A DNA stretch of 64,000 nt, taken from Haloprofundus salilacus. Its GTDB lineage: Archaea > Halobacteriota > Halobacteria > Halobacteriales > Haloferacaceae. A program made the translations under genes and the position numbers. Shown here piece by piece: positions 1-64,000 of this stretch (the first letter of the stretch is position 1; each line of letters opens with the position of its first letter). A model generated the notes under the pieces. The model was not told the origin of the DNA and did not search any database. It saw nothing but the letters and a program-made list of their open reading frames with translations. The stretch spans positions 1,550,001 to 1,614,000 of the forward strand of contig NZ_CP083723.1 in assembly GCF_020150815.1 (NCBI RefSeq), in the 5' to 3' direction.

Positions 1-102
1 GAGAAGAAGACCCAGCGCGAAGTCGCCGACGTCGCGCAGGTGACCGAAGTCACCATCCGCAACCGATATCAGGAACAGATCGAAGCAATGGGCTTCCGCT
101 GA
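1..102 (+). CDS. tfb: Transcription initiation factor TFB, C-terminal fragment
   Basis: The window opens inside this gene; only the last 33 codons are present, ending at TGA 100-102. The visible segment (KKTQREVADVAQVTEVTIRN, then RYQEQIEAMG) is the end of the second cyclin fold of archaeal TFB, including the helix-turn-helix that reads the BRE next to the TATA box. TFB bridges TBP and RNA polymerase at promoters. Haloarchaea carry several TFB paralogues, so which one this is cannot be told from the tail. A 134 bp gap without visible genes separates it from the convergent Agl23-type gene. Confidence 0.9.
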   Translation, partial: EKKTQREVADVAQVTEVTIRNRYQEQIEAMGFR

Positions 103-236
103 ACAGTCTGCAATCCGAAACGACCTCTCGCGTTCTCGACGGCGGTGACGCGACCGCCGCAAAATCATTCACGTACTTGCCAGCAGTGCGTCCGTCACCC
201 TCGAGGACGTGTGAGACTGCGGAGACGTCCGGCCGC

Positions 237-1883
237 TCACTGTAGCACGAAGACGAACACTTCGCGGTTCCACAGACCGAGTTCGTAGCCCGTTGACTCG
301 TACCCCTCCAGTTGCCGCGCGACCTGACTCCGGTTCTCGGTGTCGACGACGACGACGGCGGGTGTTCCGGTAACTGTCTCCAGGTCGCTCGGCGCGGCGA
401 CGCTCGTCTGTTGCGCGCCGAGGCGCTCGAAGTACCACGGCAACGGGAGGCGATTGCCCCACGCGTCGGAGACCGGCGGTTGCAAGTCGCCGTCGGCGCT
501 GGAGGTGTAGAACGCCTCGCCGACGTAGACGACATCCGGACCCTCTGTGCGCTCCATCGCCGCGGAAGCGTTTTCGAGCATCGGTTCGAGCGGCTGCGAG
601 GGCTGTGCGTACTGAGCGAGGCGGTCGTTGGGTCCCGGCGGCCCGTAGGCGTTCGTAGCGGCGACGCCGCCGACGTGGGCCAGCAGAACCATCGAGACGA
701 GTGCGACCGCCCCGACACGGGCCGCTTGGTCGCGCGCAAGTCCGATTCGTGCGACCCGGGCGAGCGCGGCCGCACCGAGCGCTGCCGGGAGCGTCAGCGC
801 GACGACAGTGTGGACGACGAGCCACGGGGCGAACTGTTCTGCGAGCGTCGGAACGAGGAGAAGCGAGACGCCCGCCCAGAAGGCGAAGAAGTGGAGCAGC
901 GGTCGCCGACCCCCCGTCAGATACCGGTCGTAGAAGAACGCGCCGGCGGCCAGCGCCAACACCGGCAGCGACACCGCCGCCAGCAGTTCGCCGTAGTCAG
1001 CAAGGTACGGGAGCAGTTCGTGCCCGTTCGTCCGCCGGTAGTCGATTCGGACGGCCCAGAACTTCCGGAACGAGCCGAGAAACGCCGATTCGACGGTCGT
1101 CGGAAGCGTCGTGAGGTTCCAGAGACCGACATCGCCGGAGTCGCCCGCACGGGGCGCGTAGAAGAAGAACAGCACGCCGAGTAGAACGAACAGCGAGCGC
1201 GCGAGCGGCGTCGCCCACGAGACGAGCGCGCGCCACGCGCGTTCGGCCGTCTCGACCGGGTTCGCGTCGCCGCGGACGCGGAGATGGTCGAACGTCAGAA
1301 ACGCCGCGAACGCCCAACAGAACAGCGTGACGACGGCGAACCCCGAGGTGGCGAGCGCGAGACCGACCGCGCCGACGCTGACGTAGAGATACCGGCGACG
1401 CCCACCGTCGACGACCCGGAGGAAGCAGCCGACAGCGAGCAACGCGAACGCGGCGAGAAGTACCTCGCCGCGGGCGAACCGGGAGTAGTAGAGCAACACC
1501 GGTTCGACGGCGAGGACGAGCGCGAACGCGACCGTCTCGTCATCGCGGAGACGGCTTCGGTAGAGGAGCGCGACGAGCGGGAGCAGCCCGCCGACGAGGG
1601 CGACGACGAGGCGACCGGTGAAGTCGTTTGCGCCGAGGAGCGCGAACACGTGGCGGTTCACGAGCGGAAGGAACGTCCCGCCGGCAACGGGACGGTACTC
1701 GAACGCGCCTGAGTCGAGGTAGCGAAGCGTCCAGTAGCCGACTCGCGCCTCGTCCCAGTGGAACGCTCTGGCCCCGAGACCGACGAGGCGGGCGACGAGA
1801 GCGACGACCGCGAGACCGACGACGGCGAGAGTCGCTCGGTCGAACCGGGTGAAGGCGGCGTCGTCGCGAGGATTCATGTCCAT
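237..1883 (-). CDS. Agl23-type multi-pass membrane protein (flippase activity-associated / GT39-like)
   Basis: About 548 residues with a dozen or more hydrophobic segments. The N-terminal loop (RAFHWDEARVGYWTLRYLDSG) with its acidic pair resembles the first extracytoplasmic loop of PMT/GT39-like glycosyltransferases, and overall the protein matches what is annotated in haloarchaea as flippase activity-associated protein Agl23. A role in handling lipid-linked glycans for surface protein N-glycosylation is inferred from family, not from neighbours. I chose ATG 1883; ATG 1877 is two codons on. Longer in-frame starts would run through an element at about 1895-1912 that resembles a haloarchaeal promoter. 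No other glycosylation gene is adjacent. Confidence 0.8.
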   Translation of the reverse strand: MDMNPRDDAAFTRFDRATLAVVGLAVVALVARLVGLGARAFHWDEARVGYWTLRYLDSGAFEYRPVAGGTFLPLVNRHVFALLGANDFTGRLVVALVGGLLPLVALLYRSRLRDDETVAFALVLAVEPVLLYYSRFARGEVLLAAFALLAVGCFLRVVDGGRRRYLYVSVGAVGLALATSGFAVVTLFCWAFAAFLTFDHLRVRGDANPVETAERAWRALVSWATPLARSLFVLLGVLFFFYAPRAGDSGDVGLWNLTTLPTTVESAFLGSFRKFWAVRIDYRRTNGHELLPYLADYGELLAAVSLPVLALAAGAFFYDRYLTGGRRPLLHFFAFWAGVSLLLVPTLAEQFAPWLVVHTVVALTLPAALGAAALARVARIGLARDQAARVGAVALVSMVLLAHVGGVAATNAYGPPGPNDRLAQYAQPSQPLEPMLENASAAMERTEGPDVVYVGEAFYTSSADGDLQPPVSDAWGNRLPLPWYFERLGAQQTSVAAPSDLETVTGTPAVVVVDTENRSQVARQLEGYESTGYELGLWNREVFVFVLQ

Positions 1884-2002
1884 TCCTGCCGCACCGTGGG
1901 GTAGAAGCCTTTCGGGTTCTCGTCGCTCAGCTTCGATCGCCGCGCGGACGCGACCGGAGGCCCTTCGCAACCGTCAACAAGCCGACCGGCGTAGCGCGTC
2001 GT

Positions 2003-2278
2003 ATGTCGATACTCGATTCGCTGCCGGCGCGTCCGCTCTCGGAGGCCGAACTCGCGGCGTTGAACCGCGCCGACGCCGTGGAATTAGCCATCGCCGTCGA
2101 CGAGGGCGGCCCGACGGAGGCGCTGCTGTTGGCGACGGAGTCGTGGGTGAAGGCGCTCGTGTTCGACGCCGACGGTGAGGGGTGGCGAACCGCCGAGACG
2201 GCGTCGCTCGACGAGACGGAGCGGTACGAGGCGCTCAAGCGGTGCGAGGAAGCGGTCGCGTCGCTCCGCTCGGCGTGA
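2003..2278 (+). CDS. Small conserved-type haloarchaeal protein, function unknown
   Basis: A 91-residue acidic soluble protein with no cysteines and no membrane segment. The first half alternates hydrophobic strands (VELAIAVDE, ALLLATESWVKALVFDADG), and the end is helical (ERYEALKRCEEAVASLRSA). Codon use and acidity match genuine haloarchaeal genes. It is transcribed divergently from the Agl23-type gene and lies 53 bp before uspA, so it could be cotranscribed with the stress protein. I recognise no domain and assign no function. Confidence 0.7.
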   Translation: MSILDSLPARPLSEAELAALNRADAVELAIAVDEGGPTEALLLATESWVKALVFDADGEGWRTAETASLDETERYEALKRCEEAVASLRSA

Positions 2279-2331
2279 CCGTCACGTCCATCGGGCGAGA
2301 GTTCTAATCACTCGTCTCCATACTCTCTCGT

Positions 2332-2769
2332 ATGTATGACCGAATCCTCCTCCCGACAGACGGAAGCGACGCAGCGGAATCGGCCCTTCCGCACGCACTC
2401 GAACTCGCCGAGACGTTCGACGCCGAGTTACACGTCCTCTACGTCGTCGACACGCGGACACTCGCGACGATAGACCTCGGAGCCGACGCCGTGCTGTCGA
2501 CGCTCGAAGCGGAGGGAGAGGCCGCCGTCGAACGCCTTCGGTCGCGCGCGGCCGAGACCGGTGTCGACGCTCTCGCCACCGTCGAGGCAGGGTCACCGCC
2601 GGACATCATCGTCGACTACGCCGACGACCACGACGTCGACCTCGTCGTGATGGCCACTCACGGCCGTCGCGGATGGAACCGGTATCTCCTCGGTAGCGTC
2701 ACCGAACGCGTCGTTCGGAGCTCAGACGCTCCGGTTCTCACCGCTAGACACTCCGAGCACGACGAGTAG
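2332..2769 (+). CDS. Universal stress protein, UspA family
   Basis: A 145-residue single Usp domain. The N-terminal strand ends in LLPTDGS (D10), and the nucleotide-binding loop is G111-RR-G114 followed by G121-S122-V, the pattern of ATP-binding Usp proteins, although the spacer between the second glycine and GS is the shorter six-residue form. Members are cytoplasmic dimers induced by stress; the ligand and target here are unknown. Start is ATG 2332. The gene is followed by a long gene-free stretch that begins with GC-rich hairpins, which may end its transcript. Confidence 0.93.
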   Translation: MYDRILLPTDGSDAAESALPHALELAETFDAELHVLYVVDTRTLATIDLGADAVLSTLEAEGEAAVERLRSRAAETGVDALATVEAGSPPDIIVDYADDHDVDLVVMATHGRRGWNRYLLGSVTERVVRSSDAPVLTARHSEHDE

Positions 2770-2847
2770 CGTCGGCGTGCGCTGCGTACTGGCGCAACAC
2801 CGCTCGACTCGAGACCCGAGCGCGGCTCTGTGAGTGTTGTATGCGCA

Positions 2848-2935
2848 CGGAACCGGCCGCCGTGGCGGATGCCGGTTCCGGTGTCAGAGGCATGGTCACC
2901 GCGCGCAGTCGACGGCGTACAGACGCCGTCGGACT
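2848..2935. other. Pair of strong GC-rich hairpins downstream of uspA
   Basis: Hairpin one has perfect 10-bp arms, CGGAACCGGC (2848-2857) and GCCGGTTCCG (2871-2880), with a nested CGCC/GGCG inside the 13-nt loop. Hairpin two has 8-bp arms, GACGGCGT (2911-2918) and ACGCCGTC (2923-2930), around the loop ACAG, extended by AGTC/GACT with a bulge and enclosed by CAGAG (2885-2889) and CTCTG (2934-2938). Two such structures within 90 bp suggest a structured RNA or a termination/processing region for uspA. Confidence 0.5.
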
Positions 2936-3534
2936 CTGTGGAACGTCCGGACGCGAACAGCGCCCAGCTACGCCGGTAACCGGGAAGACGGATGCACCTC
3001 TCACGCATAACTGTTTCCCAGACAGTCGCAGTTCGAGTACGACTGTCGCGCGTCGCGTTCGTCCGGCGACGAATCACTCATACGAACAGTGCCATTCCGG
3101 ACGGGTTGTAACCGACAGGACGGTCACCGTCGAGGGGCTGAACACGCCGTCCCTACGGGGAGACAATCGTAGCGTAACCGGTGCCCCACGTCGATTACGA
3201 TGCCCATGACGGCGGTCGAACGGCGGGAAATACCATCTTGTCCGCCATTTGGCTGCACGTTACTTTGGGGGAGGGGGTTCTTCGATAATTTGCATCCTGG
3301 CATGGACGGTCGCCGCGCCGACGCGCAGTCCCCCTGGTACGTCGACGGCGTTCGTCCGAGAGCTTGCATGGTTCGCGTCACGGATGCGTCACCCCCGGTT
3401 CAGTACTCTCCCCCTGAATCGGACTCTTCAGATCAGTTCCTCGAAAGCGGATTTACGACCCGAGTACTCCGGAGCGACGCGAGACGGTCGTTTGCGACTC
3501 CGTCGCGCAAACATTCTATCGAGGAAGACATTTA

Positions 3535-3547
3535 GAAACGTTTATCA
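3535..3547 (+). promoter_or_regulatory. TATA/BRE-like promoter with no gene behind it
   Basis: GAAACG followed by TTTATCA matches the haloarchaeal BRE plus TATA pattern. Transcription would be expected to start about 25 bp downstream, near 3568-3572, which is where the 3572-3623 hairpin begins. No open reading frame of quality starts there. Confidence 0.5.
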
Positions 3548-3571
3548 TTGTCCTATCTAATACCCAGTTGT

Positions 3572-3623
3572 TGCTACAGAAGCCCCGGACCGCGCAAATC
3601 TGCGCGTCGGGCCTCTGCTGGCA
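3572..3623 (+). ncRNA. Candidate structured non-coding RNA (long hairpin at a promoter)
   Basis: The 5' arm runs from 3572 to 3596 and the 3' arm from 3601 to 3623. The top of the stem is perfect, CGCGCA (3591-3596) against TGCGCG (3601-3606) around the loop AATC. It continues through GCCC (3582-3585) against GGGC (3609-3612) and CAGA (3577-3580) against TCTG (3614-3617), then TGC (3572-3574) against GCA (3621-3623), with small internal loops. The hairpin sits at the start expected for the promoter at 3535-3547. It does not show RNase P, SRP or tRNA signatures that I can recognise. The 3' end of any transcript is not defined. Confidence 0.35.
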
Positions 3624-3893
3624 CACCTGACACACCACCTTCTCCGAACCCGATTGTCGAGCGATCAGCACGCGAAACCCGTTCGGAACGGACGTCGCCC
3701 TCGCAAAGGGCGCAACCGATTCGACCGACAGTGCGACGACTACAGGTAGTAACAAGCAAATCGGCTATGTCGGCGACGGCCGAATCGAATACCGATTGTC
3801 GGACACGTCGGCGGGTTCGCCACAGGCCCGCCGGCGCACGAGGCCCCGGCAATCACACGGCCACTTTCGAGCGCCGTACTCGTTTTCGACGTA

Positions 3894-4472
3894 TCATCCG
3901 GGGAGCACAAAGTTCAGCATCGCGACGACGAGACCGGCCACGCCCATCCGCGCGCCGGCGACGAACCACCGCTGTTTCGAGATCGACCCGAGGTACGCGC
4001 CGAAGGTGAACAGGAGCGCGACCCCGACGACCACCGCCGCCGCGGTTGCCTGCGCCATCGTGAACGCGATTCCTTCGAGTAGGAACGGCGTGAGCGGCAG
4101 CACCGACCCGAGCACGGGACCGAGCACGCTCATCGTCGCGTTCGCCAGTCGGGCGGCGTCCTGTTCGGACTCGACGCGCGTATCGCCGAGGTCGCGCAGC
4201 ATTGCGTCCTCCAACTCCTGTCGTTCGATTCGCTTCTCGGCGCGCTCTATCTCCCAGACACTCCAGGCGCCGGAGGTGCCGAGTCCGATCGTCGCGCCGA
4301 CGCCGATTTTCGCGACCGTAACTCCCTCCGGGATGCCCGAGAGAAACGCCCCGATGACGACGCCGATGGCCGTCAACGTCCCATCGAATCCGTTCGAGAT
4401 GAAGTACCGGCGCGAAATCGGGTCGCTCGCCCGTTCGAGAAACGTCCCGAGCCGCGAACTGCGCTCGGCCAT
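3894..4472 (-). CDS. VIT1/CCC1-type membrane transporter
   Basis: A 192-residue protein that begins with a family-like N-terminal motif, RYFISNGFDGTLTAIGVVIG, where VIT/CCC1 proteins carry a conserved D-G helix. Further hydrophobic helices follow, with a charged cytoplasmic segment (EIERAEKRIERQELEDAMLR) where the family has its metal-binding region. Members move Fe2+ or Mn2+. It is the second gene of a two-gene unit, 3 bp after the DUF211 gene. Substrate and direction are inferred from the family; no metal-dependent operator is evident. Confidence 0.82.
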   Translation of the reverse strand: MAERSSRLGTFLERASDPISRRYFISNGFDGTLTAIGVVIGAFLSGIPEGVTVAKIGVGATIGLGTSGAWSVWEIERAEKRIERQELEDAMLRDLGDTRVESEQDAARLANATMSVLGPVLGSVLPLTPFLLEGIAFTMAQATAAAVVVGVALLFTFGAYLGSISKQRWFVAGARMGVAGLVVAMLNFVLPG

Positions 4473-4475
4473 CGA

Positions 4476-4763
4476 TCAGTCCTGCGGCGTCTCGCTCTCT
4501 TCGACGATGTACTCGCCCGCGGCGACTTCGTCGATAGAGTGTATTGAACCCCCGAGGTCGTAGATGGTCGATTCGAGGCGTTCGTAGTCGATGTGGCCGC
4601 CCTCCACCGTCAGCTTCAGATTCTGTACCTCCTGATCGGTCTCGACGAGTTTCGCGTTCACCCCGTCGATTCCGTCGAGTCCTGCGAGCTCGGACGCCAG
4701 TTGGTCGGTCGGTGGTTCGTAGGGTTTCAACAGGTCGAGTACGACGCGGCGAATCGGTGCCAT
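4476..4763 (-). CDS. DUF211 domain protein
   Basis: A 95-residue protein matching the archaeal DUF211 family, which adopts a ferredoxin-like alpha/beta fold: IRRVVLDLLKP, VNAKLVETDQEVQNLKLTVEG, then YERLESTIYDLGGSIHSIDEV. ATG 4763 is preferred over a GTG one codon upstream. A TATA-like run at 4790-4797 lies about 27-34 bp before it. It precedes the VIT transporter gene with only 3 bp between them, so the two are almost certainly cotranscribed, and a sensing or partner role in metal transport is plausible but unproven. Confidence 0.88.
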   Translation of the reverse strand: MAPIRRVVLDLLKPYEPPTDQLASELAGLDGIDGVNAKLVETDQEVQNLKLTVEGGHIDYERLESTIYDLGGSIHSIDEVAAGEYIVEESETPQD

Positions 4764-4880
4764 CACGCTGTACGAGAGGGGCGTGTCAGGAAAAACGTAC
4801 CCCTAGACAGTTATCCGTCCTTTCGGAGGCAACAGTATCCACCATAAAGAGTTTTCTCCGGGGTTTTCGTACCGCTGAGT

Positions 4881-5213
4881 ATGACCGAGTACACCGTCGA
4901 GTTCGTTGGCACCGGCGAGAGCATCGAAGTCTCCGACAAGCAGACCATCCTGAAAGCCTGTATCGACGAGGGAATCGCACAGGAGTACTCCTGCCGCGTC
5001 GGGATGTGTCTGGCGTGTTCGGCCGAGATCGTCGAAGGCGAGGTCACTCAGCCCGCCGCGCGCGGACTCACCGAGGAGGAGGCCGAGCGGTACGCGCTCA
5101 CCTGCATGGCCCGCCCGCAGAGCGACCTGAAACTCGACCGCGGGAAGTACCCGCCGAGCATCGAAAGCGACGCGCAGGCGACCGGCGATGCGGCCGCGGC
5201 CGACGACGACTGA
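4881..5213 (+). CDS. [2Fe-2S] ferredoxin, plant type
   Basis: A 110-residue ferredoxin whose cluster ligands are clear: C38-x4-C43-x2-C46 and C75 (EYSCRVGMCLACSAEI and LTCMARP). It lacks the long N-terminal acidic insertion of the main halophilic ferredoxin, and it ends in an acidic Ala/Asp tail. It would carry single electrons in the cytoplasm. Its 3' neighbour, on the other strand, is the rhodanese-MBL gene, then a rubrerythrin-like gene, so the local context is redox and sulfur chemistry. Start is ATG 4881. Confidence 0.93.
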   Translation: MTEYTVEFVGTGESIEVSDKQTILKACIDEGIAQEYSCRVGMCLACSAEIVEGEVTQPAARGLTEEEAERYALTCMARPQSDLKLDRGKYPPSIESDAQATGDAAAADDD

Positions 5214-5292
5214 GTACCTCTTCTCTCGCTTTCTCTCGCCTGCCGAGCGCCGACACCGTCAGTTCGGGGTCGCCCTCACTCCGTCGTCTCCG

Positions 5293-6450
5293 TCAGTCCG
5301 CCGTCGCCGCGCAGTTGTTCGGGCCGAGTTCCAACTCGAACGCCTCGTCGTCGTCGACCGAACCGCGACCGAGGTTCGTTTCGATTATCTCCTCGAAGTT
5401 GTTCGGTCGCGGCGGCATCGCCGACAGCGCGTAATCGACGAACGCGTCTTCCTCCATCGACAGTGCGTCCAATCGGTCTCTCAGTTCGCCGAGCGTCGCA
5501 GTGTACGTGCCGTCTTCTTCGGGGTCGGCGTCGTCACCGTAGTGGCCGGGCGCGACCACCGTCTCGTCGGGCAGCGCGAGCACTCGCTCGTGGAGCGTCC
5601 GGTGTAGCTGTCGCGCCATCTCCTCGGCCCCGTCGTCGCCACGTTCGAGGTCGGGCCGGGCAACACTCTCGGAGAACAGCAGGTCGCCGTCAATGAGGAC
5701 CTTCCCGACCCGGTAAGCGGTCATCTCGGTCGTGTGCCCCGGTACGTGCATCGCTTCGAGCGTCGCGTCGCCGACGGTGAGTTCGTCGCTATCGCCGACC
5801 AGTTCGGCGTCGAACGCGAGTCCGCGGTCGGTCGCTCCTTCGGGTACGACCCGGACCGCGTCGCTCCGGTCGGCCACCTCGCGAACGCCGCTGACGTGGT
5901 CGGCGTGGACGTGGGTATCAAGCGCGTACCGTAGCTCTGCGGCGCGGTCGCGGGCGTCCTCGACGTAGCGGTCGGCGAACGTGCGGAGCGGATCGATAAC
6001 GGCAGCTTCGTCTCCGGAGACGACGAGGTACGCGAGACAGCCGCTCGCTGGTCGCTGGTACTGGATTACCGTCGCGCCGTCCGCGTCGGCGTCGAGTTCC
6101 TCGGCGTGGTACGCCCGCGCCCAGCCGCGCATCCCGTCTTCGAGGTTCACTGCGTCGAGGCCGTGCTCGCGGAGCGCCTCGGCCACCGTCGCGCTCGACT
6201 CGCCGCGTCCGCAGATGACGACGACCCGCTCGCCATCGTCGAACTCGGCCGCGAGGTCCCCGATTTCGTCTTTCGCCTGCGCCTGGACGAATTTCATGTA
6301 CGGGAGGTGCGTCGTCTCGACGTCGCCGCCGCCGAGCGGCCACTGGTCGGACTCGTCGCGGTTGCGCACGTCCAGTACCCGGACTCGCTCACCGGCGCGG
6401 AGCGTCTCGGCCAGCGACGACGGAGAGAGGGCGATTTCGTCGGAACTCAT
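5293..6450 (-). CDS. Rhodanese-MBL fusion (persulfide dioxygenase-like)
   Basis: A 385-residue two-domain protein. Residues 1-115 are a rhodanese domain with the active-site loop VVVICGRGESS (C80). Residues 127-330 are a metallo-beta-lactamase domain with H180-x-H182-x-D184-H185 (THVHADHVSG), then H239 (PGHT), D255 (DGDLLF) and H303 (APGHYGDD), the ligand set of ETHE1/glyoxalase II-like enzymes. Persulfide oxidation coupled to sulfur transfer is the likely chemistry. The rhodanese domain is N-terminal here, whereas many described fusions have it C-terminal. ATG 6450 starts exactly at the rhodanese domain; upstream sequence in frame is arginine-rich and non-coding. Confidence 0.88.
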   Translation of the reverse strand: MSSDEIALSPSSLAETLRAGERVRVLDVRNRDESDQWPLGGGDVETTHLPYMKFVQAQAKDEIGDLAAEFDDGERVVVICGRGESSATVAEALREHGLDAVNLEDGMRGWARAYHAEELDADADGATVIQYQRPASGCLAYLVVSGDEAAVIDPLRTFADRYVEDARDRAAELRYALDTHVHADHVSGVREVADRSDAVRVVPEGATDRGLAFDAELVGDSDELTVGDATLEAMHVPGHTTEMTAYRVGKVLIDGDLLFSESVARPDLERGDDGAEEMARQLHRTLHERVLALPDETVVAPGHYGDDADPEEDGTYTATLGELRDRLDALSMEEDAFVDYALSAMPPRPNNFEEIIETNLGRGSVDDDEAFELELGPNNCAATAD

Positions 6451-6585
6451 AGCTCGAACTACGCTGCGGGAGGTCAAAAGTCCGCGGCGGAGAGGAGACG
6501 GAGAGGACAAGATGGCGGGAAGGACGAGGTGTCGCGTAGCACGACGGGAGCAACGTTGAACTCGCGGGCCGCCGTCACGACTCCC

Positions 6586-7239
6586 ATGGACGCCACGAAG
6601 TTCCGCGAGACGGTGGAAACGTCGAAGCGAACCGAACTCGACCGATTGGGGTCGAGCCAACTGCTCGTCGCGCTGACCGACGCGGAGTTGGACGCCGAGT
6701 CGGTCCTCCGCGTCGCCGCCGGGAGCGAGGCCGCCGCCTACGGGACGTTCTCGTCGTGGGCCGACGACGAGGTGTCCGACGCGGCGCGCGAGGCGTTCGA
6801 GGCGGTGGCCGAGCAGGAGGCCGACCACCACGAGCGCGTCGTTGCCGCAATGGACGGCAGCCCAGACGAGACGCTCGAAGACGCGACCGATGCCGACGCC
6901 GGTCCGATGCACGGCTACCTCCGCGGACGCGACGACACCGTCTCGCGCGTCGCAGGTGGGATGGTCGGCCGGTCGCTGCTCTCGCTTCGGACACACACCC
7001 AGATTATCGGCTTCTTCGTCAACGAGGCCGACGAGAAACGCGCGGACCTCTTCCGGGACCTGAAAGGCGAGACGCGGGACACCCTCGACCGCGGCTTGGA
7101 ACTTCTGGAGGAAACCTGCGAAACTGACGAGGAGTGGGAGCGCGCGCGGGCGACGGCGGAGTACGTGATTCGGTTGGTGTACGACGACTACGCCGACGCG
7201 CTGGGCGAGTTGGGGTTGAATCCGAAGTCGGTATGTTAG
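6586..7239 (+). CDS. Rubrerythrin/ferritin-like family protein
   Basis: A 217-residue helical protein. The pattern of Glu and His in helices (VAAGSEAAAYGTFSSW, AVAEQEADHHERVVAAM) fits the di-iron four-helix fold of haloarchaeal proteins called rubrerythrin family, but there is no C-terminal rubredoxin domain. A role in peroxide handling or iron binding is inferred. ATG 6586 was chosen because the upstream in-frame extension is antisense to the rhodanese-MBL gene and non-coding in character. The gene is divergent from the rhodanese-MBL gene. Confidence 0.8.
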   Translation: MDATKFRETVETSKRTELDRLGSSQLLVALTDAELDAESVLRVAAGSEAAAYGTFSSWADDEVSDAAREAFEAVAEQEADHHERVVAAMDGSPDETLEDATDADAGPMHGYLRGRDDTVSRVAGGMVGRSLLSLRTHTQIIGFFVNEADEKRADLFRDLKGETRDTLDRGLELLEETCETDEEWERARATAEYVIRLVYDDYADALGELGLNPKSVC

Positions 7240-7340
7240 GTCTCACGCCGGAATCGGTGTGTTACGTCTCTACGTCGGAATCGACAGATGTCAGATGATT
7301 TCACTTATCACCGAATCGTGTGAACCTGTCTTCGGACAAC

Positions 7341-7694
7341 ATGAGCGGGACGAGCGAAGTGATACTGACGAAGAGTCGGATTCGACCCGGGAAAACCGAC
7401 CGACTCCGCGAGTGGACCGACGAGATACGGGCGCGCGAGGACGAGGCGCTCGAAACGCTCCAGCACGAGGGGATGCACGCGGAGGCCGCGTTCGTCGAGC
7501 ACGCAGAAGACGGCGATTATCTCGTCTACTACATGGAAGCCGACGACATCGAGGAGGTGTTCGAGGCGTTCGAGGAGTCGCCGCACGAAATCGACCGTGA
7601 ACACCGCGAAGTGATGCACGAGGTACTCGTCGGAGACGACGCCGAACGAACTATCGAACCGCTGTACCACCTTGTCAATCCCGAGAAGCGCTGA
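7341..7694 (+). CDS. DUF6176-type small protein
   Basis: A 117-residue acidic protein of the DUF6176 type, which has a dimeric ferredoxin-like (antibiotic monooxygenase-like) appearance: SEVILTKSRIRPGKTDRLRE, then EAAFVEHAEDGDYLVYYMEAD. Function is unknown. ATG 7341 is preferred to a GTG seven codons upstream. It ends 28 bp from the convergent sugar dehydrogenase gene. No operon partner is evident, since the rubrerythrin-like gene ends 101 bp before it and the gap holds a short degenerate duplication (GTCTCACGCCGGAATCG and GTCTCTACGTCGGAATCG). Confidence 0.78.
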   Translation: MSGTSEVILTKSRIRPGKTDRLREWTDEIRAREDEALETLQHEGMHAEAAFVEHAEDGDYLVYYMEADDIEEVFEAFEESPHEIDREHREVMHEVLVGDDAERTIEPLYHLVNPEKR

Positions 7695-7722
7695 ACATCC
7701 GGCTTCTCCGGTGTTCGGTCTC

Positions 7723-9081
7723 TCACCCGTCCGTGGGGACGATTCGGTAGAGTGCACCGCCGTCGAACGTTCCGCCGAGCACGTACAGTTCGCCCGACGG
7801 ACTGCGGCCGAACGAGAAGATGCGGCTGAGGGTCTCGCTCCCCGCACCGACCGCGTCAACGACGCGCGTCGGCCACATCCCCTGATCTTCGGGTCGTCTC
7901 GCGACGAACAGTCGGCCGCTGGCGTCCAAGTCGCCGAAGACGTACGCGCCCTGCAACTGCGGGAGTGCCGACCCGCGGTAGACGTAGCCGCCGATGACGG
8001 AGTTGCCGCTGAGCGGCCCGCCCGAGTGCGAGTACTCGATTATCGGATCGACGAGCGGTTCGCCGCCGCGCACCGACTCGGGCGTCCGGTCCGGACAGGA
8101 GTCCGCCGCGAAGCAGTGGGTCCCCTCCTTCACGTTCCACCCGTAGTTGCCGCCCTTCTCGACTAGGCTCACCTCCTCGTACTCGCTCTCGCCGACGTCG
8201 CCGACGAACAGGTCGTCCCCGTCGAACGAGAGTCGCCACGGGTTCCGAAAGCCCCACGCGTAGTGTTCGTCGAGACCAGGGCGACCGACCAGCGGGTTGT
8301 CGTCTGGAATCGCGTACGGCTTGCCGCCCTCGCGACCGTCGACGTCGATGCGGAGAATGCTCCCGAGGAGGTTGCGACGCACGTCCTGGGCGTTGCCGCC
8401 GGGGACGGCTCCGTACCAGTCGTCGACGTGGCCAAGTCCCAAATCCCAGCCGTTTCCGCCGTCGCCGACGGTCACGTAGAGGTAGCCGTCAGGTCCGAAC
8501 GTCAGATCGCCGGCGTTGTGGTTCGGTTGCGGTTCGGGAATTTCGAGGACAGTGCGCTCGGAACCGCGGTCCGCGGTTCTGCTGTCGGCACTCACGGCGA
8601 ACTCCGAGAGGACGAACGTGTGGCTGTAGCTCTGCGGCGTGTTCTGTCGGCGCGGCGCGCTGTAGCGGACGAACAAACGGCGGTTCTCGGCGAAGTTCGG
8701 GTGGAGCGCGAGACCGAGCAGTCCTTTCTCCCCGCCGGCCTCGACGGTGTCCCGAAGGTCGAGCAGCGGTTCGTCCCGCACGCTCCCGGACTCGGTGACC
8801 CAGACGAGGCCCCGCTGCTCGGCGACGTATCGCTGGTCGGAACTAGGGACGAACGCGATGTCCAGCGGAATTTCGAACCCCTCCGCGATCGTTTCGACTC
8901 CGACCGAGTCGGGAATCGCTCCCGTCTGTGCCGGTTTCGACGTGCCGGCCGTCTCGCCGAGAGATCGGTCGGTCGATACCGACTCGGCGGTCTCGGTCGT
9001 CACCGCCGTACCGACCGCACCCATCACTGTCCCCGAGAGAGCCGTCCGGAGCAGCTCTCGTCGACTCGATGAGAGTTTCAC
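7723..9081 (-). CDS. PQQ-type glucose/sorbosone dehydrogenase family protein, Tat-exported
   Basis: A 452-residue protein. The N-terminus is a twin-arginine signal (SSRRELLRTALSGTVMGAVG, R7-R8). The mature part is a six-bladed beta-propeller of the GSDH family: VPLDIAFVPSSDQRYVAEQRG-like first blade, LLGLALHPNFAENRRLFVRYS, NHNAGDLTFGPDGYLYVTVGDGG, YAWGFRNPWRLSFDG and GGNYGWNVKEG are family hallmarks. Members oxidise aldose sugars outside the cell using PQQ. Start is GTG 9081. Two cysteines (HCFAADSC) near residue 330 could form a disulfide. It stands alone; a TATA-like AT-rich run lies near 9120-9130. Confidence 0.9.
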   Translation of the reverse strand: MKLSSSRRELLRTALSGTVMGAVGTAVTTETAESVSTDRSLGETAGTSKPAQTGAIPDSVGVETIAEGFEIPLDIAFVPSSDQRYVAEQRGLVWVTESGSVRDEPLLDLRDTVEAGGEKGLLGLALHPNFAENRRLFVRYSAPRRQNTPQSYSHTFVLSEFAVSADSRTADRGSERTVLEIPEPQPNHNAGDLTFGPDGYLYVTVGDGGNGWDLGLGHVDDWYGAVPGGNAQDVRRNLLGSILRIDVDGREGGKPYAIPDDNPLVGRPGLDEHYAWGFRNPWRLSFDGDDLFVGDVGESEYEEVSLVEKGGNYGWNVKEGTHCFAADSCPDRTPESVRGGEPLVDPIIEYSHSGGPLSGNSVIGGYVYRGSALPQLQGAYVFGDLDASGRLFVARRPEDQGMWPTRVVDAVGAGSETLSRIFSFGRSPSGELYVLGGTFDGGALYRIVPTDG

Positions 9082-9236
9082 ACCGAGTGAGACAGCGTGG
9101 AGCGGGAAGTAACTATGTGGGATTTATTATGTTTCTGTAGGAGTATCCTCCGAGGAACCACTCCGGAACACGGAGACCGTCTCAGCGGAGGTCCCGTTCG
9201 CGACGACTTTCTGACTGTTGTCGTCGACGAACGGAC

Positions 9237-10919
9237 TCAGACTGCGCTACTTGGGTGGTACTCGTCGAACTCGTCGCGGAGGACGTTACAGATCTCGCCG
9301 ACCGTCGCATACACTTTCACCGCGTCGACGATGAGCGGCAGGAGGTTAGCGTCGCCGTGGGCGGCATCGCGGATCGCGCCGAGTGCGTCCTCGACGGCCT
9401 CGGTGTCGCGGTCCGCCTTCAGCGCTTCGAGCGACTCGACCTGTCGCTTCTCGTCCTCCTCGGACACCTCCTCGATATCGACGTGCGCCTCCTCGTCGAC
9501 CTGATACTCGTTGACGCCGACGATGATGCGCTCGCCTGCTTCGATCTCGCGCTGGCGCTCGTAGGCGACCTCCTGAATCTGCCGTTGGACCCACTGCTCT
9601 TTCACCGCGTCGAGCATCCCGCCGCGTTCGTCGACCTCGTCGAGGATCTCGAAGGCGTCGGCCTCGACCTCGTCGGTGAGTGCCTCGACGTAGTAGCTCC
9701 CGGCAAGGGGGTCGATAGTGTCCGCCGCGCCCGACTCGTGGGCGAGAATCTGTTGGGTGCGCAACGCGGTGCGGACGCTCTCCTCGGTCGGTAGCGACAG
9801 CGCCTCGTCCTTCCCGTTGGTGTGGAGGCTCTGCGTGCCGCCGAGGACGGCCGCGAGCGCCTGGTACGAGACGCGGACGATGTTGTTTTCCACCTGTTGG
9901 GCGGTCAGCGTCGACCCGCCGGTCTGGGTGTGGAACTTCAGCTGTTTCGACTTGGGGTTCTCCGCACCGAAGCGCTCCTCCATGATCTTCGCCCACATGC
10001 GGCGGGCGGCGCGGAACTTCGCGACCTCCTCCAGAACGTTGTTGTGCGCGTTGAAGAAGAACGACAGTTGCGGCGCGAACTCGTCGACGTCGAGTCCGGC
10101 GTCGATGGCGGCCTGGACGTACTCGATGCCGTTACCGAGCGTGAACGCTACCTCTTGGGCGGCAGTCGACCCTGCCTCGCGGATGTGGTAGCCCGAGATG
10201 GAGATGGTGTTGAACTTCGGCGTCTCGGACGCGCAGAACTCGAAGATGTCGGTGATGAGCCGCATCGACTGCTCCGGCGGGTAGATGTAGAGGTTGCGCG
10301 CGACGTACTCCTTCATGATGTCGTTCTGGATCGTTCCGCGAAGTTGGTCGCGGTCGACGCCCTGCTGGTCGCCGACGGCGACGTACATCCCCAGCAGGAC
10401 CGCCGCGGGCGCGTTGATGGTCATGCTGGTCGAGACTTCGTCCAGCGGGATACCCTCGAACAGTGTCTCCATGTCGCGCAGCGAGTCAATGGCGACGCCG
10501 GATTTGCCAACTTCGCCCGCGGCCATCTCGGCGTCGGAGTCGTAGCCCATCTGCGTCGGCAGGTCGAACGCCACCGAGAGACCGGTCTGACCGTTGTCGA
10601 TGAGATACTGGTAGCGGTCGTTCGTCTCGGCGGCGGTGCCGAAGCCGGCGTACTGCCGCATCGTCCACAGCCGTCCCCGGTGCATCGTCGGGTAGACGCC
10701 GCGCGTGTACGGTTTCTCGCCGGGGAAGCCGATGTCGTCGACGTAGTCGGTGTCGGCGATGTCGTCGGGCGTGTAGAGGCGGTCGACCTCGTTGCCCCCG
10801 GTGTCCGTCGTGAACGTCTCCTCGCGCTCCCCGAACCGCTCCAGTGTCGGCCGAAGCGTCTCCTCCTCCCACTCCTCTTTCGCGGAGCGAATCCGCTCCA
10901 AATCGTCGGGGTCGAACAT
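9237..10919 (-). CDS. mcmA: Methylmalonyl-CoA mutase, large (catalytic) subunit
   Basis: A 560-residue catalytic TIM-barrel subunit that lacks the B12-binding domain, the usual archaeal split form. Hallmarks are [52 protein letters not shown] and [14 protein letters not shown]. It isomerises methylmalonyl-CoA and succinyl-CoA with adenosylcobalamin, linking propionyl-CoA to central metabolism. The small B12-binding subunit is not in the window, so it must be encoded elsewhere. Start is ATG 10919. TATA-like CTTAAG sits about 33 bp upstream in a divergent promoter region shared with the DsrE-like lipoprotein. Confidence 0.95.
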
Positions 10920-11032
10920 AGTCGAAGATGAAGATAGGCGGTACCTTAAGCGTTCGAGAGACGCACCCGTTCGCCGACCGCCCGCTTAGCACCTCGGTAA
11001 TAAAGGCCTCACCGCAGGTTCGGTCGACCGAG

Positions 11033-11566
11033 ATGGATTCGGAGCACACCCGGAGACGAGTCCTCGAACTCGCCGGCGTCGGCACCGGCCTCGCGCTCGC
11101 GGGCTGCGTCGGCGGCGCTTCCGACACCCCGGCGTCAAACGGCGACGCCGCGTCGCCGACGCCCGACCCGACCGAATCGCCCGACAAACCAGAGACAGAA
11201 ACCGAAACTCCTGACCCGACCATGAGCACCGTCTTTCACTTCACCGCCGACGAATCGCACCAGGAACACGCACTCGGAAACGTGAGAAACCTCCTCGCCG
11301 ACGACACCGTCGACCTCGACGACGTCGTCCTCCTCGTCAACGGCTCCGGGTTCAAACTCGTCCTCGAAGAACAGACCGAACACGCAGAGAAACTGCGCGA
11401 ACTCCTCGACCAAGGGGTGTCAATTTGCGCCTGTGAGAACTCGATGGAACGGTTCAGCGCGACGGAAGACGACCTCGTCGACGGCGTCGAGACGGTTCCC
11501 TCCGGCGTCGGCGAACTAACGAAACTGCAGGCTGGCGAGGGGTACGCCTACATCAAAACGCCGTAA
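11033..11566 (+). CDS. Tat lipoprotein with DsrE-like domain
   Basis: A 177-residue protein. Residues 1-25 are a Tat lipoprotein signal (TRRRVLELAG, lipobox LALAGC with C25), followed by a Ser/Thr/Pro/Glu linker to about residue 62. The C-terminal domain (TVFHFTADESHQEHALGNVR, VVLLVNGSGFKLVL, LLDQGVSICACENSM) is a DsrE/DsrF-like sulfurtransferase-type fold. Two cysteines (C-A-C near residue 130) sit where DsrE-type proteins carry the active cysteine. Being anchored outside the membrane is unusual for that fold in bacteria but recurs in haloarchaea. ATG 11033 begins the signal peptide. Confidence 0.82.
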   Translation: MDSEHTRRRVLELAGVGTGLALAGCVGGASDTPASNGDAASPTPDPTESPDKPETETETPDPTMSTVFHFTADESHQEHALGNVRNLLADDTVDLDDVVLLVNGSGFKLVLEEQTEHAEKLRELLDQGVSICACENSMERFSATEDDLVDGVETVPSGVGELTKLQAGEGYAYIKTP

Positions 11567-11619
11567 TCTCGGGCCGACAGCGCCGATGCGAGACGACTCG
11601 TCCCTCCACTCGCTGTTTC

Positions 11620-12435
11620 TCAATCGCCGTCTTCGGTGAGCGTGACCTCGAACGGCGCGTCCGTCGGAGCGTCGCTCGGGTCCACGTATCCCATCCCGAA
11701 GGCGGAGTAGACGCCGCGACTGTCGAGTCTCACCTCGGTCGTCGTCACCGCGTCGCCGCCGTCCGCCGGGCGGACTTCGAGTTGGTGCATCCCGGCCGAG
11801 AGCGTCGTGGTCGCGGCCCTTCCGTAGCCGACTCCGTCGAACACCGTCTCGTCGCCGTCGGCGGCGACGACCTGCAGGCCGCTGCTGTCGGGGGCGGCGT
11901 TGACGAACCGGAGGCGGGCGCTCCCCTCGTCGGGAAGCGAGAGGTTCTCCTCGAACAGCCGAAACTGGAGGTCCCTGTTGGTGTCGGAGCCTTGTTCGCC
12001 AAGGGCGACGCCGGTGTAACTCGCGACGTCCAAATCGAGCGACTCGTCGAACAGGACATTGCCCGCGCCACCGGTGGCGACGAGTTTTAGATCGGTCTGC
12101 TCGGCGCCGAGGTAGAGGTACTGGCTCACCTGCCGAAACGTTTCGTCTTTCAACGCTGCGTCGCCGAAGATGACCACGTCGAAGTTCGGCGCGTCGGGAA
12201 CCGCGTGGATGACGCGGAGGTTCGCGCCGCCGTCGGTCGACGCCGGGCCGTCGGTCGAAGCGTCGGTCGAAGCGTCGGTCGGAGCGTCGGTAGCCGTCGA
12301 CGCGGCGTCCGCGGTCGGTTCGCCGCTGGAGGGCTGTATCTCGTCTTCGGCGAGGCTGTCGCCGCAGCCAGCGACCGCGGCGAGGAGGGCGACGCCGCTG
12401 GCTCGCAGAAACGTCCGGCGACGTGAGTCGGGCAT
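11620..12435 (-). CDS. DUF4397 domain lipoprotein, Tat-exported
   Basis: A 271-residue protein. RRRTFLRASGVALLAAVAGC is a Tat lipoprotein signal with the lipobox cysteine at C24. Residues 40-70 are a low-complexity linker of repeated TDA/STD units, encoded by tandem 12-bp repeats around 12245-12290. From about residue 72 (NLRVIHAVPDAPNFDVVIFG) it matches DUF4397, a beta-sandwich found in surface proteins; two copies seem to be present, the second from RLRFVNAAPDSSGLQVV. It is a surface-anchored protein of unknown role. A CACTGT/ACAGTG inverted repeat lies upstream at 12482-12503. Confidence 0.85.
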   Translation of the reverse strand: MPDSRRRTFLRASGVALLAAVAGCGDSLAEDEIQPSSGEPTADAASTATDAPTDASTDASTDGPASTDGGANLRVIHAVPDAPNFDVVIFGDAALKDETFRQVSQYLYLGAEQTDLKLVATGGAGNVLFDESLDLDVASYTGVALGEQGSDTNRDLQFRLFEENLSLPDEGSARLRFVNAAPDSSGLQVVAADGDETVFDGVGYGRAATTTLSAGMHQLEVRPADGGDAVTTTEVRLDSRGVYSAFGMGYVDPSDAPTDAPFEVTLTEDGD

Positions 12436-12481
12436 CGTCCGCCCAGTCGTTCTCCGAGCATCTCAACGTTTCCCTCGTTAT

Positions 12482-12503
12482 CACTGTTTGAAATACGACA
12501 GTG
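12482..12503. promoter_or_regulatory. Inverted repeat between creatininase and DUF4397 genes
   Basis: CACTGT (12482-12487) and its exact complement ACAGTG (12498-12503) flank a 10-nt AT-rich spacer. It lies 15 bp past the creatininase stop and 47 bp before the DUF4397 start, so it could be a terminator hairpin for the first or an operator for the second. Confidence 0.4.
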
Positions 12504-12518
12504 TTCAGAACCGTAACG

Positions 12519-13313
12519 TCAGCGACGACTCCCCGGTTGCGGGTCGACGTGCGGTTTCGGCAGCAGCGCCTCGAACGGCTGCGCGTCGAGCCACTCCAAC
12601 AGGCGGACGAGTTGGTCAGTCGCCGCCTCGAACAGTTCCGCACCTTTCTCCGGCGTCGCGTCCGTCTGGTCGCCGAGCACGCCGTTTTCGGTATTGTCGG
12701 CCGCGTCGTAGAAGGTGCGTGCGCCGAACTTTCGGGGGTTGGCGTCGGCCAGACTCCGCACGCCGCCGCCGCGCGCCGATTCGAGTTCGTCGTCACGAAC
12801 CAACTCACGGGCGATGTGCATAATCATCGCCGTCTCCTTCGGCCCGCCGTGGGGGCCGTTGTGCTCGAACAGATCGCTCACGAGATCCGGAATCGACTCG
12901 TCCCACATCCACTCGATGGCGTAACCCGCGCCGTCGTCGCGGAGACGACGCCCTACCTCGCGCAAGTGGACGGTGTTGCCGCCGTGGGCGTTGACGTAGA
13001 CGACCCGGTCGATGCCGTGGTACGTCAGGTTGCGCGTGAGGCTCTCGACGTAGTCGCGGAAGGCGGGCGGGTCGACCCACATCGTCCCGTGGAACTGGCG
13101 GTGGTGGGGGCTGACGCCGATATCAATCGTCGGCGTGCAGAGGTGGCCCGTCCGTTCCGTCGCCGCGCGCGCCAGCGACTCGGCGATGAGGTGGTCGGTC
13201 GCGAGCGGGAGGTGTGGCCCATGCTGCTCGGTCGAACCGAGCGGCACGACCGCGAGCGACTGTTTGGCGACGTACTCTCCGAGTTCCGGCCACGTCCGGT
13301 CGGCGACGTACAT
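12519..13313 (-). CDS. Creatininase-family amidohydrolase (possible ArfB)
   Basis: A 264-residue creatininase-family enzyme. Metal-binding motifs are visible: GSTEQHGPHLPLATDH (E29, H31, D40), HHRQFHGTMW, VNAHGGN and NGPHGGPKETAMIM. In archaea this family includes ArfB, the formamide hydrolase of the riboflavin/F420 pathway, and haloarchaeal members are often annotated so. Sequence alone does not separate ArfB from other amidohydrolases. Start is ATG 13313, divergent from the NAC gene, 173 bp apart. The translated end (PKPHVDPQPGSRR) is basic, not the usual acidic halophilic tail. Confidence 0.85.
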   Translation of the reverse strand: MYVADRTWPELGEYVAKQSLAVVPLGSTEQHGPHLPLATDHLIAESLARAATERTGHLCTPTIDIGVSPHHRQFHGTMWVDPPAFRDYVESLTRNLTYHGIDRVVYVNAHGGNTVHLREVGRRLRDDGAGYAIEWMWDESIPDLVSDLFEHNGPHGGPKETAMIMHIARELVRDDELESARGGGVRSLADANPRKFGARTFYDAADNTENGVLGDQTDATPEKGAELFEAATDQLVRLLEWLDAQPFEALLPKPHVDPQPGSRR

Positions 13314-13453
13314 GGACGGAGGAGGGGCGGAGGATCCAAGAAGTTAGGTGGTGAGAGAGTCGGCGCGCCGTCACGTAGACGGTCGATGCGACGTGGCGGA
13401 GACAGTCGTCGCCGCTCGCCCGCGCAGTCCCCGCGTTCTCGCTGGCGTTCGCC

Positions 13454-13461
13454 ACGTTTTT
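13454..13461 (+). promoter_or_regulatory. TATA element of the NAC-trmI operon
   Basis: The run ACGTTTTT lies 26-33 bp before the NAC start codon ATG 13487, at the spacing expected for a leaderless haloarchaeal transcript. It supports 13487 rather than the in-frame ATG at 13460, which would overlap this element. Confidence 0.5.
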
Positions 13462-13486
13462 GCCCGCCCGCCACGACGCTCCGGGT

Positions 13487-13912
13487 ATGTTTGGTGGCGG
13501 CGGTATGAACCCGCGGAAGATGAAGCAGATGATGAAGCAGATGGGCATCGACGTCTCCGAAATCGACGCCGAGGAGGTCATCATCCGAACAGCAGACGAA
13601 GAACTCGTCTTCAGCGACGCGCAGGTGACGCAGATGGACGCACAGGGACAGCAGACGTACCAGATCGTCGGCGAACCCGAGTCCCGAGCGCTTGGCCCGG
13701 GTGACACCGCAGGTGCGAGCGGCGCCCGTTCCGAGGATACCGTGGACGTCGACGCAGCGGGCGAGGCGGGCGGTGAGGCGGACGGCGAGGAGATCCCCGA
13801 CTCGGACGTCGAAATCGTCGCGACGCGCGCCGGCGCGAGCGAGGAGGAGGCCCGAGAGGCGCTCGAAGCCGAAAACGGTGACCTCGCCTCGGCGATCTCG
13901 CGCCTGGAGTGA
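13487..13912 (+). CDS. nac: Nascent polypeptide-associated complex protein (archaeal NAC)
   Basis: A 141-residue archaeal alpha-NAC. The glycine- and methionine-rich start ([20 protein letters not shown]) leads into the NAC domain ([33 protein letters not shown]), followed by an acidic linker and a C-terminal UBA domain ([20 protein letters not shown]). The homodimer binds nascent chains at the ribosome. Its stop codon overlaps the start of trmI as GTGA (13909-13912), so the two are translationally coupled, tying a nascent-chain factor to a tRNA-modifying enzyme. Confidence 0.95.
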
Positions 13913-14628
13913 TACTCCTCGTCCACGGCGACCGCGAGTATCTTCGCGGCCCCGGTGACGAACTGCAGACGGACCTCGGCGTGCTCACCGTCCCCGAGGA
14001 CGTCTCGCCGGGCGACGTGCTGGAGACGCATCTCAGCGAGGAGTTCCTCGTCCGCGCCCCGCGTGGTCCCGACCTGTTCAACCACTTCGAGCGCACCGGC
14101 GCACCGATGATGCCACGCGACGTCGGTCTCATCGTCGGCCACACCGGCGCGGCAGCGGGCGACCGCGTGCTCGACGCCGGAACCGGAACGGGCGTGCTCT
14201 CGGCGTATCTCGCCCGCCTCGGCGCGGAAGTCACGACGTTCGAGCGTGACCCCGGCTTCGCCGACGTCGCCCGCGAGAACATGGACCTCGCCGGCGTTTC
14301 CGACCGCGTCGACGTGCGAACCGGCGACCTGACGCAGGAACTCGATTCGCTCTCCGGATTCGACCTCCTAACGCTCGACACCGGCGACGCGCCCGATGTC
14401 GTCGCCCGCGCGCCAGACCTGCTCGTCTCCGGCGGATTCGTCGCCGTCTACTCGCCGTTCGTCGAGAATTCCCGAGAGACGGTGCGAACCGCCCGCGAAG
14501 TCGGTCTCTCGGGCGTCGAAACGCTCGAAACCATCCAGCGGCGGATGGACTTCGGCGACCGCGGGTCGCGGCCGTCGACGGCGGGCGTCGGACACACGGG
14601 CTACCTGACGTTCGCGCGCAACGAGTAG
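13909..14628 (+). CDS. trmI: tRNA (adenine-N1)-methyltransferase, TrmI type
   Basis: A 239-residue class I SAM methyltransferase. An N-terminal beta domain ([40 protein letters not shown]) precedes the SAM motif [19 protein letters not shown] and the acidic strand end TTFERD. This is the archaeal TrmI family, which makes m1A at positions 57/58 of the tRNA T-loop. The C-terminal motif [17 protein letters not shown] is typical. Start is GTG 13909, overlapping the NAC stop by 4 bp, with no independent promoter visible. Confidence 0.92.
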
Positions 14629-14728
14629 CGAAGTCGCCCTCGGTTGCCTTTGAGAACGGAGACAGGTTCCGAACTTCCTCCGGCCGCAGAACCACTAAGT
14701 CTACAGCCCTCTTACAGGACTCCGTACC

Positions 14729-14947
14729 ATGAGCACCGACGAAATGTCAGATATCGGCGAAACGCGGACGTGGCCAGAACTCGCGATCGGTCTCTACGAG
14801 CGACTGACCGGACGAGGCGCGGAGATTACCTACGAGTTCGAGGAGATGGAAGTCGACGTGCCGAGCAAGACCGGCGAGGACGCCGAACACGCCCACTGGC
14901 GACTCGACGGGACGCTCCGCATCAGCACCCGCGAACCGGACGAGTGA
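14729..14947 (+). CDS. Small acidic haloarchaeal protein, function unknown
   Basis: A 72-residue very acidic protein (ELAIGLYERLTGRGAEITYE, then FEEMEVDVPSKTG and HWRLDGTLRISTREPDE) that reads as a helix followed by beta strands. Its stop overlaps the next gene as GTGA (14944-14947), so the two form a coupled unit. The spacing ACTAAGTC at about 14692-14699 could be the TATA element. I recognise no family with certainty. Confidence 0.72.
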   Translation: MSTDEMSDIGETRTWPELAIGLYERLTGRGAEITYEFEEMEVDVPSKTGEDAEHAHWRLDGTLRISTREPDE

Positions 14948-15291
14948 CCGGCACCCGCCGCCCGCTGGACGTCACGGCCGAACTGACGCTCACCATCGAG
15001 GACGAGGATATCCGCGTCGTCGGCTTCGGCGACCTCGTCGTCGTCGATACCCCGTCGCTCGGTGGGGCGTTCGCGCTCCTGCAGGGGACGAAGCGACTGC
15101 CGACCGATCAGTTCGGCGCGGACGTTCGCGCCGCGGACGTGACCGTCGACGTGCGCGTCGACGGCGTGAGCATCGCCCGCCTCGGTCCGGGCGTCCGACC
15201 AGGCTACCTCTCGCGTAAACTCGGCGTCGCCCCCGCCCGACTCTCGCTCGGCGGCGCAGCGTTGGCGCTGCTCCGCAGGACGCGTCCGTAG
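14944..15291 (+). CDS. Hypothetical protein coupled to the upstream small gene
   Basis: A 115-residue protein starting at GTG 14944 within the stop of the preceding gene. It is mostly beta strand (VTAELTLTIEDEDIRVVGFGDLVVVDTP) and has a C-terminal segment rich in small residues (LSLGGAALALL) that is probably not a true membrane helix. It contains no cysteine. The tight coupling with the 72-residue neighbour suggests that they act together, perhaps as subunits of one small complex. No function can be assigned. Confidence 0.68.
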   Translation: MTGTRRPLDVTAELTLTIEDEDIRVVGFGDLVVVDTPSLGGAFALLQGTKRLPTDQFGADVRAADVTVDVRVDGVSIARLGPGVRPGYLSRKLGVAPARLSLGGAALALLRRTRP

Positions 15292-15309
15292 CCCCGTCAC
15301 CCCCGCAGT

Positions 15310-15963
15310 TCACTGAGTCGCCCGAATCAACGCGAACAGCTCTTCTCTGAATCGGTTGGGGTCGAAGGCCCCGGTCAGCGACGCTGCCGAGTCGGCGCTC
15401 GGCCCGTCTCCGTCGCCCGACGGCGCGTTCTCGTCACTCGACCGCGTGTCCTCCTCGTCCCGCGGTGATTCGACGACGCTTGTGGGATACGCGCCGCCGG
15501 CGAGCAGGAACTCGCCGCGGGCGTCGGTCGGCCAGACCGCGAGCCACCCCCGCACGGAGACGACCGCCTCACCGGCCCGTGAGCGGGCGTCGTAGCGCGC
15601 GAGCCGCGCCTCGGTCCCCCGAACGTCGAACCGACGCTCCTCGGTTCTCTCGACGGCGAGAAAGCCGCGTTCGCGGAGTTCGTCCTCGAACCCTGCCATC
15701 GAACGGTCGGCGACGAGACGCCAAAGCGTCCGCGACGCGGGCGGGCGCGGCTCGAGTAAAAGTCGACTCGCGAAGAAGAAGCGTCGGATTCGGTCCCGTC
15801 CGGTGCGTTCGGCGAGATGCTCGTGCAACGCCGCGTCCTCGTAGACGGCGGTGTGAGCCGTCGCCCGGACGAGACCCGCGTCGAACGGGCGGTCGACGCT
15901 CGATTCGGACAGCACCCACCCGCCGAGACGGTCTTCGGGGACCGTCGGCGGGGGCACGCTCAT
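15310..15963 (-). CDS. Hypothetical protein upstream-coupled to TFS
   Basis: A 217-residue soluble protein. Residues 1-145 look folded (GGWVLSESSVDRPFDAGLVR, RIRRFFFASRLLLEPRP, VSVRGWLAVWPTDARGEFLLAGGAYP), with a Ser/Asp/Glu-rich linker at about 155-190 before a short helical end (DPNRFREELFALIRATQ). It follows the TFS gene by 3 bp on the same strand and is surely cotranscribed with it. I recognise no domain. The mixed Arg content of the middle is high for a haloarchaeal protein. Confidence 0.75.
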   Translation of the reverse strand: MSVPPPTVPEDRLGGWVLSESSVDRPFDAGLVRATAHTAVYEDAALHEHLAERTGRDRIRRFFFASRLLLEPRPPASRTLWRLVADRSMAGFEDELRERGFLAVERTEERRFDVRGTEARLARYDARSRAGEAVVSVRGWLAVWPTDARGEFLLAGGAYPTSVVESPRDEEDTRSSDENAPSGDGDGPSADSAASLTGAFDPNRFREELFALIRATQ

Positions 15964-15966
15964 CGC

Positions 15967-16284
15967 TCAGTGGTCGTCTTCGCGCCACTTGTGCTCGCAC
16001 TCGGTACAGACGAAAAAGCGCGTCTCGGACTCGTCGGCCGAGCGAATCTGCTGCATGTACCAGTAGGCGGTGTCGTTGCCGCAGTCGGGGCAGTGCGCCG
16101 TCGTCGTCGGCAGGCCGCTCGTGCCGCCCTCGGACTCGATAATTTCCGACTCCTCTTGAGCTTGCGTCGTCACCATCGCCTGCTCTTTGGCCTCGTCGCG
16201 TAGTTTTTCGTGGCCGCACTTCGTACAGACCCAGTTGTCGCCTTGCGTCTGCATCATCGAACCGCATTCGTCGCAGAACTCCAT
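15967..16284 (-). CDS. tfs: Transcription elongation factor TFS (TFIIS-like)
   Basis: A 105-residue factor with two zinc ribbons: C4-x2-C7...C20-x2-C23 and C65-x2-C68...C93-x2-C96. The acidic hairpin that enters the polymerase active site is present as D84-E85 (RSADESETRFF), so this copy should be a functional cleavage-stimulating TFS rather than an inhibitory paralogue lacking the acidic pair. It rescues backtracked RNA polymerase. It is the first gene of a two-gene unit with the hypothetical protein that follows. Confidence 0.94.
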   Translation of the reverse strand: MEFCDECGSMMQTQGDNWVCTKCGHEKLRDEAKEQAMVTTQAQEESEIIESEGGTSGLPTTTAHCPDCGNDTAYWYMQQIRSADESETRFFVCTECEHKWREDDH

Positions 16285-16380
16285 AGGAGTGATACCAGCG
16301 TACTTGGCTACTTAAACGTCGGGATTCGACGCCGAAACCACTGGACTGGGTCTCCCCTGCCTCCGCGCGTCCGTCAGTTT

Positions 16381-16638
16381 TCAGGCGTCGCCGTCGGACT
16401 GCCTCGGTTCGCCGAGCGCTTCGACGGGGAGCGTGTTGTACAGTTCCTCGGAGAGTTCCTCGGGACTTCGGTACGTCTCGCTTCGCGTCTCGGACACGAG
16501 TTCGCCGAGGTTCGCCTGCCCGTCGGCGAACGTGACGGTCGTGTCGGTATACTCCGCGGCCGCCTCGTCTCGGGAGATCGGGTAGGACAGTTGGTCGAAC
16601 TCCGTGTCGACGCGGCTTAGCTTGACGGTGTCGCTCAT
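16381..16638 (-). CDS. DUF5789-type small protein
   Basis: An 85-residue acidic protein with the DUF5789 pattern: KLSRVDTEFDQLSYPISRDE, then TVTFADGQANLGELVS and ETYRSPEELSEELYNTLP. This resembles small haloarchaeal proteins whose role is unknown. ATG 16638 begins the conserved part; the longer in-frame extension is arginine-rich and non-coding. It is probably transcribed alone. Confidence 0.82.
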   Translation of the reverse strand: MSDTVKLSRVDTEFDQLSYPISRDEAAAEYTDTTVTFADGQANLGELVSETRSETYRSPEELSEELYNTLPVEALGEPRQSDGDA

Positions 16639-16770
16639 ACGTAGTGTATCGGCTGCCGAACACATAGCTCCACTGTCAGTCCCGATGAGGGTCCCGAGCG
16701 CTGACCGACGGCGACGGCGGTCGGACTCCTCGACGCTCGCGAGGGAGTCGTGCCTCGACACTTGACGCCG

Positions 16771-16956
16771 TCACTCGGTTGGGTCGTCGCGGAACTCGGC
16801 GACCGGGTCGTACTCGCTCTCGACGGAGTAACCGCCGCAGCATGGACAGACGTGATACTCGACCGGGTACGTCTCGCCGCACCCCTGACACTCGTACGGC
16901 CCGCCGGTCACCTCGCCGTTGGTGAGTCGGTCGAAGATAGTCGCCAGCGGGTTCAT
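16771..16956 (-). CDS. Small zinc-ribbon protein
   Basis: A 61-residue protein with one zinc ribbon: YECQGCGETYPVEYHVCPCCGG gives C-x2-C and C-x2-C knuckles. A short hydrophobic start (MNPLATIFDRLTNG) and an acidic end frame it. Such mini-proteins are common in haloarchaea and are probably nucleic acid- or protein-binding. ATG 16956 is preferred to an in-frame ATG at 16983, because the A/T-rich element at 16974-16990 (including TATATA 16974-16979) would otherwise lie within the gene. Confidence 0.8.
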   Translation of the reverse strand: MNPLATIFDRLTNGEVTGGPYECQGCGETYPVEYHVCPCCGGYSVESEYDPVAEFRDDPTE

Positions 16957-17030
16957 AGCCCGGTCAACGGATGTATATACCATTGTAATGACTGTGCTAA
17001 ACGAACGAAATTACTGTTTTAGAGACACTC

Positions 17031-17046
17031 AGACAAAGACAAAAAA
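17031..17046 (-). terminator. U-rich terminator after the enoyl-CoA hydratase gene
   Basis: Immediately after the TAG stop of the minus-strand hydratase gene the transcript would read TTTTTTGTCTTTGTCT. Runs of U directly after the stop are the typical archaeal intrinsic termination signal. The zinc-ribbon gene downstream has its own TATA-rich region. Confidence 0.65.
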
Positions 17047-17820
17047 CTACTCGAACTCGGGGTCGCGCTTGTCGAGAAACGCGTCCATCCCCTCGCGCTG
17101 GTCGTGGGTGCCGAACAGTCCGCTCCACGCCCGGCGCTCGTAGACGAGACCAGCGCCCTGCGGTTCCTCGTGGACGGCGTTGATCGTCTCCTTGGCCGTC
17201 TGTAGCGCGAACTTCGGTTTCGCGGCGAGGTCGGCGGCGTGTTCGGAGACGACGTCGTCGAGTTCGTCGTGGGCGACGACTTCCCCGACGAGACCGTGTT
17301 CGTGGGCGTCGGTGGCGTCGATTCGGTCGCCGAAGAAGATCATCCGCCGGGCGAGTTCGTCGCCGACGAGTCGCGGCAGTCGCTGGCTCCCGCCCCAGCC
17401 GGGCGTGATGCCGAGATCGATCTCGGTCTGCCCGATGACCGCCCGTTCGGACGCGACGCGGAGGTCGCAGGCGAGCGCGAGTTCGCAGCCGCCGCCGAAG
17501 GCGTATCCGTTGATCGCGGCGATGACGGGCGCGGGGAACGTTTCGAGGCGCTCGGCGACGTGGTGGCCGAGTTCGGCGTAGGCCTGCGCCTCCGGCACCG
17601 AGAGTTCCTTCATGTACGAGATGTCTGCCCCCGCGACGAACGCTTTCTCACCCGCGCCGGTGAGGACGACGACGTGCGCGTCGGCCGCCTCGGCCTCGTC
17701 GAGGGCGTCTTCGAGCGCTTCGAGCGTCTCGACGTTGAGCGCGTTAAGCCGGTCCGGTCGGTTGACGGTGATGGTCGCCACGTCGTCGGCGTCGATGTCG
17801 AGGAGTACGGTTTCCGCCAT
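17047..17820 (-). CDS. Enoyl-CoA hydratase/isomerase (crotonase family)
   Basis: A 257-residue crotonase-fold enzyme. The oxyanion-hole segments are FVAGADISYM and GYAFGGGCELALACD, and both catalytic glutamates of true hydratases are present, E113 and E133 (GQTEIDLGITPGWGG). It hydrates 2-enoyl-CoA in fatty acid or amino acid breakdown. ATG 17820 is preceded by ATTATC at about 17843-17850, at leaderless spacing, and the gene ends in a U-rich terminator. It stands alone, with no acyl-CoA dehydrogenase beside it. Confidence 0.94.
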   Translation of the reverse strand: MAETVLLDIDADDVATITVNRPDRLNALNVETLEALEDALDEAEAADAHVVVLTGAGEKAFVAGADISYMKELSVPEAQAYAELGHHVAERLETFPAPVIAAINGYAFGGGCELALACDLRVASERAVIGQTEIDLGITPGWGGSQRLPRLVGDELARRMIFFGDRIDATDAHEHGLVGEVVAHDELDDVVSEHAADLAAKPKFALQTAKETINAVHEEPQGAGLVYERRAWSGLFGTHDQREGMDAFLDKRDPEFE

Positions 17821-17981
17821 AGGCCAGAGTCACACCGATCCGGGATAATCGTTCGCCCCGCGGTCGATAGCACGACGGCGCTCGTTCTCAGTGGGAGTAC
17901 GACCACGGTACGTTCCGACGCCCCACGGTCGGTCGCCGCACTCCAGAACACCGATATCCTCCCTCCCCCAACACCCGGGCA

Positions 17982-18479
17982 ATGACCCTCTCGGACGAGG
18001 ACAAAGAGCGGTTGGCGGACGTGGTGAAACTCCAACCGACGAAGAACAAAGAACTGCAGGACCGCTGGGACCTCGACAGCGGCAGCGAGGTCCACCGCTA
18101 CCTCGAAGGCACGCTCAAGGAGTACTACTACCGCGACGAGAACAGCCTCATCCGGGCGACGACGGAGGCCGCGGAGCTGCTCGGCATCGAACCGCCGGTC
18201 GAGGACGACCGCGACGAGGGCGCGCCGAGCACTCTTCGCGTCCCAGAACTGGAGTCGCAAGTGTTCGAGGTCGTCGCCGGGCCGAACGAACGCTCCGAGA
18301 GCGTCGTCAGCGTGCTGAACAAACTTCGCGAGACGTTCGACGTCGACCCCGAGGCCGCCGACGTTCGCCGCGCGCTCCAGAGCCTGAAGCGGAAGGGCGT
18401 CGTCGAGGTTGTCTACCGGACCGTGCCGACGTTCAAACTCATCGTCGAACGCGACGACGTCGACGTGGAAGTGGTCTAA
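17982..18479 (+). CDS. DUF5797-type protein, probable winged-helix
   Basis: A 165-residue protein matching haloarchaeal DUF5797. Two helical modules are visible: DVVKLQPTKNKELQDRWDLDSGSEVHRYLEGTL-type N-terminal helix-turn-helix ending in EYYYRDENSLIRAT, and a second at about residues 95-150 (VVSVLNKLRETFDVDPEAADVRRALQSLKRKGVVEVVYR). Both read as winged-helix folds, so a DNA-binding role is likely but untested. It begins at ATG 17982 and lies 107 bp before the beta-helix gene, possibly in the same unit. Confidence 0.82.
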   Translation: MTLSDEDKERLADVVKLQPTKNKELQDRWDLDSGSEVHRYLEGTLKEYYYRDENSLIRATTEAAELLGIEPPVEDDRDEGAPSTLRVPELESQVFEVVAGPNERSESVVSVLNKLRETFDVDPEAADVRRALQSLKRKGVVEVVYRTVPTFKLIVERDDVDVEVV

Positions 18480-18586
18480 CCTCGTCGCGACCGACGCCGA
18501 AATCGACGCTAGTACCTCCCTCGAAACCCGTCTCTACCAGTGGCTCGCCGAAACGTTCTCCGACCAGCCGACCGTTACTCGTTCTC

Positions 18587-20476
18587 ATGGAAGACGACGG
18601 CGACGATGGCGGTCGCTCTGGTGGCTCCGATGGCTCCGGCAGTCCGAACACGGAGACCGACGCACCCGAAGACGACCGTCCCGCGGAGCCGGTCGACGTT
18701 ACGGCGTTCGGCGCGGTCGGCGACGGCGAGGCCGACGACGGACCCGCGCTGCAGACCGCGCTCGACGCGGTCGCCGACCGCGGCGGCGGCACCGTCTCGC
18801 TCCCGCCGGGGACGTACCGCCACCGTCGGTCCCTGCTGTACGGGTCGAATCTGGTCGTCGCCGGACACGGCGCGACGCTGCTGTTCGACCCGCCAGACCC
18901 CGACGCGACGGCGCTCGTCCCCCGAAGCTACGGTGGCGGCGACCCGGTCAGACACGTCGTCGTCGACGGATTGACGCTTACCACCGCCGACCCCGCGAGG
19001 GGGAACGGCATCGGCGTTGCCCACGCCGAAGACGTCACCGTCCGCGACTGCCGCGGCGAGCGACTCCGGTGGCACCTCGTCGACGTTGCGGGCGGCAAAG
19101 ACGTACTCGTGCGAAACTGCTACGCCGTCGGCCTCCGGTCGGCCGCCTACCAGGCGGACAACCTCACCGAGTACGGCGGCCTCGTCGTCGCCCCGCCGGA
19201 GGGACCGGTCGAAAACGCCGTCGTCGACGGGTCGGCCAACGAGAACGTCGCTATCGTTCACAACGTCGCCGAGGACTGCACGCGCGGCGTCCACCTCCAC
19301 CGAAGCGGCGGCCATGACCTCTCGGTCGAACAGAACAAAATTCGCCGCTGCACCGACGTGGGCATCCTCGGCGACGACGGCACCGACTGGCACGACGTGC
19401 GCGTGAGCGGCAACATCGTCGAGGGAACCCCGACGTCGACGGGCATCCGTCTCGACGGTCGCTACCGAAACATCTCTGTCGAGAACAACACGGTCCGGAA
19501 CCACGGCGGCGACGGCATCACCGTCCACCCCGGCGGCCATGGAGCGTCGAAGGAGGTCGATTCTTCCGTCGACGAGGCCGTCGCCGAGGGCGTCAGCGTC
19601 TCCGACAATACCATCGAACGCGTCGGCGGGGCCGGCATCGCGCTCCGCCGGGCGTCGGGTGAGGTTGCCGACAACTACGTCTACGACGTCGGACTCGCGG
19701 GCGAGGAGCGGGGCGAACCCCGAACAGGCGACGACGGATCGAACGAAGGTCGCGAGGACGGGAGCCTCGTGGGTCGGCCGGTCCACGAACCGTCGGGCGT
19801 CGTCGTCGAGCGCGGCGACGGCGTCACCGTCACCGACAACGTCTGTCGCAACGTCGCAGGCGTCGGGTTCGTCGTCCGCGGCGGCCGCAACGTCGCGGTC
19901 ACGGCGAACGAACTGTTCGGGTTCGAGGTCGGCGTTCTCGCCGTCTCTGACCCCGTCCCGACCGCCCGGATACGAGTGGCGGGCAACACCCTCGAAGGCC
20001 GCTCGGAGTCGCGGTGCGGCATCCGCCTCCGGGGCGGTTTCGACCACCGACTCGACGGCAACGACTGCCGGCGGGTCGCCCGCGGCGTCGAACTGCTCGG
20101 CGTCCGGCGCGCGTTCTTTCGGGACACCGACGTCGTCGGCGACGGGGGCGACGTCGGCTACCGACTCGACAACTGCGAGGAACTCCGTTTCCGCGACAAC
20201 GACGCCGACGGCTTCGAGCGGGCGACGGTGCTCTCGGGGTCGAGCGACGTCGAGGGGCAACTGCCGCACGCCGACGTTCGCGTCGACTCCGACTGCGCCG
20301 ACGTGACGCTGATGTTTCCCGGTCGCGCGCCGCCGACCGAGGGGCGCTTCGACGCCGGGAGTCGCATCCGGAACGTGGAGCCGTCGCCGGGCGGGCCGAT
20401 GGGGTGGGTCTGCGTCGACGGCGGCGACCCCGGCACGTGGCACGCGTTCGGCCGAATCGACGACGACCCGGCGTGA
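18587..20476 (+). CDS. Right-handed parallel beta-helix protein
   Basis: A 629-residue protein. After a disordered Gly/Ser/Asp/Glu N-terminus (about 35 residues), VDVTAFGAVGDGEADDGPAL starts a pectate-lyase-like superfamily domain. Repeated coils follow, seen as recurrent V-x-N-x-V/N-x-I ladders (VRVSGNIVEG, ISVENNTVRN, VSVSDNTIER, VTVTDNVCRN, IRVAGNTLEG). The family binds or cuts polysaccharides. No signal peptide or membrane anchor is visible from ATG 18587, which is odd for a protein of this kind; either it is cytoplasmic or the export route is not evident. Catalytic residues cannot be placed. Confidence 0.85.
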   Translation: MEDDGDDGGRSGGSDGSGSPNTETDAPEDDRPAEPVDVTAFGAVGDGEADDGPALQTALDAVADRGGGTVSLPPGTYRHRRSLLYGSNLVVAGHGATLLFDPPDPDATALVPRSYGGGDPVRHVVVDGLTLTTADPARGNGIGVAHAEDVTVRDCRGERLRWHLVDVAGGKDVLVRNCYAVGLRSAAYQADNLTEYGGLVVAPPEGPVENAVVDGSANENVAIVHNVAEDCTRGVHLHRSGGHDLSVEQNKIRRCTDVGILGDDGTDWHDVRVSGNIVEGTPTSTGIRLDGRYRNISVENNTVRNHGGDGITVHPGGHGASKEVDSSVDEAVAEGVSVSDNTIERVGGAGIALRRASGEVADNYVYDVGLAGEERGEPRTGDDGSNEGREDGSLVGRPVHEPSGVVVERGDGVTVTDNVCRNVAGVGFVVRGGRNVAVTANELFGFEVGVLAVSDPVPTARIRVAGNTLEGRSESRCGIRLRGGFDHRLDGNDCRRVARGVELLGVRRAFFRDTDVVGDGGDVGYRLDNCEELRFRDNDADGFERATVLSGSSDVEGQLPHADVRVDSDCADVTLMFPGRAPPTEGRFDAGSRIRNVEPSPGGPMGWVCVDGGDPGTWHAFGRIDDDPA

Positions 20477-20539
20477 GCGGCGTCGCGCCGAGTCGGCGCT
20501 CAGTGCTCGACGCGACGGCCGCGTCGTCGGCACCGACGC

Positions 20540-21562
20540 TCACTCGGAGGCCGACCGCTCGCGGACGCGTTCGCGTCGCCGTTCGAGCAGTCGTTTGATT
20601 CCCTTTCCCGGCCCTCCTTCGACGGGCCACCCTTTCGTCCGCCACTGCGGGGGTTCGGGTTGGAACGAGGTGCACGACCCCGAACACTCGGCGGCGGTCT
20701 GATGGCGTTTCTTCGCCGCGCACCACGGGAGGAGCGCGTCGCCCGCGCGCCGAAGTTCGAAGAACCGGCAGTCCGGTCGCATCGTCTCGTGGTACGACCG
20801 CCAGCCGCGGCCGTACGCCCGCTCGGCGAGTCGCAGGCGCGTCTCCACGCGGTCGGTGCGGTCGTCGGTCTCGTCGGTCTCACCGCTCTCATCGGTCTCC
20901 GGCGACAGCGAACTCGGGTACCACGCCACCTCGCCCGCGTCGGCGGTGACGCCCTCGGAGAAGTCGAGCGCGAGGATGCCGACGTCGACGGGGATATCTT
21001 CGAGCAGCGCCGGTTCGACCGCCGCTCCGGTCGTCGCCGTCGCCAGCCACACCTCGTCGGCCAACGCCGCCTCCACGTCGTGTTCTAACTGTCCCGAGAG
21101 CGCTCGCGCGGCGCTGGCGTCCAGATCCGGTTTGTTCTCGACGGCGACGATGCGCCGAACCCAGTCGGGGTAGGGTGCGATTCGGCGAATCTCGATCCGT
21201 CTTCCGTTTCGTCGCTTTTCGACGACGCCGCGGGCGGCGGCGCGGTGAATCGCGGCGAGGACGTAGCGCCACGGGTAGCCCGGGTGTGGCAGCGTGTCGC
21301 GGTACCAGGTCCACTCGGCGGGAGCATGTCGGACGACGTGCAGCAGGTCGGAGTCGAGTTCGTCCGCGCCGAACGCCGCGCGCGCGGCCAGCCCCTCGGG
21401 GTCGGCCTCGACGACGACAGTGTCCCAGCGGCGCCGCTTCGTACCGAGTTGTCGCGCGACGACGAGCGCTGATGTTCTGTCGCCGTCGGGCGGCCACGCG
21501 CGCTCGGCCCACCGGCAGGTCAGCAGTTCGAAGACGAACTCCGAGTCGGCCGGATAGCTCAC
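20540..21562 (-). CDS. DUF5787 protein with PD-(D/E)XK-like core and C-terminal cysteines
   Basis: A 340-residue protein of the haloarchaeal DUF5787 type. The centre (about residues 135-178) reads RRIVAVENKPDLDASAARAL, then QLEHDVEAALADEVWLATA: a strand ending E-x-K, a helix with Q and D, then a strand, the layout of a PD-(D/E)XK nuclease core. The N-terminal third (WPPDGDRTSALVVARQLGTKRRRWDTVVVEADPEG) carries further acidic residues. Near the C-terminus are four cysteines (PDCRFF, PWCAAKK, ECSGSC) that could bind zinc or an Fe-S cluster, as in Cas4/AddB-type nucleases. Start is GTG 21562. Nuclease activity is an inference. Confidence 0.8.
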   Translation of the reverse strand: MSYPADSEFVFELLTCRWAERAWPPDGDRTSALVVARQLGTKRRRWDTVVVEADPEGLAARAAFGADELDSDLLHVVRHAPAEWTWYRDTLPHPGYPWRYVLAAIHRAAARGVVEKRRNGRRIEIRRIAPYPDWVRRIVAVENKPDLDASAARALSGQLEHDVEAALADEVWLATATTGAAVEPALLEDIPVDVGILALDFSEGVTADAGEVAWYPSSLSPETDESGETDETDDRTDRVETRLRLAERAYGRGWRSYHETMRPDCRFFELRRAGDALLPWCAAKKRHQTAAECSGSCTSFQPEPPQWRTKGWPVEGGPGKGIKRLLERRRERVRERSASE

Positions 21563-21619
21563 GGGGGCGACGTGCGAGCGCAGTCGCTATTCGTGTTGCG
21601 ATACGCGACGACGCCCGCC

Positions 21620-22081
21620 TCAGGCGAGGTATCGCCGCCCGGGGTCGTCGCCGTTCTCGTCGGCGAGTTCGTTGAGGTAGTTGTGTGCCTCCTCGAGAAT
21701 CTCGCGCGGGCCGTCTTGCGTGATGGTGTTGATAGCCTGCTCGTAGTCGCGCCACTGCAGGTCGCGGTGTTCGCTCGACAGTTCGGCGCTCGCCTCGAAG
21801 GAGCGCGCGATGAACAGGTGGACCGTCTTGTGGATGGTCTTGCCACCGGCTTCGAACACGTAGTCGTACTCTCTACGGAACCCGTCGACGAGGCGGAAGT
21901 CGTCGATGCCCGCCTCCTCTCCGATCTCTCTGATCGCCGTCTGCTGTAGTTCCTCATCGCCTTCGACCCCGCCTTTCGGGAACTCCCAGTCCCCGGGTCG
22001 GCTCTTCAGGAGCAGATACTCCCGTCGGCCGCGGGTGTCGCGGAAGAGGATGGCTCCAGCACTGACCGCTTCGACCGTCAT
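21620..22081 (-). CDS. NUDIX hydrolase, Ap4A pyrophosphohydrolase-like
   Basis: A 153-residue NUDIX protein. The box runs GGVEGDEELQQTAIREIGEEAGI, with the REIGEEAG metal-binding core. The start MTVEAVSAGAILFRD and the segment LLLKSRPGDWEFPKG are typical of asymmetric bis(5'-nucleosyl)-tetraphosphatases, which degrade stress nucleotides such as Ap4A. ATG 22081 fits a leaderless start with CTTAACA about 22-29 bp upstream; a GTG-type start six codons earlier would overlap that element. Confidence 0.92.
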   Translation of the reverse strand: MTVEAVSAGAILFRDTRGRREYLLLKSRPGDWEFPKGGVEGDEELQQTAIREIGEEAGIDDFRLVDGFRREYDYVFEAGGKTIHKTVHLFIARSFEASAELSSEHRDLQWRDYEQAINTITQDGPREILEEAHNYLNELADENGDDPGRRYLA

Positions 22082-22322
22082 TGCACTCACGTAGACCATC
22101 CCATGTTAAGAGAATATCGGAGGAGTCGGCGCAGTATCGCACAGGCGACCCTCGGTGCCGCGATTTCTGCGGAAACGCACTGTCCTTTATAAGCAACTCG
22201 TCGTTTCCGGACGACGCGTCGCCCCCGACGCCAGTTGTGCGTGTGTGACAGTCACGAAGTGCGTGTCCTGTAGATGCGTTTTTACCGTTCCGCGTGTGAA
22301 AGAGAGAGTAACCCCTCAGCTC

Positions 22323-22655
22323 ATGACTTTTGTAACCAAGCTCACTTTCGAAAGTGGAGACCGGACCGTGCTCGACGACGTGGTCTCGGAGCTCAAACGG
22401 ATGCTCGAACGGAAAGGCGCGGAGTGCAAAGGACCGCACTCGTCGCCACCGGAACGACTCAGCGTCCCGCAGTACCGGACGTTGGGGCGCGGCCGGGAGT
22501 TTTCGCCGTGGTCGTACACGATGTACACGCGTCGCCTCGAAATCCACGGCGCAGACCAGATCGCCCGCAGCGTCGCCGAACGCCAGTTCCCCGACAGCGT
22601 CCACGTCGAAATCGAAATCGAACAGAAGAAACCGCTCGGCCACCGGCAGCGGTAG
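22323..22655 (+). CDS. uS10-like ribosomal protein paralogue
   Basis: A 110-residue protein with the uS10/mL48 fold: FVTKLTFESGDRTVLDDVVS, a helix (ELKRMLERKGAECKGPHSSPP), then PQYRTL and the closing strands YTMYTRRLEIHG and VHVEIEIEQKK. The order matches ribosomal protein S10, but the sequence diverges from canonical archaeal uS10, and the gene is not in a translation operon. It is therefore a paralogue, perhaps a ribosome-associated or RNA-binding protein. ATG 22323 opens the fold; TTTTTACC at about 22280 could be its promoter. Confidence 0.82.
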   Translation: MTFVTKLTFESGDRTVLDDVVSELKRMLERKGAECKGPHSSPPERLSVPQYRTLGRGREFSPWSYTMYTRRLEIHGADQIARSVAERQFPDSVHVEIEIEQKKPLGHRQR

Positions 22656-22722
22656 AAACGCAGAAACACCGTCGACCGCCGACCCGACGAAACGACTCGG
22701 CGAGTCACCGACGATGGCGCGC

Positions 22723-22989
22723 TCAGAACGCGCTGTCGCCGACCTTCTCTACGAACTCCGCCTCGCCGACGTGTTCGCTCGAATCGAACGACGTGACTCG
22801 GAGTCGGACGCGGCTGTCGACCATCCCGCTCGGCGCGTCGGGGACGCGGATGCGCGTGTCGCCGATGCGGGCGACGGCGACGCCGTCTTCGTAGCCCGTG
22901 AGAAACGCCGAGAGCTCTTGACCCGCCTCGAACGTCGGGTGGGTCGTCCGGAGCCCCCATCCTTTCAGGTATTTGCCTAGGAGGCTCAT
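22723..22989 (-). CDS. Small TRAM-like (OB-fold) protein coupled to nhaC
   Basis: An 88-residue protein. After a short helix (MSLLGKYLKGWGLRTTHP), the rest reads like a TRAM/OB-fold domain: FEAGQELSAFLTGYEDGVAV, ARIGDTRIRVPDAP, SRVRLRVTSFDSSEHVGEAE. TRAM domains bind RNA and are common as stand-alone haloarchaeal proteins. The start ATG 22989 overlaps the nhaC stop by 4 bp (ATGA), so it is translated from the same mRNA as the antiporter. Whether it regulates that mRNA or is simply carried with it is unknown. Confidence 0.72.
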   Translation of the reverse strand: MSLLGKYLKGWGLRTTHPTFEAGQELSAFLTGYEDGVAVARIGDTRIRVPDAPSGMVDSRVRLRVTSFDSSEHVGEAEFVEKVGDSAF

Positions 22990-24599
22990 ACGCGAGCCAC
23001 CTCCTCGGTTTCGCGGTCGGTCGTGTACTCTCGTCCGAAGCCGGTGAGCGCCGCGAAGAGGAACACGAACAGCAGCAGCCAGCCGTGGAAGACGAACGGC
23101 CACACCTCGATGGGGTTGACGACCATCGACTGGGTGAACCACTCGTACTGCTCGGGCATCCCCTGCAGGACGGCGTAGCCGACGAGCACCCCGCCGGACC
23201 ACGGGAAGATGTATCCGAGCGCCGAGGTGTTCGCGTCGAGGATGTTCGCGCGCCGGTAGCCGTTGATGTTGAACCGCTCGCCGAGGCGCGCGATGTACGG
23301 CGCGATGGCGATTTCGGCGGCCGTGTTGATGGTGATGAGCGCGTTGACGAGCGCGGTGCCGAGCACCATCGTCGTCTCCGCGCGGCGCACGGAGGTCGCG
23401 ACAGTGTCGAGCAGCCAGTCCTGTATCGCCTGGAAGCCGCCGCCGCGGATCATGATCTGAGCGCCGGCGACGATGAGCAGCGTCAGCACGATGAGCGGGA
23501 AGAACCCTTCCGCCCCCGCGTACAGGCTCCCGCCCACGCCGGCCTCGTCGGACGGGACGAGCGTCACGAACGGCAGCACCGATAGTGCCTGCGCGATGCC
23601 AAGATTCTCCGGGGCGGCGAAGTTGATCATGTCGCTCGTCGCCGCGAGACCGAGCGTCACGTTGAACACGAAGGCGACGACAATGCCCCACGAGATTGCC
23701 TCGACGATGTGGCGACCCTGTACCGCCGTGAAGATGACGACGCCCATCGAGACGAGGTGGACGAGACCGAACGGGTTGCTCTGCTCGCCGAGAATCTCCG
23801 CGGCCCCCGGACCGAGGTCGAGACCGGGCAGCATCGACCCGGCGACGACGTAGCCGGCGAACGCGAACACCGCGGCGACGATAGCGTACTTGAACCGCGA
23901 GGCGACGACGCCGCCGATGTCGGCGTCCTGCGTGACGGCGCTGACGATGGTCGTGTCCGACACCGGCGCGAGGTTGTCGCCGAACACCGCCCCTGAGAGA
24001 ATCGACCCGAACATCAACACGGGGTTTGCGCCGACGAGCAGGCCGGCCGGGAAGAACAGCGCCGTGAAGGCGATGGTGGTGCCGTAGCCGGTGCCGATGC
24101 CGGTCGCGAGCAGCGCGGCGAGAACGAACGTGATGGCCGGGAACAGCGACGCGCCGACGCCGAGCGTCTGCGCGGCCCAGACGAGTCCGTCGACGAACCC
24201 GCCGGTCTGTATCGTCTCGGCGAACATCCCCGCCCAGAGCCACGCGACGATGGCCGTCGCGGCCACGCGCTGGGTCATCCCCTCGAAGATGGTGTTGGCG
24301 TACTTCGCCCACGAGCCCTTCGCGAGGAACATGCCGACAACGAGCGAGACGAGCATGCCGGCGACGAGACCGGTCGTGTCTCCGATTCGAAGCACGCCGC
24401 TCTGGAAGATTGCCCACACGACGAACAGTCCCAGCGGAACGGTACTCGAGATCGGGCCGCCGTAGAACTCGATGCGCGACTCCGTGCGGGCGCGCTGGGC
24501 CTCGGCCAACTCCTCTTCGACCTCGTCTTCGTAGTCCTCGCCGTCCGACCCGTCGACCGGTCGCTCCGGATCCTCCGGCGGTTCGCGATCAGTTCCCAT
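22986..24599 (-). CDS. Na+/H+ antiporter, NhaC family
   Basis: A 537-residue antiporter. A 50-residue acidic cytoplasmic start (EDYEDEVEEELAEAQRARTE) precedes about 12 hydrophobic segments. NhaC-type motifs include GYGTTIAFTALFFPAGLLVG, FGDNLAPVSDTTIVSAV (the conserved D-x-x-x-P/S-D-T-T site) and SALGYIFPWSGGVLVGYAV. It expels Na+ in exchange for protons or moves organic substrates, as several family members do. The promoter element TTTATTATAATT lies at 24629-24640. It is followed by the coupled TRAM-like gene. Confidence 0.93.
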   Translation of the reverse strand: MGTDREPPEDPERPVDGSDGEDYEDEVEEELAEAQRARTESRIEFYGGPISSTVPLGLFVVWAIFQSGVLRIGDTTGLVAGMLVSLVVGMFLAKGSWAKYANTIFEGMTQRVAATAIVAWLWAGMFAETIQTGGFVDGLVWAAQTLGVGASLFPAITFVLAALLATGIGTGYGTTIAFTALFFPAGLLVGANPVLMFGSILSGAVFGDNLAPVSDTTIVSAVTQDADIGGVVASRFKYAIVAAVFAFAGYVVAGSMLPGLDLGPGAAEILGEQSNPFGLVHLVSMGVVIFTAVQGRHIVEAISWGIVVAFVFNVTLGLAATSDMINFAAPENLGIAQALSVLPFVTLVPSDEAGVGGSLYAGAEGFFPLIVLTLLIVAGAQIMIRGGGFQAIQDWLLDTVATSVRRAETTMVLGTALVNALITINTAAEIAIAPYIARLGERFNINGYRRANILDANTSALGYIFPWSGGVLVGYAVLQGMPEQYEWFTQSMVVNPIEVWPFVFHGWLLLFVFLFAALTGFGREYTTDRETEEVARV

Positions 24600-24628
24600 A
24601 CGGTTTCACGTTCGCTCATGGCGGGATG

Positions 24629-24640
24629 AATTATAATAAA
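24629..24640 (-). promoter_or_regulatory. TATA element of the nhaC operon
   Basis: On the minus strand the sequence reads TTTATTATAATT, one of the most A/T-rich promoter-like elements in the window, 30-41 bp before the nhaC ATG at 24599. A short leader of about 10 nt is predicted. Confidence 0.55.
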
Positions 24641-24826
24641 TCCACACGACTCGCCGAGCGTTCGTCCGGTTCAGACACGGATAATTTCGACAGTATTTGA
24701 CATCTCGTTGGCTGATACGCAGTTTAAGAGACGGACAGCCGACAGTATACGGCCACCACGTCGACTCCGTAGGCCGTTGCCTCCCGATCGGCGGACGACC
24801 GACCCCGATGGTTGCCCCCTTGTCCG

Positions 24827-24835
24827 GCTTTATGC
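24827..24835 (+). promoter_or_regulatory. TATA element of the amidohydrolase gene
   Basis: GCTTTATGC lies 24-32 bp before ATG 24859 and supports that start over the in-frame upstream ATGs at 24697 and 24832, which would place the promoter inside the gene. Confidence 0.5.
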
Positions 24836-24858
24836 ATCGGCATCGCCATCACCGAGAT

Positions 24859-26133
24859 ATGAGTCAGACGACAGACGACCTCGTCGCGCTCCGCCGCGAC
24901 CTGCACCGACATCCCGAACCCGCGTGGCGCGAGTTCTACACCACCGCCCGCATCGTCGACGAACTGGAGAAGCGCGACCTCGACGCGCTGTACGTCGGAA
25001 AGGAGGCGCTGGCCGACGACCGTCCCGGCGTCCCGGACGACGCGGAACTCGACGAGTGGTTCGAGCGGGCCCGCGAAGCCGGTGCACGCGAGGACGTACT
25101 CGAAAAGCTGGAGGGCGGCTACACCGGCGCCGTCGCCGTCGTCGAAAAGGGCGAGGGACCGACCGTCGCGCTCCGCGTCGACATCGACGCGTTACCCATC
25201 ACCGAGGCCGACGAGGACGACCACGCGCCGGTCTCGGGCGGCTTCCGCTCCGAGCACGAGGGGTTCATGCACGCTTGCGGCCACGACGCCCACGCGACCA
25301 TCGGTCTCGGCGTCCTCGACGCGGTCACCGCCAGCGACTTCTCGGGGACGTTGAAGGTGTTCTTCCAACCCAGCGAGGAGATCGTCTCGGGTGGGGGACC
25401 GATGGCCGAGAGCGGCCACCTCGACGACGTGGACTACCTCCTGGCCGTCCACATCGGTCTCGACCATCCCTCCGGCGAAATCGTCGCGGGCGTCGACGGG
25501 TTCCTGGCCGTCCACCACTTCCGCGCGGAGTTCACGGGCCACCCCGCCCACGCGGGGGCGCGTCCGGAGGAGGGCGACAACGCGGTGCAGGCGATGGCGG
25601 CCGCGATTCAGAACCTCTACGCGATTCCCCGCCACGCCGACGGCTCGACCCGAATCAACGCGGGTCTCGTCGGCGGCGGCACCGCGACGAACATCATCCC
25701 CGAAGAGGCCTTCATCGACGGCGAGGTCCGGGGCGAGACGACCGAGTTGATGGAGTACATGCAGGAGAAAGCCTACCGCGTGATGGAGGCAGCGGCGGAG
25801 ATGCACGGCTGCGAGGTGTCGCTGAAGACGGAGGGTGAAGCGCCGAGCGCGACGAGCGACGACGCGCTCGTCGACGTCGTCTCCACCGTCGCCAGCGAGA
25901 ACAGCGGCGTCACCTCGCTGGTCGAACGCGACGCGCTCGGCGGCAGCGAGGACGCGACGTTCCTCATGCAGAAAGTCCAAGACAACGGCGGGAAGGCCGC
26001 CTACGTCGGCGTCGGCACCGACCACCCCGGCGGCCACCATACGCGGACGTTCGACGTGAACGAGGACGACCTCGGGTTGGGTATCGAGGTGCTCACCGAC
26101 TCGATTCTCGAAATCGCGGCGACGCGGCCGTAG
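24859..26133 (+). CDS. M20 family amidohydrolase, AbgA-like
   Basis: A 424-residue zinc amidohydrolase. LRRDLHRHPEPAWREF starts the catalytic domain, followed by ALRVDIDALPI, FMHACGHDAHATIGL (metal ligands), VFFQPSEEI and DHPGGHHTRTFDV. The dimerisation domain begins near HHFRAEFTGHPAHAGARPEEG. An insertion at about residues 50-85 (KEALADDRPGVPDDAELDEW) resembles AbgA, the p-aminobenzoyl-glutamate hydrolase subunit, rather than plain IAA-amino acid hydrolases. An AbgB partner is not nearby. Cytoplasmic; the true substrate is unknown. Confidence 0.9.
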   Translation: MSQTTDDLVALRRDLHRHPEPAWREFYTTARIVDELEKRDLDALYVGKEALADDRPGVPDDAELDEWFERAREAGAREDVLEKLEGGYTGAVAVVEKGEGPTVALRVDIDALPITEADEDDHAPVSGGFRSEHEGFMHACGHDAHATIGLGVLDAVTASDFSGTLKVFFQPSEEIVSGGGPMAESGHLDDVDYLLAVHIGLDHPSGEIVAGVDGFLAVHHFRAEFTGHPAHAGARPEEGDNAVQAMAAAIQNLYAIPRHADGSTRINAGLVGGGTATNIIPEEAFIDGEVRGETTELMEYMQEKAYRVMEAAAEMHGCEVSLKTEGEAPSATSDDALVDVVSTVASENSGVTSLVERDALGGSEDATFLMQKVQDNGGKAAYVGVGTDHPGGHHTRTFDVNEDDLGLGIEVLTDSILEIAATRP

Positions 26134-26148
26134 GTCGTCGCAACTCCG

Positions 26149-26292
26149 CTATCGCCTGACGACCAACGTCACGATTCCGAGGACGAGGAGCGCGATTCCG
26201 TACCACAACGAATCTCCGGGGAGATACGCGAGCAGCAGCGTGACGAGGCCGGAGGAGAGCAGCGACCAACCGATAGTGGTTCGGTACGTCAT
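26149..26292 (-). CDS. Small membrane protein (47 aa)
   Basis: A 47-residue protein with two hydrophobic helices, IGWSLLSSGLVTLLLAYL and LWYGIALLVLGIVTLVV, joined by a short PGDS turn and ending in two arginines. Starting at ATG 26292, it uses a plausible haloarchaeal composition for a tiny membrane protein. It sits convergent to the amidohydrolase. Its role is unknown; small two-helix proteins of this kind are frequent in haloarchaea. Confidence 0.6.
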   Translation of the reverse strand: MTYRTTIGWSLLSSGLVTLLLAYLPGDSLWYGIALLVLGIVTLVVRR

Positions 26293-26452
26293 AGGGAAAC
26301 CACGACGCCCAAACGGATAGTGCTGGGGGCGGCAGGGTTCGAGAATCGAACGTCGAGACGTGCAGCGTCGGCGTTTTGTTCGGATGATTGGAATTTCGGC
26401 GCGGCTGATGACTGAGACGAATCCTTTTCCGCCTTCCCGTGGCCTGCACCGT

Positions 26453-26923
26453 ATGACGAGGCACATCAGTTCCGACCAAGTCCGCTCGTGGTTGGACGAC
26501 CAAGTCGTCCGCGACGTCCAGCGCGTCTCCAGCGACGAGAGCGAGTTCAACTTTCAGGTAGAACTCTCGCGGCTCCCCTTGCACGTCATCAAGGAGGAGA
26601 CGTGGGGGCCGATTCGGTTGGTCGGCAATAACGCCTTCGACACCGACGACGTGCGGGGACTCGTCGAGAACGACGAGCAGCGCGAAGAGTTGCTCACGCG
26701 GTTCGGACCGGTTCTGGCGGCGACGCCGGGGTTCTACACCTTCCTCGACGAAGAAGGGGTTTCCTGCCCGCTCGCCGAGGCCCACTCCATCCAACTCGAA
26801 CACCGTATCTACCCCGACGGCGCGAGCCAACAGGCGCTCATGAGCGGGCTGATGGCTATCGCCACCGCGATGCGGTATCTCCAGAACACGGTCGCCGAGA
26901 TGCCCCGCGACTGGGAGGAGTGA
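26453..26923 (+). CDS. YbjN/DUF2299-like conserved protein
   Basis: A 156-residue acidic protein. The layout of an N-terminal helix (SSDQVRSWLDDQVVRDVQRV), an antiparallel sheet (FNFQVELSRLPLHVIKEETW, GPIRLVGN) and C-terminal helices (QALMSGLMAIATAMRYLQNT) resembles archaeal DUF2299 and type III secretion chaperone-like folds. ATG 26453 is 25-32 bp after a T-rich element (CCTTTTCC near 26425), supporting a leaderless start. Function is unknown; protein binding would be the best guess. Confidence 0.68.
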   Translation: MTRHISSDQVRSWLDDQVVRDVQRVSSDESEFNFQVELSRLPLHVIKEETWGPIRLVGNNAFDTDDVRGLVENDEQREELLTRFGPVLAATPGFYTFLDEEGVSCPLAEAHSIQLEHRIYPDGASQQALMSGLMAIATAMRYLQNTVAEMPRDWEE

Positions 26924-26972
26924 GCGGCGCGTCGTCGCCCGAAGCGCCCCTTCGCCGCTACTCCAACCGCCG

Positions 26973-27851
26973 CTATTCCGACCGTCGTTTTCGCCACCAC
27001 CGGAGGGCGCGTATCGCCGGGTCGCTCGAAAGCACTCGGAGTCCAACCCGGGACGCGGCGTCGCGAACGCGGCCGCGAACGAGAAAACCGGCGAGCGTCC
27101 CGAGTTTCGCGCTGGGACCGACGCGGTACACCGGCTTCGGATTCTCGGCGGTCGCAACGTCGTGGATTCGGTCGGCGACTCGCTCGGGCGAGTTGACGCC
27201 GGGCGGCTTCGTCTTGACCAGTGAAATCTCGTCGAGCACGCGGTAGAGGTCGGCGTACGCAGGGGAGCGGTCCGCCTCCGCGACCTCCTCCAGCACGCGG
27301 TCGTAGAAGTCGGTCGCGACGATTCCGGGTTCGACGGTCACCACGTCGACGCCGAACTGTCCCGTCTCCTGACGGAGCGCGTCGGTCACCGATTCGAGGC
27401 CGTACTTCGAACCGGTGTAGATACCGAGTCCAGGCACCGTGAGGCCGCCGACGCCTGCGGTGACGTTGACGACGGTGCCGCGTCCCCGCTCGCGCATCCG
27501 CGGGACCGCCGCGCGAATCAACCGGAGCGGTCCGAACGTGTTGACGTCGAACTGCTCAACCACGCCGTCCATCGGCACGTCCTCGACTGGTCCGAACTGC
27601 CCGTAGCCCGCGTTATTGACGAGACAGTCGAGGTGCCCCTGCTCGTCGAACACCCGGTCAACCGCGCGCTCGACTTCCTCGTTGTCGGTGACATCGAGTT
27701 CGAGCGTACGACAGCCCCGCGCGTCGAGGTTTTCGATTTCGCCGAGGTCGCGCGCCGTCGCGTACACCGTCCACCCGCCGTCGAGGAACCGCTCTGCGGT
27801 CGCGCGTCCGATACCGGACGAACAGCCCGTGATGAGAACCGTCTGGCTCAT
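26973..27851 (-). CDS. Short-chain dehydrogenase/reductase
   Basis: A 292-residue classical SDR. TGCSSGIG near residue 8 binds the cofactor, NNAGYGQ is the structural motif, and the catalytic pair is in YTGSKYGLE. An Arg-rich C-terminal tail (LRWWRKRRSE) extends past the core. The substrate cannot be predicted. It is read from ATG 27851, next to a hairpin-rich stretch, and ends beside the convergent DUF2299-like gene with 50 bp between them. Confidence 0.92.
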   Translation of the reverse strand: MSQTVLITGCSSGIGRATAERFLDGGWTVYATARDLGEIENLDARGCRTLELDVTDNEEVERAVDRVFDEQGHLDCLVNNAGYGQFGPVEDVPMDGVVEQFDVNTFGPLRLIRAAVPRMRERGRGTVVNVTAGVGGLTVPGLGIYTGSKYGLESVTDALRQETGQFGVDVVTVEPGIVATDFYDRVLEEVAEADRSPAYADLYRVLDEISLVKTKPPGVNSPERVADRIHDVATAENPKPVYRVGPSAKLGTLAGFLVRGRVRDAASRVGLRVLSSDPAIRALRWWRKRRSE

Positions 27852-27929
27852 ACGGTCGTGGCAACCGCCAGAAAGGTAACGGTTGAGGCAAGAGCAGATG
27901 CGGTGCGGTTGTTCCCTAATGAGTCGTAC

Positions 27930-28104
27930 CGCGAACGAGTGAAACGAGTGAGCGGGCCGCCCTCAGACTTGCGGTCTGATGTGCCCGAAAACCGCTCTGC
28001 GATTTTCGGCCGATGACCGAGCGGAGGCCGGAGGCCGAAGCGAGGGAGGAGTGCTTTTGGTGCAGCTTTTGCCGAGGGCCGCGCAGCGGCCCGCAGCGCA
28101 AAAG
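27930..28104. repeat. Hairpin-rich intergenic element
   Basis: Three hairpins are packed into 175 bp. CAGAC (27964-27968) pairs with GTCTG (27974-27978). CCGAAAA (27985-27991) pairs with TTTTCGG (28003-28009). The largest nests CTTTTGC (28066-28072) with GCAAAAG (28098-28104) outside GGGCCGC (28076-28082) with GCGGCCC (28086-28092). Short direct repeats (CGAACGAGTG and GAAACGAGTGAG; GGAGGCCGGAGGCCG) lie between. It begins 4 bp past the reductase stop, so it may end that transcript; the layout is also that of a dispersed repeat element. Confidence 0.5.
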
Positions 28105-28107
28105 GAG

Positions 28108-29478
28108 CTAGTATTTGGGCTCCGCCCCGGTCGTCTCGTAGATGCGGTCCATCAGGTTATCGCGGTGGGTCTGCCACCCGGCGAGCGCGCCCGGTCGCGT
28201 CGGGTAGCGGTCGTAGTGGGTCATCAATTTCTCGGCGAGTCGCTTCGTCTGATAGAACGTCTTTATCTCCCGCCAGTAGCCGAGGCTCTTGAACCCGGTC
28301 TGGGCCATCAGAAGCGGACTCATCGAAGTCTTCCCCGAGTAGAGCGCCTCGGCGAGTTTCTCCCCCGGGAGCGCCGCCAACAGTCCCATCAGTTCGTCGA
28401 CGTCGACGGCCGTCGAGAGGATGTTGTACACGTCGAGACCGGCGTAGCGGGCGCCGAAGTGGTCCATCACGCGCTCGTTGTAGTGCCAGAGCGCGTCCTC
28501 GCTCACGTCGCCCGCCTCGATGGCGCGGACGGCCTGCTCGGCGGCGTACTTCCCGGCGTAAGCGGCCCCGGCGATTCCCCCACCTGTGGTCGGGTTGACG
28601 TGGCCCGCGGCGTCGCCGGCGGCGATGAACCCCGGCGCGGTGGCCGAGTCGTACGGTCGTCGGGTGGGCAGCGCCGCGCCGAGTTTGTCGGTGACCGTCG
28701 CGCCCTCGAACTCGGGGCGCGCGCGGAGGTCCTGCTTGAGGTCCTCGACGAGTTTCATCGGCTGTTCGTTCATCTGGAAGCCCAACCCCGCGTTGATGGT
28801 CGTCGAGGTGCGCGGGAAGTACCAGAGGTAGCCCGCCGCGCGCTTCGTCGGCTTGAACACGAGCGCGTCGTCCCACTCGACGGGTTCCTCCACCTCGACG
28901 ATTTCACGGTACGCCGAGCAGAACTGCGAGTAGTTGACGTTCGTGTCGAACGTCGCGTCCGAGAGGTCGGCGGCGTCCTGCAGGTACGACAGCGAGCCCG
29001 CCGCGTCGACGGTGACGTCGGCTTCGTACTCGACGATGTCGCCCTTCCGCTTGCCGCGGACGCCCGTCACGGTGCCGTCCGCGTCCTGCGTCACGTCCTG
29101 AACCACGATGTCGTAGTGGAACTCGACGCCTGCGTTTTCGGCGCCTTCGATGAGCAGGCGGCCGTACTCCCAGCGGTCGATAACCGCGAGTTCGCCGGGC
29201 ACGGGAATTTCCAGCACCGTCTCGTGGCTCGGAATCTCGAAGCGGCCGTGGTCGACACCCGTGTTGGTGAACGCGGGCTGGATCTGCTCCTTCGGGATCG
29301 ACTCGGGGAACGCGTCGGCACCCTTCAGCGCGTCGCCGCAGGCGATGTGGCCCGCCTCCTCCTCGTCCTTCCGCTCGACGACGACGACGTCGAGACCCGC
29401 GTTCGACGCCGTCGCGGCGGCGTAGCAACCGGCGGTTCCCGCGCCGACGACGACGACGTCGTACTCGTGCGTAGTCAT
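28108..29478 (-). CDS. Geranylgeranyl reductase family flavoprotein
   Basis: A 456-residue FAD-dependent reductase. YDVVVVGAGTAGCYAAATA is the dinucleotide-binding motif, and GFIAAGDAAGHVNPTTGGGI is the second FAD motif of the geranylgeranyl reductase family. Haloarchaeal members saturate the isoprenoid chains of archaeal membrane lipids or menaquinone. PTRRPYDSATAP and YLWYFPRTSTTINAGLGFQ fit the substrate-binding domain. ATG 29478 removes an arginine-rich upstream extension that looks non-coding. The electron donor is not encoded nearby. Confidence 0.92.
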   Translation of the reverse strand: MTTHEYDVVVVGAGTAGCYAAATASNAGLDVVVVERKDEEEAGHIACGDALKGADAFPESIPKEQIQPAFTNTGVDHGRFEIPSHETVLEIPVPGELAVIDRWEYGRLLIEGAENAGVEFHYDIVVQDVTQDADGTVTGVRGKRKGDIVEYEADVTVDAAGSLSYLQDAADLSDATFDTNVNYSQFCSAYREIVEVEEPVEWDDALVFKPTKRAAGYLWYFPRTSTTINAGLGFQMNEQPMKLVEDLKQDLRARPEFEGATVTDKLGAALPTRRPYDSATAPGFIAAGDAAGHVNPTTGGGIAGAAYAGKYAAEQAVRAIEAGDVSEDALWHYNERVMDHFGARYAGLDVYNILSTAVDVDELMGLLAALPGEKLAEALYSGKTSMSPLLMAQTGFKSLGYWREIKTFYQTKRLAEKLMTHYDRYPTRPGALAGWQTHRDNLMDRIYETTGAEPKY

Positions 29479-29676
29479 TACGCGTGAGTCTCGTAGGCGG
29501 GAGCAAAACTCTTTATTCCCAAATCTGTCCTCTGGACGGCGACAATATACCCGTCTGCGTGAGTTTCGTCGGTTCGTCACGCTCACACGTACACACGAAT
29601 TACCCTATCGACGAAACGACTTACACACCGACCAAGAATACGCCATTATTCACTCCGGAGGCGTACTTTCCTTGCC

Positions 29677-31119
29677 ATGTCTTCACAAGGACGACAACCC
29701 ACAGACGACCGAGCTGCGACGCTCGATTCGAAGGCCCTCGTCGAGTTTGTCGACGCGTTCGGCGGCGACGTGCTCCTCCCGTCGGACGAGGGGTACGACG
29801 AGGCGCGGCGGATCTGGAATGGGATGATAGACCGGTTCCCGGCGCTCATCGCCCGCTGTTCCGGCACGGCCGACGTCGTCGAAGCGGTGCAGTTCGCCCG
29901 CGAGCACGACCTCCCGCTGGCGGTCCGCGGCGGCGGTCACAACGTCGCGGGCAACGCCGTCTGCGACGACGGCATCGTCGTCGACCTCTCGGCGATGAAC
30001 GGCGTGTTCGTCGACCCCGACGACCGCCGGGTTCGCGCGCAGGGCGGCGCGACGCTCGGCGACGTCGACCGCGAGACGCAACTGTTCGGCCTCGCGACGG
30101 CGCTCGGCGTCGTCTCCGAGACCGGCATCGCGGGTCTCACGCTCAACGGCGGCGTAGGTCACCTCCGGCGGAAGTACGGCCTCTCTCTGGACAACCTCAC
30201 ATCGGTCGAGATCGTCACCGCCGACGGACTCGTTCGGACCGCGAGCGAGACGGTGAACCCGGACCTGTTCTGGGCCGTTCGCGGCGGCGGCGGCAACTTC
30301 GGGGTCGTCACGTCGTTCGAGTACGAACTCGACGAAGTCGGCCCGGAGGTGTTCGGTCTCTTCGTTTGGCACCGCGGCGACGCCGCCGTCGAGGCGCTTC
30401 GAGCCTTCCGCGAGTACGCCGCCGGGGCCGACCGCAGAGCGAGCGTCCTCCCCTTCTACGCGACGGTGCCGGTACTCGACGAGTTCCCGGAGAGCGCGTG
30501 GGGCGAGTCGGCGGTGGTCTTCCTCGGCTGTTACGACGGGCCGACCGAGGACGCCGAAGCCGAGTTCGAGGCACTCCGGACCGTTGCCGAACCCCTCGTC
30601 GATTTTAGCGATACGATGGCGTACACGGCGCTGCAGTCGCTGCTTGACGAGGACTACCCGGACGGTCTTCGGTACTACTGGAAGGCCAGTTACGTCTCTG
30701 AACTCACCGACGGCGTACTCGACCTCGTCGTCCGCTACGGCGACGAGAGTCCGTCGCCGCTGTCGACGGTCGATATCTGGCACCTCGGCGGCGCCATCTC
30801 CGATGTGGCTCCCGAGGAGACGGCCTTCTGGCACCGCGACGACGCCTACCTGATAACGTTCGAGGCGAACTGGGAGGACTCGGAGACGGACGACGTGAAC
30901 GTCGCGTGGGCGCGGAACGGACTCGCCGAACTCCGGGAGATGACCGTCGCGTCGGGGGCGTACGGCAACTTCCCCGGCTTCGGCGAGGACCCCGCACGGC
31001 TGCTGTTCGGCGACAACTACGACCGGTTGATCGAGATAAAGGCCGAGTACGACCCGGAGAACCTGTTTCAGTTGAATCAGAACGTCGCGCCGGACGCAGC
31101 GGTCGGAGATACGCGATGA
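29677..31119 (+). CDS. FAD-linked oxidase, berberine bridge enzyme-like
   Basis: A 480-residue flavoprotein. The FAD-binding domain has PLAVRGGGHNVAGNAVCDDG with H88 positioned for a covalent 8-alpha-histidyl bond. The loop that carries the second (6-S-cysteinyl) link in bicovalent enzymes reads ETGIAGLTLNGGVGHL and has no cysteine, so a single covalent link is expected. The C-terminal BBE motif is present (YDRLIEIKAEYDPENLFQLNQN). Relatives oxidise sugars or alcohols, making lactones and H2O2. Its stop overlaps the next gene (ATGA 31116-31119). TTATTCAC near 29646 is a likely promoter. Confidence 0.9.
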   Translation: MSSQGRQPTDDRAATLDSKALVEFVDAFGGDVLLPSDEGYDEARRIWNGMIDRFPALIARCSGTADVVEAVQFAREHDLPLAVRGGGHNVAGNAVCDDGIVVDLSAMNGVFVDPDDRRVRAQGGATLGDVDRETQLFGLATALGVVSETGIAGLTLNGGVGHLRRKYGLSLDNLTSVEIVTADGLVRTASETVNPDLFWAVRGGGGNFGVVTSFEYELDEVGPEVFGLFVWHRGDAAVEALRAFREYAAGADRRASVLPFYATVPVLDEFPESAWGESAVVFLGCYDGPTEDAEAEFEALRTVAEPLVDFSDTMAYTALQSLLDEDYPDGLRYYWKASYVSELTDGVLDLVVRYGDESPSPLSTVDIWHLGGAISDVAPEETAFWHRDDAYLITFEANWEDSETDDVNVAWARNGLAELREMTVASGAYGNFPGFGEDPARLLFGDNYDRLIEIKAEYDPENLFQLNQNVAPDAAVGDTR

Positions 31120-31913
31120 ACCGCGTCGCGTCGAGAGACAGAACGGAGATCGCGTACGAACGAACCGGCGAGGGACCGCCGCTCGTGTTGGTCCACGGAA
31201 CCGCGCCGCTTGGGACGCACGCCGACTGGCAGCTGGTGCTCTCAGACTTCGCCGAACGGTTCACCGTGTACGCGCTCGACCGACGCGGCCGCGGCGAGAG
31301 CGGAGACGCGGTCGACTACGCGCTCGAACGGGAGTTCGAGGACGTCGCGGCGGTTGTCGACTCGATAGGCGAACCCGTCGTCCTCGTCGGCCACTCCTTG
31401 GGCGCGCTCTGCTCGCTCGAAGCTGCGCTACTCACCGACAACCTCGAGCGACTGGTCCTCTACGAGCCGCCGATTCCCGAGGAAGGCGAGACGCTCACCG
31501 ACGAGGAAACCGTCGCCCGCATCGAAGCGTTGTTCGACGACGGCGACCGCGAGGGTGCGCTCACGCTGTTTCTGCGCGAGGTCGCCGGCGAGTCGCGGAC
31601 GGAGATCGAGTCGCTGAAAGCCAGCCCCGAGTGGGAGGTGGCAATCGAGGCGGCTCACACGGTTCCGCGCGAGGTTCGCGCCGTCGACGCCTACCGCTTC
31701 GACCCCGACCGCTTCGCGGAGTTCACGGTCCCGACGCTGCTTTTGTCCGGTGGTGACGGGCCGCTGTTTATGAAGCAGGCGACCGCGCTCGTCGACAAGG
31801 TGGTGCCGAACACCCGAATCGTCACGCTCCCGGGGGTGGGCCACGAGGCGTTGAGCACCGCTCCCGAGTTGTTCGTCGAGACGGTGTTGGAGGCGCTTCT
31901 CACGACGGAGTGA
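31116..31913 (+). CDS. Alpha/beta hydrolase coupled to the FAD oxidase
   Basis: A 265-residue alpha/beta hydrolase. LVLVHGTAPLG holds the oxyanion loop, VGHSLGAL the nucleophile S94, and GVGHEALST the catalytic histidine near residue 245. Starting at ATG 31116 inside the stop of the oxidase gene, it is translationally coupled to it. Because BBE-like sugar oxidases release lactones, a lactonase-type role for this hydrolase is reasonable, but the sequence does not prove it. A T-rich run at 31932-31937 follows the stop and may terminate the transcript. Confidence 0.88.
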   Translation: MNRVASRDRTEIAYERTGEGPPLVLVHGTAPLGTHADWQLVLSDFAERFTVYALDRRGRGESGDAVDYALEREFEDVAAVVDSIGEPVVLVGHSLGALCSLEAALLTDNLERLVLYEPPIPEEGETLTDEETVARIEALFDDGDREGALTLFLREVAGESRTEIESLKASPEWEVAIEAAHTVPREVRAVDAYRFDPDRFAEFTVPTLLLSGGDGPLFMKQATALVDKVVPNTRIVTLPGVGHEALSTAPELFVETVLEALLTTE

Positions 31914-31973
31914 GCCGTCGCGTCGACGAGACATTTTTCCGGTGTGCGAATCCGGATCTGCCGGCGCCGTCGA

Positions 31974-33038
31974 CTACCGGTCCTCGCCCGACTCGTAGTG
32001 CTCGCCCGCCGCTTCGGGCAGCCGGGTCTTCCCGAACAGCGCGAGGACGATTATGACCGCGATGTACGGAATCGTCCGCACGAGCGACTGCGGGACGGCG
32101 ATGATGGCCGCCGCCTGCAGGCGCAGTTGGAGTGCGTCTAGTCCCGCGAAGAGGAACGTCGATAGGAGCGCCCCGACCGGGTTGTAGTTGCCGAACAGGT
32201 AGGCGACGATGGCGATGAATCCCTTTCCGTTTACCATCGTCTGGCCGTTGCCGACGAACTGGCCGAGGCTGAGCGACAAAGCCGCGCCGCCGACACCCGC
32301 GAGCAACCCGGAGATGAGGACCGCCGCGTAGCGGACGCGGTTCACGTCGACGCCCGCGGTGTCGAGCGCCTGCGGGTTCTCGCCGCTGGCGACGACCCAC
32401 CGACCGAACGACGTGCGGTTCAGCGTGTACCACGACGCCGCGGTGGCGACGAACATCAGGTAGACCATCGGCGTCGCGTCGAACAGCGCGCCGAAGAACG
32501 GGATTCTCGCGAGACCAGGCACCGTGATGGTCTCGAACGTCGCGACGCTGGCGGTGTTCGGGCCGCCGTAGATGACCTGCGAGGCGAACGGGGCGAGGCC
32601 GAGCGCGATGAGCCACACCGCGAGGCCCGCGATGATCTGGTCGGCACGGAACTCGATGCAGACGACGGCGAACAAGGCTGCGAGGAGCACGCTCGCGACG
32701 ACGCCGACGAGGAGTCCGAGCCAGATGTCGCCCGTGACGTCCGTCGCGTAGACGCCGACGAACGCCGAGATGATGAGCAGCCCTTCGAGACCGATGTTGA
32801 TGACGCCGCTCTTCTCGGCGAAGATGCCGCCGAGCGCCGCGAAGGCGATGGGTACGGAGAGCCGCAGCGTCGCTGAGAGCGCGCTTTTCGTGAACATGAC
32901 GCGGAGGACGCGCCCCGGCGTCGATCCCGGCGCGACGAGACCCCAGAGCACGAAGATTGCGGCGCCGACGAGCACGACGATTCCCGCGAGGCGTCGCGTC
33001 GAGAGGTTCGAACTCCGGTCGAGCGTCGCGTTACTCAT
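31974..33038 (-). CDS. BMP-family ABC importer permease 2 (nucleoside type)
   Basis: A 354-residue permease with eight or more hydrophobic segments. The motif IFAEKSGVINIGLEGLLIIS is the hallmark of the BPD_transp_2 permeases that pair with BMP/PnrA substrate-binding proteins. The cytoplasmic coupling loop is near GENPQALDTAGVDVNRVRYAAVLISG. ATG 33038 overlaps the end of the first permease by 8 bp. It is the last gene of the importer operon, which probably brings in nucleosides or similar purines. Confidence 0.93.
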   Translation of the reverse strand: MSNATLDRSSNLSTRRLAGIVVLVGAAIFVLWGLVAPGSTPGRVLRVMFTKSALSATLRLSVPIAFAALGGIFAEKSGVINIGLEGLLIISAFVGVYATDVTGDIWLGLLVGVVASVLLAALFAVVCIEFRADQIIAGLAVWLIALGLAPFASQVIYGGPNTASVATFETITVPGLARIPFFGALFDATPMVYLMFVATAASWYTLNRTSFGRWVVASGENPQALDTAGVDVNRVRYAAVLISGLLAGVGGAALSLSLGQFVGNGQTMVNGKGFIAIVAYLFGNYNPVGALLSTFLFAGLDALQLRLQAAAIIAVPQSLVRTIPYIAVIIVLALFGKTRLPEAAGEHYESGEDR

Positions 33039-34359
33039 CGGACTCACCTCCGAAACCCGAGGCCGCGTCGTCGGTCGTCCGTCCCGCGTCCACTCCCCCA
33101 TCCGTCGCCACCGCCTGCTCGTCGCTCCCGTCGACGACGAACTTCCCGCCGACGAGGCGGAAGAACTCCGGCATCGCGACGAAGAGAATGATGAGCCCGC
33201 GGAGTACGCCGACGAGCTGCGGCGGCACGTCGGTGCTCACGTCGACGATGATGGAGCCGCTTTTCAGAATGCCGAACAGCAGCGCCGCGAAGCCGACGCC
33301 GAGCGGGTTGTTACCCGCCAGGATCGAGACGGTGATGCCGTCGAAGCCGTACGCCGGGACGCCGGTCTGGTAGTTGCCGAGAATCATGAGCACGTACATC
33401 GCGCCGCCGACGCCGCCGATAGCGCCCGACAGCGTCATGCTGGAGACGATCGTCCGAGCGGCGTCGACGCCCCCGTACTCGGCGGCTTCGGGCTGGATCC
33501 CGCTCGTCCGGATGTCGTAGCCGAACGAGGTGTGTTCGAGCAGGTAGTACGCCGCCCCGACGAGCACGAGCGCGATGCCGAGCGCGACGAGCGAGAAGTC
33601 GTCGCGGGGTTCGTACAGCACCGGCGGGATGGTGGCGAACTCGGGGAGACCGACCGACTCGTTGGCCGGGCTCTCGGGGTCTTTGAACGGACCCGCCACC
33701 AGAAACAGCGCGACGCTTGTCGCGACGAAGTTCAGCATGATGGTCGTGATGACCTCGTTGGCGTCCGCGTACGCTTTCAACGCGCCGGGTATCGCGGCGA
33801 ACAGACCCCCGGCGAGCGCGCCGACGGCGAGGCCGAGCGGGACGAGCACGAGCGTTCCGACGAAACCCGAGAACAGCGAGGAGGTCCAGAGAACGGTGAG
33901 CGCCGTCGCCAGCGCGCCGACGACCAACTGGCCCTGCATCCCGATGTTGAAGATGCCCGCGCGGAACGCGAGCGCGACGCCGAGACCCGTGAAGATGAGA
34001 ATCGTCGTCTCCCGGAGCGTGACCGCCATCTGGCTGTTCAGCGGTGTCCACCCCTCGCGGAACGGCGGCCGAATCTGGCCTTCGAGCGGCCGGAACAGCG
34101 GGTTGATGGGGTCGCCGAGCGCGCCCAAGAAGAGGCTGTCGTAGACGGCGAACGGGTCGTAACAGAAGCCGACGCCGAAGAAGGTCGTCGCCGCCGTCGT
34201 ACACGTCGTCATCCGCCCGGCGGCGAGGATGATGAGCACGCCGACGAACATCGAGAGGACGAGCGCAGCGGTGCTGATGAGCACCCGCTCGAACGCCGAG
34301 GCGCGGACGAGTCGTTCGAGCGCGCTCCGCCCGCGCGCCCGCCAGTCTCCGGCGCTCAC
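33031..34359 (-). CDS. BMP-family ABC importer permease 1
   Basis: A 442-residue permease, longer than its partner. The family motif is ALAFRAGIFNIGMQGQLVVG, and the coupling loop is in YDIRTSGIQPEAAEYGGVDAARTIV. An insertion after the first helix contains two cysteines (MTTCTTAATTFFGVGFCYD) that would face outside and could form a disulfide. Start is GTG 34359, overlapping the ATPase stop by 4 bp (GTGA). It works with the second permease, the ATPase and the BMP lipoprotein. Confidence 0.92.
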   Translation of the reverse strand: MSAGDWRARGRSALERLVRASAFERVLISTAALVLSMFVGVLIILAAGRMTTCTTAATTFFGVGFCYDPFAVYDSLFLGALGDPINPLFRPLEGQIRPPFREGWTPLNSQMAVTLRETTILIFTGLGVALAFRAGIFNIGMQGQLVVGALATALTVLWTSSLFSGFVGTLVLVPLGLAVGALAGGLFAAIPGALKAYADANEVITTIMLNFVATSVALFLVAGPFKDPESPANESVGLPEFATIPPVLYEPRDDFSLVALGIALVLVGAAYYLLEHTSFGYDIRTSGIQPEAAEYGGVDAARTIVSSMTLSGAIGGVGGAMYVLMILGNYQTGVPAYGFDGITVSILAGNNPLGVGFAALLFGILKSGSIIVDVSTDVPPQLVGVLRGLIILFVAMPEFFRLVGGKFVVDGSDEQAVATDGGVDAGRTTDDAASGFGGESDE

Positions 34360-36020
34360 CGTTTCTCACCCCTGGCGGTGACGCCCGCGTCTTCGCCACC
34401 GGCCGTCGTCTCGGTCCCGGCGGCATCGTCGCGTAGGCTCGTTGCCGACGACTCCTCGGGGAGCTGTTCGCCGGCCATCAGCAGGCCGATCTCCTCCTCG
34501 GTGACCGTCTCGGGGTCGACCACGTCCATTATCTCACCGTCGTGCATCACCGCGAGGCGGTCGGAGATGCCCTGAACCTCCTCTAACTTCGAGGAGACGA
34601 GGAGAACGGCTTTTCCGGCCGAGCGGAGTTCGAGCAGACGGTCGTGGATGAACTCGGTTGAACCTATGTCGACGCCGCGGGTCGGGTGGGTAGCAACGAC
34701 GAGCGAGGGGTCGCGCTCGAACTCGCGGCCGACGATGAACTTCTGCTGGTTGCCGCCGGAGAAAGAAGCCGCCTTCGCGTCACGGTTCGGGGGACGCACG
34801 TCGTACTCGTCGATGATGTCCTGCGCGTGGTCGCGGGCTCGACCCCACTCGATGCGCCCGCTCTCGGCGAACGGCCGGCTGTGTTGACTGCCGAGGAGGC
34901 CGTTCTCCGTAAGGTCGAACTTCATCACGAGGCCGCGCTCGTGGCGGTCCTCGGGGATGTACGCCATCCCGCGGTCGATGCGACGTTGCCGCGGCCACTC
35001 CGTGATATCCTCGCGCTCAAAGGCGACGCTCCCGGTCGTCGGTTCTCGAAGGCCGGTGATGGTTTCGACGAGTTCGGACTGCCCGTTGCCGTCGACGCCC
35101 GCGATGCCGAACACCTCCCCCTCGTGAACCGAGAAGGAGACGTCTGAGACGGCCTCGACCCCGCGTTCGTCCTCCGCGGAGACGCGGTCAACGGTGAGCA
35201 CCGAGTCGCCGCGTTCGACCGGCGGTTTCTCGACGGTCTGGAGTACCTCGCGACCGACCATCATCTCTGCGAGCTGTTCGCGGGTCACGTCGTCGGCGGC
35301 GACGGTGCCGACGTTCCTCCCGTCGCGGAGGACGGTGACGTCGTCGGCGGCGTGCATCGCCTCGCCCAGTTTGTGCGTGATGAAGATGATAGTCTTTCCT
35401 TGGGCGGTGAGTTCGTCGAAGACGGCGAAGAGGTCGTCGACTTCCTGCGGCGTGAGCACTGCCGTCGGTTCGTCGAGGATGAGCACGTCCGCACCGCGGT
35501 AGAGCGCCTTCAGAATCTCGACGCGCTGTTGGACGCCGACGCTCACATCGGCGATGGTGGCGTCGGGGCCGACGTCGAAGCCATAGCGGTCGCAAAGGTC
35601 GACCACTTCCCGGCGGGCGCGCTCGCCGTCGACGGCCAACCCGCCCCACTTCCGGGGTTCGTTGCCGAGGGTGATGTTCTCGGTGACGGTCATCGGGCCG
35701 ACCAGCATGAAGTGCTGGTGAATCATGCCGACGCCTGCGTCGATGGCGTCGCCCGGCGAGTCGAACTGCCGAGGGGCGTCGGCGTATCGGCTGGGCACTC
35801 CGTCGTCCGCCGGTTCGAGTCCGTCGCCGTTGACGTACACGTCCCCTTTGGTCGGTTCGTACAGTCCGTAGAGAACGTTCATCAGCGTCGTCTTCCCTGC
35901 GCCGTTCTCGCCGAGAAGGGCGTGAACCGACCCCCGCTCGACGACCAAATCGACGTCGTCGTTGGCGACGACGCCGGGGAAACGTTTCGTGATTCCGTCG
36001 AGATGGACGGCCGGTTCCAT
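34356..36020 (-). CDS. BMP-family ABC importer ATPase (two NBDs)
   Basis: A 554-residue protein with two fused nucleotide-binding domains, as in RbsA/YufO-type importers. The first has a full Walker A (LLGENGAGKTTLMNVLYG), signature region (VSVGVQQRVEILKAL) and Walker B (VLILDEPTAVLTP). The second (GIAGVDGNGQSELVETITG) has a degenerate Walker A lacking the GK-T/S, usual for the family, and the signature FSGGNQQK. CTTAAG at 36045-36050 is 25-30 bp before ATG 36020, so this gene and the permeases have their own promoter besides read-through from the BMP gene. Confidence 0.94.
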   Translation of the reverse strand: MEPAVHLDGITKRFPGVVANDDVDLVVERGSVHALLGENGAGKTTLMNVLYGLYEPTKGDVYVNGDGLEPADDGVPSRYADAPRQFDSPGDAIDAGVGMIHQHFMLVGPMTVTENITLGNEPRKWGGLAVDGERARREVVDLCDRYGFDVGPDATIADVSVGVQQRVEILKALYRGADVLILDEPTAVLTPQEVDDLFAVFDELTAQGKTIIFITHKLGEAMHAADDVTVLRDGRNVGTVAADDVTREQLAEMMVGREVLQTVEKPPVERGDSVLTVDRVSAEDERGVEAVSDVSFSVHEGEVFGIAGVDGNGQSELVETITGLREPTTGSVAFEREDITEWPRQRRIDRGMAYIPEDRHERGLVMKFDLTENGLLGSQHSRPFAESGRIEWGRARDHAQDIIDEYDVRPPNRDAKAASFSGGNQQKFIVGREFERDPSLVVATHPTRGVDIGSTEFIHDRLLELRSAGKAVLLVSSKLEEVQGISDRLAVMHDGEIMDVVDPETVTEEEIGLLMAGEQLPEESSATSLRDDAAGTETTAGGEDAGVTARGEKR

Positions 36021-36043
36021 TGGTGGTGGCTTGGTGAGTGTGC

Positions 36044-36053
36044 GCTTAAGAGC
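36044..36053 (-). promoter_or_regulatory. Internal promoter of the BMP importer operon
   Basis: Reading on the minus strand, GCTCTTAAGC is centred about 28 bp before the ATPase start at 36020. It would allow the ATPase and permeases to be expressed at a different level from the binding protein, which has its own upstream region. Confidence 0.45.
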
Positions 36054-36108
36054 GTGGTTTTGTGGATTGTTCAGATTTCGAATATGTACTCGGGGCGACT
36101 GGACCGAG

Positions 36109-37251
36109 TTACAGATTCGAGGGGTCGACAGGCACCGAGATGTTGCCGTCGATGATGGCCTGCCGCGACTCGGAGACGGATGACGTCACGTCCTCGGGGA
36201 TGTCGTCGCCGATCTCGTCGCCGTAGACGGCCGCGACGCCCTCCTGTTCGAGACCGAGCGTCGTGACACTGCCGCCCTCGAACTCGGCGTTGACGACGCT
36301 CTCGATGGAGGTGTAGACGGCGGTGTCGACGCGCTTGACCATGCTCGCGAGGATGACGTCCGCGTAGCCGGACTCGGTCACCGACTGGTCCTTGTCGACG
36401 CCGATGGCGAACTTCCCAGCATCCTGAGCGGCCTCGAACACGCCTCTGCCGGCGTTGCCGGCCGCGTGGTAGACGATGTCAACGCCGTCGTTGTACATCG
36501 CCGTCGCCGCCTCGTTGCCCGCTTGGGTGTCGTTGAAGTTGCCGACGTAGCTGACCTGCACCTCGATGTCCTGGCTGACCTCCGCGACGCCTGCGCGGTA
36601 GCCCGCCTCGAACTTGCCGATGAGGTCGCCCTCGACGCCGCCGACGAACCCGACTTTCGCCTGGTCGGGGCTCGTCTCGCCGGCGCCCGCGCTGAACTCC
36701 TGCTGGGTCAACAGCCCGGCCAGTTGGCCGACGAGGAACGAGCCCTCGTTCTCGCCGAACACGTAGCTCGCGACGTTCGGCTCCTCGACAACGCTGTCGA
36801 CGATCATGAAGTTCTGCTCGGGGTAGTCCGGCGCGTTCTCCGCGAGCGCCTCCGCCTGCAGGAAGCCGATGCAGCAGATGAGGTCGTACTCGCCGCCCTG
36901 GGCGAACTGCTGCTGGAACGTCTGGAACTCCGTCACTTCGCTCGGCTGGACGTCGTCGTGCGTGACGCTGTACTCGTCGGCGGCCTGCTTTACGCCGGTC
37001 TGCGCCTGGTCGTTGAACGACCCGTCGCCCAGACCGCCTGTCGCGTACACCATCCCGACGTTCACGTCGGCGCTACCGGAGGCTTCTGCGCCCCCGTCGG
37101 TCGACTCGTTGCCCGAGTCGTCGCTACCGTTGCCACCGGTGTCGTTGGTCCCACCGTTTCCGTCCTCCGTCGGGCCGCCGGTACATCCGGCCAGTCCCGC
37201 GATTCCTGCCGCACCCGTCGCCTTGATAAGAGTCCGTCTATCCACATTCAT
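36109..37251 (-). CDS. BMP-family substrate-binding lipoprotein (PnrA-like)
   Basis: A 380-residue lipoprotein. MNVDRRTLIKATGAAGIAGL with the lipobox GLAGC is a Tat lipoprotein signal, then a Gly/Asn/Asp-rich linker. The binding domain has BMP hallmarks: VGMVYATGGLGDGSFNDQA, VGFVGGVEGDLIGKFEAGYRAG, VDIVYHAAGNAGRGVFEAA and FAIGVDKDQS. PnrA-type proteins bind purine nucleosides. ATG 37251 is the natural start; longer in-frame sequence is arginine- and serine-rich and non-coding. A TATA-like CCTTTATGCC lies near 37288-37297, giving a leader of roughly 15-20 nt. Confidence 0.94.
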   Translation of the reverse strand: MNVDRRTLIKATGAAGIAGLAGCTGGPTEDGNGGTNDTGGNGSDDSGNESTDGGAEASGSADVNVGMVYATGGLGDGSFNDQAQTGVKQAADEYSVTHDDVQPSEVTEFQTFQQQFAQGGEYDLICCIGFLQAEALAENAPDYPEQNFMIVDSVVEEPNVASYVFGENEGSFLVGQLAGLLTQQEFSAGAGETSPDQAKVGFVGGVEGDLIGKFEAGYRAGVAEVSQDIEVQVSYVGNFNDTQAGNEAATAMYNDGVDIVYHAAGNAGRGVFEAAQDAGKFAIGVDKDQSVTESGYADVILASMVKRVDTAVYTSIESVVNAEFEGGSVTTLGLEQEGVAAVYGDEIGDDIPEDVTSSVSESRQAIIDGNISVPVDPSNL

Positions 37252-37357
37252 GGTTACGTCTGGACGGAGATGGCAGGGAAATTGGCATAAAGGCGTCGTT
37301 TGACCTGAACGGCCGCCTACCCCCCGTCGTTCGGGCCAGGTGGCCGCCGTTCCGGAC

Positions 37358-38722
37358 TCAGTTGTTCGCCGACTCGACGGCGTTTTCGATGACAGCGGCA
37401 GCGTCGGCGACGAGCGAGCCCACGTCGTCGCTTTCGGCGTAGAGGCGGACGTACGGCTCCGTACCGCTCGGGCGGACGAGCAGCCACGACCCGTCCGGGA
37501 ACTCCAGTCGGACACCGTACTCGGTGTCGACGTCCGCCTCGGGGAAAGCGTCGGGGAGCGTCCGCTCCAGCGTCGCCATCGTCTCGCGTTTGGCCCCGTC
37601 GGGGCAGTCGACGCTCACTTTTCGATAGGGTCGCTCGGTGACGGGAGCGCGGAGCGCGTCGAGACCCGCGTCGGCGACGAGACGGCTGACGACGGCGGCG
37701 GAGGCGATGCCGTCTATCCACCCGCCGAACTGGGTGTGGATGTGTTTCCACGGTTCGGCGGCGAAGACAACGTCGCCGCCCGCGTTCTCGACCGCTGCGA
37801 TGCCTTCGTGGAGCGCGCCGAGGCGGACGCGTTCGACCCGCCCGCCGGCCTCGCGGACGCGCTCGTCGATGCGGGCGGAGGCGTTCGGCGTCGTCACGAC
37901 CACCGGGTCGTCGCTCTCGACGGTCCGGACGTAGTGCTCGGCGAGAATCGCAACGACGGTGTCCTCGTGGATCACCTCGCCGTCAGGCGCGACGACGACG
38001 ATTCGGTCGGCGTCGCCGTCGTGACCGATGCCGAAGGCGAACGGTTCGTCTTCTTCGGCGGCGTCGGCGACGAACGTCCGGAGGTCCCGAAGCGACTCCG
38101 GGGTCGGCTTGCTCTCGCGGCCGGGGAAGTGCCCGTCGACGTTCGCGTTCAGTGTGATGACGGTCGCGCCGAGGGAGCGGAGCACCTGCGGGGTGGCGAG
38201 ACCCGCCATCCCGTTGCCGCAGTCGACGGCGACGCGGAGGCCCGAAAGCGGCGCACCGTGGCCGCGCGCGTAGTCGACGACTGCGTTTCGGTACGTCGAC
38301 AGCGCTGCCTCGTTCTCGCTGACGCCCCACTCGTTCCACGCGCTGGACCCGTCGTCGGCGGCGACGCGTTCTTCGACCGCGCGCTCGGCCGTCCGGTCGT
38401 ACTCGACGCCGTCGTCGAACACCTTGATGCCGTTGTCGGTCGGCGGGTTGTGCGACGCCGTGAGCATCACGCCGCGCCGACCCCGCGAGGCGAACGCGAG
38501 CGCAGGTGTCGGCAGCATTCCGGCACGCCGGACGTCGGCACCGGCAGACAACAGTCCCGCCTCGACGGCGGACGCGAGTGCCGGTCCGGTCACCCGACCG
38601 TCGCGGGCGACGACGAACTCACGTCCGTCGCGGCCGACCGCGCGGCCGACGGCGAGGGCGAGTTCTGGCGTCACGCGCTCGGTCGCGCTTCCGCGGATTC
38701 CGGCGGTTCCGAACAGTTCCAT
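37358..38722 (-). CDS. Phosphohexomutase (phosphomannomutase/phosphoglucosamine mutase family)
   Basis: A 454-residue alpha-D-phosphohexomutase. The phosphoserine loop is MLTASHNPPTDNG (S90), the metal loop is GHDGDADRIVV, and the phosphate-binding loop is RPSGTEPYVRLYAES. The sugar-specificity loop, normally G-E-x-S-G-H, reads FAAEPWKHIHTQFGG, so it departs from both standard phosphomannomutases and GlmM; sugar preference is therefore open. A TATA-like CTAAGTAC lies 22-29 bp before ATG 38722. The gene is divergent from acylphosphatase. Confidence 0.9.
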   Translation of the reverse strand: MELFGTAGIRGSATERVTPELALAVGRAVGRDGREFVVARDGRVTGPALASAVEAGLLSAGADVRRAGMLPTPALAFASRGRRGVMLTASHNPPTDNGIKVFDDGVEYDRTAERAVEERVAADDGSSAWNEWGVSENEAALSTYRNAVVDYARGHGAPLSGLRVAVDCGNGMAGLATPQVLRSLGATVITLNANVDGHFPGRESKPTPESLRDLRTFVADAAEEDEPFAFGIGHDGDADRIVVVAPDGEVIHEDTVVAILAEHYVRTVESDDPVVVTTPNASARIDERVREAGGRVERVRLGALHEGIAAVENAGGDVVFAAEPWKHIHTQFGGWIDGIASAAVVSRLVADAGLDALRAPVTERPYRKVSVDCPDGAKRETMATLERTLPDAFPEADVDTEYGVRLEFPDGSWLLVRPSGTEPYVRLYAESDDVGSLVADAAAVIENAVESANN

Positions 38723-38852
38723 ACTCGGAGGTATCAGTCGGTGTACTTAGATGGTCCCGATTCGACGCGATGCACGCCCGACTGACGGTAACTGACGATA
38801 ACCCTCTCGCGCGCGCCCCTACTTTTTCCTCGTCGCGGTCGAACGACACCCC

Positions 38853-39149
38853 ATGAGCGACACACCGAACGACACCGAACGGACTCGCGCTCACGTCTTC
38901 GTCTCCGGTCGCGTACAGGGCGTCTTCTACCGCGCAAACACCCGCGATACGGCGCGCGAACAGGGCGTCGACGGCTGGGTCCGAAACCTCGACGACGGCC
39001 GGGTCGAAGCGGTGTTCGAGGGACCGCCGGCGCTCGTCGAATCGATGGTCGAGTGGTGCGAGAGCGGCAGCCCCGCCGCAGAGGTCGAGAGCGTGGACGC
39101 GGAGTACGAGGAACCGGAGGGCGTCGACGGATTCGAGGTCAGACGGTAA
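38853..39149 (+). CDS. acyP: Acylphosphatase
   Basis: A 98-residue acylphosphatase with its signature GRVQGVFYRANT (R27, phosphate binding) and GWVRNLDDGRVEAVFEG (N45, catalytic). An acidic 12-residue N-terminal extension is typical of halophiles. It hydrolyses acyl phosphates in the cytoplasm. CTACTTTTT lies 27-36 bp before ATG 38853. It faces the phosphohexomutase gene across a shared 130 bp promoter region. Confidence 0.95.
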   Translation: MSDTPNDTERTRAHVFVSGRVQGVFYRANTRDTAREQGVDGWVRNLDDGRVEAVFEGPPALVESMVEWCESGSPAAEVESVDAEYEEPEGVDGFEVRR

Positions 39150-39405
39150 CGGTCCGGAACCGGCGGTCGTCGGCAGTCGAGGACGCCCGGCAGCGGCGGG
39201 GACTCCCGGCGGCCATTCGCTGTCACGGGAAGCCTATCTCCTCGGCCGGCCATCCACTCCCCCGGAACGGGCGCGGCATCCTGATCCGAGGGTAAACTTC
39301 ATATCTCGCCCGCGTGAGGGCCGTTTCGATGCATCTCGAACCGCCGTCGGCGCGTCGTCGACGCGCACGGAACCGCCCTCGTCCGCGACTCGACGGAGGC
39401 ATGCC

Positions 39406-39615
39406 GTGAGAGTCGCCGCGATTCCGTGGGCGCTTCTGACCGCCGTCGGACTCGGCGCCACGCTCGCAACCGGCTTTCTCATCGTTCGCGGGCCGTTCTT
39501 CGGCGGACCGACGCTCGAACCGCTCTCGCTGCTCGTCGCCACCGGCGGGTTCATCACCGCCATCATCCTCCTCGCGTTCGGCGGGTCGAAACTGGCGCGC
39601 GTCGTCCTGTTCTGA
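39406..39615 (+). CDS. Small membrane protein, two helices
   Basis: A 69-residue protein with two hydrophobic helices, IPWALLTAVGLGATLATGFLIV and LSLLVATGGFITAIILLAFGG, joined by a Gly/Pro-rich turn (RGPFFGGPTLEP). Start is GTG 39406; no nearer ATG is available in frame. Small two-helix proteins like this are widespread in haloarchaea; no function is known. The next gene is on the opposite strand. Confidence 0.6.
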   Translation: MRVAAIPWALLTAVGLGATLATGFLIVRGPFFGGPTLEPLSLLVATGGFITAIILLAFGGSKLARVVLF

Positions 39616-39724
39616 CTCCCGCTTGCGATGCCGCCGCGACGTCACGAGCGAGTCGAAATCGCCGAATTCGGGCCACAGGAACGCGCTCTCGCACGAACAT
39701 TCGAAAACCGGGGTCTCCCCCGAC

Positions 39725-40630
39725 TCAGGCCCGGGCTGTGCTGACGACGGTGACGCCGACAGCCATCACGAGGCCCCCGACGAGAAACGCCGGGCCGACG
39801 CGTTCGCCTAGAAGCACCGCACCGAGCGCCGCACCGACGACCGGTTGCGCGAAGAAGAAGACGGCGACAGTTCCGGCGCCGACGTACTCCAGTCCCTTGT
39901 ACCACAGATACCACGCCGCCGCCGTCGCCGCAACGCCGAGGTAGACGACGGCACCGAGCGTCGGGAGCGACGGCGCGAACGCGTCAGCGGGGACGCCGCC
40001 GGCGACGAGTTCCGCGGCCGAGAGCAGCGCGAGCATCGGCGTCGCGGCCACCGTCGCGTACGTCGCCGCCGTCAGCGCCGAGTAGCGGCGGACGACCGGC
40101 ACACCCCAGACGGTGTAGCCCGCCCACGCGACGCTCGCGGCGACGAGCGCGGCGAGACCCGCGAGATTTCCGGCGGCGAGGTCCGAGAGGCGGTACTGTC
40201 CGGCGACGACGAAAAGCGTCCCGACGACGGCCAGTGCCATGCCGAGCGACTTCTTCGCCGTCAGCCGTTCGTCCAGCACCGAGACCCCGAGCGCGACGGT
40301 GAAGACGGGCGTCAGAACGGTGAGCAACGACCCCTGACTCGCGTTCGTCAGTTCGGTGCCGACGAACTGCGTGGCGATGGTGAGCGCCACCCACCCGCCG
40401 AGGACGATGAACCGGCCGTAGTCCTCGCGCTCGACGCGGACGCCTCGGCTCTTGGCGACAGCGAACAGGACGAGTGCGCCGAGCGCGACGCGTAGAAACC
40501 CGAGCGTCACCGGCGGTATCGCCGCGAACGTCCACTTCGAGACGACGTACATGCCCCCCCAGAGCGCCGCTGCTGACAGCGGTGCGAGCGCGAACCCGTA
40601 CCGCCGAGCGCTGGAGCGTGTTCGGAACAC
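39725..40630 (-). CDS. EamA/DMT family transporter
   Basis: A 301-residue protein with ten hydrophobic helices arranged as two EamA repeats; the second begins near ASVAWAGYTVWGVPVVR. LWGGMYVVSKWTFAAIPPVTLGFLRVALGALVLF and QFVGTELTNASQGSLLTVLTPVFTVALGVSVLDERLT are typical repeat ends. It exports or takes up small metabolites; the substrate is unknown. Start is GTG 40630, and a later start closer to the first helix is possible. Confidence 0.9.
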   Translation of the reverse strand: MFRTRSSARRYGFALAPLSAAALWGGMYVVSKWTFAAIPPVTLGFLRVALGALVLFAVAKSRGVRVEREDYGRFIVLGGWVALTIATQFVGTELTNASQGSLLTVLTPVFTVALGVSVLDERLTAKKSLGMALAVVGTLFVVAGQYRLSDLAAGNLAGLAALVAASVAWAGYTVWGVPVVRRYSALTAATYATVAATPMLALLSAAELVAGGVPADAFAPSLPTLGAVVYLGVAATAAAWYLWYKGLEYVGAGTVAVFFFAQPVVGAALGAVLLGERVGPAFLVGGLVMAVGVTVVSTARA

Positions 40631-40851
40631 CTCAAGCGGTGACGGCTCCGCGGAGCTGGCGGCGCGCGTCAGCGCGGTAGCTACCCTCCGTCACGGGAGT
40701 TCGTTCTCGACCGAAGACGGTACTCGCATCGTCGTCGTTCATCGCGGCCGGTACGTCGCCGCCGCCGACCAGAAACGTTTGGTTTTCGGACAGAATGACG
40801 AGCGAATACGTCTCGAACGAGGCGGCGGTGGCGGAGGAACCGCTGTGGAGT

Positions 40852-41637
40852 CTACGACCCGTCTCTGCCAATGAGCGCGTCGATACCGCTGCCGGCAGCT
40901 CGGGTCAACACCGCCGCCATCGCGGTGCCGGCGCTCCAGATGGCCGTCTCCTCGGGCGGGTCGTCGCCGTCGCCCTCGTACAGCACGGAGAGGAGAAAGA
41001 TGTCGTCGTCGGCCAGCACGACTCTCCCGGTGAAGTCGCCAGGTGCGTCCGCCGGCGGTGCGGCGACGCCGATGTCGTCGTCTTCGAACCGTTCGCGAAC
41101 AGCCGCGCTGGCGCTGACGACGTGGACCTCGAGACCGGCGGCAGCGCGTTCTCGGAGCGCCGCGGTCACGTCGTCGCCGACGATGTCGACCGAATCGCCG
41201 CCGAAGACGACCTGCGACTCCGCGCGACGAATCAGGTCGACGGTTCGGTCGTCGATGGGTTTGCGCCCCCGGACGGTCCACACGTCATCGCGGGTCTCCT
41301 CGCCGTGCTCCTCGCTTCGGAGTTCCGCGAGGGCGTCGAACGCGCGGTCCCGTTCGCGTTCGAGGCGGACGGTCAGCAGTTCCTTGGCCGCGTCGAGGCT
41401 GACCGGGCGGTACCGCTTCGGCGTCGACTGCTGGAGTTCGACGAGACCACGCGCTTCGAGATCCTCCGCCGCGCCGTACACTTGCGAGCGCGGGACGCCC
41501 GCGAGTTCGTGGATGTCCTTCGCCGTGCCGGTGCCGAGCCGGTGGAGCGCGACGAAGACCCGCGCCTCGTAGTTCGAGAGGCCGAGGCGTTCGAGCGCCT
41601 CCTCGACGTCGCGTTCGTCGGGTCCGTCGCTGTTCAT
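40852..41637 (-). CDS. TrmB-family transcriptional regulator
   Basis: A 261-residue regulator. The N-terminal winged helix has LERLGLSNYEARVFVALHRLGTGTAKDIHELAGVPRSQVYGAAEDLEARGLVE, the TrmB pattern. The C-terminal half (ESQVVFGGDSVDIVGDDVTAALRERAAAGLEVHVVSAS) resembles the phospholipase D-like sugar-binding domain. ATG 41637 overlaps the RND transporter stop by 4 bp, so it is translated from the exporter mRNA and likely controls that operon. The effector is unknown. Confidence 0.92.
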   Translation of the reverse strand: MNSDGPDERDVEEALERLGLSNYEARVFVALHRLGTGTAKDIHELAGVPRSQVYGAAEDLEARGLVELQQSTPKRYRPVSLDAAKELLTVRLERERDRAFDALAELRSEEHGEETRDDVWTVRGRKPIDDRTVDLIRRAESQVVFGGDSVDIVGDDVTAALRERAAAGLEVHVVSASAAVRERFEDDDIGVAAPPADAPGDFTGRVVLADDDIFLLSVLYEGDGDDPPEETAIWSAGTAMAAVLTRAAGSGIDALIGRDGS

Positions 41638-44171
41638 CGTTCCCACCTCGCCGCCCGTCTTTTCGACTGTTTCGCTTCGGATTGTGCCGTTCCGTGCCCG
41701 ATCGGAACCGCCGGGTCGTTGCCCTGATAGCGGTCCCAGAGCACGAGCACCGACGGGAGGACGAGCAGCGAGACGAAGAAGGAGTACGCGATGCTGAGCG
41801 CCGTCAGCACGCCGAACTGTCCGAGGACGCTCAGCAACGAGAGCACGAGCACGCCGATACCGAACGTCGTCGTGAGCATGCTCCCCGCGAGCGCGCCGCC
41901 CGTCCCGCGAACGGTCCGGTCGAGCGCCGTAAACAGCGAGTGTGTCCGCCGCTCGTCGACGAACCGGTGGACAACGTGGACCGAGTAGTCGATGCCGAGA
42001 CCGATGGTGATGGCGAGAATCGTCGCCGTGAACGCGTTGAACGAGATGTCGAGGAGGCGCATCGTGCCCGCGATGAGCGCGACGGCGACGCCGATGGGGA
42101 CGGTGTTGGCGACGCCGAGCGACGGGTAGCCCTCGACGAGCCAGTAGACGAGCACGAGGAACACCACCGTTGCGCCGAGTGCAAGCGCGAGACTCGAGAT
42201 CGCCGACTGGAGGATGAGGTCCGACACTGCTTTGAAGACGACGATGTCGCCCGTCGCGACAGCGGCGTCGTCACCGCCTCGGAACTTGTCGGCGACTGCT
42301 CGGGCGTCTTCGGTCACCGCGTTCTGGCTGGCGCTGGCTTTCGTCGAGTAGGTGATGCGGGTGCTCCGGCGGTCCTCGGAGAGGTAATCGACCGCTTGAC
42401 TCCGCGCGGGAGTGTTCAACAGTGCGTCGTACACGTCGCCGAGGTTCCGGTCGGGGACGCCGTTGCCGTCGGCGTCGTTGCGGTCGACTACGGCCCGGAA
42501 TTCGGGGTCTCGGGCGGTCTGCGACCGGATGACCGTCACGATGCTCTCGGAGTCCGCGCGCCCGCCCGAGTGGACGAACGAGTCCGGCGGGTCGTCGCCG
42601 GCGCGGTGAATCTCTTCGAGCGCCGTGTCCCGTTCCATGTTCGTCTCCCAGAAGACGGTCGCGCTGCCGCCCTGAGTCGTCTCGAACTTCTCCTCGAGGA
42701 AGTTCAGCGTCGCGACGACGGAGTACTCCGACGGCGCGAACGGTTCTGGAAGTGCGTCGAGGTAGGCGGGCGTCTCCTCGGGCGGGAGGAAATCCTCCTG
42801 CGAGAAACTCGTGTCGACGCCCGTCGCGTACGCGCCTGCACCCGCGCTAAGGAGTACGACAGCGAGTAAGAACAGCGCCGGAGCCTTCCCGGCGACGACG
42901 ACGCCGCCGCGGAGCGCCTCGCCGAGGCGCGAGCCTTCCTGACCGAGCGGCGTCTCGCTGAACGTCGGAATCGGCCAGCCGTCGCGGCGGCGGTCGATCC
43001 ACACCTTCGCCGCCGGGAGGAAGATGCCGAAGATGAGGAACGTGAACACAATGCCGACGGCGGCTACGATACCGAAGTCCTGAATCGGCGCAAGGTCAGA
43101 GGCCAGATTCGAGAGAAAGCCGATGACCGTCGTCCCGGTGACGATGAAGAAGGCGACGAGCAACTGGTCGGTCGCCAGTTGCATCGCGCCGTCGATGTCG
43201 TGGCCGTCCTGTCTGTCCTCGCGGTAGCGGTTGATGGCGTGGATGCCGAAGTCGATGCCGACCGCGAGCAAAAGCGGCGGCACCGCGATCATCATCTGGC
43301 TGAACGGGATGCCGGCGAGACCGAGGAAGCCGAACGTCCAGATGATGGTCATGAACAGCGACAGCCCTCCCAAGAGCAGGTCGATGAGGTCGCGGTAGGC
43401 GACGACGAGGAAGAAGACGATGAAGATGACCGCCGCGGGCGTGACGATGAGAAGCGAGTCGGTGATGACCGACCCGAACTCGTCGGCGGTGACGCCGCTG
43501 CCGAAGACGGTGATGTCGTCGCTCGTCGCCGCGACCACGTGCTGGGTCTGCCGTTGGATCGGCGTGAGCGGACTCGATCCGCCCTGCCCGGCGGCCGCGG
43601 ACTCGTAGCCGGGGATGTCGTGTCGGACGACGCCAATGGTCGCCGACGCCGACGCCGACCGGCGGTTGAAGTCGTTGCTCAGGGTACCCGTGAAGCCCGG
43701 GTTGTCGGCGTTCGCGCGGACGGCCGCCCGAATCTCGCTGGGCGACGCCCGCTCGACGGCGGTTATCTGCGCGTCGAGCGTCGTCGCTTCGGGGTCGAGC
43801 GACTGCGCGACGACCGTTGCGGCGCTGCTCGTCGACGAGACGCGGAGGCCGGTGCGCTCTTCGAGCGCCTCCTGCGTGCGCAGCATCTCCAACAGCGCCG
43901 GTTTCGACAGCACGTTCTGGCCGCGCTGTATCAACTGCGTCGACCCGGGTTCGCTCTCGAACGGCGCGCCGAACTCGCGGTTGATGTCTTCGAGCGCCCG
44001 GTTCGCCGGGATGTCCTCGGCGAACTGCTCGGTGCCCGACTCCGTCGAGACGTTGCCGAGACCGGCGGTGAAGACGAGCGTCAGGACGAGAAACAGGACG
44101 ACGACGCGTCCCGACCGCTCGACGATGCGCTCGTCCACCCAGTCGATGGCGCGCTGGTGGTCCAGCGCCAT
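41634..44171 (-). CDS. RND/MMPL family exporter
   Basis: An 845-residue transporter with two repeats, each a hydrophobic helix, a large external loop and five more helices. The charged helix motifs VGIDFGIHAINRYREDR (near residue 315) and IGLGIDYSVHVVHRFVDERR (near residue 745) are the MMPL/HpnN-like signatures. Such proteins move lipids or hydrophobic compounds to the outside. It lies 2 bp after the COG1361 gene and overlaps trmB, forming a three-gene operon: surface domain protein, exporter, regulator. Confidence 0.93.
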   Translation of the reverse strand: MALDHQRAIDWVDERIVERSGRVVVLFLVLTLVFTAGLGNVSTESGTEQFAEDIPANRALEDINREFGAPFESEPGSTQLIQRGQNVLSKPALLEMLRTQEALEERTGLRVSSTSSAATVVAQSLDPEATTLDAQITAVERASPSEIRAAVRANADNPGFTGTLSNDFNRRSASASATIGVVRHDIPGYESAAAGQGGSSPLTPIQRQTQHVVAATSDDITVFGSGVTADEFGSVITDSLLIVTPAAVIFIVFFLVVAYRDLIDLLLGGLSLFMTIIWTFGFLGLAGIPFSQMMIAVPPLLLAVGIDFGIHAINRYREDRQDGHDIDGAMQLATDQLLVAFFIVTGTTVIGFLSNLASDLAPIQDFGIVAAVGIVFTFLIFGIFLPAAKVWIDRRRDGWPIPTFSETPLGQEGSRLGEALRGGVVVAGKAPALFLLAVVLLSAGAGAYATGVDTSFSQEDFLPPEETPAYLDALPEPFAPSEYSVVATLNFLEEKFETTQGGSATVFWETNMERDTALEEIHRAGDDPPDSFVHSGGRADSESIVTVIRSQTARDPEFRAVVDRNDADGNGVPDRNLGDVYDALLNTPARSQAVDYLSEDRRSTRITYSTKASASQNAVTEDARAVADKFRGGDDAAVATGDIVVFKAVSDLILQSAISSLALALGATVVFLVLVYWLVEGYPSLGVANTVPIGVAVALIAGTMRLLDISFNAFTATILAITIGLGIDYSVHVVHRFVDERRTHSLFTALDRTVRGTGGALAGSMLTTTFGIGVLVLSLLSVLGQFGVLTALSIAYSFFVSLLVLPSVLVLWDRYQGNDPAVPIGHGTAQSEAKQSKRRAARWER

Positions 44172-44173
44172 GC

Positions 44174-45706
44174 TCAGACGCCGCCGTTGCGTCGGCGGTA
44201 CAGTACCGCGCCGACGCCGAGAACGGCGACAGCGCCGACGCCGAGGAGCGTCAGCGAGACGTTACCGCCGTCGTCGCCGGTCACCTCGACGGGCAGTTGG
44301 TACGTGTCCGACAGTTGGCTGTCGCCGGAGGCGTCCTCGTACCGGAAGTCCATCTGGACGGGGTACGTCTTCGCCAGCGCGTCGCCGCCGACGCTGACGC
44401 CGAAGACGAGTTCCGCGCTCTCGCCGGGCGCGAGTTCGTCGACGTACGCCTCGCTGCTGTCGGCGGAGATGGGCGAGTCCGGGAATATCTTCGCCGAGAT
44501 CTCGCGGAGCGGTTCGTCGCGTTCGTTCGTCACCTCGACGACGAGTTCGCCGCTCTCGCCCGCCGCGAACGTCGCGTTGACGCCTTCGAGGTCGAACTCG
44601 TCTCGTTGCTCGCCGATTTCGACGCGCACGTCGAGCGGATCGCTCGTGTGCTGGGTACCGTCGGCGTTGCGGTACTTCGCTTCGAGCGAGAACTGCCGCG
44701 GCCCGGCGTCGGCGTTGTCGGTTACTTCCGTCGAAAAGTCGAACTCGGCGCGCTCACCCGGGTCGAGCGTGCCGACGGCATACTCCGTCTCGACGGGATT
44801 GACGTTCGAGTTCTGGCTCTCGAAGACGAGGACGACGTTGCGGGCGGGCGTCTCGCCAGTGTTGACCAGTTCGCCCGACAGCGTTCCCTCCTCGCCGACG
44901 TACAGCGAGCCTTCGACGTTTTCGAGAGCGAACGACTGCTCGGGAAGCGGCGTCACGCCAAAGGAGACGGGCGACGTCTCGGCGCTCTCGCCGTTTCCGT
45001 TCTCGTACTCGGTGGTCGCGCGCATCGTGTACGGCTCCGGGTTCGCGTTGTTCGCGACGTTCACGTCGTACTGTAGCGTCCGGGTCTCGCCGGGTTCCCA
45101 CTGTTCGACGAATCGACTGGCGGACTCGCTCTCGCCGAAACGGACGTCGGCGCTCGCCGTCTGCACCGTCACCGAGGCGTTTCGGGCGACGCTATCGCCG
45201 ACGTTGCGCATCGTGACGTTCATCGTCCCGCTGCCGCCGGCAGGCGCGTCCGTCTCGGTGTCGGTGACGACGAAGCGCGCGCGGTCGTCGACGCGGACGG
45301 TCACGTCGACGGTGTCGGTCGTCCGCTCGTCGTTGTCGTACTCGTAGGTCAGTTCGAGTTCGAGGTCGTACGTCCCCGACTCGATGTCGCTGGGGACGCC
45401 GATTCTGAAGTCGAGGGTCGCCGGTTGCCCGTCCTGCATCGTGCCGACGAGGCGCGTGCCGGACTTGACGGAGATGGGAGTTCCGCCGGAGTTCAACGTC
45501 GCTTTGACGTTACGGGCGTTCCGGACCTGTTCGTCCACGTCGTTCGCGTCGTTGACGAGTTGGACTGAGAGGTTCGACTGTGCGCCCGGCGTGAGCGTGG
45601 GTTCGGGGACGTACACCTCGAACCGCGGATCTTCGATGGCTGACACCGTCGCTGGCGTCGTGAGCAGTGCGAGAACGAGAAGAACGCTGAGTGCCTTTCT
45701 GCGCAT
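44174..45706 (-). CDS. COG1361-type surface protein with C-terminal anchor
   Basis: A 510-residue secreted protein. A Sec signal peptide (RRKALSVLLVLALLTTPATVSA) precedes four or more Ig-like/CARDB-type repeats (DARFEVYVPEPTLTPGAQSNLSVQL-like; RNVGDSVARNASVTV; LVNTGETPARNVVLVF), with a final TM helix (LTLLGVGAVAVLGVGAVLY) and a short basic tail. COG1361 proteins typically precede RND exporters in haloarchaea and probably form the extracytoplasmic part of the complex. ATG 45706 begins the operon. Confidence 0.9.
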   Translation of the reverse strand: MRRKALSVLLVLALLTTPATVSAIEDPRFEVYVPEPTLTPGAQSNLSVQLVNDANDVDEQVRNARNVKATLNSGGTPISVKSGTRLVGTMQDGQPATLDFRIGVPSDIESGTYDLELELTYEYDNDERTTDTVDVTVRVDDRARFVVTDTETDAPAGGSGTMNVTMRNVGDSVARNASVTVQTASADVRFGESESASRFVEQWEPGETRTLQYDVNVANNANPEPYTMRATTEYENGNGESAETSPVSFGVTPLPEQSFALENVEGSLYVGEEGTLSGELVNTGETPARNVVLVFESQNSNVNPVETEYAVGTLDPGERAEFDFSTEVTDNADAGPRQFSLEAKYRNADGTQHTSDPLDVRVEIGEQRDEFDLEGVNATFAAGESGELVVEVTNERDEPLREISAKIFPDSPISADSSEAYVDELAPGESAELVFGVSVGGDALAKTYPVQMDFRYEDASGDSQLSDTYQLPVEVTGDDGGNVSLTLLGVGAVAVLGVGAVLYRRRNGGV

Positions 45707-46062
45707 GTGTAGAGTGGTGCCCGGACGGCGACGTCCGACCGGTTCCGGGCGACTCGGTCGGTGTCGGCGCGGATGGCCGACTGACTACGCCGACGGTATT
45801 CGCCGAGACTACATAAGTGGTTGTAAATTTCTACAAACTCGTTCGTGGTTCGTTCGAGGGGCATGGCCGTCGGTCAGGACAGATGAGATCTGGTGATACG
45901 TTTTGGAGACGAGATTACTCGCCGGAGGACGCCTCTAGGGGCCGTTCGTCCGACGAAGCACGGTGAGTCGACCAAAGCGGCCACAAACGTCTCTATTGAT
46001 ACCTCAGTCACACTAAATTCTTAGCCAAATCGCTGATACACGTAGCGTGACAGATACAGAGT

Positions 46063-46097
46063 AGGCGAGCGGAAGGCATTCCCAGAAACGCTCGCCT
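46063..46097. repeat. 9-bp perfect inverted repeat (hairpin)
   Basis: AGGCGAGCG (46063-46071) and CGCTCGCCT (46089-46097) are exact reverse complements around a 17-nt loop. The hairpin could be the remains of a mobile element end (hairpin-ended IS200/IS605 elements have similar structures), or a transcript processing site. No transposase gene is next to it. Confidence 0.45.
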
Positions 46098-46116
46098 GAT
46101 TTCGCGACCTGAAAGG

Positions 46117-46161
46117 GTGGTGTGTCAGGGAAGTCCACGAGATTCCGCAGTGGTGTGTCAG
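46117..46161. repeat. 12-bp direct repeat
   Basis: GTGGTGTGTCAG occurs at 46117-46128 and again at 46150-46161, 33 bp apart from start to start. It follows the nearby inverted repeat and may be a regulator-binding pair or a target-site trace. Confidence 0.45.
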
Positions 46162-46224
46162 CCTTTACGTTTTCTCGTGGGGTCGAACCGCTCGATCTTT
46201 GCTAGTGATCCGTCACGAACGGCA

Positions 46225-46929
46225 CTACGAAGCCGCGGCGTACTGCGTACCAAGGTAGTCGAGTATTGCGTCGACGATGGACGAGTCGTAGGTCCAGAAG
46301 CCGTAGAACCGCCGGTCACCGCGCTCTTCGGCCAGGAGCGCGCACTTGTCGCTGGCGACGTCGCCGCCGTCGTACGCGACGAACCACGAGTTCGCGATCT
46401 CCGCGCTGTCGACGATGTGCGGCGTCACGCCGTCGATCTCGGCTATCGAGTCGCCCGAGGCGACGTAGACGTGGACGTCGAGTTCAGTGCCCCCGAGTCG
46501 ACGGTACACCTCCGACTGGGCTTCGAGCGCTTCGACGCGCTGGAACCCGGCGCGGAGCGTTCCCTTCTTCGACCGCCAGGCGCGGTCCTCTATCTCCCTC
46601 GATGCGGCCAGCATCTGCCCGACGTCGTACGACGCGAACGTCGTCCTGTCGAGATGTTCGAGAAGCGCGCTGAAGGCGGTTCGCTCACCGACGTCGTGCC
46701 GCACCGGCATCGTCAACGACGCCAGGTCGACGGCGGTGAGTACGTCGTCGCCCTCGCTCAGCACCGCAAACCCCTCCGGCCCGACGGTCGCGCTACCCTC
46801 GCGAACCGTCACCCGCTGGGAGGCGAAGTACTCCGCCAGTTCGTCGACGACGGCTGAAGACGGGGGGTCGAACACCGTCAACGTCTTCTCCCGACTTTCG
46901 ACGCCGTCTATCACCGCTCTCAGTGACAT
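46225..46929 (-). CDS. DICT sensory domain protein
   Basis: A 234-residue protein of the haloarchaeal DICT type: SLRAVIDGVESREKTLTVFD starts the domain, and the end (NSWFVAYDGGDVASDKCALL, GFWTYDSSIVDAILDYLGTQY) is typical. DICT domains occur in haloarchaeal sensor proteins and are thought to bind a ligand or relay signals. It is alone in its frame but divergent from the histidine kinase, sharing an 83 bp region that has TATATATCC- and ATCATTTAC-like elements, one for each direction. Confidence 0.88.
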   Translation of the reverse strand: MSLRAVIDGVESREKTLTVFDPPSSAVVDELAEYFASQRVTVREGSATVGPEGFAVLSEGDDVLTAVDLASLTMPVRHDVGERTAFSALLEHLDRTTFASYDVGQMLAASREIEDRAWRSKKGTLRAGFQRVEALEAQSEVYRRLGGTELDVHVYVASGDSIAEIDGVTPHIVDSAEIANSWFVAYDGGDVASDKCALLAEERGDRRFYGFWTYDSSIVDAILDYLGTQYAAAS

Positions 46930-47012
46930 ACCTCCCGTTCTCTCTCGGGGGTAAATGATTTGGTTAGCCTGAGTGACAAGAGATATATCCACTGAGCGTA
47001 ACGTCACTATAG

Positions 47013-47972
47013 ATGACAGTGCCGCTCGCGCAGACCGGGACCGACGTCCGTCGAGTCGTCGTCCTCGATCGTGACGGGGTCGCCGACCGGTTCGCGGAGG
47101 CGCTCCGGGGGTCGGCCGCCGGCGTCGAAATCGTCGACGACGCCCCGTCGGCGCTCGCGGCGCTCGACGACACCGTCGGCTGTTTCGTCGTCGTCGACGA
47201 CGGGGCGCTGCTGACGTCGCCGTCGGAGATTTTCTCGCTGGCCCGGGCGCGTTCGACCGCGCCGGGACTGTTCGTGAGCGACGAGACGGCCGCGCTTCCG
47301 CCAGGCGTCGAGCAGGTTCCGGCCGACGCCTCGCAGGCGACGACGCGGGTCCGGCGTGCGCTCCTCGACGCCGCTACGAACGACGTGCCCGAGTCGACGT
47401 CCGTGGATTCGCTCGGCGCGTACGGGTCGACGATCAGCCATGAACTCGGCAATCAGTTGATGAAACTTGACTTCGTGGCCGAATCGGTGGACGCCGACGA
47501 CGACGTGGTGCAACTCGACGCCGTGCTGAAGCGTCTGCGTCGACTGGCCGAGGAGGCCGAAGCGGTCGGCCGCGGCACCGCCTCCCCGGAGACGGTCGAC
47601 CTCGAAGACGTAGCGACGGAGGCGTGGGAGCGCGTCGACGCCGACGACGCCGAACTGCTCGTGGAGACCGATCGCTCGCTCGAGGCCGACCCCTTGTTGC
47701 TGGCGCTGTTTCTGGAGAACGTGTTCCGAAACGCCGTCCGCCACGGCGGGCGCAACGTCACCGTCCGCGTCACCGAGACGCTGCAGGGCTTTGCCGTCGC
47801 CGACGACGGGCCGGGCTTTCCGGAGGATGCACGCCTGTTCGAGTGGGGCCACACCACCGGCAACGGCTCCGGGACCGGTCTCGGCATCGTCGCCCGTATC
47901 GCCGACGCCCACGGGTGGACCGTCACCGCGTACAACGACGAGGGCGCGACGCTCGACGTACGGACGGAGTAG
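47013..47972 (+). CDS. Sensor histidine kinase with a degenerate receiver-like N-terminus
   Basis: A 319-residue cytoplasmic kinase. Residues 1-125 fold like a receiver (VRRVVVLDRDGVADRFAEAL, ALAALDDTVGCFVVVDDGALL) but lack an obvious phospho-acceptor and DD pocket. The H-box is GSTISHELGNQLMKLDF with H143, and the ATPase domain has LENVFRNAVRHG (N box), VADDGPGFPED (G1) and GNGSGTGLGIV (G2). It has no membrane segment, so it senses something inside. GATATATCC at about 46980-46989 sits 24-33 bp before ATG 47013. Confidence 0.9.
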   Translation: MTVPLAQTGTDVRRVVVLDRDGVADRFAEALRGSAAGVEIVDDAPSALAALDDTVGCFVVVDDGALLTSPSEIFSLARARSTAPGLFVSDETAALPPGVEQVPADASQATTRVRRALLDAATNDVPESTSVDSLGAYGSTISHELGNQLMKLDFVAESVDADDDVVQLDAVLKRLRRLAEEAEAVGRGTASPETVDLEDVATEAWERVDADDAELLVETDRSLEADPLLLALFLENVFRNAVRHGGRNVTVRVTETLQGFAVADDGPGFPEDARLFEWGHTTGNGSGTGLGIVARIADAHGWTVTAYNDEGATLDVRTE

Positions 47973-47995
47973 CGACCGACGGGACGAAAGGAACG

Positions 47996-48553
47996 TTACG
48001 AGGTGTCGGTCGGACCGAGGGCGACGGCGTAGCTCTCCGCACCGAGTTCCTCCAACTGATCGGTCGTCTGTCGCCGCAGTTTCGCGAGACGGCGTTGGAG
48101 AAGCTGGTAGTTCGAATCCGACTCCAGTTGTCGGGCGTCGTGTTCCGTCTCCAAAAGCGCGACCTTCGAGGCGACGGCGAAGAACTCCTGTAACTGCGAG
48201 TCGTACGTCGCACGGGTCAGCAGGCTCTCGACCGTCGCGAAGAGGTCGTCGCGACGGACGGGTTTGATGAGATACTCGTCGAACGGCATCTCCGCGACCT
48301 CTGTGGTGGGGTCGACGGCCGTCACCATCGCGACCTGCGGCGGGTTTTCGCGCTCGTACAGCGCGGCGAGCACCTCGTCGCCCGACATGCCGGGCATTCG
48401 GCGGTCGAGCAACACCGCGTCGGCTTCGTCGGCGAGGTCGAGTGCCTCGGTCCCGCTCGTGGCGGCCAGCACGCGATACCGGCTCCGCAGGCGCTCGGCG
48501 TGACCGTGCGCGATGTCCGGGTCGTCGTCGACGACGAGTACGGTGTGATCCAT
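47996..48553 (-). CDS. HalX-domain response regulator
   Basis: A 185-residue regulator. The receiver has D10-D11 (VLVVDDDPD), phospho-acceptor D50 (AVLLDRRMPGMSGDE), T79 and K98 (YLIKPV). The C-terminal part (LLTRATYDSQLQEFFAVASKVALLE) is the HalX domain, a haloarchaeal coiled-coil/helical output module of unknown mechanism. It converges on the histidine kinase, 23 bp apart, which makes the two a likely pair though on opposite strands. A TATA-like A/T-rich run lies at about 48586-48597. Confidence 0.93.
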   Translation of the reverse strand: MDHTVLVVDDDPDIAHGHAERLRSRYRVLAATSGTEALDLADEADAVLLDRRMPGMSGDEVLAALYERENPPQVAMVTAVDPTTEVAEMPFDEYLIKPVRRDDLFATVESLLTRATYDSQLQEFFAVASKVALLETEHDARQLESDSNYQLLQRRLAKLRRQTTDQLEELGAESYAVALGPTDTS

Positions 48554-48626
48554 GATACGCCTCTCTTTACCGAGATTGTTTCTTCAAGTAATTTAATATT
48601 TTGGTAATACATCACAGTCGTCGATA

Positions 48627-48642
48627 CTGACGATATCGTCAG
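48627..48642. promoter_or_regulatory. 16-bp perfect palindrome upstream of the HalX regulator
   Basis: CTGACGATATCGTCAG is a perfect palindrome without spacer, 74-89 bp upstream of the HalX regulator start and about 33 bp past the end of the small gene at 48675-48905. Its symmetry suits binding by a dimer, for example autoregulation by this regulator; the sequence also could act as a transcript end. Confidence 0.45.
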
Positions 48643-48674
48643 ACGGCGGCTCTAAAATCGGAAGTCGGTCGCCG

Positions 48675-48905
48675 TCAGGAGAGGGCGACGCCGAGATCTT
48701 CGAGCGCCCACTGGACGACTTTCGCCTCGACGACCGCCCGCGGCTCGGCGTCGTCGTCGGCCAGCGCGCGGTCGCTCTTCGCGAGCAGTCGGCGCTCGGT
48801 TTCGGTCTGGTCGGGTTCGTCGCGCGTCGCGTTCAACAATGCCTCGAAATCCTCCCGCAGGTCGAAGGAGGCGTAGGCGACGTTACAGCGGGGCAGCGGA
48901 CTCAT
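48675..48905 (-). CDS. Small acidic protein, function unknown
   Basis: A 76-residue protein (YASFDLREDFEALLNATRDE; ERRLLAKSDRALADDDAEPR; VVEAKVVQWALEDLGVAL) that reads as all-helical. It contains one cysteine near the start. Its ATG 48905 lies inside the 3' end of the preceding small gene, 23 bp before that gene's last base, so the two are translated from one mRNA. I recognise no family. Confidence 0.65.
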   Translation of the reverse strand: MSPLPRCNVAYASFDLREDFEALLNATRDEPDQTETERRLLAKSDRALADDDAEPRAVVEAKVVQWALEDLGVALS

Positions 48906-49104
48906 ACCGATTCGACACGAGGTCGGTCACCGTCTCCCAGTCGGAGGCGCAGAAGTGAATCGACACCTCGCCGACGATGTCGCGCCACGCGATTGGGCCG
49001 CCGTTCCGCATCAGCGTCACCGCTCGCGGCGGGAGGTCGAGTCGGGTGACGGTCTCCGGCGTACCGCAGAGGCAACACGGTTTCTCGATTTTGCCCGTGT
49101 ACAT
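48883..49104 (-). CDS. Small cysteine-containing protein, possible zinc binder
   Basis: A 73-residue protein. KPCCLCGTPETVTRLDL gives a C-x2-C-type knuckle near the start, and HFCASDWET has a single cysteine later, so one zinc site is possible. The middle, RDIVGEVSIHFC, is beta-like. ATG 49104 is chosen because the upstream extension is arginine-rich. It overlaps the following small gene by 23 bp. It may regulate or chaperone a partner; nothing firmer can be said. Confidence 0.65.
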   Translation of the reverse strand: MYTGKIEKPCCLCGTPETVTRLDLPPRAVTLMRNGGPIAWRDIVGEVSIHFCASDWETVTDLVSNRYESAAPL

Positions 49105-49192
49105 ACGCGTCGTTGGGACTGCTCGGATTTGGACGTGTCGAGAGAACGGGACGGCGGTCACCCTCGTTCTTCGTCGCGTCACTCACCCGCCG

Positions 49193-49543
49193 TCACTGCG
49201 CCGGCGACTCGGCGTCAGCGGCGAGCCACTCGTCGGCCCACGACTCTATTTCCTCGAACACCGGGCAGAGCGACTGTCCCTTCGGGGTGAGACTGTAGTA
49301 CGTCGCCACCGGCGCGTCTTCCTCCAGTCGACGGTCGACGAACCCCATCTCGCGGAGGTCGTCGAGCACGCGCGAGAGCGTGCGCGAACTCGCGTCGGTC
49401 GAGCGTTTCAGTTCGTTGAACCGCTTCTCTCCCTCTTGGAGGTCGTGCAGAACGATGAGTCGCCACTGCGAGCCGATCTGTTCGAGCGAGTCGATGACCG
49501 GACAGACCGCCAGCGGCTTCTCGGTGTCGAGTTGGGATGACAT
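49193..49543 (-). CDS. HxlR-family regulator with Cys-Pro sensor motif
   Basis: A 116-residue HxlR/DUF24-type winged helix: CPVIDSLEQIGSQWRLIVLHDLQEGEKRFNELKRST and SSRTLSRVLDDLREMGFVDRR. C14 lies in a C-P motif at the position of the redox cysteine of the bacterial quinone sensors YodB and CatR, and a second cysteine, C93 (SLCPVFEEIE), is near the C-terminus. ATG 49543. It is divergent from the DoxX-VOC-flavin reductase operon and shares with it a symmetric promoter holding a 10-bp inverted repeat, one arm at each transcription start, which suggests that it represses both directions until oxidised. Confidence 0.88.
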   Translation of the reverse strand: MSSQLDTEKPLAVCPVIDSLEQIGSQWRLIVLHDLQEGEKRFNELKRSTDASSRTLSRVLDDLREMGFVDRRLEEDAPVATYYSLTPKGQSLCPVFEEIESWADEWLAADAESPAQ

Positions 49544-49547
49544 CGGT

Positions 49548-49609
49548 GTTACCTGGTCACGTCTATGTCCGCGAACGGATATATAGGTTCGTATCAAACA
49601 CCAGGTAAC
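49548..49609. promoter_or_regulatory. Symmetric divergent promoter with two operator half-sites
   Basis: GTTACCTGGT (49548-49557) and its exact complement ACCAGGTAAC (49600-49609) flank a single TATA-like GGATATATAGG (49577-49587). The 13-mer GTTACCTGGTCAC (49548-49560) is itself nearly palindromic (one mismatch), so each arm can bind a dimer. Starts predicted 25 bp either side of the TATA centre, near 49556 and 49608, fall within the arms. Binding would block transcription in both directions. The likely binder is the HxlR protein. Confidence 0.6.
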
Positions 49610-49612
49610 GTG

Positions 49613-49696
49613 ATGCAACCACGTTTCACCACGATAGCAGAAACGGCGGACCGTTCACTGACCGACATCGGCGAGATGCCGGAGGGCAACCGATGA
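49613..49696 (+). CDS. 27-codon leader ORF overlapping doxX
   Basis: An ATG at 49613 opens a 27-residue frame, beginning MQPRFTTIAETADRS and ending EMPEGNR, whose TGA (49694-49696) overlaps the doxX start as ATGA. It sits at the predicted leaderless start of the operon, so it would be the first frame ribosomes meet, with doxX reached by termination-reinitiation. It could be a leader peptide or a small protein; no stretch of repeated codons points to attenuation. Confidence 0.4.
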   Translation: MQPRFTTIAETADRSLTDIGEMPEGNR

Positions 49697-50121
49697 CGCT
49701 GCTGCAGAGCGCCGTCGCCTTCGACGGGGCCGCCGCGGGACTTGCGTTCCTTCTCGGCCGCGTCCTCTTCGGCGCGGTACTCGCGTTCAACGGGCTGAAC
49801 CACTTCCTCAACGGCGACCAGATGGTCGGCTACGCGCAGGCCAAGGGCGTTCCCGCGCCCGGACTGGCCGTCCCGTTCACGGGGGGGATGTTGCTGTTCG
49901 GCGGCATCGGCATCGCCGTCGGCTTGCTCCCGACGCTCGCCGCCGGGGCGCTCGTCGTCTTCCTGCTCGTGACGACGCCGTTGATGCACGACTTCTGGGC
50001 CGCGCCCGAGGGGCAACAGCAGAACGAGATGATAAACTTTCTGAAGAACGTCGCCATGCTCGGCGGCGCGCTCGTGTTCCTCGCGCTCGGCGCGGTCGGA
50101 TCGTGGCCGTACGCGCTCTGA
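49693..50121 (+). CDS. DoxX-family membrane protein (CatD-like)
   Basis: A 142-residue protein with four hydrophobic segments: AGLAFLLGRVLFGAVLAFNGLNHF, GLAVPFTGGMLLFGGIGIAVGLL, TLAAGALVVFLLVTTPLMHDFW and FLKNVAMLGGALVFLALGAVG. The LNHFLNG and FLKNVAMLGG segments are DoxX-family hallmarks. In Bacillus, the DoxX-like CatD is made with the dioxygenase CatE against catechol and quinones. ATG 49693 overlaps the leader ORF; the VOC gene follows after 53 bp, with its own TATA-like GTTAACC at about 50144-50150. Confidence 0.88.
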   Translation: MTLLQSAVAFDGAAAGLAFLLGRVLFGAVLAFNGLNHFLNGDQMVGYAQAKGVPAPGLAVPFTGGMLLFGGIGIAVGLLPTLAAGALVVFLLVTTPLMHDFWAAPEGQQQNEMINFLKNVAMLGGALVFLALGAVGSWPYAL

Positions 50122-50174
50122 ACGACCCCGAATCGCCAGTACCGTTAACCGAGCTTCACCCTAACAAACCACCA

Positions 50175-50660
50175 ATGACCGACGCACCACCGACCACCGG
50201 ACTGCACCACGTGACGAATATCTGCACCGACATAGAGGAGACCAAGGCGTTCTACGAGGACGTCCTCGGCTGGCACACGGTGAAGATGACCCAGAACTAC
50301 GACGACCCGGGGACGCCGCACTACTACTTCTCCTCGACGCCGGAAGGAGAGCCGGGAACGAACGTCACCTACTTCGAGTACCCCGACTCGCGCGGCGTCC
50401 CCGGCCCGGGGGCGAGCCACCACTTCGCCTTCGGCGTCGAGGACAGAAAAACCCTCGAAGAGTGGCGCGAACACCTCGTCGACCACGGGGTGCGCGTCTC
50501 GCAGATGAAAAACCGGACGTACTTCGAGAGCATCTACTTTACCGACCCCGACGGCCTCGTCTTTGAACTCGCCACGATGGGACCGGGCTTCACCTACGAC
50601 GAGGACGAACCCGGAAGCGGCGAAATCGACCCGTTCGAGAAGGGCTACGGGGGCGATTGA
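50175..50660 (+). CDS. VOC-family extradiol dioxygenase-like protein (CatE/MhqO-like)
   Basis: A 161-residue single VOC unit. It aligns by eye with the first half of MhqO/LinE-type ring-cleaving dioxygenases: GLHHVTNICTDIEETKAFYE, VLGWHTVKMTQNYDDPGTPHYYF and EPGTNVTYFEYPD. Candidate metal ligands are H11/H12, H82/H83 (ASHHFAFGV) and E131 (LVFELATMGPGF), the His-His-Glu pattern of extradiol enzymes. Full-length relatives have two such halves; this one would dimerise. It ends directly against the flavin reductase ATG. Catechol or hydroquinone cleavage is the inferred role. Confidence 0.85.
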   Translation: MTDAPPTTGLHHVTNICTDIEETKAFYEDVLGWHTVKMTQNYDDPGTPHYYFSSTPEGEPGTNVTYFEYPDSRGVPGPGASHHFAFGVEDRKTLEEWREHLVDHGVRVSQMKNRTYFESIYFTDPDGLVFELATMGPGFTYDEDEPGSGEIDPFEKGYGGD

Positions 50661-51245
50661 ATGGAGGGCGCTCCCGACGCGTTCGGCTCTCCCTATCGGT
50701 TGCTCGCCGGTTCAGTGGTCCCGCGCCCCATCGCGTGGGTGAGCAGTCGCAGCGAGGACGGCGTCGACAACCTCGCACCGTACAGTTTCTTCAACGTCGT
50801 CACGCCCGACCCGCCGGTCGTGATGTTCTCGCCGGTCGGCGTCGGCGAAGACAGAAAAGACACGACAGAGAACGTCCTCGCCACCGAGGAGTTCGTCGTC
50901 CACATCGTCACCCGCAACCTCGCGGAGGCGATGAACGAGACGAGCGCGACGCTCGAACGCGGCAACAGCGAATTCGATCACGCGAAGTTAGAGAAGGTAG
51001 AGGCAACTACCGTCGACGTCGCCCGGGTCGCCGACGCGAAAGTCGCCTTCGAGTGCCGCCTCTACGACGCCCAGGAAGTGGGCCGGTCGACGATGATACT
51101 CGGCGAAGTCGTCCACGCCCACGTCGCCGACGAACTGCTCACCGACGGGAAGATGGACGTGACGAACCTCGACGCCGTTGGCCGTCTGTCGGGCAGTCAG
51201 TACGCGACGACCGACGAGCGGTTCTCGCTCGAACGACCGCCGTGA
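50661..51245 (+). CDS. Flavin reductase-like FMN-binding protein
   Basis: A 194-residue FMN-binding split-barrel protein: SPYRLLAGSVVPRPIAWVSS, NLAPYSFFNVVTPDPPVVMF and EFVVHIVTRNLAEAMNETSA are family signatures. ATG 50661 follows the VOC stop with no gap. It may supply reduced flavin or reduce quinones in the same stress pathway. A short C-terminal extension (YATTDERFSLERPP) completes it. The decayed SRPBCC gene begins immediately after it on the other strand. Confidence 0.9.
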   Translation: MEGAPDAFGSPYRLLAGSVVPRPIAWVSSRSEDGVDNLAPYSFFNVVTPDPPVVMFSPVGVGEDRKDTTENVLATEEFVVHIVTRNLAEAMNETSATLERGNSEFDHAKLEKVEATTVDVARVADAKVAFECRLYDAQEVGRSTMILGEVVHAHVADELLTDGKMDVTNLDAVGRLSGSQYATTDERFSLERPP

Positions 51246-51264
51246 GTCTCCGCCCCACGTTCAC

Positions 51265-51669
51265 TCAGACGACGAGTCGCTCGATTCGTCGCAGCGCGCT
51301 CGCGCAGACGACGCAGTAGCCGGCACCGACGAGCGGTATCTCGAAGCCGACGCGACATCGATTCTCGCAGATCGGTTCGAGGCGGTGGCCGATCGCCGGA
51401 ACGCCCGCGACGCGCCACGTCCAGCGGTACCGCCCTCTCCCCTCGTCGGCGTCGAACGACTCCACCTCGAACGGTACCCGAACGCCGAGAGCGGCGACGC
51501 GGAGGTTCCGGTCGTCCCCGCCCGAATCCGCGCGTCCTGGGGGTCGACCGCCGCGACGGTCGGTCCCCAGTCGGGTCAGTGACGCGTCTCGACGAGCAGG
51601 CTCCACACCCGGTCGGCAGGGGCGTCGACAACGCGACTGACGACGAGGCGAAACCCGTCCGGCGTTCAT
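51265..51669 (-). pseudogene. Decayed SRPBCC (polyketide cyclase-like) gene
   Basis: Two frames together recreate one SRPBCC protein. The N-terminal part reads VVSRVVDAPADRVWSLLVET then R-H-stop-P-D-W-G-P-T-V: TGA at 51576-51578 stands where the family has tryptophan (TGG). After AAVDPQDARIRAGTTG the frame shifts near 51505-51515, and the rest continues in another frame as RVAALGVRVPFEVESFDADE, YRWTWRVAGVPAIGHRLEP and AGYCVVCASALRRIERLV. No good start codon precedes the first frame either. The gene is dead by at least two lesions. Confidence 0.75.
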
Positions 51670-51823
51670 CGGACCGTCGCCTCGCTTCGGGTCACGGCCT
51701 CCCTTCGACCACCGGTCGGAAAGCCCCGTCATCGGGCCGTTAGCGTCAGACTATCGCGACAGTAGGAGTCGATATAAGGACATAAGTATGGTATTGAGTG
51801 TTATTATTTCCTCCTGGAAAGCG

Positions 51824-51831
51824 TTAAGACG
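51824..51831 (+). promoter_or_regulatory. TATA-like element before the 46-residue ORF
   Basis: CGTTAAGA, preceded by the BRE-like GGAAAG, lies 25-32 bp before ATG 51856, at leaderless spacing. A stronger A/T-rich block lies further upstream at about 51775-51815. Confidence 0.4.
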
Positions 51832-51855
51832 GGTGACTGGCTACCGTGGCGCAAG

Positions 51856-51996
51856 ATGTCACGGAGCACCGACGCACGAGACGGAAAGAAACGAACGATG
51901 AAAGACGTGAGCCACACGGCACCGAACGGCGTCTCCGCGGACGACGTCTGGCGACGTGGCGGGAATCGAAGCGAGCAGGACCGAGACGACGACTGA
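51856..51996 (+). CDS. Small hydrophilic protein (46 aa)
   Basis: A 46-residue frame that starts SRSTDARDGKKRTMKDVSHT, passes through NGVSADDVWRRGGNR and ends in an acidic DRDDD tail. The mix of basic start and Asp-rich end, and a well-placed promoter element, make it a credible small haloarchaeal protein. It ends 28 bp before the convergent membrane protein gene. No cysteine, no membrane segment and no recognised domain. Confidence 0.5.
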   Translation: MSRSTDARDGKKRTMKDVSHTAPNGVSADDVWRRGGNRSEQDRDDD

Positions 51997-52023
51997 ACGC
52001 GAGCGGACGCGGCTATCCGGTTC

Positions 52024-52248
52024 TCACTCTGCGAAAACGACCAGGTACATCGCCCCGGCGACTCCGCCGGCCAGTATCGCGACGCCGAGCACGGCGAACA
52101 CGCCGACGAGCACCGTCGTTCCGAGCAACCCCGGCCCCAACACCGAGAGGATAGCCGCCGCTGCGAAGCAGACGAGCGCGATCGCTCCGGTGATGAGCAG
52201 CGTCGAGCGCGGCGTCAGGTTCTCGCCGTATCCCACACCGTCCACCAC
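52024..52248 (-). CDS. Small membrane protein, two to three helices
   Basis: About 74 residues with two long hydrophobic segments, STLLITGAIALVCFAAAAILSVL and LLGTTVLVGVFAVLGVAILAGG, and a final one (AMYLVVFAE). The reading frame is open back to an ATG at 52293, but TTTACTA at about 52260-52266 looks like its TATA element and points to a GTG start near 52236-52248, giving VVDGVGYGENLTPRS as the N-terminus. Unknown function. The start is uncertain. Confidence 0.62.
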   Translation of the reverse strand: MVDGVGYGENLTPRSTLLITGAIALVCFAAAAILSVLGPGLLGTTVLVGVFAVLGVAILAGGVAGAMYLVVFAE

Positions 52249-52402
52249 GACGTTTACCGTAGTAAAGGGTCGCACGAGTGAACAACTCGACATATTCTGC
52301 CGGCCAATCGCCTGTAACGTATCTTAGCTGCAGCAAGTCCGATGATAGAAGTCTCCCGAAACACTCAATAATTTTATCACGTCGTTGTGCTTCGACTCGT
52401 TC

Positions 52403-53008
52403 GTGATAACAGTCGAGGACCTCAGAAAGGAGTACGGCGGGTTCGTCGCCGTCGAGGGGAGTTCGTTCGAGGTCGGCGAGGGGGAAATATTCGGCGTCGT
52501 CGGGCCGAACGGGGCGGGGAGGACGCTCGTCGTCGACTCAGTGACCGAGGAGTTCGAGCGCGGCACGCTCGAACTTCTCCGCGTCGCGCCGCTGTCGTTG
52601 ACCGACATCGTCGACGGCAAACTGCTGGTGGCGGCGGGTCTCGCCCCCGCGCAGGCGGTGCTGTGGCTCGCGGTGATCTCGCTCAACGGGACGGCCGTCT
52701 CGGGGATCGAACAGCTACTCGCGCTCGTCGCCGCGCTGGCGGTGCTCGCGTCGGGGCTCGGCGTCGTCGTCTCGCTTCTCACCGAAGAGCGGCGGACCGC
52801 ACAACTGCTCTACTCGCTCGGGCTGCTCGTCGCCTTCGCCGGGGCGACGCTTTCCCCCCTGAGCCCGACGAACGTCGTCGCGCGCCTCGCCATCGGGAGC
52901 GCCGACGCGACCGTGACCGCCGTCGTTGCCGGCAACGTTGTCCTCGCCGTCGTCGCCTACGGCGGGGTTCGATCGGTGGTCGAACGAGCGGAATCGGCGA
53001 ACGTCTAA
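52403..53008 (+). pseudogene. ABC ATPase-permease deletion fusion
   Basis: A 201-residue open frame that joins two unrelated halves. Codons 1-41 are the start of an ABC ATPase (VEDLRKEYGGFVAVEGSSFE, then GEIFGVVGPNGAGRT, a Walker A with K replaced by R). Straight after it the frame becomes the C-terminal half of an ABC-2 permease (SVTEEFERGTLELLRVAPLS, DIVDGKLLVAAGL, several helices). Signature and Walker B motifs and the permease N-terminus are missing. A deletion between adjacent ATPase and permease genes explains this. GTG 52403; TAATTTTATC at about 52370-52379 could still drive it. Confidence 0.7.
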
Positions 53009-53057
53009 CCGCGTCGACAGGGCCGATTCTTTGCAACTGCGGACCGTCGTCTCCCCC

Positions 53058-53685
53058 GTGCGAATACTCATCGCAGGCTCTCACGGGGGAGTCGGAACGC
53101 GCGTCACCGACCTGCTGAGCGAGAGCGATCATGAGGTGAGGGCGATGGTTCGGGACGAGGGGCAGGTCCCCGAGATGGAGGCGTACGGCGTCGAGGCGGT
53201 AGTGGCCGAGCTCCGGGACGACGACGACGTGGAGCGTGCGGTCTGCGGCTGCGACGGAGTGCTGTTCGCTGCGGCTCCAGCGGCGAGGACGTCGAGGGCG
53301 TCGACCGAGACGGGGCGATTCGGACGATAGACGCCGCCGAGGAGTTCGGCGCGTCGCGCTACGTGATGCTCAGCGCGATGAACGCCGACGACCCCGAGTC
53401 GAGCCCCGGCGAACTCCGCGACTACCTGGAGGCCAAGGCGGCGGCCGACCGCTACCTCCGCGAGAGCGACCTCGAATACACCGTCGTTCGGGAGCGCTGA
53501 CGAACGAGGAGGGAACGGGGAGAATCGACGCGAGCGACAAACTCGACGAACGCGGCGAAATCACCAGAGACCACGTCGCGGAGACGCTCGCGACCGCGTT
53601 CGAAGTCGAGAACACCCGCGGAAAGACGTTCGAGATTCTTGCCGGCGACGACCCAATCGAGACGGCGCTGGAGAACCTCGACTGA
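53058..53685 (+). pseudogene. Decayed NAD(P)-binding SDR gene, two frameshifts
   Basis: Three frames in order rebuild one atypical SDR. Frame one: RILIAGSHGGVGTRVTDLLS to CDGVLFAA (53058 to about 53275). Frame two: GSSGEDVEGVDRDGAIRTID through YVMLSAMNADDPESSPGELR to LEYTVVR (to about 53490). Frame three: ALTNEEGTGRIDASDKLDER to KTFEILAGDDPIETALENLD (to TGA 53683-53685). Each break falls inside a conserved segment (FAAGSSGEDV and VVRPGALT in relatives), so the product cannot be made intact. No other copy is in the window. Confidence 0.78.
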
Positions 53686-53731
53686 GAGGGCGAGCGCGCC
53701 GGGTCGTCAGCGTCTCTTCGTCCGCTCGCGG

Positions 53732-55138
53732 TCAGGGCGCGACGATTTCGACGACCGTCTCCGCGTCGACGACGAGGTTGTACGCCGCTTCGTCGTCGTT
53801 CCACAGGCAGAGCACGTTCTCGAAGCCGAGAATCGCGCCGTACTCGGCTTCCGAGAGCTCGCGGTTCAGCGTCGACTCCCGCGTCAGCACGGCGTAGTGG
53901 TCGACCGACTGGCTGCCGTCACCGATCTTGAACACGGGGTTTCTGTCCTCGCCGTCGGCGAGATTTTGGCTGAGTTTCACCGCCAGGAGGTCGATGCGGT
54001 CGGTGACGTGGTTCTCCATGTCGGCCATCCGCGCGTGGCGACTCCGGTCGGCGCGCAAGTCGACGCGGCGTTTTCGGTCCTTTCGGAGGACGCTGTAGGA
54101 GAACTGCACCGACGTTTTCGCGAACGTGCCGTCGCCCTCGCCGCCTTCGTCGAGTCGGCGCTGGAACGCCGGCATCTCGACGTTGGGGCGCACGTCGAAC
54201 GACCACCCGCGGTCGGAGGGCGTCATGCCCGGCCACAGGCGCAGCGTCGGCGAGTAGACGGTCGCGCCTGTCTCGGATTCGACGGCGCGTTCGACTTCCC
54301 GGAGCCCGATGCTCGTGTTGCGATCGGCGGGCGCGAGCGCGACGACCGACCCGTCGTCGGCCAGCGCGTCGAGATACCGCCGCACGACCGAAACGGGGTC
54401 GTCGAGTTCGCTGAGCACGTTGCCAAACAGCACGAGGTCGGCCTCGCCGAGCGCGTCGACGTCGAACGCCTCGGCCGTCTCGCGGTGAATCGTCGTCCGG
54501 AAGTTCTCTCGCGTCTCGCCGAGCAGTCGGTCGAGCACGTTGGCGGCGGGACTCGGTTCGAGCGCGTGGTAGTCGACGAGACTGTCGTCGGGGAGGTAGT
54601 CGTGCATGCCGAGCGCCGGGCCACCGACGCCCGCGCCCACGTCGACGACGCGGAGTTTCCTCGGCAGCAGACCGTTCTCGGCGAGGTCGGCAAGCACGTA
54701 GCCCACCTCGGCGTAGTAGTCGGCGAGGTGGTAGACGGCGTACCCGAGCGCCGCCGTCTCGTCGTACTCGACGTCGTTCTGGTAGTAGTAGTCCTCTTTC
54801 AGCCGGCGAACGGCCTCGCGGAGTTCGTCTCCAGACGCTCCCGTGTGCCAGTTCGCGCCGTAGCGCTCGACGAGCAGGTCCTCGACCGCAAAGGAGTAGC
54901 TCTCGGGGATCGCCTTCGGCCGCCAGTCGCGGGCTGGGACGGGCGCGTTGTCGACGGGGACGAACGTGCCGTTGTCCTGTTCGACCAGACCGAGGTCGAA
55001 CGCCTCCTCGCGGAGCGTCTGCTTGACGACGGCCGGGTGCGGGTAACCTTCGACGTACTCGGCGATCTCCTCGGGGTCGATGGGTCGGACGTTCCGGAGG
55101 TACTTCGCGTTCGAGACGACGGCCTCGCGCTCGGTCAT
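53732..55138 (-). CDS. Rsm22-like SAM-dependent methyltransferase
   Basis: A 468-residue protein. An N-terminal winged-helix-like region (VEGYPHPAVVKQTLREEAFD) precedes the SAM-binding motif LRVVDVGAGVGGPALGMHDYL and the acidic strand VLFGNVLSELDDP. The layout fits the Rsm22-like family of small-subunit rRNA methyltransferase-related proteins found in haloarchaea. The four zinc/Fe-S cysteines of eukaryotic Rsm22 are not seen. ATG 55138 overlaps the prephenate dehydrogenase stop by 4 bp, so it is translated from that mRNA. Confidence 0.82.
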   Translation of the reverse strand: MTEREAVVSNAKYLRNVRPIDPEEIAEYVEGYPHPAVVKQTLREEAFDLGLVEQDNGTFVPVDNAPVPARDWRPKAIPESYSFAVEDLLVERYGANWHTGASGDELREAVRRLKEDYYYQNDVEYDETAALGYAVYHLADYYAEVGYVLADLAENGLLPRKLRVVDVGAGVGGPALGMHDYLPDDSLVDYHALEPSPAANVLDRLLGETRENFRTTIHRETAEAFDVDALGEADLVLFGNVLSELDDPVSVVRRYLDALADDGSVVALAPADRNTSIGLREVERAVESETGATVYSPTLRLWPGMTPSDRGWSFDVRPNVEMPAFQRRLDEGGEGDGTFAKTSVQFSYSVLRKDRKRRVDLRADRSRHARMADMENHVTDRIDLLAVKLSQNLADGEDRNPVFKIGDGSQSVDHYAVLTRESTLNRELSEAEYGAILGFENVLCLWNDDEAAYNLVVDAETVVEIVAP

Positions 55139-55944
55139 CGCTCGTCACCGCCGTTCGACGCGCGCTCGGCCGAGTTCTCCTCCGCTCCGTCGAGCGTTTC
55201 GGCGAGGTCTGCCACCCGATGTCGGCCCGCTTCCCGGTACAGCCGTTCGAACGCCTCGCCGTCGGCGTCGGCGACGCGGGTGGCCGCCTCGGCGACGCTC
55301 GACGCGCCTTCGAACGTCTCCTGAATCTCCGCGTACACGCGGGGGGTGCCGCCGGTGACCGTGTCGACGACGTCGTCCAGCGCAGCGGAGACGGGCGTCG
55401 CGAACTCGTCGCGCACGTCGTCGGCGGCGAGCGCGTAGGCGAGCACCGCGGCGTGCGCACCGGCCTGCACCGTCTGCATCGCCTCGTCGTGTTCGTCGGC
55501 AGTCGTCTCGAAGACGTTGTTTCCGGCGGCCGCGAACGCCGAGGCGAGACGGTCGAGCGTCGGTCCGCCATCGTCGATGACGGCGGCGACGTTGCCCGGT
55601 GCGTTCTCTGGGGCGAATAAGGGGTGGTAGCTCGCGCGTTCGCGGTCGGGGGCGTGCTCGCGTAGCGCCGCGAGCGGTCCGGCCATCGACCCGGTCACGT
55701 CGAAGACGGCGCTGTCGGCGTTCGGTGCGAACTGGGCGGCGGCCGCCTCGACGGCCGAGATGGGGACGGCGAGGCAGACGGCGTCGAACCGTTCGTCGGT
55801 ATTGGCGATGACGACGCGGCCGCCGTGGGCCGTCGCCGCCGCCTCGGCCGCCTCGGAGTCGATGTCGGCGAACGCCACCTCCGCCGAGAGGGTGTCGGCG
55901 ACCCATCGACCCATCGACCCGGCACCGACGATGAGCAGTTTCAT
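55135..55944 (-). CDS. tyrA: Prephenate dehydrogenase (tyrosine biosynthesis)
   Basis: A 269-residue TyrA-type dehydrogenase. KLLIVGAGSMGRWVADTL is the nucleotide-binding motif, AVCLAVPISAVEAA and SAVFDVTGSMAGPLAALREHA mark the first domain, and SYHPLFAPENAPGNVA is the substrate region. The C-terminal helical domain ends in a Glu/Ser-rich tail. It makes 4-hydroxyphenylpyruvate for tyrosine. CCTTTTGCG at about 55970-55978 sits 26-34 bp before ATG 55944, a leaderless promoter. aroA, of the same pathway, is 5.9 kb away. Confidence 0.9.
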   Translation of the reverse strand: MKLLIVGAGSMGRWVADTLSAEVAFADIDSEAAEAAATAHGGRVVIANTDERFDAVCLAVPISAVEAAAAQFAPNADSAVFDVTGSMAGPLAALREHAPDRERASYHPLFAPENAPGNVAAVIDDGGPTLDRLASAFAAAGNNVFETTADEHDEAMQTVQAGAHAAVLAYALAADDVRDEFATPVSAALDDVVDTVTGGTPRVYAEIQETFEGASSVAEAATRVADADGEAFERLYREAGRHRVADLAETLDGAEENSAERASNGGDER

Positions 55945-56023
55945 TGCGAGTTCGTTGCCAGCGGCGTCGCAAAAGGCGTTCGATGCCGTCTGTACTGAAC
56001 GCGAACCTGTTATCCGAGTAACC

Positions 56024-56030
56024 CTTATTA
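56024..56030 (+). promoter_or_regulatory. TATA element of the small membrane protein gene
   Basis: CTTATTA lies 24-30 bp before ATG 56054, the leaderless spacing, in the divergent region shared with tyrA. Confidence 0.5.
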
Positions 56031-56053
56031 CATACGTGAGAGACCTTTACGGT

Positions 56054-56272
56054 ATGAGAGACACGAGAGCCGAGGACGCCAGACGGCGAAAGCTCGGAGC
56101 GACCGTATTTGCCCTGTTGGCCGTCGTCGCGTTCGTCAGCCCGTTTCTCGCGGGTACGCACGCCCTCTGGATAGCGTTCGGGGTCGGGACCGGCGTCGTC
56201 CTACTGGTCGTCTCGCTCACTATCGCGACGGATTCTGACCTGAACGGACCACCGCCTCAGCGAATCGGCTGA
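56054..56272 (+). CDS. Small membrane protein, two helices
   Basis: A 72-residue protein. A charged start (RDTRAEDARRRKLG) is followed by two hydrophobic helices, ATVFALLAVVAFVSPFLAG and ALWIAFGVGTGVVLLVVSLTI, and a polar tail. The basic start suggests the N-terminus stays inside. A T-run (CTCTTTTTCG, 56276-56285) follows the stop and could terminate the transcript. Function unknown; such proteins are often haloarchaea-specific. Confidence 0.65.
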   Translation: MRDTRAEDARRRKLGATVFALLAVVAFVSPFLAGTHALWIAFGVGTGVVLLVVSLTIATDSDLNGPPPQRIG

Positions 56273-56297
56273 CCACTCTTTTTCGCGAATCCCGCCC

Positions 56298-57470
56298 TCA
56301 CAGCCCCAACTTCAGCGCCCGATTTACCGCGAGCACGGAGAAGCCGAGAGCCATCACGGCGACGAGCAGGCCGACGGCGACGGCCCACCCCGCCGCGTCC
56401 GAGAGTGCGCCCACGACGAGACTCCCCGTCGCGCCCAACAGCATGTACACCGTCCGGACGAGGCCGAACCCCGCGCCGCGCTCGTCGGCGGAGAGTTTGT
56501 CGATGAAGCGCGACTGAATCGGCGCGCCCCAACTCATCGCCACGCCGACCATGCACGCGCCGAGAGCGAAGACGGGGAGCGTCGACCCCTCAACGAGCGT
56601 GGCGTAGCCGAGCACGCCGAGGCCCATCGACAGCGAGGCGGCGGCATCGCGGTCGAATCGGTCCGAGAGGTATCCCATCACCGGTTGTGTCGCGCCGTGG
56701 ACGACGAAGTACAAAGAGAACAGCGCGCTCGCCGTCGCCGTCGAGAGGTCGTGGTACGCGACGAGAAACGTCGGCAGGAACGACGCCGTCGCCTGCCACG
56801 TGAACGCGCCGGCGACGGCGAGGATGGTGGTATAGACGATCTCGGGCCGAGAGAGCAGTTCGAAAAGCGGTGCGAGCGCGAACCGCTCGTGCATCGGTTG
56901 CTCGGGGCGCTCGGGCGTCGTCGGGGCGACGCGGCGCTCGAACAGCAGAAACACCGGAATCGCGGCGACGGCGCCGAGTAACATCGCGGTGCGCCAGTCG
57001 TAGCGCGCGGCGACGAGCGCGGCGATGACCGGAACCGAAAGTCCCGCCAGCGGTCCGCCGGCGACGTGGACGCCGATGGCGCGACCAATGTTCGAGAACT
57101 GCTTGGAGATGAACGTCGTGGCGACGCTGTAGTGCAACCCCGCCCCCGCGCCGAGCGCGACAGTGAACAGCGCGAACGTCGGAAACGACGGCGAAACGGC
57201 GAGGAAGAGGCTCGCCACTGCGGTGAGACCGACGGCCGCGAGGATGACGCGGCGCTCGCCGAACCGGTCGCCGAGGACGCCGCTCGGAAACTGCATCGTC
57301 GCGTACGCGGCCCACATCCCGGCGAGCGCGAGACCGACCGCCCCGTTCGACACCCCGAACTCGTCGGTGATGGCGGGGACGACCGGACTGATGGCGAGGC
57401 GCGCGACCATGGTCGCGAAGAACGCGAGCGTACAGAGGACGAGCACCGTGTTCCGGTAGCGCCAGTTCAC
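56298..57470 (-). CDS. MFS transporter
   Basis: A 390-residue protein with 12 hydrophobic helices. The MFS signature between helices 2 and 3 is present (PSGVLGDRFGERRVILAAVG), with its echo in the second half (MGYLSDRFDRDAAASLSMGLG). NWRYRNTVLVLCTLAFFATM starts helix 1. GTG 57470 is the best start; sequence in frame further upstream is antisense to the epimerase gene and non-coding. The substrate is unknown; efflux of small compounds is the usual role. Confidence 0.9.
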   Translation of the reverse strand: MNWRYRNTVLVLCTLAFFATMVARLAISPVVPAITDEFGVSNGAVGLALAGMWAAYATMQFPSGVLGDRFGERRVILAAVGLTAVASLFLAVSPSFPTFALFTVALGAGAGLHYSVATTFISKQFSNIGRAIGVHVAGGPLAGLSVPVIAALVAARYDWRTAMLLGAVAAIPVFLLFERRVAPTTPERPEQPMHERFALAPLFELLSRPEIVYTTILAVAGAFTWQATASFLPTFLVAYHDLSTATASALFSLYFVVHGATQPVMGYLSDRFDRDAAASLSMGLGVLGYATLVEGSTLPVFALGACMVGVAMSWGAPIQSRFIDKLSADERGAGFGLVRTVYMLLGATGSLVVGALSDAAGWAVAVGLLVAVMALGFSVLAVNRALKLGL

Positions 57471-57543
57471 GCCGAGGATTGTCGGTACCGGCGCAAGTGG
57501 GTTCTGATAGCGGAATTTCAGGCGACAGCCTGTAATTCGAGCA

Positions 57544-57551
57544 ACATTTTT
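57544..57551 (+). promoter_or_regulatory. TATA element of the epimerase gene
   Basis: ACATTTTT lies 25-32 bp before ATG 57576, the spacing expected for a leaderless transcript, and lies between the divergent MFS and epimerase genes. Confidence 0.5.
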
Positions 57552-57575
57552 GCCTGTGCGTTCGGCCCCACTCCT

Positions 57576-58574
57576 ATGCGCGTATTCGTAGCCGGTGCGA
57601 CAGGCGTGTTGGGGCAACGGCTCGTCTCGCAGTTCACCGAGAGCGGACACGAGGTGGTCGGACTGACACGGGACGCCGAGGGCGACGAGCTCGTCGCCGA
57701 CCGCGGCGGCGAACCGTATCGAGGCGACCTCTTCGATGCGGACTCGCTCGCACTCGCGGCCGAAGGTGCCGACGTAGTCGTCCACGCGGCGACTGCGATT
57801 CCGACCGACCCGCGACCGAGCGACGAGGCGTGGGAGCGAAACGACCGCGTCCGCCGCGAGGGAACCCGCGCGCTCACGACCGCCGCAGCGTCGGTCGGTG
57901 CCGAGCGCTACGTCCAACAGAGTATCGTCTGGGTGGCGGCCACCTCGCGAGGCGACCCGTTCGACGAGTCGTCGCCGCCGCAGCCGACGCGACTCACGCA
58001 GTCGGCCGTCGACGCCGAACAGATCGCAATGGCCGCGAGCGACGACGCGTCGTTTTCGACCTCGGTGCTGCGCTGCGGCGTCTTCTACGCGCCGGACGCA
58101 GCGCACACTCGACAGTACGCCGAGCGACTCCTACGTCGGCGACTCCCGGCGGTCGGACGCGGACCGCTCGGACGCGGCAAGGTGGTCGTCGCGCCGATTC
58201 ACGCCGATGACGCCGCGAGCGCGTTCGTCGCCGCCGCCGAGGCGGAGGTGGACGGAATCTGGCACGTCGTCGACGACGAACCCGTGTCAATGCACGAGTT
58301 TCTGCGGACGTTCGCCGACTACCTCGACGCGCCGAGACCGCTTTCGGTGCCCGCGTGGGTCGCGCGAGCGGCCGTCGGTTCGGAGACCGTCTCGCAGCTC
58401 ACCACTTCAATGCCCACGTCGAACGACCCGTTTCGCGAGGCGACCGGCTGGGAGCCGACGCACCCGACGTACCGGAAGGGACTTCGGCAGGTCGTCGACC
58501 GGTGGCGCGAGGACGGAACGCTCGAAGAGCTGCGGTCGGGGGTAGCGATGCGGCCGGACGCCGAGCCGTCGTAG
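57576..58574 (+). CDS. NAD-dependent epimerase/dehydratase family protein
   Basis: A 332-residue extended SDR. RVFVAGATGVLGQRLVSQFT is the nucleotide-binding motif. The catalytic tyrosine of the classical Y-x3-K pair is not evident: the segment around AERYVQQSIVWVAATS leads to SPPQPTRLTQSAVDAEQIAM. It may therefore be an atypical SDR, for instance a regulatory or reductase member. The C-terminal part (PTYRKGLRQVVDRWREDGTL) is typical of the family. Its neighbour 47 bp downstream is a classical SDR. Confidence 0.87.
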   Translation: MRVFVAGATGVLGQRLVSQFTESGHEVVGLTRDAEGDELVADRGGEPYRGDLFDADSLALAAEGADVVVHAATAIPTDPRPSDEAWERNDRVRREGTRALTTAAASVGAERYVQQSIVWVAATSRGDPFDESSPPQPTRLTQSAVDAEQIAMAASDDASFSTSVLRCGVFYAPDAAHTRQYAERLLRRRLPAVGRGPLGRGKVVVAPIHADDAASAFVAAAEAEVDGIWHVVDDEPVSMHEFLRTFADYLDAPRPLSVPAWVARAAVGSETVSQLTTSMPTSNDPFREATGWEPTHPTYRKGLRQVVDRWREDGTLEELRSGVAMRPDAEPS

Positions 58575-58621
58575 CGGGAAGTGACACCAAGAGCCAAGGT
58601 CCGGCCGCGAGAACGTGAGCT

Positions 58622-59467
58622 ATGACCGAGAAACCGCTCGAAGGGCGCGTCGCGTTCATCACCGGAACCAGCCGCGGCATCGGCAAGGCGATGGCACTCG
58701 CTTTCGCCGACGCCGGTGCCGCCGTCGTCTCGACGGGCAAGACAATGGACGAACACGAACGTCTCCCCGGCACTGTCACGCAGACGACCGAGGAGATACG
58801 TGAGCGCGGCGGCGACTCGATCGCCGTCCAACTCGACGTGCGCGACGAGTCGAGCGTTGAGTCGGCCATCGAACGTACCGTCGACGAGTTCGGGGGGCTC
58901 GACCTCGTTATCAACAACGCGGGCGCGATTCAGTTCGGCGGCTTCGACGAGATTCCCGCGAATCGCTTCGACCTGCTGATGGACGTCAACGCTCGCGGAG
59001 CGTACGTGACGACACGCGCGGCGCTCCCGCACCTCCGCGAGAGCGACCACGCCCACGTCGTGATGAACTCGCCGCCGGCGACGATGGAGCCGTCGCCGGG
59101 GAAAGCCGCCTACGCGCTCTCGAAGTACGGGATGACGTTCCTCGCGCGCTCACTCGCCGACGAACTCCGGAGCGACGGCGTCGCCGTCAACAGCGTCTGG
59201 CCCGTTTCGGCCATCGAGACGGAGGCGACGCGGCACTTCAACCTCGGTCAGCCGGAAGACTGGCGCACGCCGCAGGTCGTCGTCGACGCGATGCTCGAAC
59301 TCGTGACGCGCGACCCGGCGGAGTGCACGGGCAACGAGTTCTATGACGAGCAGTTGCTCCGCGAGGCAGGCGTCTCCGACTTCTCGCAGTACGCTGTCGT
59401 GGAGGGGACCAATCCCGGTCCGACGTCGGCGCAGCTGTTCGATTCGAGCTACGAGCGGAAAGACTAG
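58622..59467 (+). CDS. Classical SDR oxidoreductase
   Basis: A 281-residue SDR. The cofactor motif is VAFITGTSRGIGKAMALAF, followed by VINNAGAIQFGGFDEIP, and the catalytic pair is in KAAYALSKYGMTFLARSLADEL. The C-terminus (YAVVEGTNPGPTSAQLF) extends beyond the usual core. It resembles the HSDL2-like/citronellol-type SDRs, but the substrate cannot be fixed. It follows the epimerase gene by 47 bp on the same strand and could be read with it. Confidence 0.92.
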   Translation: MTEKPLEGRVAFITGTSRGIGKAMALAFADAGAAVVSTGKTMDEHERLPGTVTQTTEEIRERGGDSIAVQLDVRDESSVESAIERTVDEFGGLDLVINNAGAIQFGGFDEIPANRFDLLMDVNARGAYVTTRAALPHLRESDHAHVVMNSPPATMEPSPGKAAYALSKYGMTFLARSLADELRSDGVAVNSVWPVSAIETEATRHFNLGQPEDWRTPQVVVDAMLELVTRDPAECTGNEFYDEQLLREAGVSDFSQYAVVEGTNPGPTSAQLFDSSYERKD

Positions 59468-59537
59468 CCCAGCGTAGCGTCTCGACGGCGGTGACAGAGG
59501 GTTCTCCGTCACTCGTCGGTCAGTTCACTCGATACAC

Positions 59538-60371
59538 TCAGTTCGACAGCTCGGGCGCGAGGCGTTCGATGCGCTTCTCCATCGGTGGGTGCGTCGAGAA
59601 CAGCGACGAGAGCACGCCGCGTTTCCCACCGAAGATGCACAGCGCGCTCATGTTGTCGCTCACGTCCGGTGCCCGCTCGTGCCGGCCGACGGAGGCGAGT
59701 TTCGAGAGCGCCCGCGCGAGCGCCTCCGGATTGCCGGTGTACTCGGCGGCGTCGCTGTCGGCGGCGTACTCGCGTGCCCGCGAGATAGCGAGAACGAATA
59801 CCATGACGGCCAGTTCGACGATGAGGCTCGCAATCCAACCGAGTACGATGGAGGCGATTCCGTCCTCGAAGAGCACGACGACCCAGTACACGGTCAAGCC
59901 GAGCATCGACGCGACGCTCTGTCCGATCAGCAGCATCACCACGTCGCGGTTCTTGATGTGCGCGAGTTCGTGCGCCAACACGCCTTCCAGTTCGTCCTGT
60001 TCTAAGAGGTCCATCAGCGTCTCCGAGACGACGACTACGCCCGCGCCGCACCGTCCGACGGCGAAGGCGTTCGGGACGCCCATCTGCCCGACCATCAGTC
60101 GAGGTTTGGTGATTCCCATCTCCTCGCTGAGATGCTCGACGGCCCTGTGTATCTCCGAATACTCCGCCTCGGACATCTCCTCGGCGTCGACGCTCCAGAG
60201 CGCGATTTTCTTCCCCACCACGTACTGCACGCCGACGAACAGCACGCTTCCGGCGAGCACGATTGGGAGACCGAACCCAATCTGGAACAGGAACCCCGCG
60301 AACGCCGCGTAGAAACCGAACAGAACCGTCCCCGCGACGACCATCCGAACTTTCAGTCCAATGTGTCTCAT
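59538..60371 (-). CDS. htpX: HtpX-like M48 membrane metalloprotease
   Basis: A 277-residue membrane protease. Helices near the start (MVVAGTVLFGFYAAFAGFLF, LPIVLAGSVLFVGVQYVVG) lead to the zinc motif H134-E135-x2-H138 (VLAHELAHIKNRD), with the third ligand E201 in SRAREYAADSDA. Two more helices lie between. It clears misfolded membrane proteins. ATG 60371 is supported by GTTATTAATT (60391-60400) 20-29 bp upstream; an ATG seven codons earlier would sit inside that element. Confidence 0.93.
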   Translation of the reverse strand: MRHIGLKVRMVVAGTVLFGFYAAFAGFLFQIGFGLPIVLAGSVLFVGVQYVVGKKIALWSVDAEEMSEAEYSEIHRAVEHLSEEMGITKPRLMVGQMGVPNAFAVGRCGAGVVVVSETLMDLLEQDELEGVLAHELAHIKNRDVVMLLIGQSVASMLGLTVYWVVVLFEDGIASIVLGWIASLIVELAVMVFVLAISRAREYAADSDAAEYTGNPEALARALSKLASVGRHERAPDVSDNMSALCIFGGKRGVLSSLFSTHPPMEKRIERLAPELSN

Positions 60372-60390
60372 ACCTGTCGGTAAATGCGGC

Positions 60391-60400
60391 AATTAATAAC
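60391..60400 (-). promoter_or_regulatory. TATA element of htpX
   Basis: On the minus strand the sequence reads GTTATTAATT, 20-29 bp before the htpX ATG at 60371, surrounded by more A/T-rich sequence. It is among the strongest promoter-like elements in the window. Confidence 0.55.
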
Positions 60401-60449
60401 TATTCTGTTTGAATGAATTTCTATCTAACTGACTTCAATCCGTTCGAAC

Positions 60450-61628
60450 TCAGTCGACGACGAGTTCGACGGGGTAGTCGGTGAAGTTCTCGTAGCCGTC
60501 CTTGGTGACGACGGCGATGTCCTCGATTCGGACGCCGCCGACCGACGGGTCGTAGAGACCGGGTTCGATGGTGACGACGTGACCGGGTTTCAGTTCCCCG
60601 CCGTCGCTGCTGAGTCGCGGGTCCTCGTGGACGTCGAGACCGACGCCGTGGCCGGTGCTGTGGATGAATCCGGTCTCGGTCGTCGGGTCGCTCCGGAACG
60701 TCGCGTGCCCGGCGGCCTCGTACACGTCGCAGACGGCGTCGTGTACGTCCTTGCCCGTCGCACCGGGTTCGAGTGCGTCGAAGGCGGCCGCTTTGGCTTC
60801 CTCGGTTATCTCGAACCACTCGCGGATCTCCTCAGAGGGTTCGCCCTTGACGAACGTCCGCGTCATGTCGGCGTGGTACTTCGTCGCCTTGCTCCGCGGG
60901 AAGATGTCGACGATGATAGACTCGTTCGCCGACAGTGGGCCGCTGCCGCGGTCGTGCGGGTCGGCGGCGTTCTCGCCGCAGGCCACGATGGTCTCGTCGA
61001 GCGCGCAGCCTTCACGCAGGAGCGTGATTTCGATCTCCTGCTGGACACGCTCGCTCGTGAGTGGTTCGCCCTCGTAGACCAGCGCGCCGTCGTCGTCGAT
61101 CTCGGCGGCGCGGATGAGGTCTTCCGCCGCTTTCATCGCAGCCTCGTTCGCCTTCTGGGCGGCGCGGACGTTGTCGACTTCCTCGTCGGTCTTCACCGCG
61201 CGGATGTCGCCGAGCACGTCGCGGCTCTCGGCCGTCACGTCGAGTCCCCGTTCGCGGAGACCGTCGGCGGTGCCGAGCGGGAAACGTTCGGGCGCGAGGA
61301 CGGATTCGACGCCCGCGTCGGCGAGGAATGCGGCGATAGTTCGCGCGCGGCCTTCTCTGGGGCCGTACTCGGCGAGTCGACTTCGGAAGTCGTACTCTTC
61401 GAGGCGGAAGACGGCGTCGGCGCGGCTCTCCTTCTTCGCGCGGCCGTACTCCAACCCGCTGACGAGGAGGCGCGTCTCCTCGGGCGAGAACACCGTCACG
61501 AACGGGTCGGGCGCGTCGAAGTCCGAGAGGTACAACTGATTGGAGTCGGCGCTGTCGGCGTCGAGAAGGTAGCCGTCGAAGCCCTCGGTTTCGAGGTGCT
61601 CGGCGAGCGATGAGAGATCGGGTTCCAT
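60450..61628 (-). CDS. M24 family aminopeptidase (Xaa-Pro type)
   Basis: A 392-residue pita-bread peptidase. The N-terminal domain (residues 1-150) precedes the catalytic one, whose five metal ligands are visible: SIIVDIFPRS (D), KYHADMTRTF (D), FIHSTGHGVGLDVHE (H), VTIEPGLYDP (E) and VRIEDIAVV (E). It removes N-terminal residues next to proline in small peptides. ATG 61628; the upstream in-frame extension is antisense in character. It is divergent from aroA, with 170 bp between the starts. Confidence 0.92.
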   Translation of the reverse strand: MEPDLSSLAEHLETEGFDGYLLDADSADSNQLYLSDFDAPDPFVTVFSPEETRLLVSGLEYGRAKKESRADAVFRLEEYDFRSRLAEYGPREGRARTIAAFLADAGVESVLAPERFPLGTADGLRERGLDVTAESRDVLGDIRAVKTDEEVDNVRAAQKANEAAMKAAEDLIRAAEIDDDGALVYEGEPLTSERVQQEIEITLLREGCALDETIVACGENAADPHDRGSGPLSANESIIVDIFPRSKATKYHADMTRTFVKGEPSEEIREWFEITEEAKAAAFDALEPGATGKDVHDAVCDVYEAAGHATFRSDPTTETGFIHSTGHGVGLDVHEDPRLSSDGGELKPGHVVTIEPGLYDPSVGGVRIEDIAVVTKDGYENFTDYPVELVVD

Positions 61629-61798
61629 GGTTTCGGTGGGACGCCGCGACGGTAAATCGGTTGGCTTCCCGGAAGCGCGCGTGAGCGCCGGAGGGCGCGA
61701 GAGCGAGGCGAGCGTCGGTGACGGCGACGGCCGGCGCACCCGATGCGGAATGTCACCGCCTTCGGTACGCTGATACCCGCTCGCACGGACACCGCGGT

Positions 61799-63094
61799 AT
61801 GGACGCGGAACTCTCGGAATCTCGGGTGCGCGGCACGGCCCGCGCACCGCCGTCGAAGAGCTACACGCATCGGGCGATTCTCGCCGCCGGCTACAGCGAC
61901 GGGGCGACCGTCTACGATCCCCTCGTCAGCGCCGACACGAAGGCGACGATGCGCGCCGTCGACGCCTTTGGCGGCGACGTGACGCGCGTCGACAGCCGAC
62001 TCGAAATCGACGGCTTCGGCGGCCGACCCGGTGTAGCCGACGACGTGGTCGACTGCGCGAACAGCGGCACGACGATGCGCCTCGTTACCGCGTGCGCGGC
62101 GCTCGCCGACGGCATCACCGTGTTGACGGGCGACTCGTCGCTCCGCTCGCGGCCGCAGGGACCGCTTCTCGCCGCCGTGTCCGACCTCGGCGGCCGCGCC
62201 GAGAGCACCCGCGGCAACGGCCAAGCGCCGCTCGTCCTGAAGGGGCCGATTTCGGGAGGCGAGGTGTCGATTCCCGGCGACGTCTCGTCGCAGTACATCT
62301 CGGCGCTGCTGATGGCGGGAGCAGTGACCGAGGAAGGAATCGATATCGAACTCGAAACCCAACTGAAATCCGCGCCGTACGTCGACATCACGCTCGAAGT
62401 ATTGCGGAGGTTCGGTGTCGATGCCGAGGCGACCGAGGGCGGATTTTCGGTCGCGGCCGGGCAGTCCTACGACCCCGTCGGCGGCGAGTACCGCGTCCCC
62501 GGCGACTTCTCATCTATTTCCTATCTCCTCGCTGCAGGCGCCGCCGCCGCCGACGAGAACCACGAGGTCGTCGTCGAGGGCGCGTACCCGAGCGCACAGG
62601 GCGACGCTGCCATCGTCGACGTTCTCGAGCAGATGGGCGCGGATATCGGCTGGGACCGCGAGAACGGCCACATCACGGTCCGGAAATCGGCGCTCTCGGG
62701 CGTCACCGTCGACGTGGGCGACACGCCCGACCTCCTGCCGACTATCGCGACGCTCGGCGCGGTTGCGGACGGCGAGACGCGCATCGAGAACTGCGAGCAC
62801 GTCCGCTACAAGGAGACCGACCGAGTGAGCGCGATGGCCGACGAACTGACCGAGATGGGCGCAGTCGTCGAAGAAGAGCGGGACGTGCTGACGGTGAAGG
62901 GCGGAGAATCGTCGCTCACGGGTGCGACGGTCGAAGGCTACCACGACCACCGCATCGTCATGGCGCTGTCAGTGGCCGGACTCGTCGCCGACGGGACCAC
63001 TCGTGTTCGGGGGGCCGAGCACGTCGATGTGTCGTTCCCGGCGTTCTTCGACGTGTTCACCGAACTCGGTGCGGACGTGCGGTTGCGGGAGTAG
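61799..63094 (+). CDS. aroA: EPSP synthase (3-phosphoshikimate 1-carboxyvinyltransferase)
   Basis: A 431-residue shikimate pathway enzyme. Hallmarks are [21 protein letters not shown] (phosphoshikimate/PEP site), [48 protein letters not shown] and [23 protein letters not shown] 61799 starts directly before [13 protein letters not shown]. It joins shikimate 3-phosphate and phosphoenolpyruvate in aromatic amino acid synthesis. It appears to be transcribed alone; the next gene is on the other strand. Confidence 0.96.
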
Positions 63095-63308
63095 TGCAAC
63101 ACGCTGGGTGAACTGGTCGGTGCGCTACGCGGTCGAGTTGGCTAATAGACGGCGCGTCGACTGACGTGAACCGGTACGCCGTGGACCCGCCTCGGCCGGT
63201 TCGCGGCGATTCCTTAGAGCACGGACGGTCTGGCCCCGTTTCCGTACAAAAACGTTCGGCCGAGTACGACGTCAACCCCCGGCGCCAGAAGCGCGCGGAA
63301 CCGCCGAC

Positions 63309-63800
63309 TTAGCGCTCGCTGACGCCCGTCCGCCGCCGAATCGCCTCGACCCACCACGTTTTGAACACGAGTATTCCCGCGGTACCGACGACGGTCCCGA
63401 CGGGCTTTCGTCGAATAGCCGAGACGAGCGCCAAAACTCCAGAGACGGCGTTCACCGCGTTCAGGACGTTCGGGTAACCGAAGCCCGTCGTTCCCTTCCC
63501 CTCGCCGAGCCACGCCTCTTCGGCGAGGACGACTTCGCTGAACCAGTTGTCGGTGCGCTCGGGTTCGCCGAACAGCACCGGGTTGACGGTGGTGAAGGCG
63601 ACGACGGCCGCGAGCAGTCGCCACTTTCGGTGGTAGATTGCGTACATCAACACTGGGGTGACGACGAAGCGCGTTCCTGCACTCCACGGGTTCGAGTGTC
63701 TGCGCCAGAACGTCTCTCGGAGTCGCGTGCGCAGTGAGACGGCGGATGCGTCTGCGGAGTTGAGAGAGTCGGCGGCGTCGGCGGGTTCAGTCTCGGTCAT
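63309..63800 (-). CDS. DUF6653-like membrane protein
   Basis: A 163-residue protein. RHSNPWSAGTRFVVTPVLMYAIYHRKWRLL and FTTVNPVLFGEPERTDNWFS match the appearance of DUF6653 family proteins, with hydrophobic stretches and a conserved NP-x-LF motif. Two C-terminal hydrophobic segments (VLNAVNAVSGVLALVSAI, VGTVVGTAGILVFKTWWVEA) follow. ATG 63800 is preferred because the in-frame sequence further upstream is arginine-rich. Function unknown. Confidence 0.75.
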   Translation of the reverse strand: MTETEPADAADSLNSADASAVSLRTRLRETFWRRHSNPWSAGTRFVVTPVLMYAIYHRKWRLLAAVVAFTTVNPVLFGEPERTDNWFSEVVLAEEAWLGEGKGTTGFGYPNVLNAVNAVSGVLALVSAIRRKPVGTVVGTAGILVFKTWWVEAIRRRTGVSER

Positions 63801-64000
63801 GCGAGAGAGTTCAGTCCATGACGGGATGAGCATGCCGTTGATTCGTCGTCGTTCGTAGCCGCCGTTTGCCCCGGTCGTTCCTCTCCGCCGGCCGTCCCTT
63901 GCCGTCGGTCGTCCCTCGCTGTCGATCGTCCCCCGCTTTCCGCCGCTCGTTCCCGTCGCCACGCTTGCGCCTTTCTACAAACACTAAATGGCCGCGACAC

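Follow-up and report, generated by a model that had tools for sequence, protein, structure and literature searches.

The closest described counterparts of the locus studied here are bacterial. In Bacillus subtilis, catDE combines an HxlR/DUF24 repressor with an N-terminal cysteine (CatR or YodB), the DoxX-like protein CatD and a ring-cleaving dioxygenase, the catechol 2,3-dioxygenase CatE, and the catDE promoter carries two CatR boxes for a single regulator (PMC6212828). The sensors of this type share a conserved N-terminal cysteine (YodB Cys6, CatR Cys7 and QsrR Cys5); YodB is inactivated through intersubunit Cys6-Cys101'/108' disulfides, and in QsrR quinones alkylate Cys5 (PMC6798810). The QsrR regulon of Staphylococcus aureus places dioxygenases, flavin/quinone reductases and a nitroreductase under a YodB-family repressor, with genes that are dispersed. 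A further B. subtilis system, mhqNOP/mhqED (the MhqR regulon), brings together DoxX, a full-size MhqO-type dioxygenase and a flavoenzyme that is a PF00881 nitroreductase, but its regulator MhqR is of the MarR type, with no known thiol switch (PMC6798810).

In this study we analyse a window of 64,000 nucleotides (the whole stretch of DNA examined) from the haloarchaeon Haloprofundus salilacus, in which an initial annotation had proposed a quinone-stress module resembling catDE. We find that the comparison stands for the regulator, which is of the catDE/yodB type, but not for the enzyme, which belongs to the hydroquinone dioxygenases of the MhqO type and is no CatE-like catechol 2,3-dioxygenase. 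The locus is thus a hybrid that joins the regulatory type of catDE (HxlR/DUF24 with DoxX) to the gene content of mhqNOP/mhqED, with a dioxygenase of half the usual size. A literature search returned no paper that describes HxlR, DoxX and a dioxygenase as a unit in haloarchaea, so that the arrangement has apparently not been described before; the thiol-based regulator of haloarchaeal oxidative stress found in the literature searched is OxsR, of the TrmB family.

Results

Gene organization and distribution

Pfam assignments place hxlR divergent from the doxX, VOC and flavin reductase genes, each of the four where, and on the strand on which, it had originally been read (Table 1), and the stop codon of the VOC gene (50658-50660) abuts the flavin reductase ATG at 50661.

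Table 1. Features of the hxlR locus, in window coordinates
Feature	Position	Strand	Basis or remark
hxlR, DUF24/HxlR winged-helix regulator, 116 aa, Cys14 and Cys93	49193..49543	-	PF01638, E=3.2e-21
Candidate operator copy 1, GTTACCTGGT	49548..49557	.	near expected hxlR transcription start; inverted repeat, kept in relatives
Putative near-palindromic core promoter CGAACGGATATATAGGTTCG	49572..49591	.	TATA box readable both ways
Candidate operator copy 2, ACCAGGTAAC, inverted copy of GTTACCTGGT	49600..49609	.	near expected doxX transcription start
GGAGGG, putative Shine-Dalgarno-like motif 5' of doxX	49681..49686	+	sequence
DoxX-family membrane protein, 142 aa	49693..50121	+	PF07681, E=3.1e-12
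VOC protein, 161 aa	50175..50660	+	PF00903, E=1e-19
VOC first half, MhqO-type module 1	50175..50378	+	predicted ligand His12; second-sphere His11, Thr14
VOC second half, MhqO-type module 4	50379..50660	+	predicted ligands His83, Glu131; second-sphere His82, Arg114, Tyr121
Flavin reductase / FMN-binding split-barrel protein, 194 aa	50661..51245	+	PF01613, E=3.6e-25

The same neighbourhood was found again in several haloarchaeal families. The VOC protein is encoded at 46 named archaeal genome loci. At the majority of them a divergent hxlR lies upstream, with DoxX between it and the VOC gene, and the gene after VOC is a flavin reductase gene in Haloprofundus, Halogranum, Halalkalicoccus, Natronocalculus, Haloparvum and others, the two genes abutting in several genera. 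Counting one genome per species, the VOC protein is present in 62 of 292 haloarchaeal genomes and 13 of 77 genera. A close hxlR orthologue occurs in most of the haloarchaeal genera sampled, and across families it faces DoxX and/or a ring-cleaving dioxygenase. If hxlR is called linked when a DoxX or ring-cleaving VOC gene lies within 4 kb, linkage holds for 23 of 36 orthologues from outside the genus versus 4 of 24 paralogue loci (Fisher p=0.0005), the control loci being those that match hxlR next best within these same genomes and not a random sample. Given this linkage and the recurrence at the 46 VOC loci, the four-gene arrangement is not due to chance. Its composition varies: the units of two congeners and of L048 lack DoxX, DoxX without any VOC gene is common beside hxlR, and some hxlR orthologues adjoin heme-synthesis or unrelated genes.

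In Haladaptatus halobius and Halococcus dombrowskii, the genes opposite hxlR encode DoxX, a ring-cleaving dioxygenase of full size and a protein of the dienelactone hydrolase (DLH) family, while in Halobaculum they encode a VOC protein, a ring-cleaving dioxygenase and a DLH hydrolase; a full-size ring-cleaving dioxygenase also stands opposite hxlR in L148, L155, L162 and L174. Since full-size MhqO-like enzymes occupy the position elsewhere, the half-size VOC protein fills an MhqO-type slot. Beside DoxX and the MhqO-type dioxygenase, other genera have a DLH/carboxylesterase gene in place of the flavoenzyme. The genome studied here has, in addition, a separate mhqED-like pair in the vicinity of superoxide dismutase, made up of a full-size dioxygenase gene and, after it, a gene for a PF02230 carboxylesterase.

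Two of the neighbours call for brief comment. The best solved relatives of the flavin reductase are 3bpk (E=2e-37) and the 2-nitrobenzoate nitroreductase 4z85 (E=1e-29), and its PF01613 assignment differs from that of the mhqNOP/mhqED flavoenzyme. A search of solved structures with the DoxX protein returned no relative; we place it in the same family as CatD and MhqP, the latter of which we take to be a DoxX protein.

The VOC protein

Compared with solved structures, the VOC protein is closest to 1zsw and MhqO (3oaj, E=1e-32), followed by PcpA (2e-17), and MhqO was its first or second best solved relative in every search. Profile scores were 148-150 bits to MhqO and 1zsw, against 51 for FosB and 24-28 for structures of catechol 2,3-dioxygenases, and the protein groups with ring-cleaving dioxygenases, apart from glyoxalases and Fos proteins. 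Its motifs had been described as MhqO/CatE-like; the first half of that description holds, but because catechol 2,3-dioxygenases score near background the CatE identity is rejected, and the motifs are properly called MhqO/PcpA-like. An identity as a glyoxalase or fosfomycin-resistance protein was likewise discarded, as the NCBIfam matches fall far below cut-off, the FosB score is low and the structure disagrees.

The histidine pairs H11/H12 and H82/H83 and the glutamate E131 lie at the positions first given for them, and they can be read against the hydroquinone 1,2-dioxygenases PcpA and LinE, whose metal ligands and second-sphere residues align with the VOC protein. H12, H83 and E131 align with H11, H227 and E276 of PcpA, which we take to be the metal ligands, and H11, H82, R114 and Y121 with H10, H226, R259 and Y266, presumably second-sphere residues. 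In an alignment of 24 VOC orthologues and 3 diverged paralogues, H12, H82, H83 and E131 are invariant, while H11 is conserved in the 24 orthologues and not in the paralogues. These alignments point to a dioxygenase of the hydroquinone type; that quinones are both signal and substrate is our inference from sequence.

The description of the protein as half-size also proved apt, as it has two modules where PcpA and the other MhqO-type enzymes have four. Against five two-domain haloarchaeal enzymes, its first half scores 95-145 with module 1 and at most 42 with modules 2-4, and its second half 164-211 with module 4 and 65-73 with module 2. Structure prediction agrees: an AF2 model (pLDDT 81) has 1zsw and 3oaj as its top Foldseek matches, with a TM-score of 0.78 by query length and an rmsd of 5.5-6.4, in an alignment of about 300 columns that we read as skipping the middle modules. 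The module matches and the Foldseek alignment together indicate that the half-size protein retains the two modules bearing the predicted metal site. With 161 residues and modules 1 and 4 only, it is therefore a half-size relative and no standard member of the MhqO/PcpA/LinE group. A comparable half-size single-domain chain, also annotated as ring-cleaving, is the homogentisate 1,2-dioxygenase 9u42 of Acinetobacter, 29% identical to the VOC protein over the Foldseek-aligned region; we know of no HxlR context for 9u42.

The HxlR regulator

The regulator scores 75 bits against PF01638 (cut-off 20.8), and its best solved relative is YodB (5hs7, E=4.4e-15), with HypR (YybR), QsrR and HxlR itself also among the matches. 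As initially reported, Cys14 lies in a Cys-Pro motif; it aligns with the N-terminal cysteine of YodB, and every one of the 66 distinct orthologues has it. Nearly all of them, 63 of the 66, keep a second cysteine in the C-terminal half: 24 have Cys93, 39 have a cysteine in the C-terminal tail (3 orthologues being counted in both groups, so that 36 have the tail cysteine without Cys93) and three have one at position 90 or 101, the remaining 3 having a single cysteine only. An invariant Cys14 accompanied by a second cysteine, with the precedents of YodB and QsrR, fits a thiol switch. An N-terminal cysteine is, however, common across HxlR/DUF24 proteins, regulators related to hypochlorite and formaldehyde among them, so that the architecture alone identifies no particular oxidant or electrophile, quinone included.

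Candidate operator and promoter

The two candidate operator copies lie 52 bp apart, about five helical turns, on either side of the TATA region CGAACGGATATATAGGTTCG, which is kept in orthologous intergenic regions; copy 1 extends to GTTACCTGGTCAC, which agrees with the palindrome GTYACCNGGTRAC at 12/13 positions. The catDE promoter likewise has a pair of boxes for its regulator, but here the regulator gene and the operon diverge around one symmetric promoter, and neither a Fur box nor another DUF24 regulator came to notice in reading the locus. Allowing up to 4 mismatches, the paired motif was found for 25 of 61 hxlR orthologues outside the genus, with 0.2 expected, mostly at a spacing of 50-52 bp, and it accompanies 19 of 23 linked versus 4 of 13 unlinked orthologues (p=0.003).

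The motif also occurs at a distance from the regulator gene. The palindrome GTTACCTGGTAAC lies upstream of VOC or DoxX-VOC genes away from hxlR in L013 (Halogranum rubrum) and L222, and the near variants GTCACCTGGTGAC and GTCACCGGGTGAC are similarly placed in L034 and L029, respectively; none was found when the palindrome was sought in L043, L040 and L042. Because the motif stands ahead of VOC genes that are not neighbours of hxlR, it is likely the operator itself, beyond position, that ties these genes to HxlR, a link that presumes binding and is read from sequence. As to the four unlinked orthologues with the operator, the one at L172 faces a nitroreductase gene and the one at L158 has a DoxX-like gene nearby.

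Discussion

We hypothesize, with a probability of roughly 70%, that the locus serves to detoxify electrophiles under local control, with a thiol-switch repressor governing an operon for hydroquinone cleavage like that of mhqNOP/mhqED. A reduced HxlR dimer would occupy the two operator copies flanking the shared TATA box, on one face of the DNA, repressing hxlR and the doxX-voc-flvR operon alike. Quinone-like or oxidising electrophiles would then modify Cys14 or draw it into a disulfide, releasing HxlR, and the VOC protein so produced would act as a half-size Fe(II)-dependent ring-cleaving dioxygenase of the MhqO/PcpA type. The flavin enzyme may reduce quinones or related acceptors to hydroquinones for the dioxygenase to open, and DoxX would have its role in the membrane, perhaps by interacting with quinones. 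In contrast to the dispersed QsrR regulon, all of these genes form one compact unit.

Other readings of the same genes are less probable. The regulator might answer to thiol oxidants in general (hypochlorite, hydrogen peroxide) or to methylglyoxal-like aldehydes, with the VOC protein working like a glyoxalase or thiol transferase on adducts of gamma-glutamylcysteine. This reading, which we regard as unlikely, draws on HypR and HxlR as relatives of the regulator, on the membership of glyoxalases and Fos enzymes in the VOC family, on the millimolar gamma-glutamylcysteine of haloarchaea (PMC7278568) and on a ring-cleaving dioxygenase gene of Haloferax volcanii that is modestly up-regulated under oxidative stress (PMC12482152). 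It sits poorly with the enzyme, which scores 148-150 bits to hydroquinone dioxygenases against at most 51 to glyoxalases and Fos proteins, keeps the first- and second-sphere residues of PcpA, and has its slot taken by full-size MhqO-like enzymes elsewhere. Somewhat less probable again is a catabolic unit, in which HxlR responds to a ligand and a specific natural aromatic, hydroquinone or homogentisate-like, is degraded for growth or pathway turnover. The naming of the single-domain homologue 9u42 as a homogentisate 1,2-dioxygenase and the DLH (dienelactone hydrolase-like) gene found in other genera beside the full-size enzyme would suit such a role, but the unit holds no further genes of a ring-cleavage pathway (decarboxylase, hydratase, CoA steps), its regulator is of the cysteine-sensor type with an invariant Cys14, and DoxX together with a dioxygenase is the pattern of a stress unit.

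It is very improbable, in our estimation, that the neighbours have no common function and that hxlR controls only itself and DoxX. The near universal presence of hxlR in the sampled genera, set beside a VOC gene found in 62 of 292 genomes, and the frequent pairing of hxlR with DoxX in the absence of any VOC gene would be expected in that case; the same operator ahead of VOC or DoxX-VOC operons away from hxlR, the abutting VOC-flavin reductase genes of several genera and the replacement of VOC by full-size dioxygenases would not.

The more detailed proposal, a minimal dioxygenase of MhqO/PcpA modules 1 and 4 under a thiol-switch HxlR whose two operators shut a single bidirectional TATA promoter, we hold tentatively, at slightly less than even odds. 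Should it hold, the locus may be the first quinone- or electrophile-sensing regulon defined in archaea, and the half-size form would be either an ancestral homodimeric state or a stripped-down two-domain enzyme. The locus would show the bacterial cat/mhq quinone-stress logic at work in archaea and would provide a minimal hydroquinone dioxygenase; in enzymes of this kind the active site is usually shared by two modules out of four. Its sensor cysteine, operator, target operon and predicted enzyme activity are each specified here and open to testing in tractable haloarchaea.

Within the genome studied here, a wide regulon was considered and rejected: the exact motif GTTACC[AT]GGT is present at five sites, a pair of them at the locus and three elsewhere, and none of these three is at the head of a related operon. 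No operator was found in front of the mhqED-like operon of this genome. At one mismatch the motif occurs at 23 places, compared with 7 in a reversed control, and one of the 23, suggestively, lies a short way 5' of a second VOC gene (C1:3102735).

Variation around hxlR and its neighbours

The neighbourhood of hxlR varies among haloarchaea. In two congeners (L005 and L055) DoxX has no place between hxlR and the VOC gene, and DoxX is therefore dispensable to the unit. At L139, L143 and L205, loci of Halomicrococcus and Haladaptatus, a close hxlR orthologue adjoins the heme-synthesis genes hemH/hemG, not DoxX or a dioxygenase gene. The convergent SRPBCC gene, decayed in the window, is undamaged in Halogranum and Halorubrum (L013 and L022). 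The uncharacterised gene beside hxlR is read in two overlapping frames in the window, whereas relatives (L005, L052 and L222) have a single open frame; this split is a frameshift, either real or a sequencing error.

Further candidate sites and targets

The element GTTC[CG]CGGACA is almost invariant across the relatives' intergenic regions and is accounted for by neither the operator nor the TATA box; it may be a site for a further factor. Elsewhere in the window's own genome, an mhqED-like pair adjoins a superoxide dismutase gene, and a search for the HxlR operator at this pair found none. A second single-domain VOC gene (L104), related to those adjoining hxlR at L010, L017 and L141, has an operator with one mismatch just upstream and is possibly a second regulon member. 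In another haloarchaeal genome, a LUD-domain gene has upstream of it a perfect copy of the operator palindrome, in the same downstream context (TGTCCG), and could be a further target.

Positions of the features discussed
Feature	Location	Strand	Remarks
Polyketide_cyc2 (SRPBCC) gene, convergent	51265-51720	-	internal stop and frame change
GTTC[CG]CGGACA element	window 49567-49577; orthologues' intergenic regions		between TATA box and hxlR-proximal operator
Conserved uncharacterised gene	48675-49182	-	starts MYTGK; CCLC motif; adjoins hxlR in many genera
mhqED-like pair	L103 3307-4919 (own genome C1:3060806-3062418)		full-size MhqO-type dioxygenase and PF02230 carboxylesterase
Second single-domain VOC gene	L104 (own genome C1:3102241-3102747)		~208-220 aa
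LUD-domain gene	L221 1501-2268		genome G032
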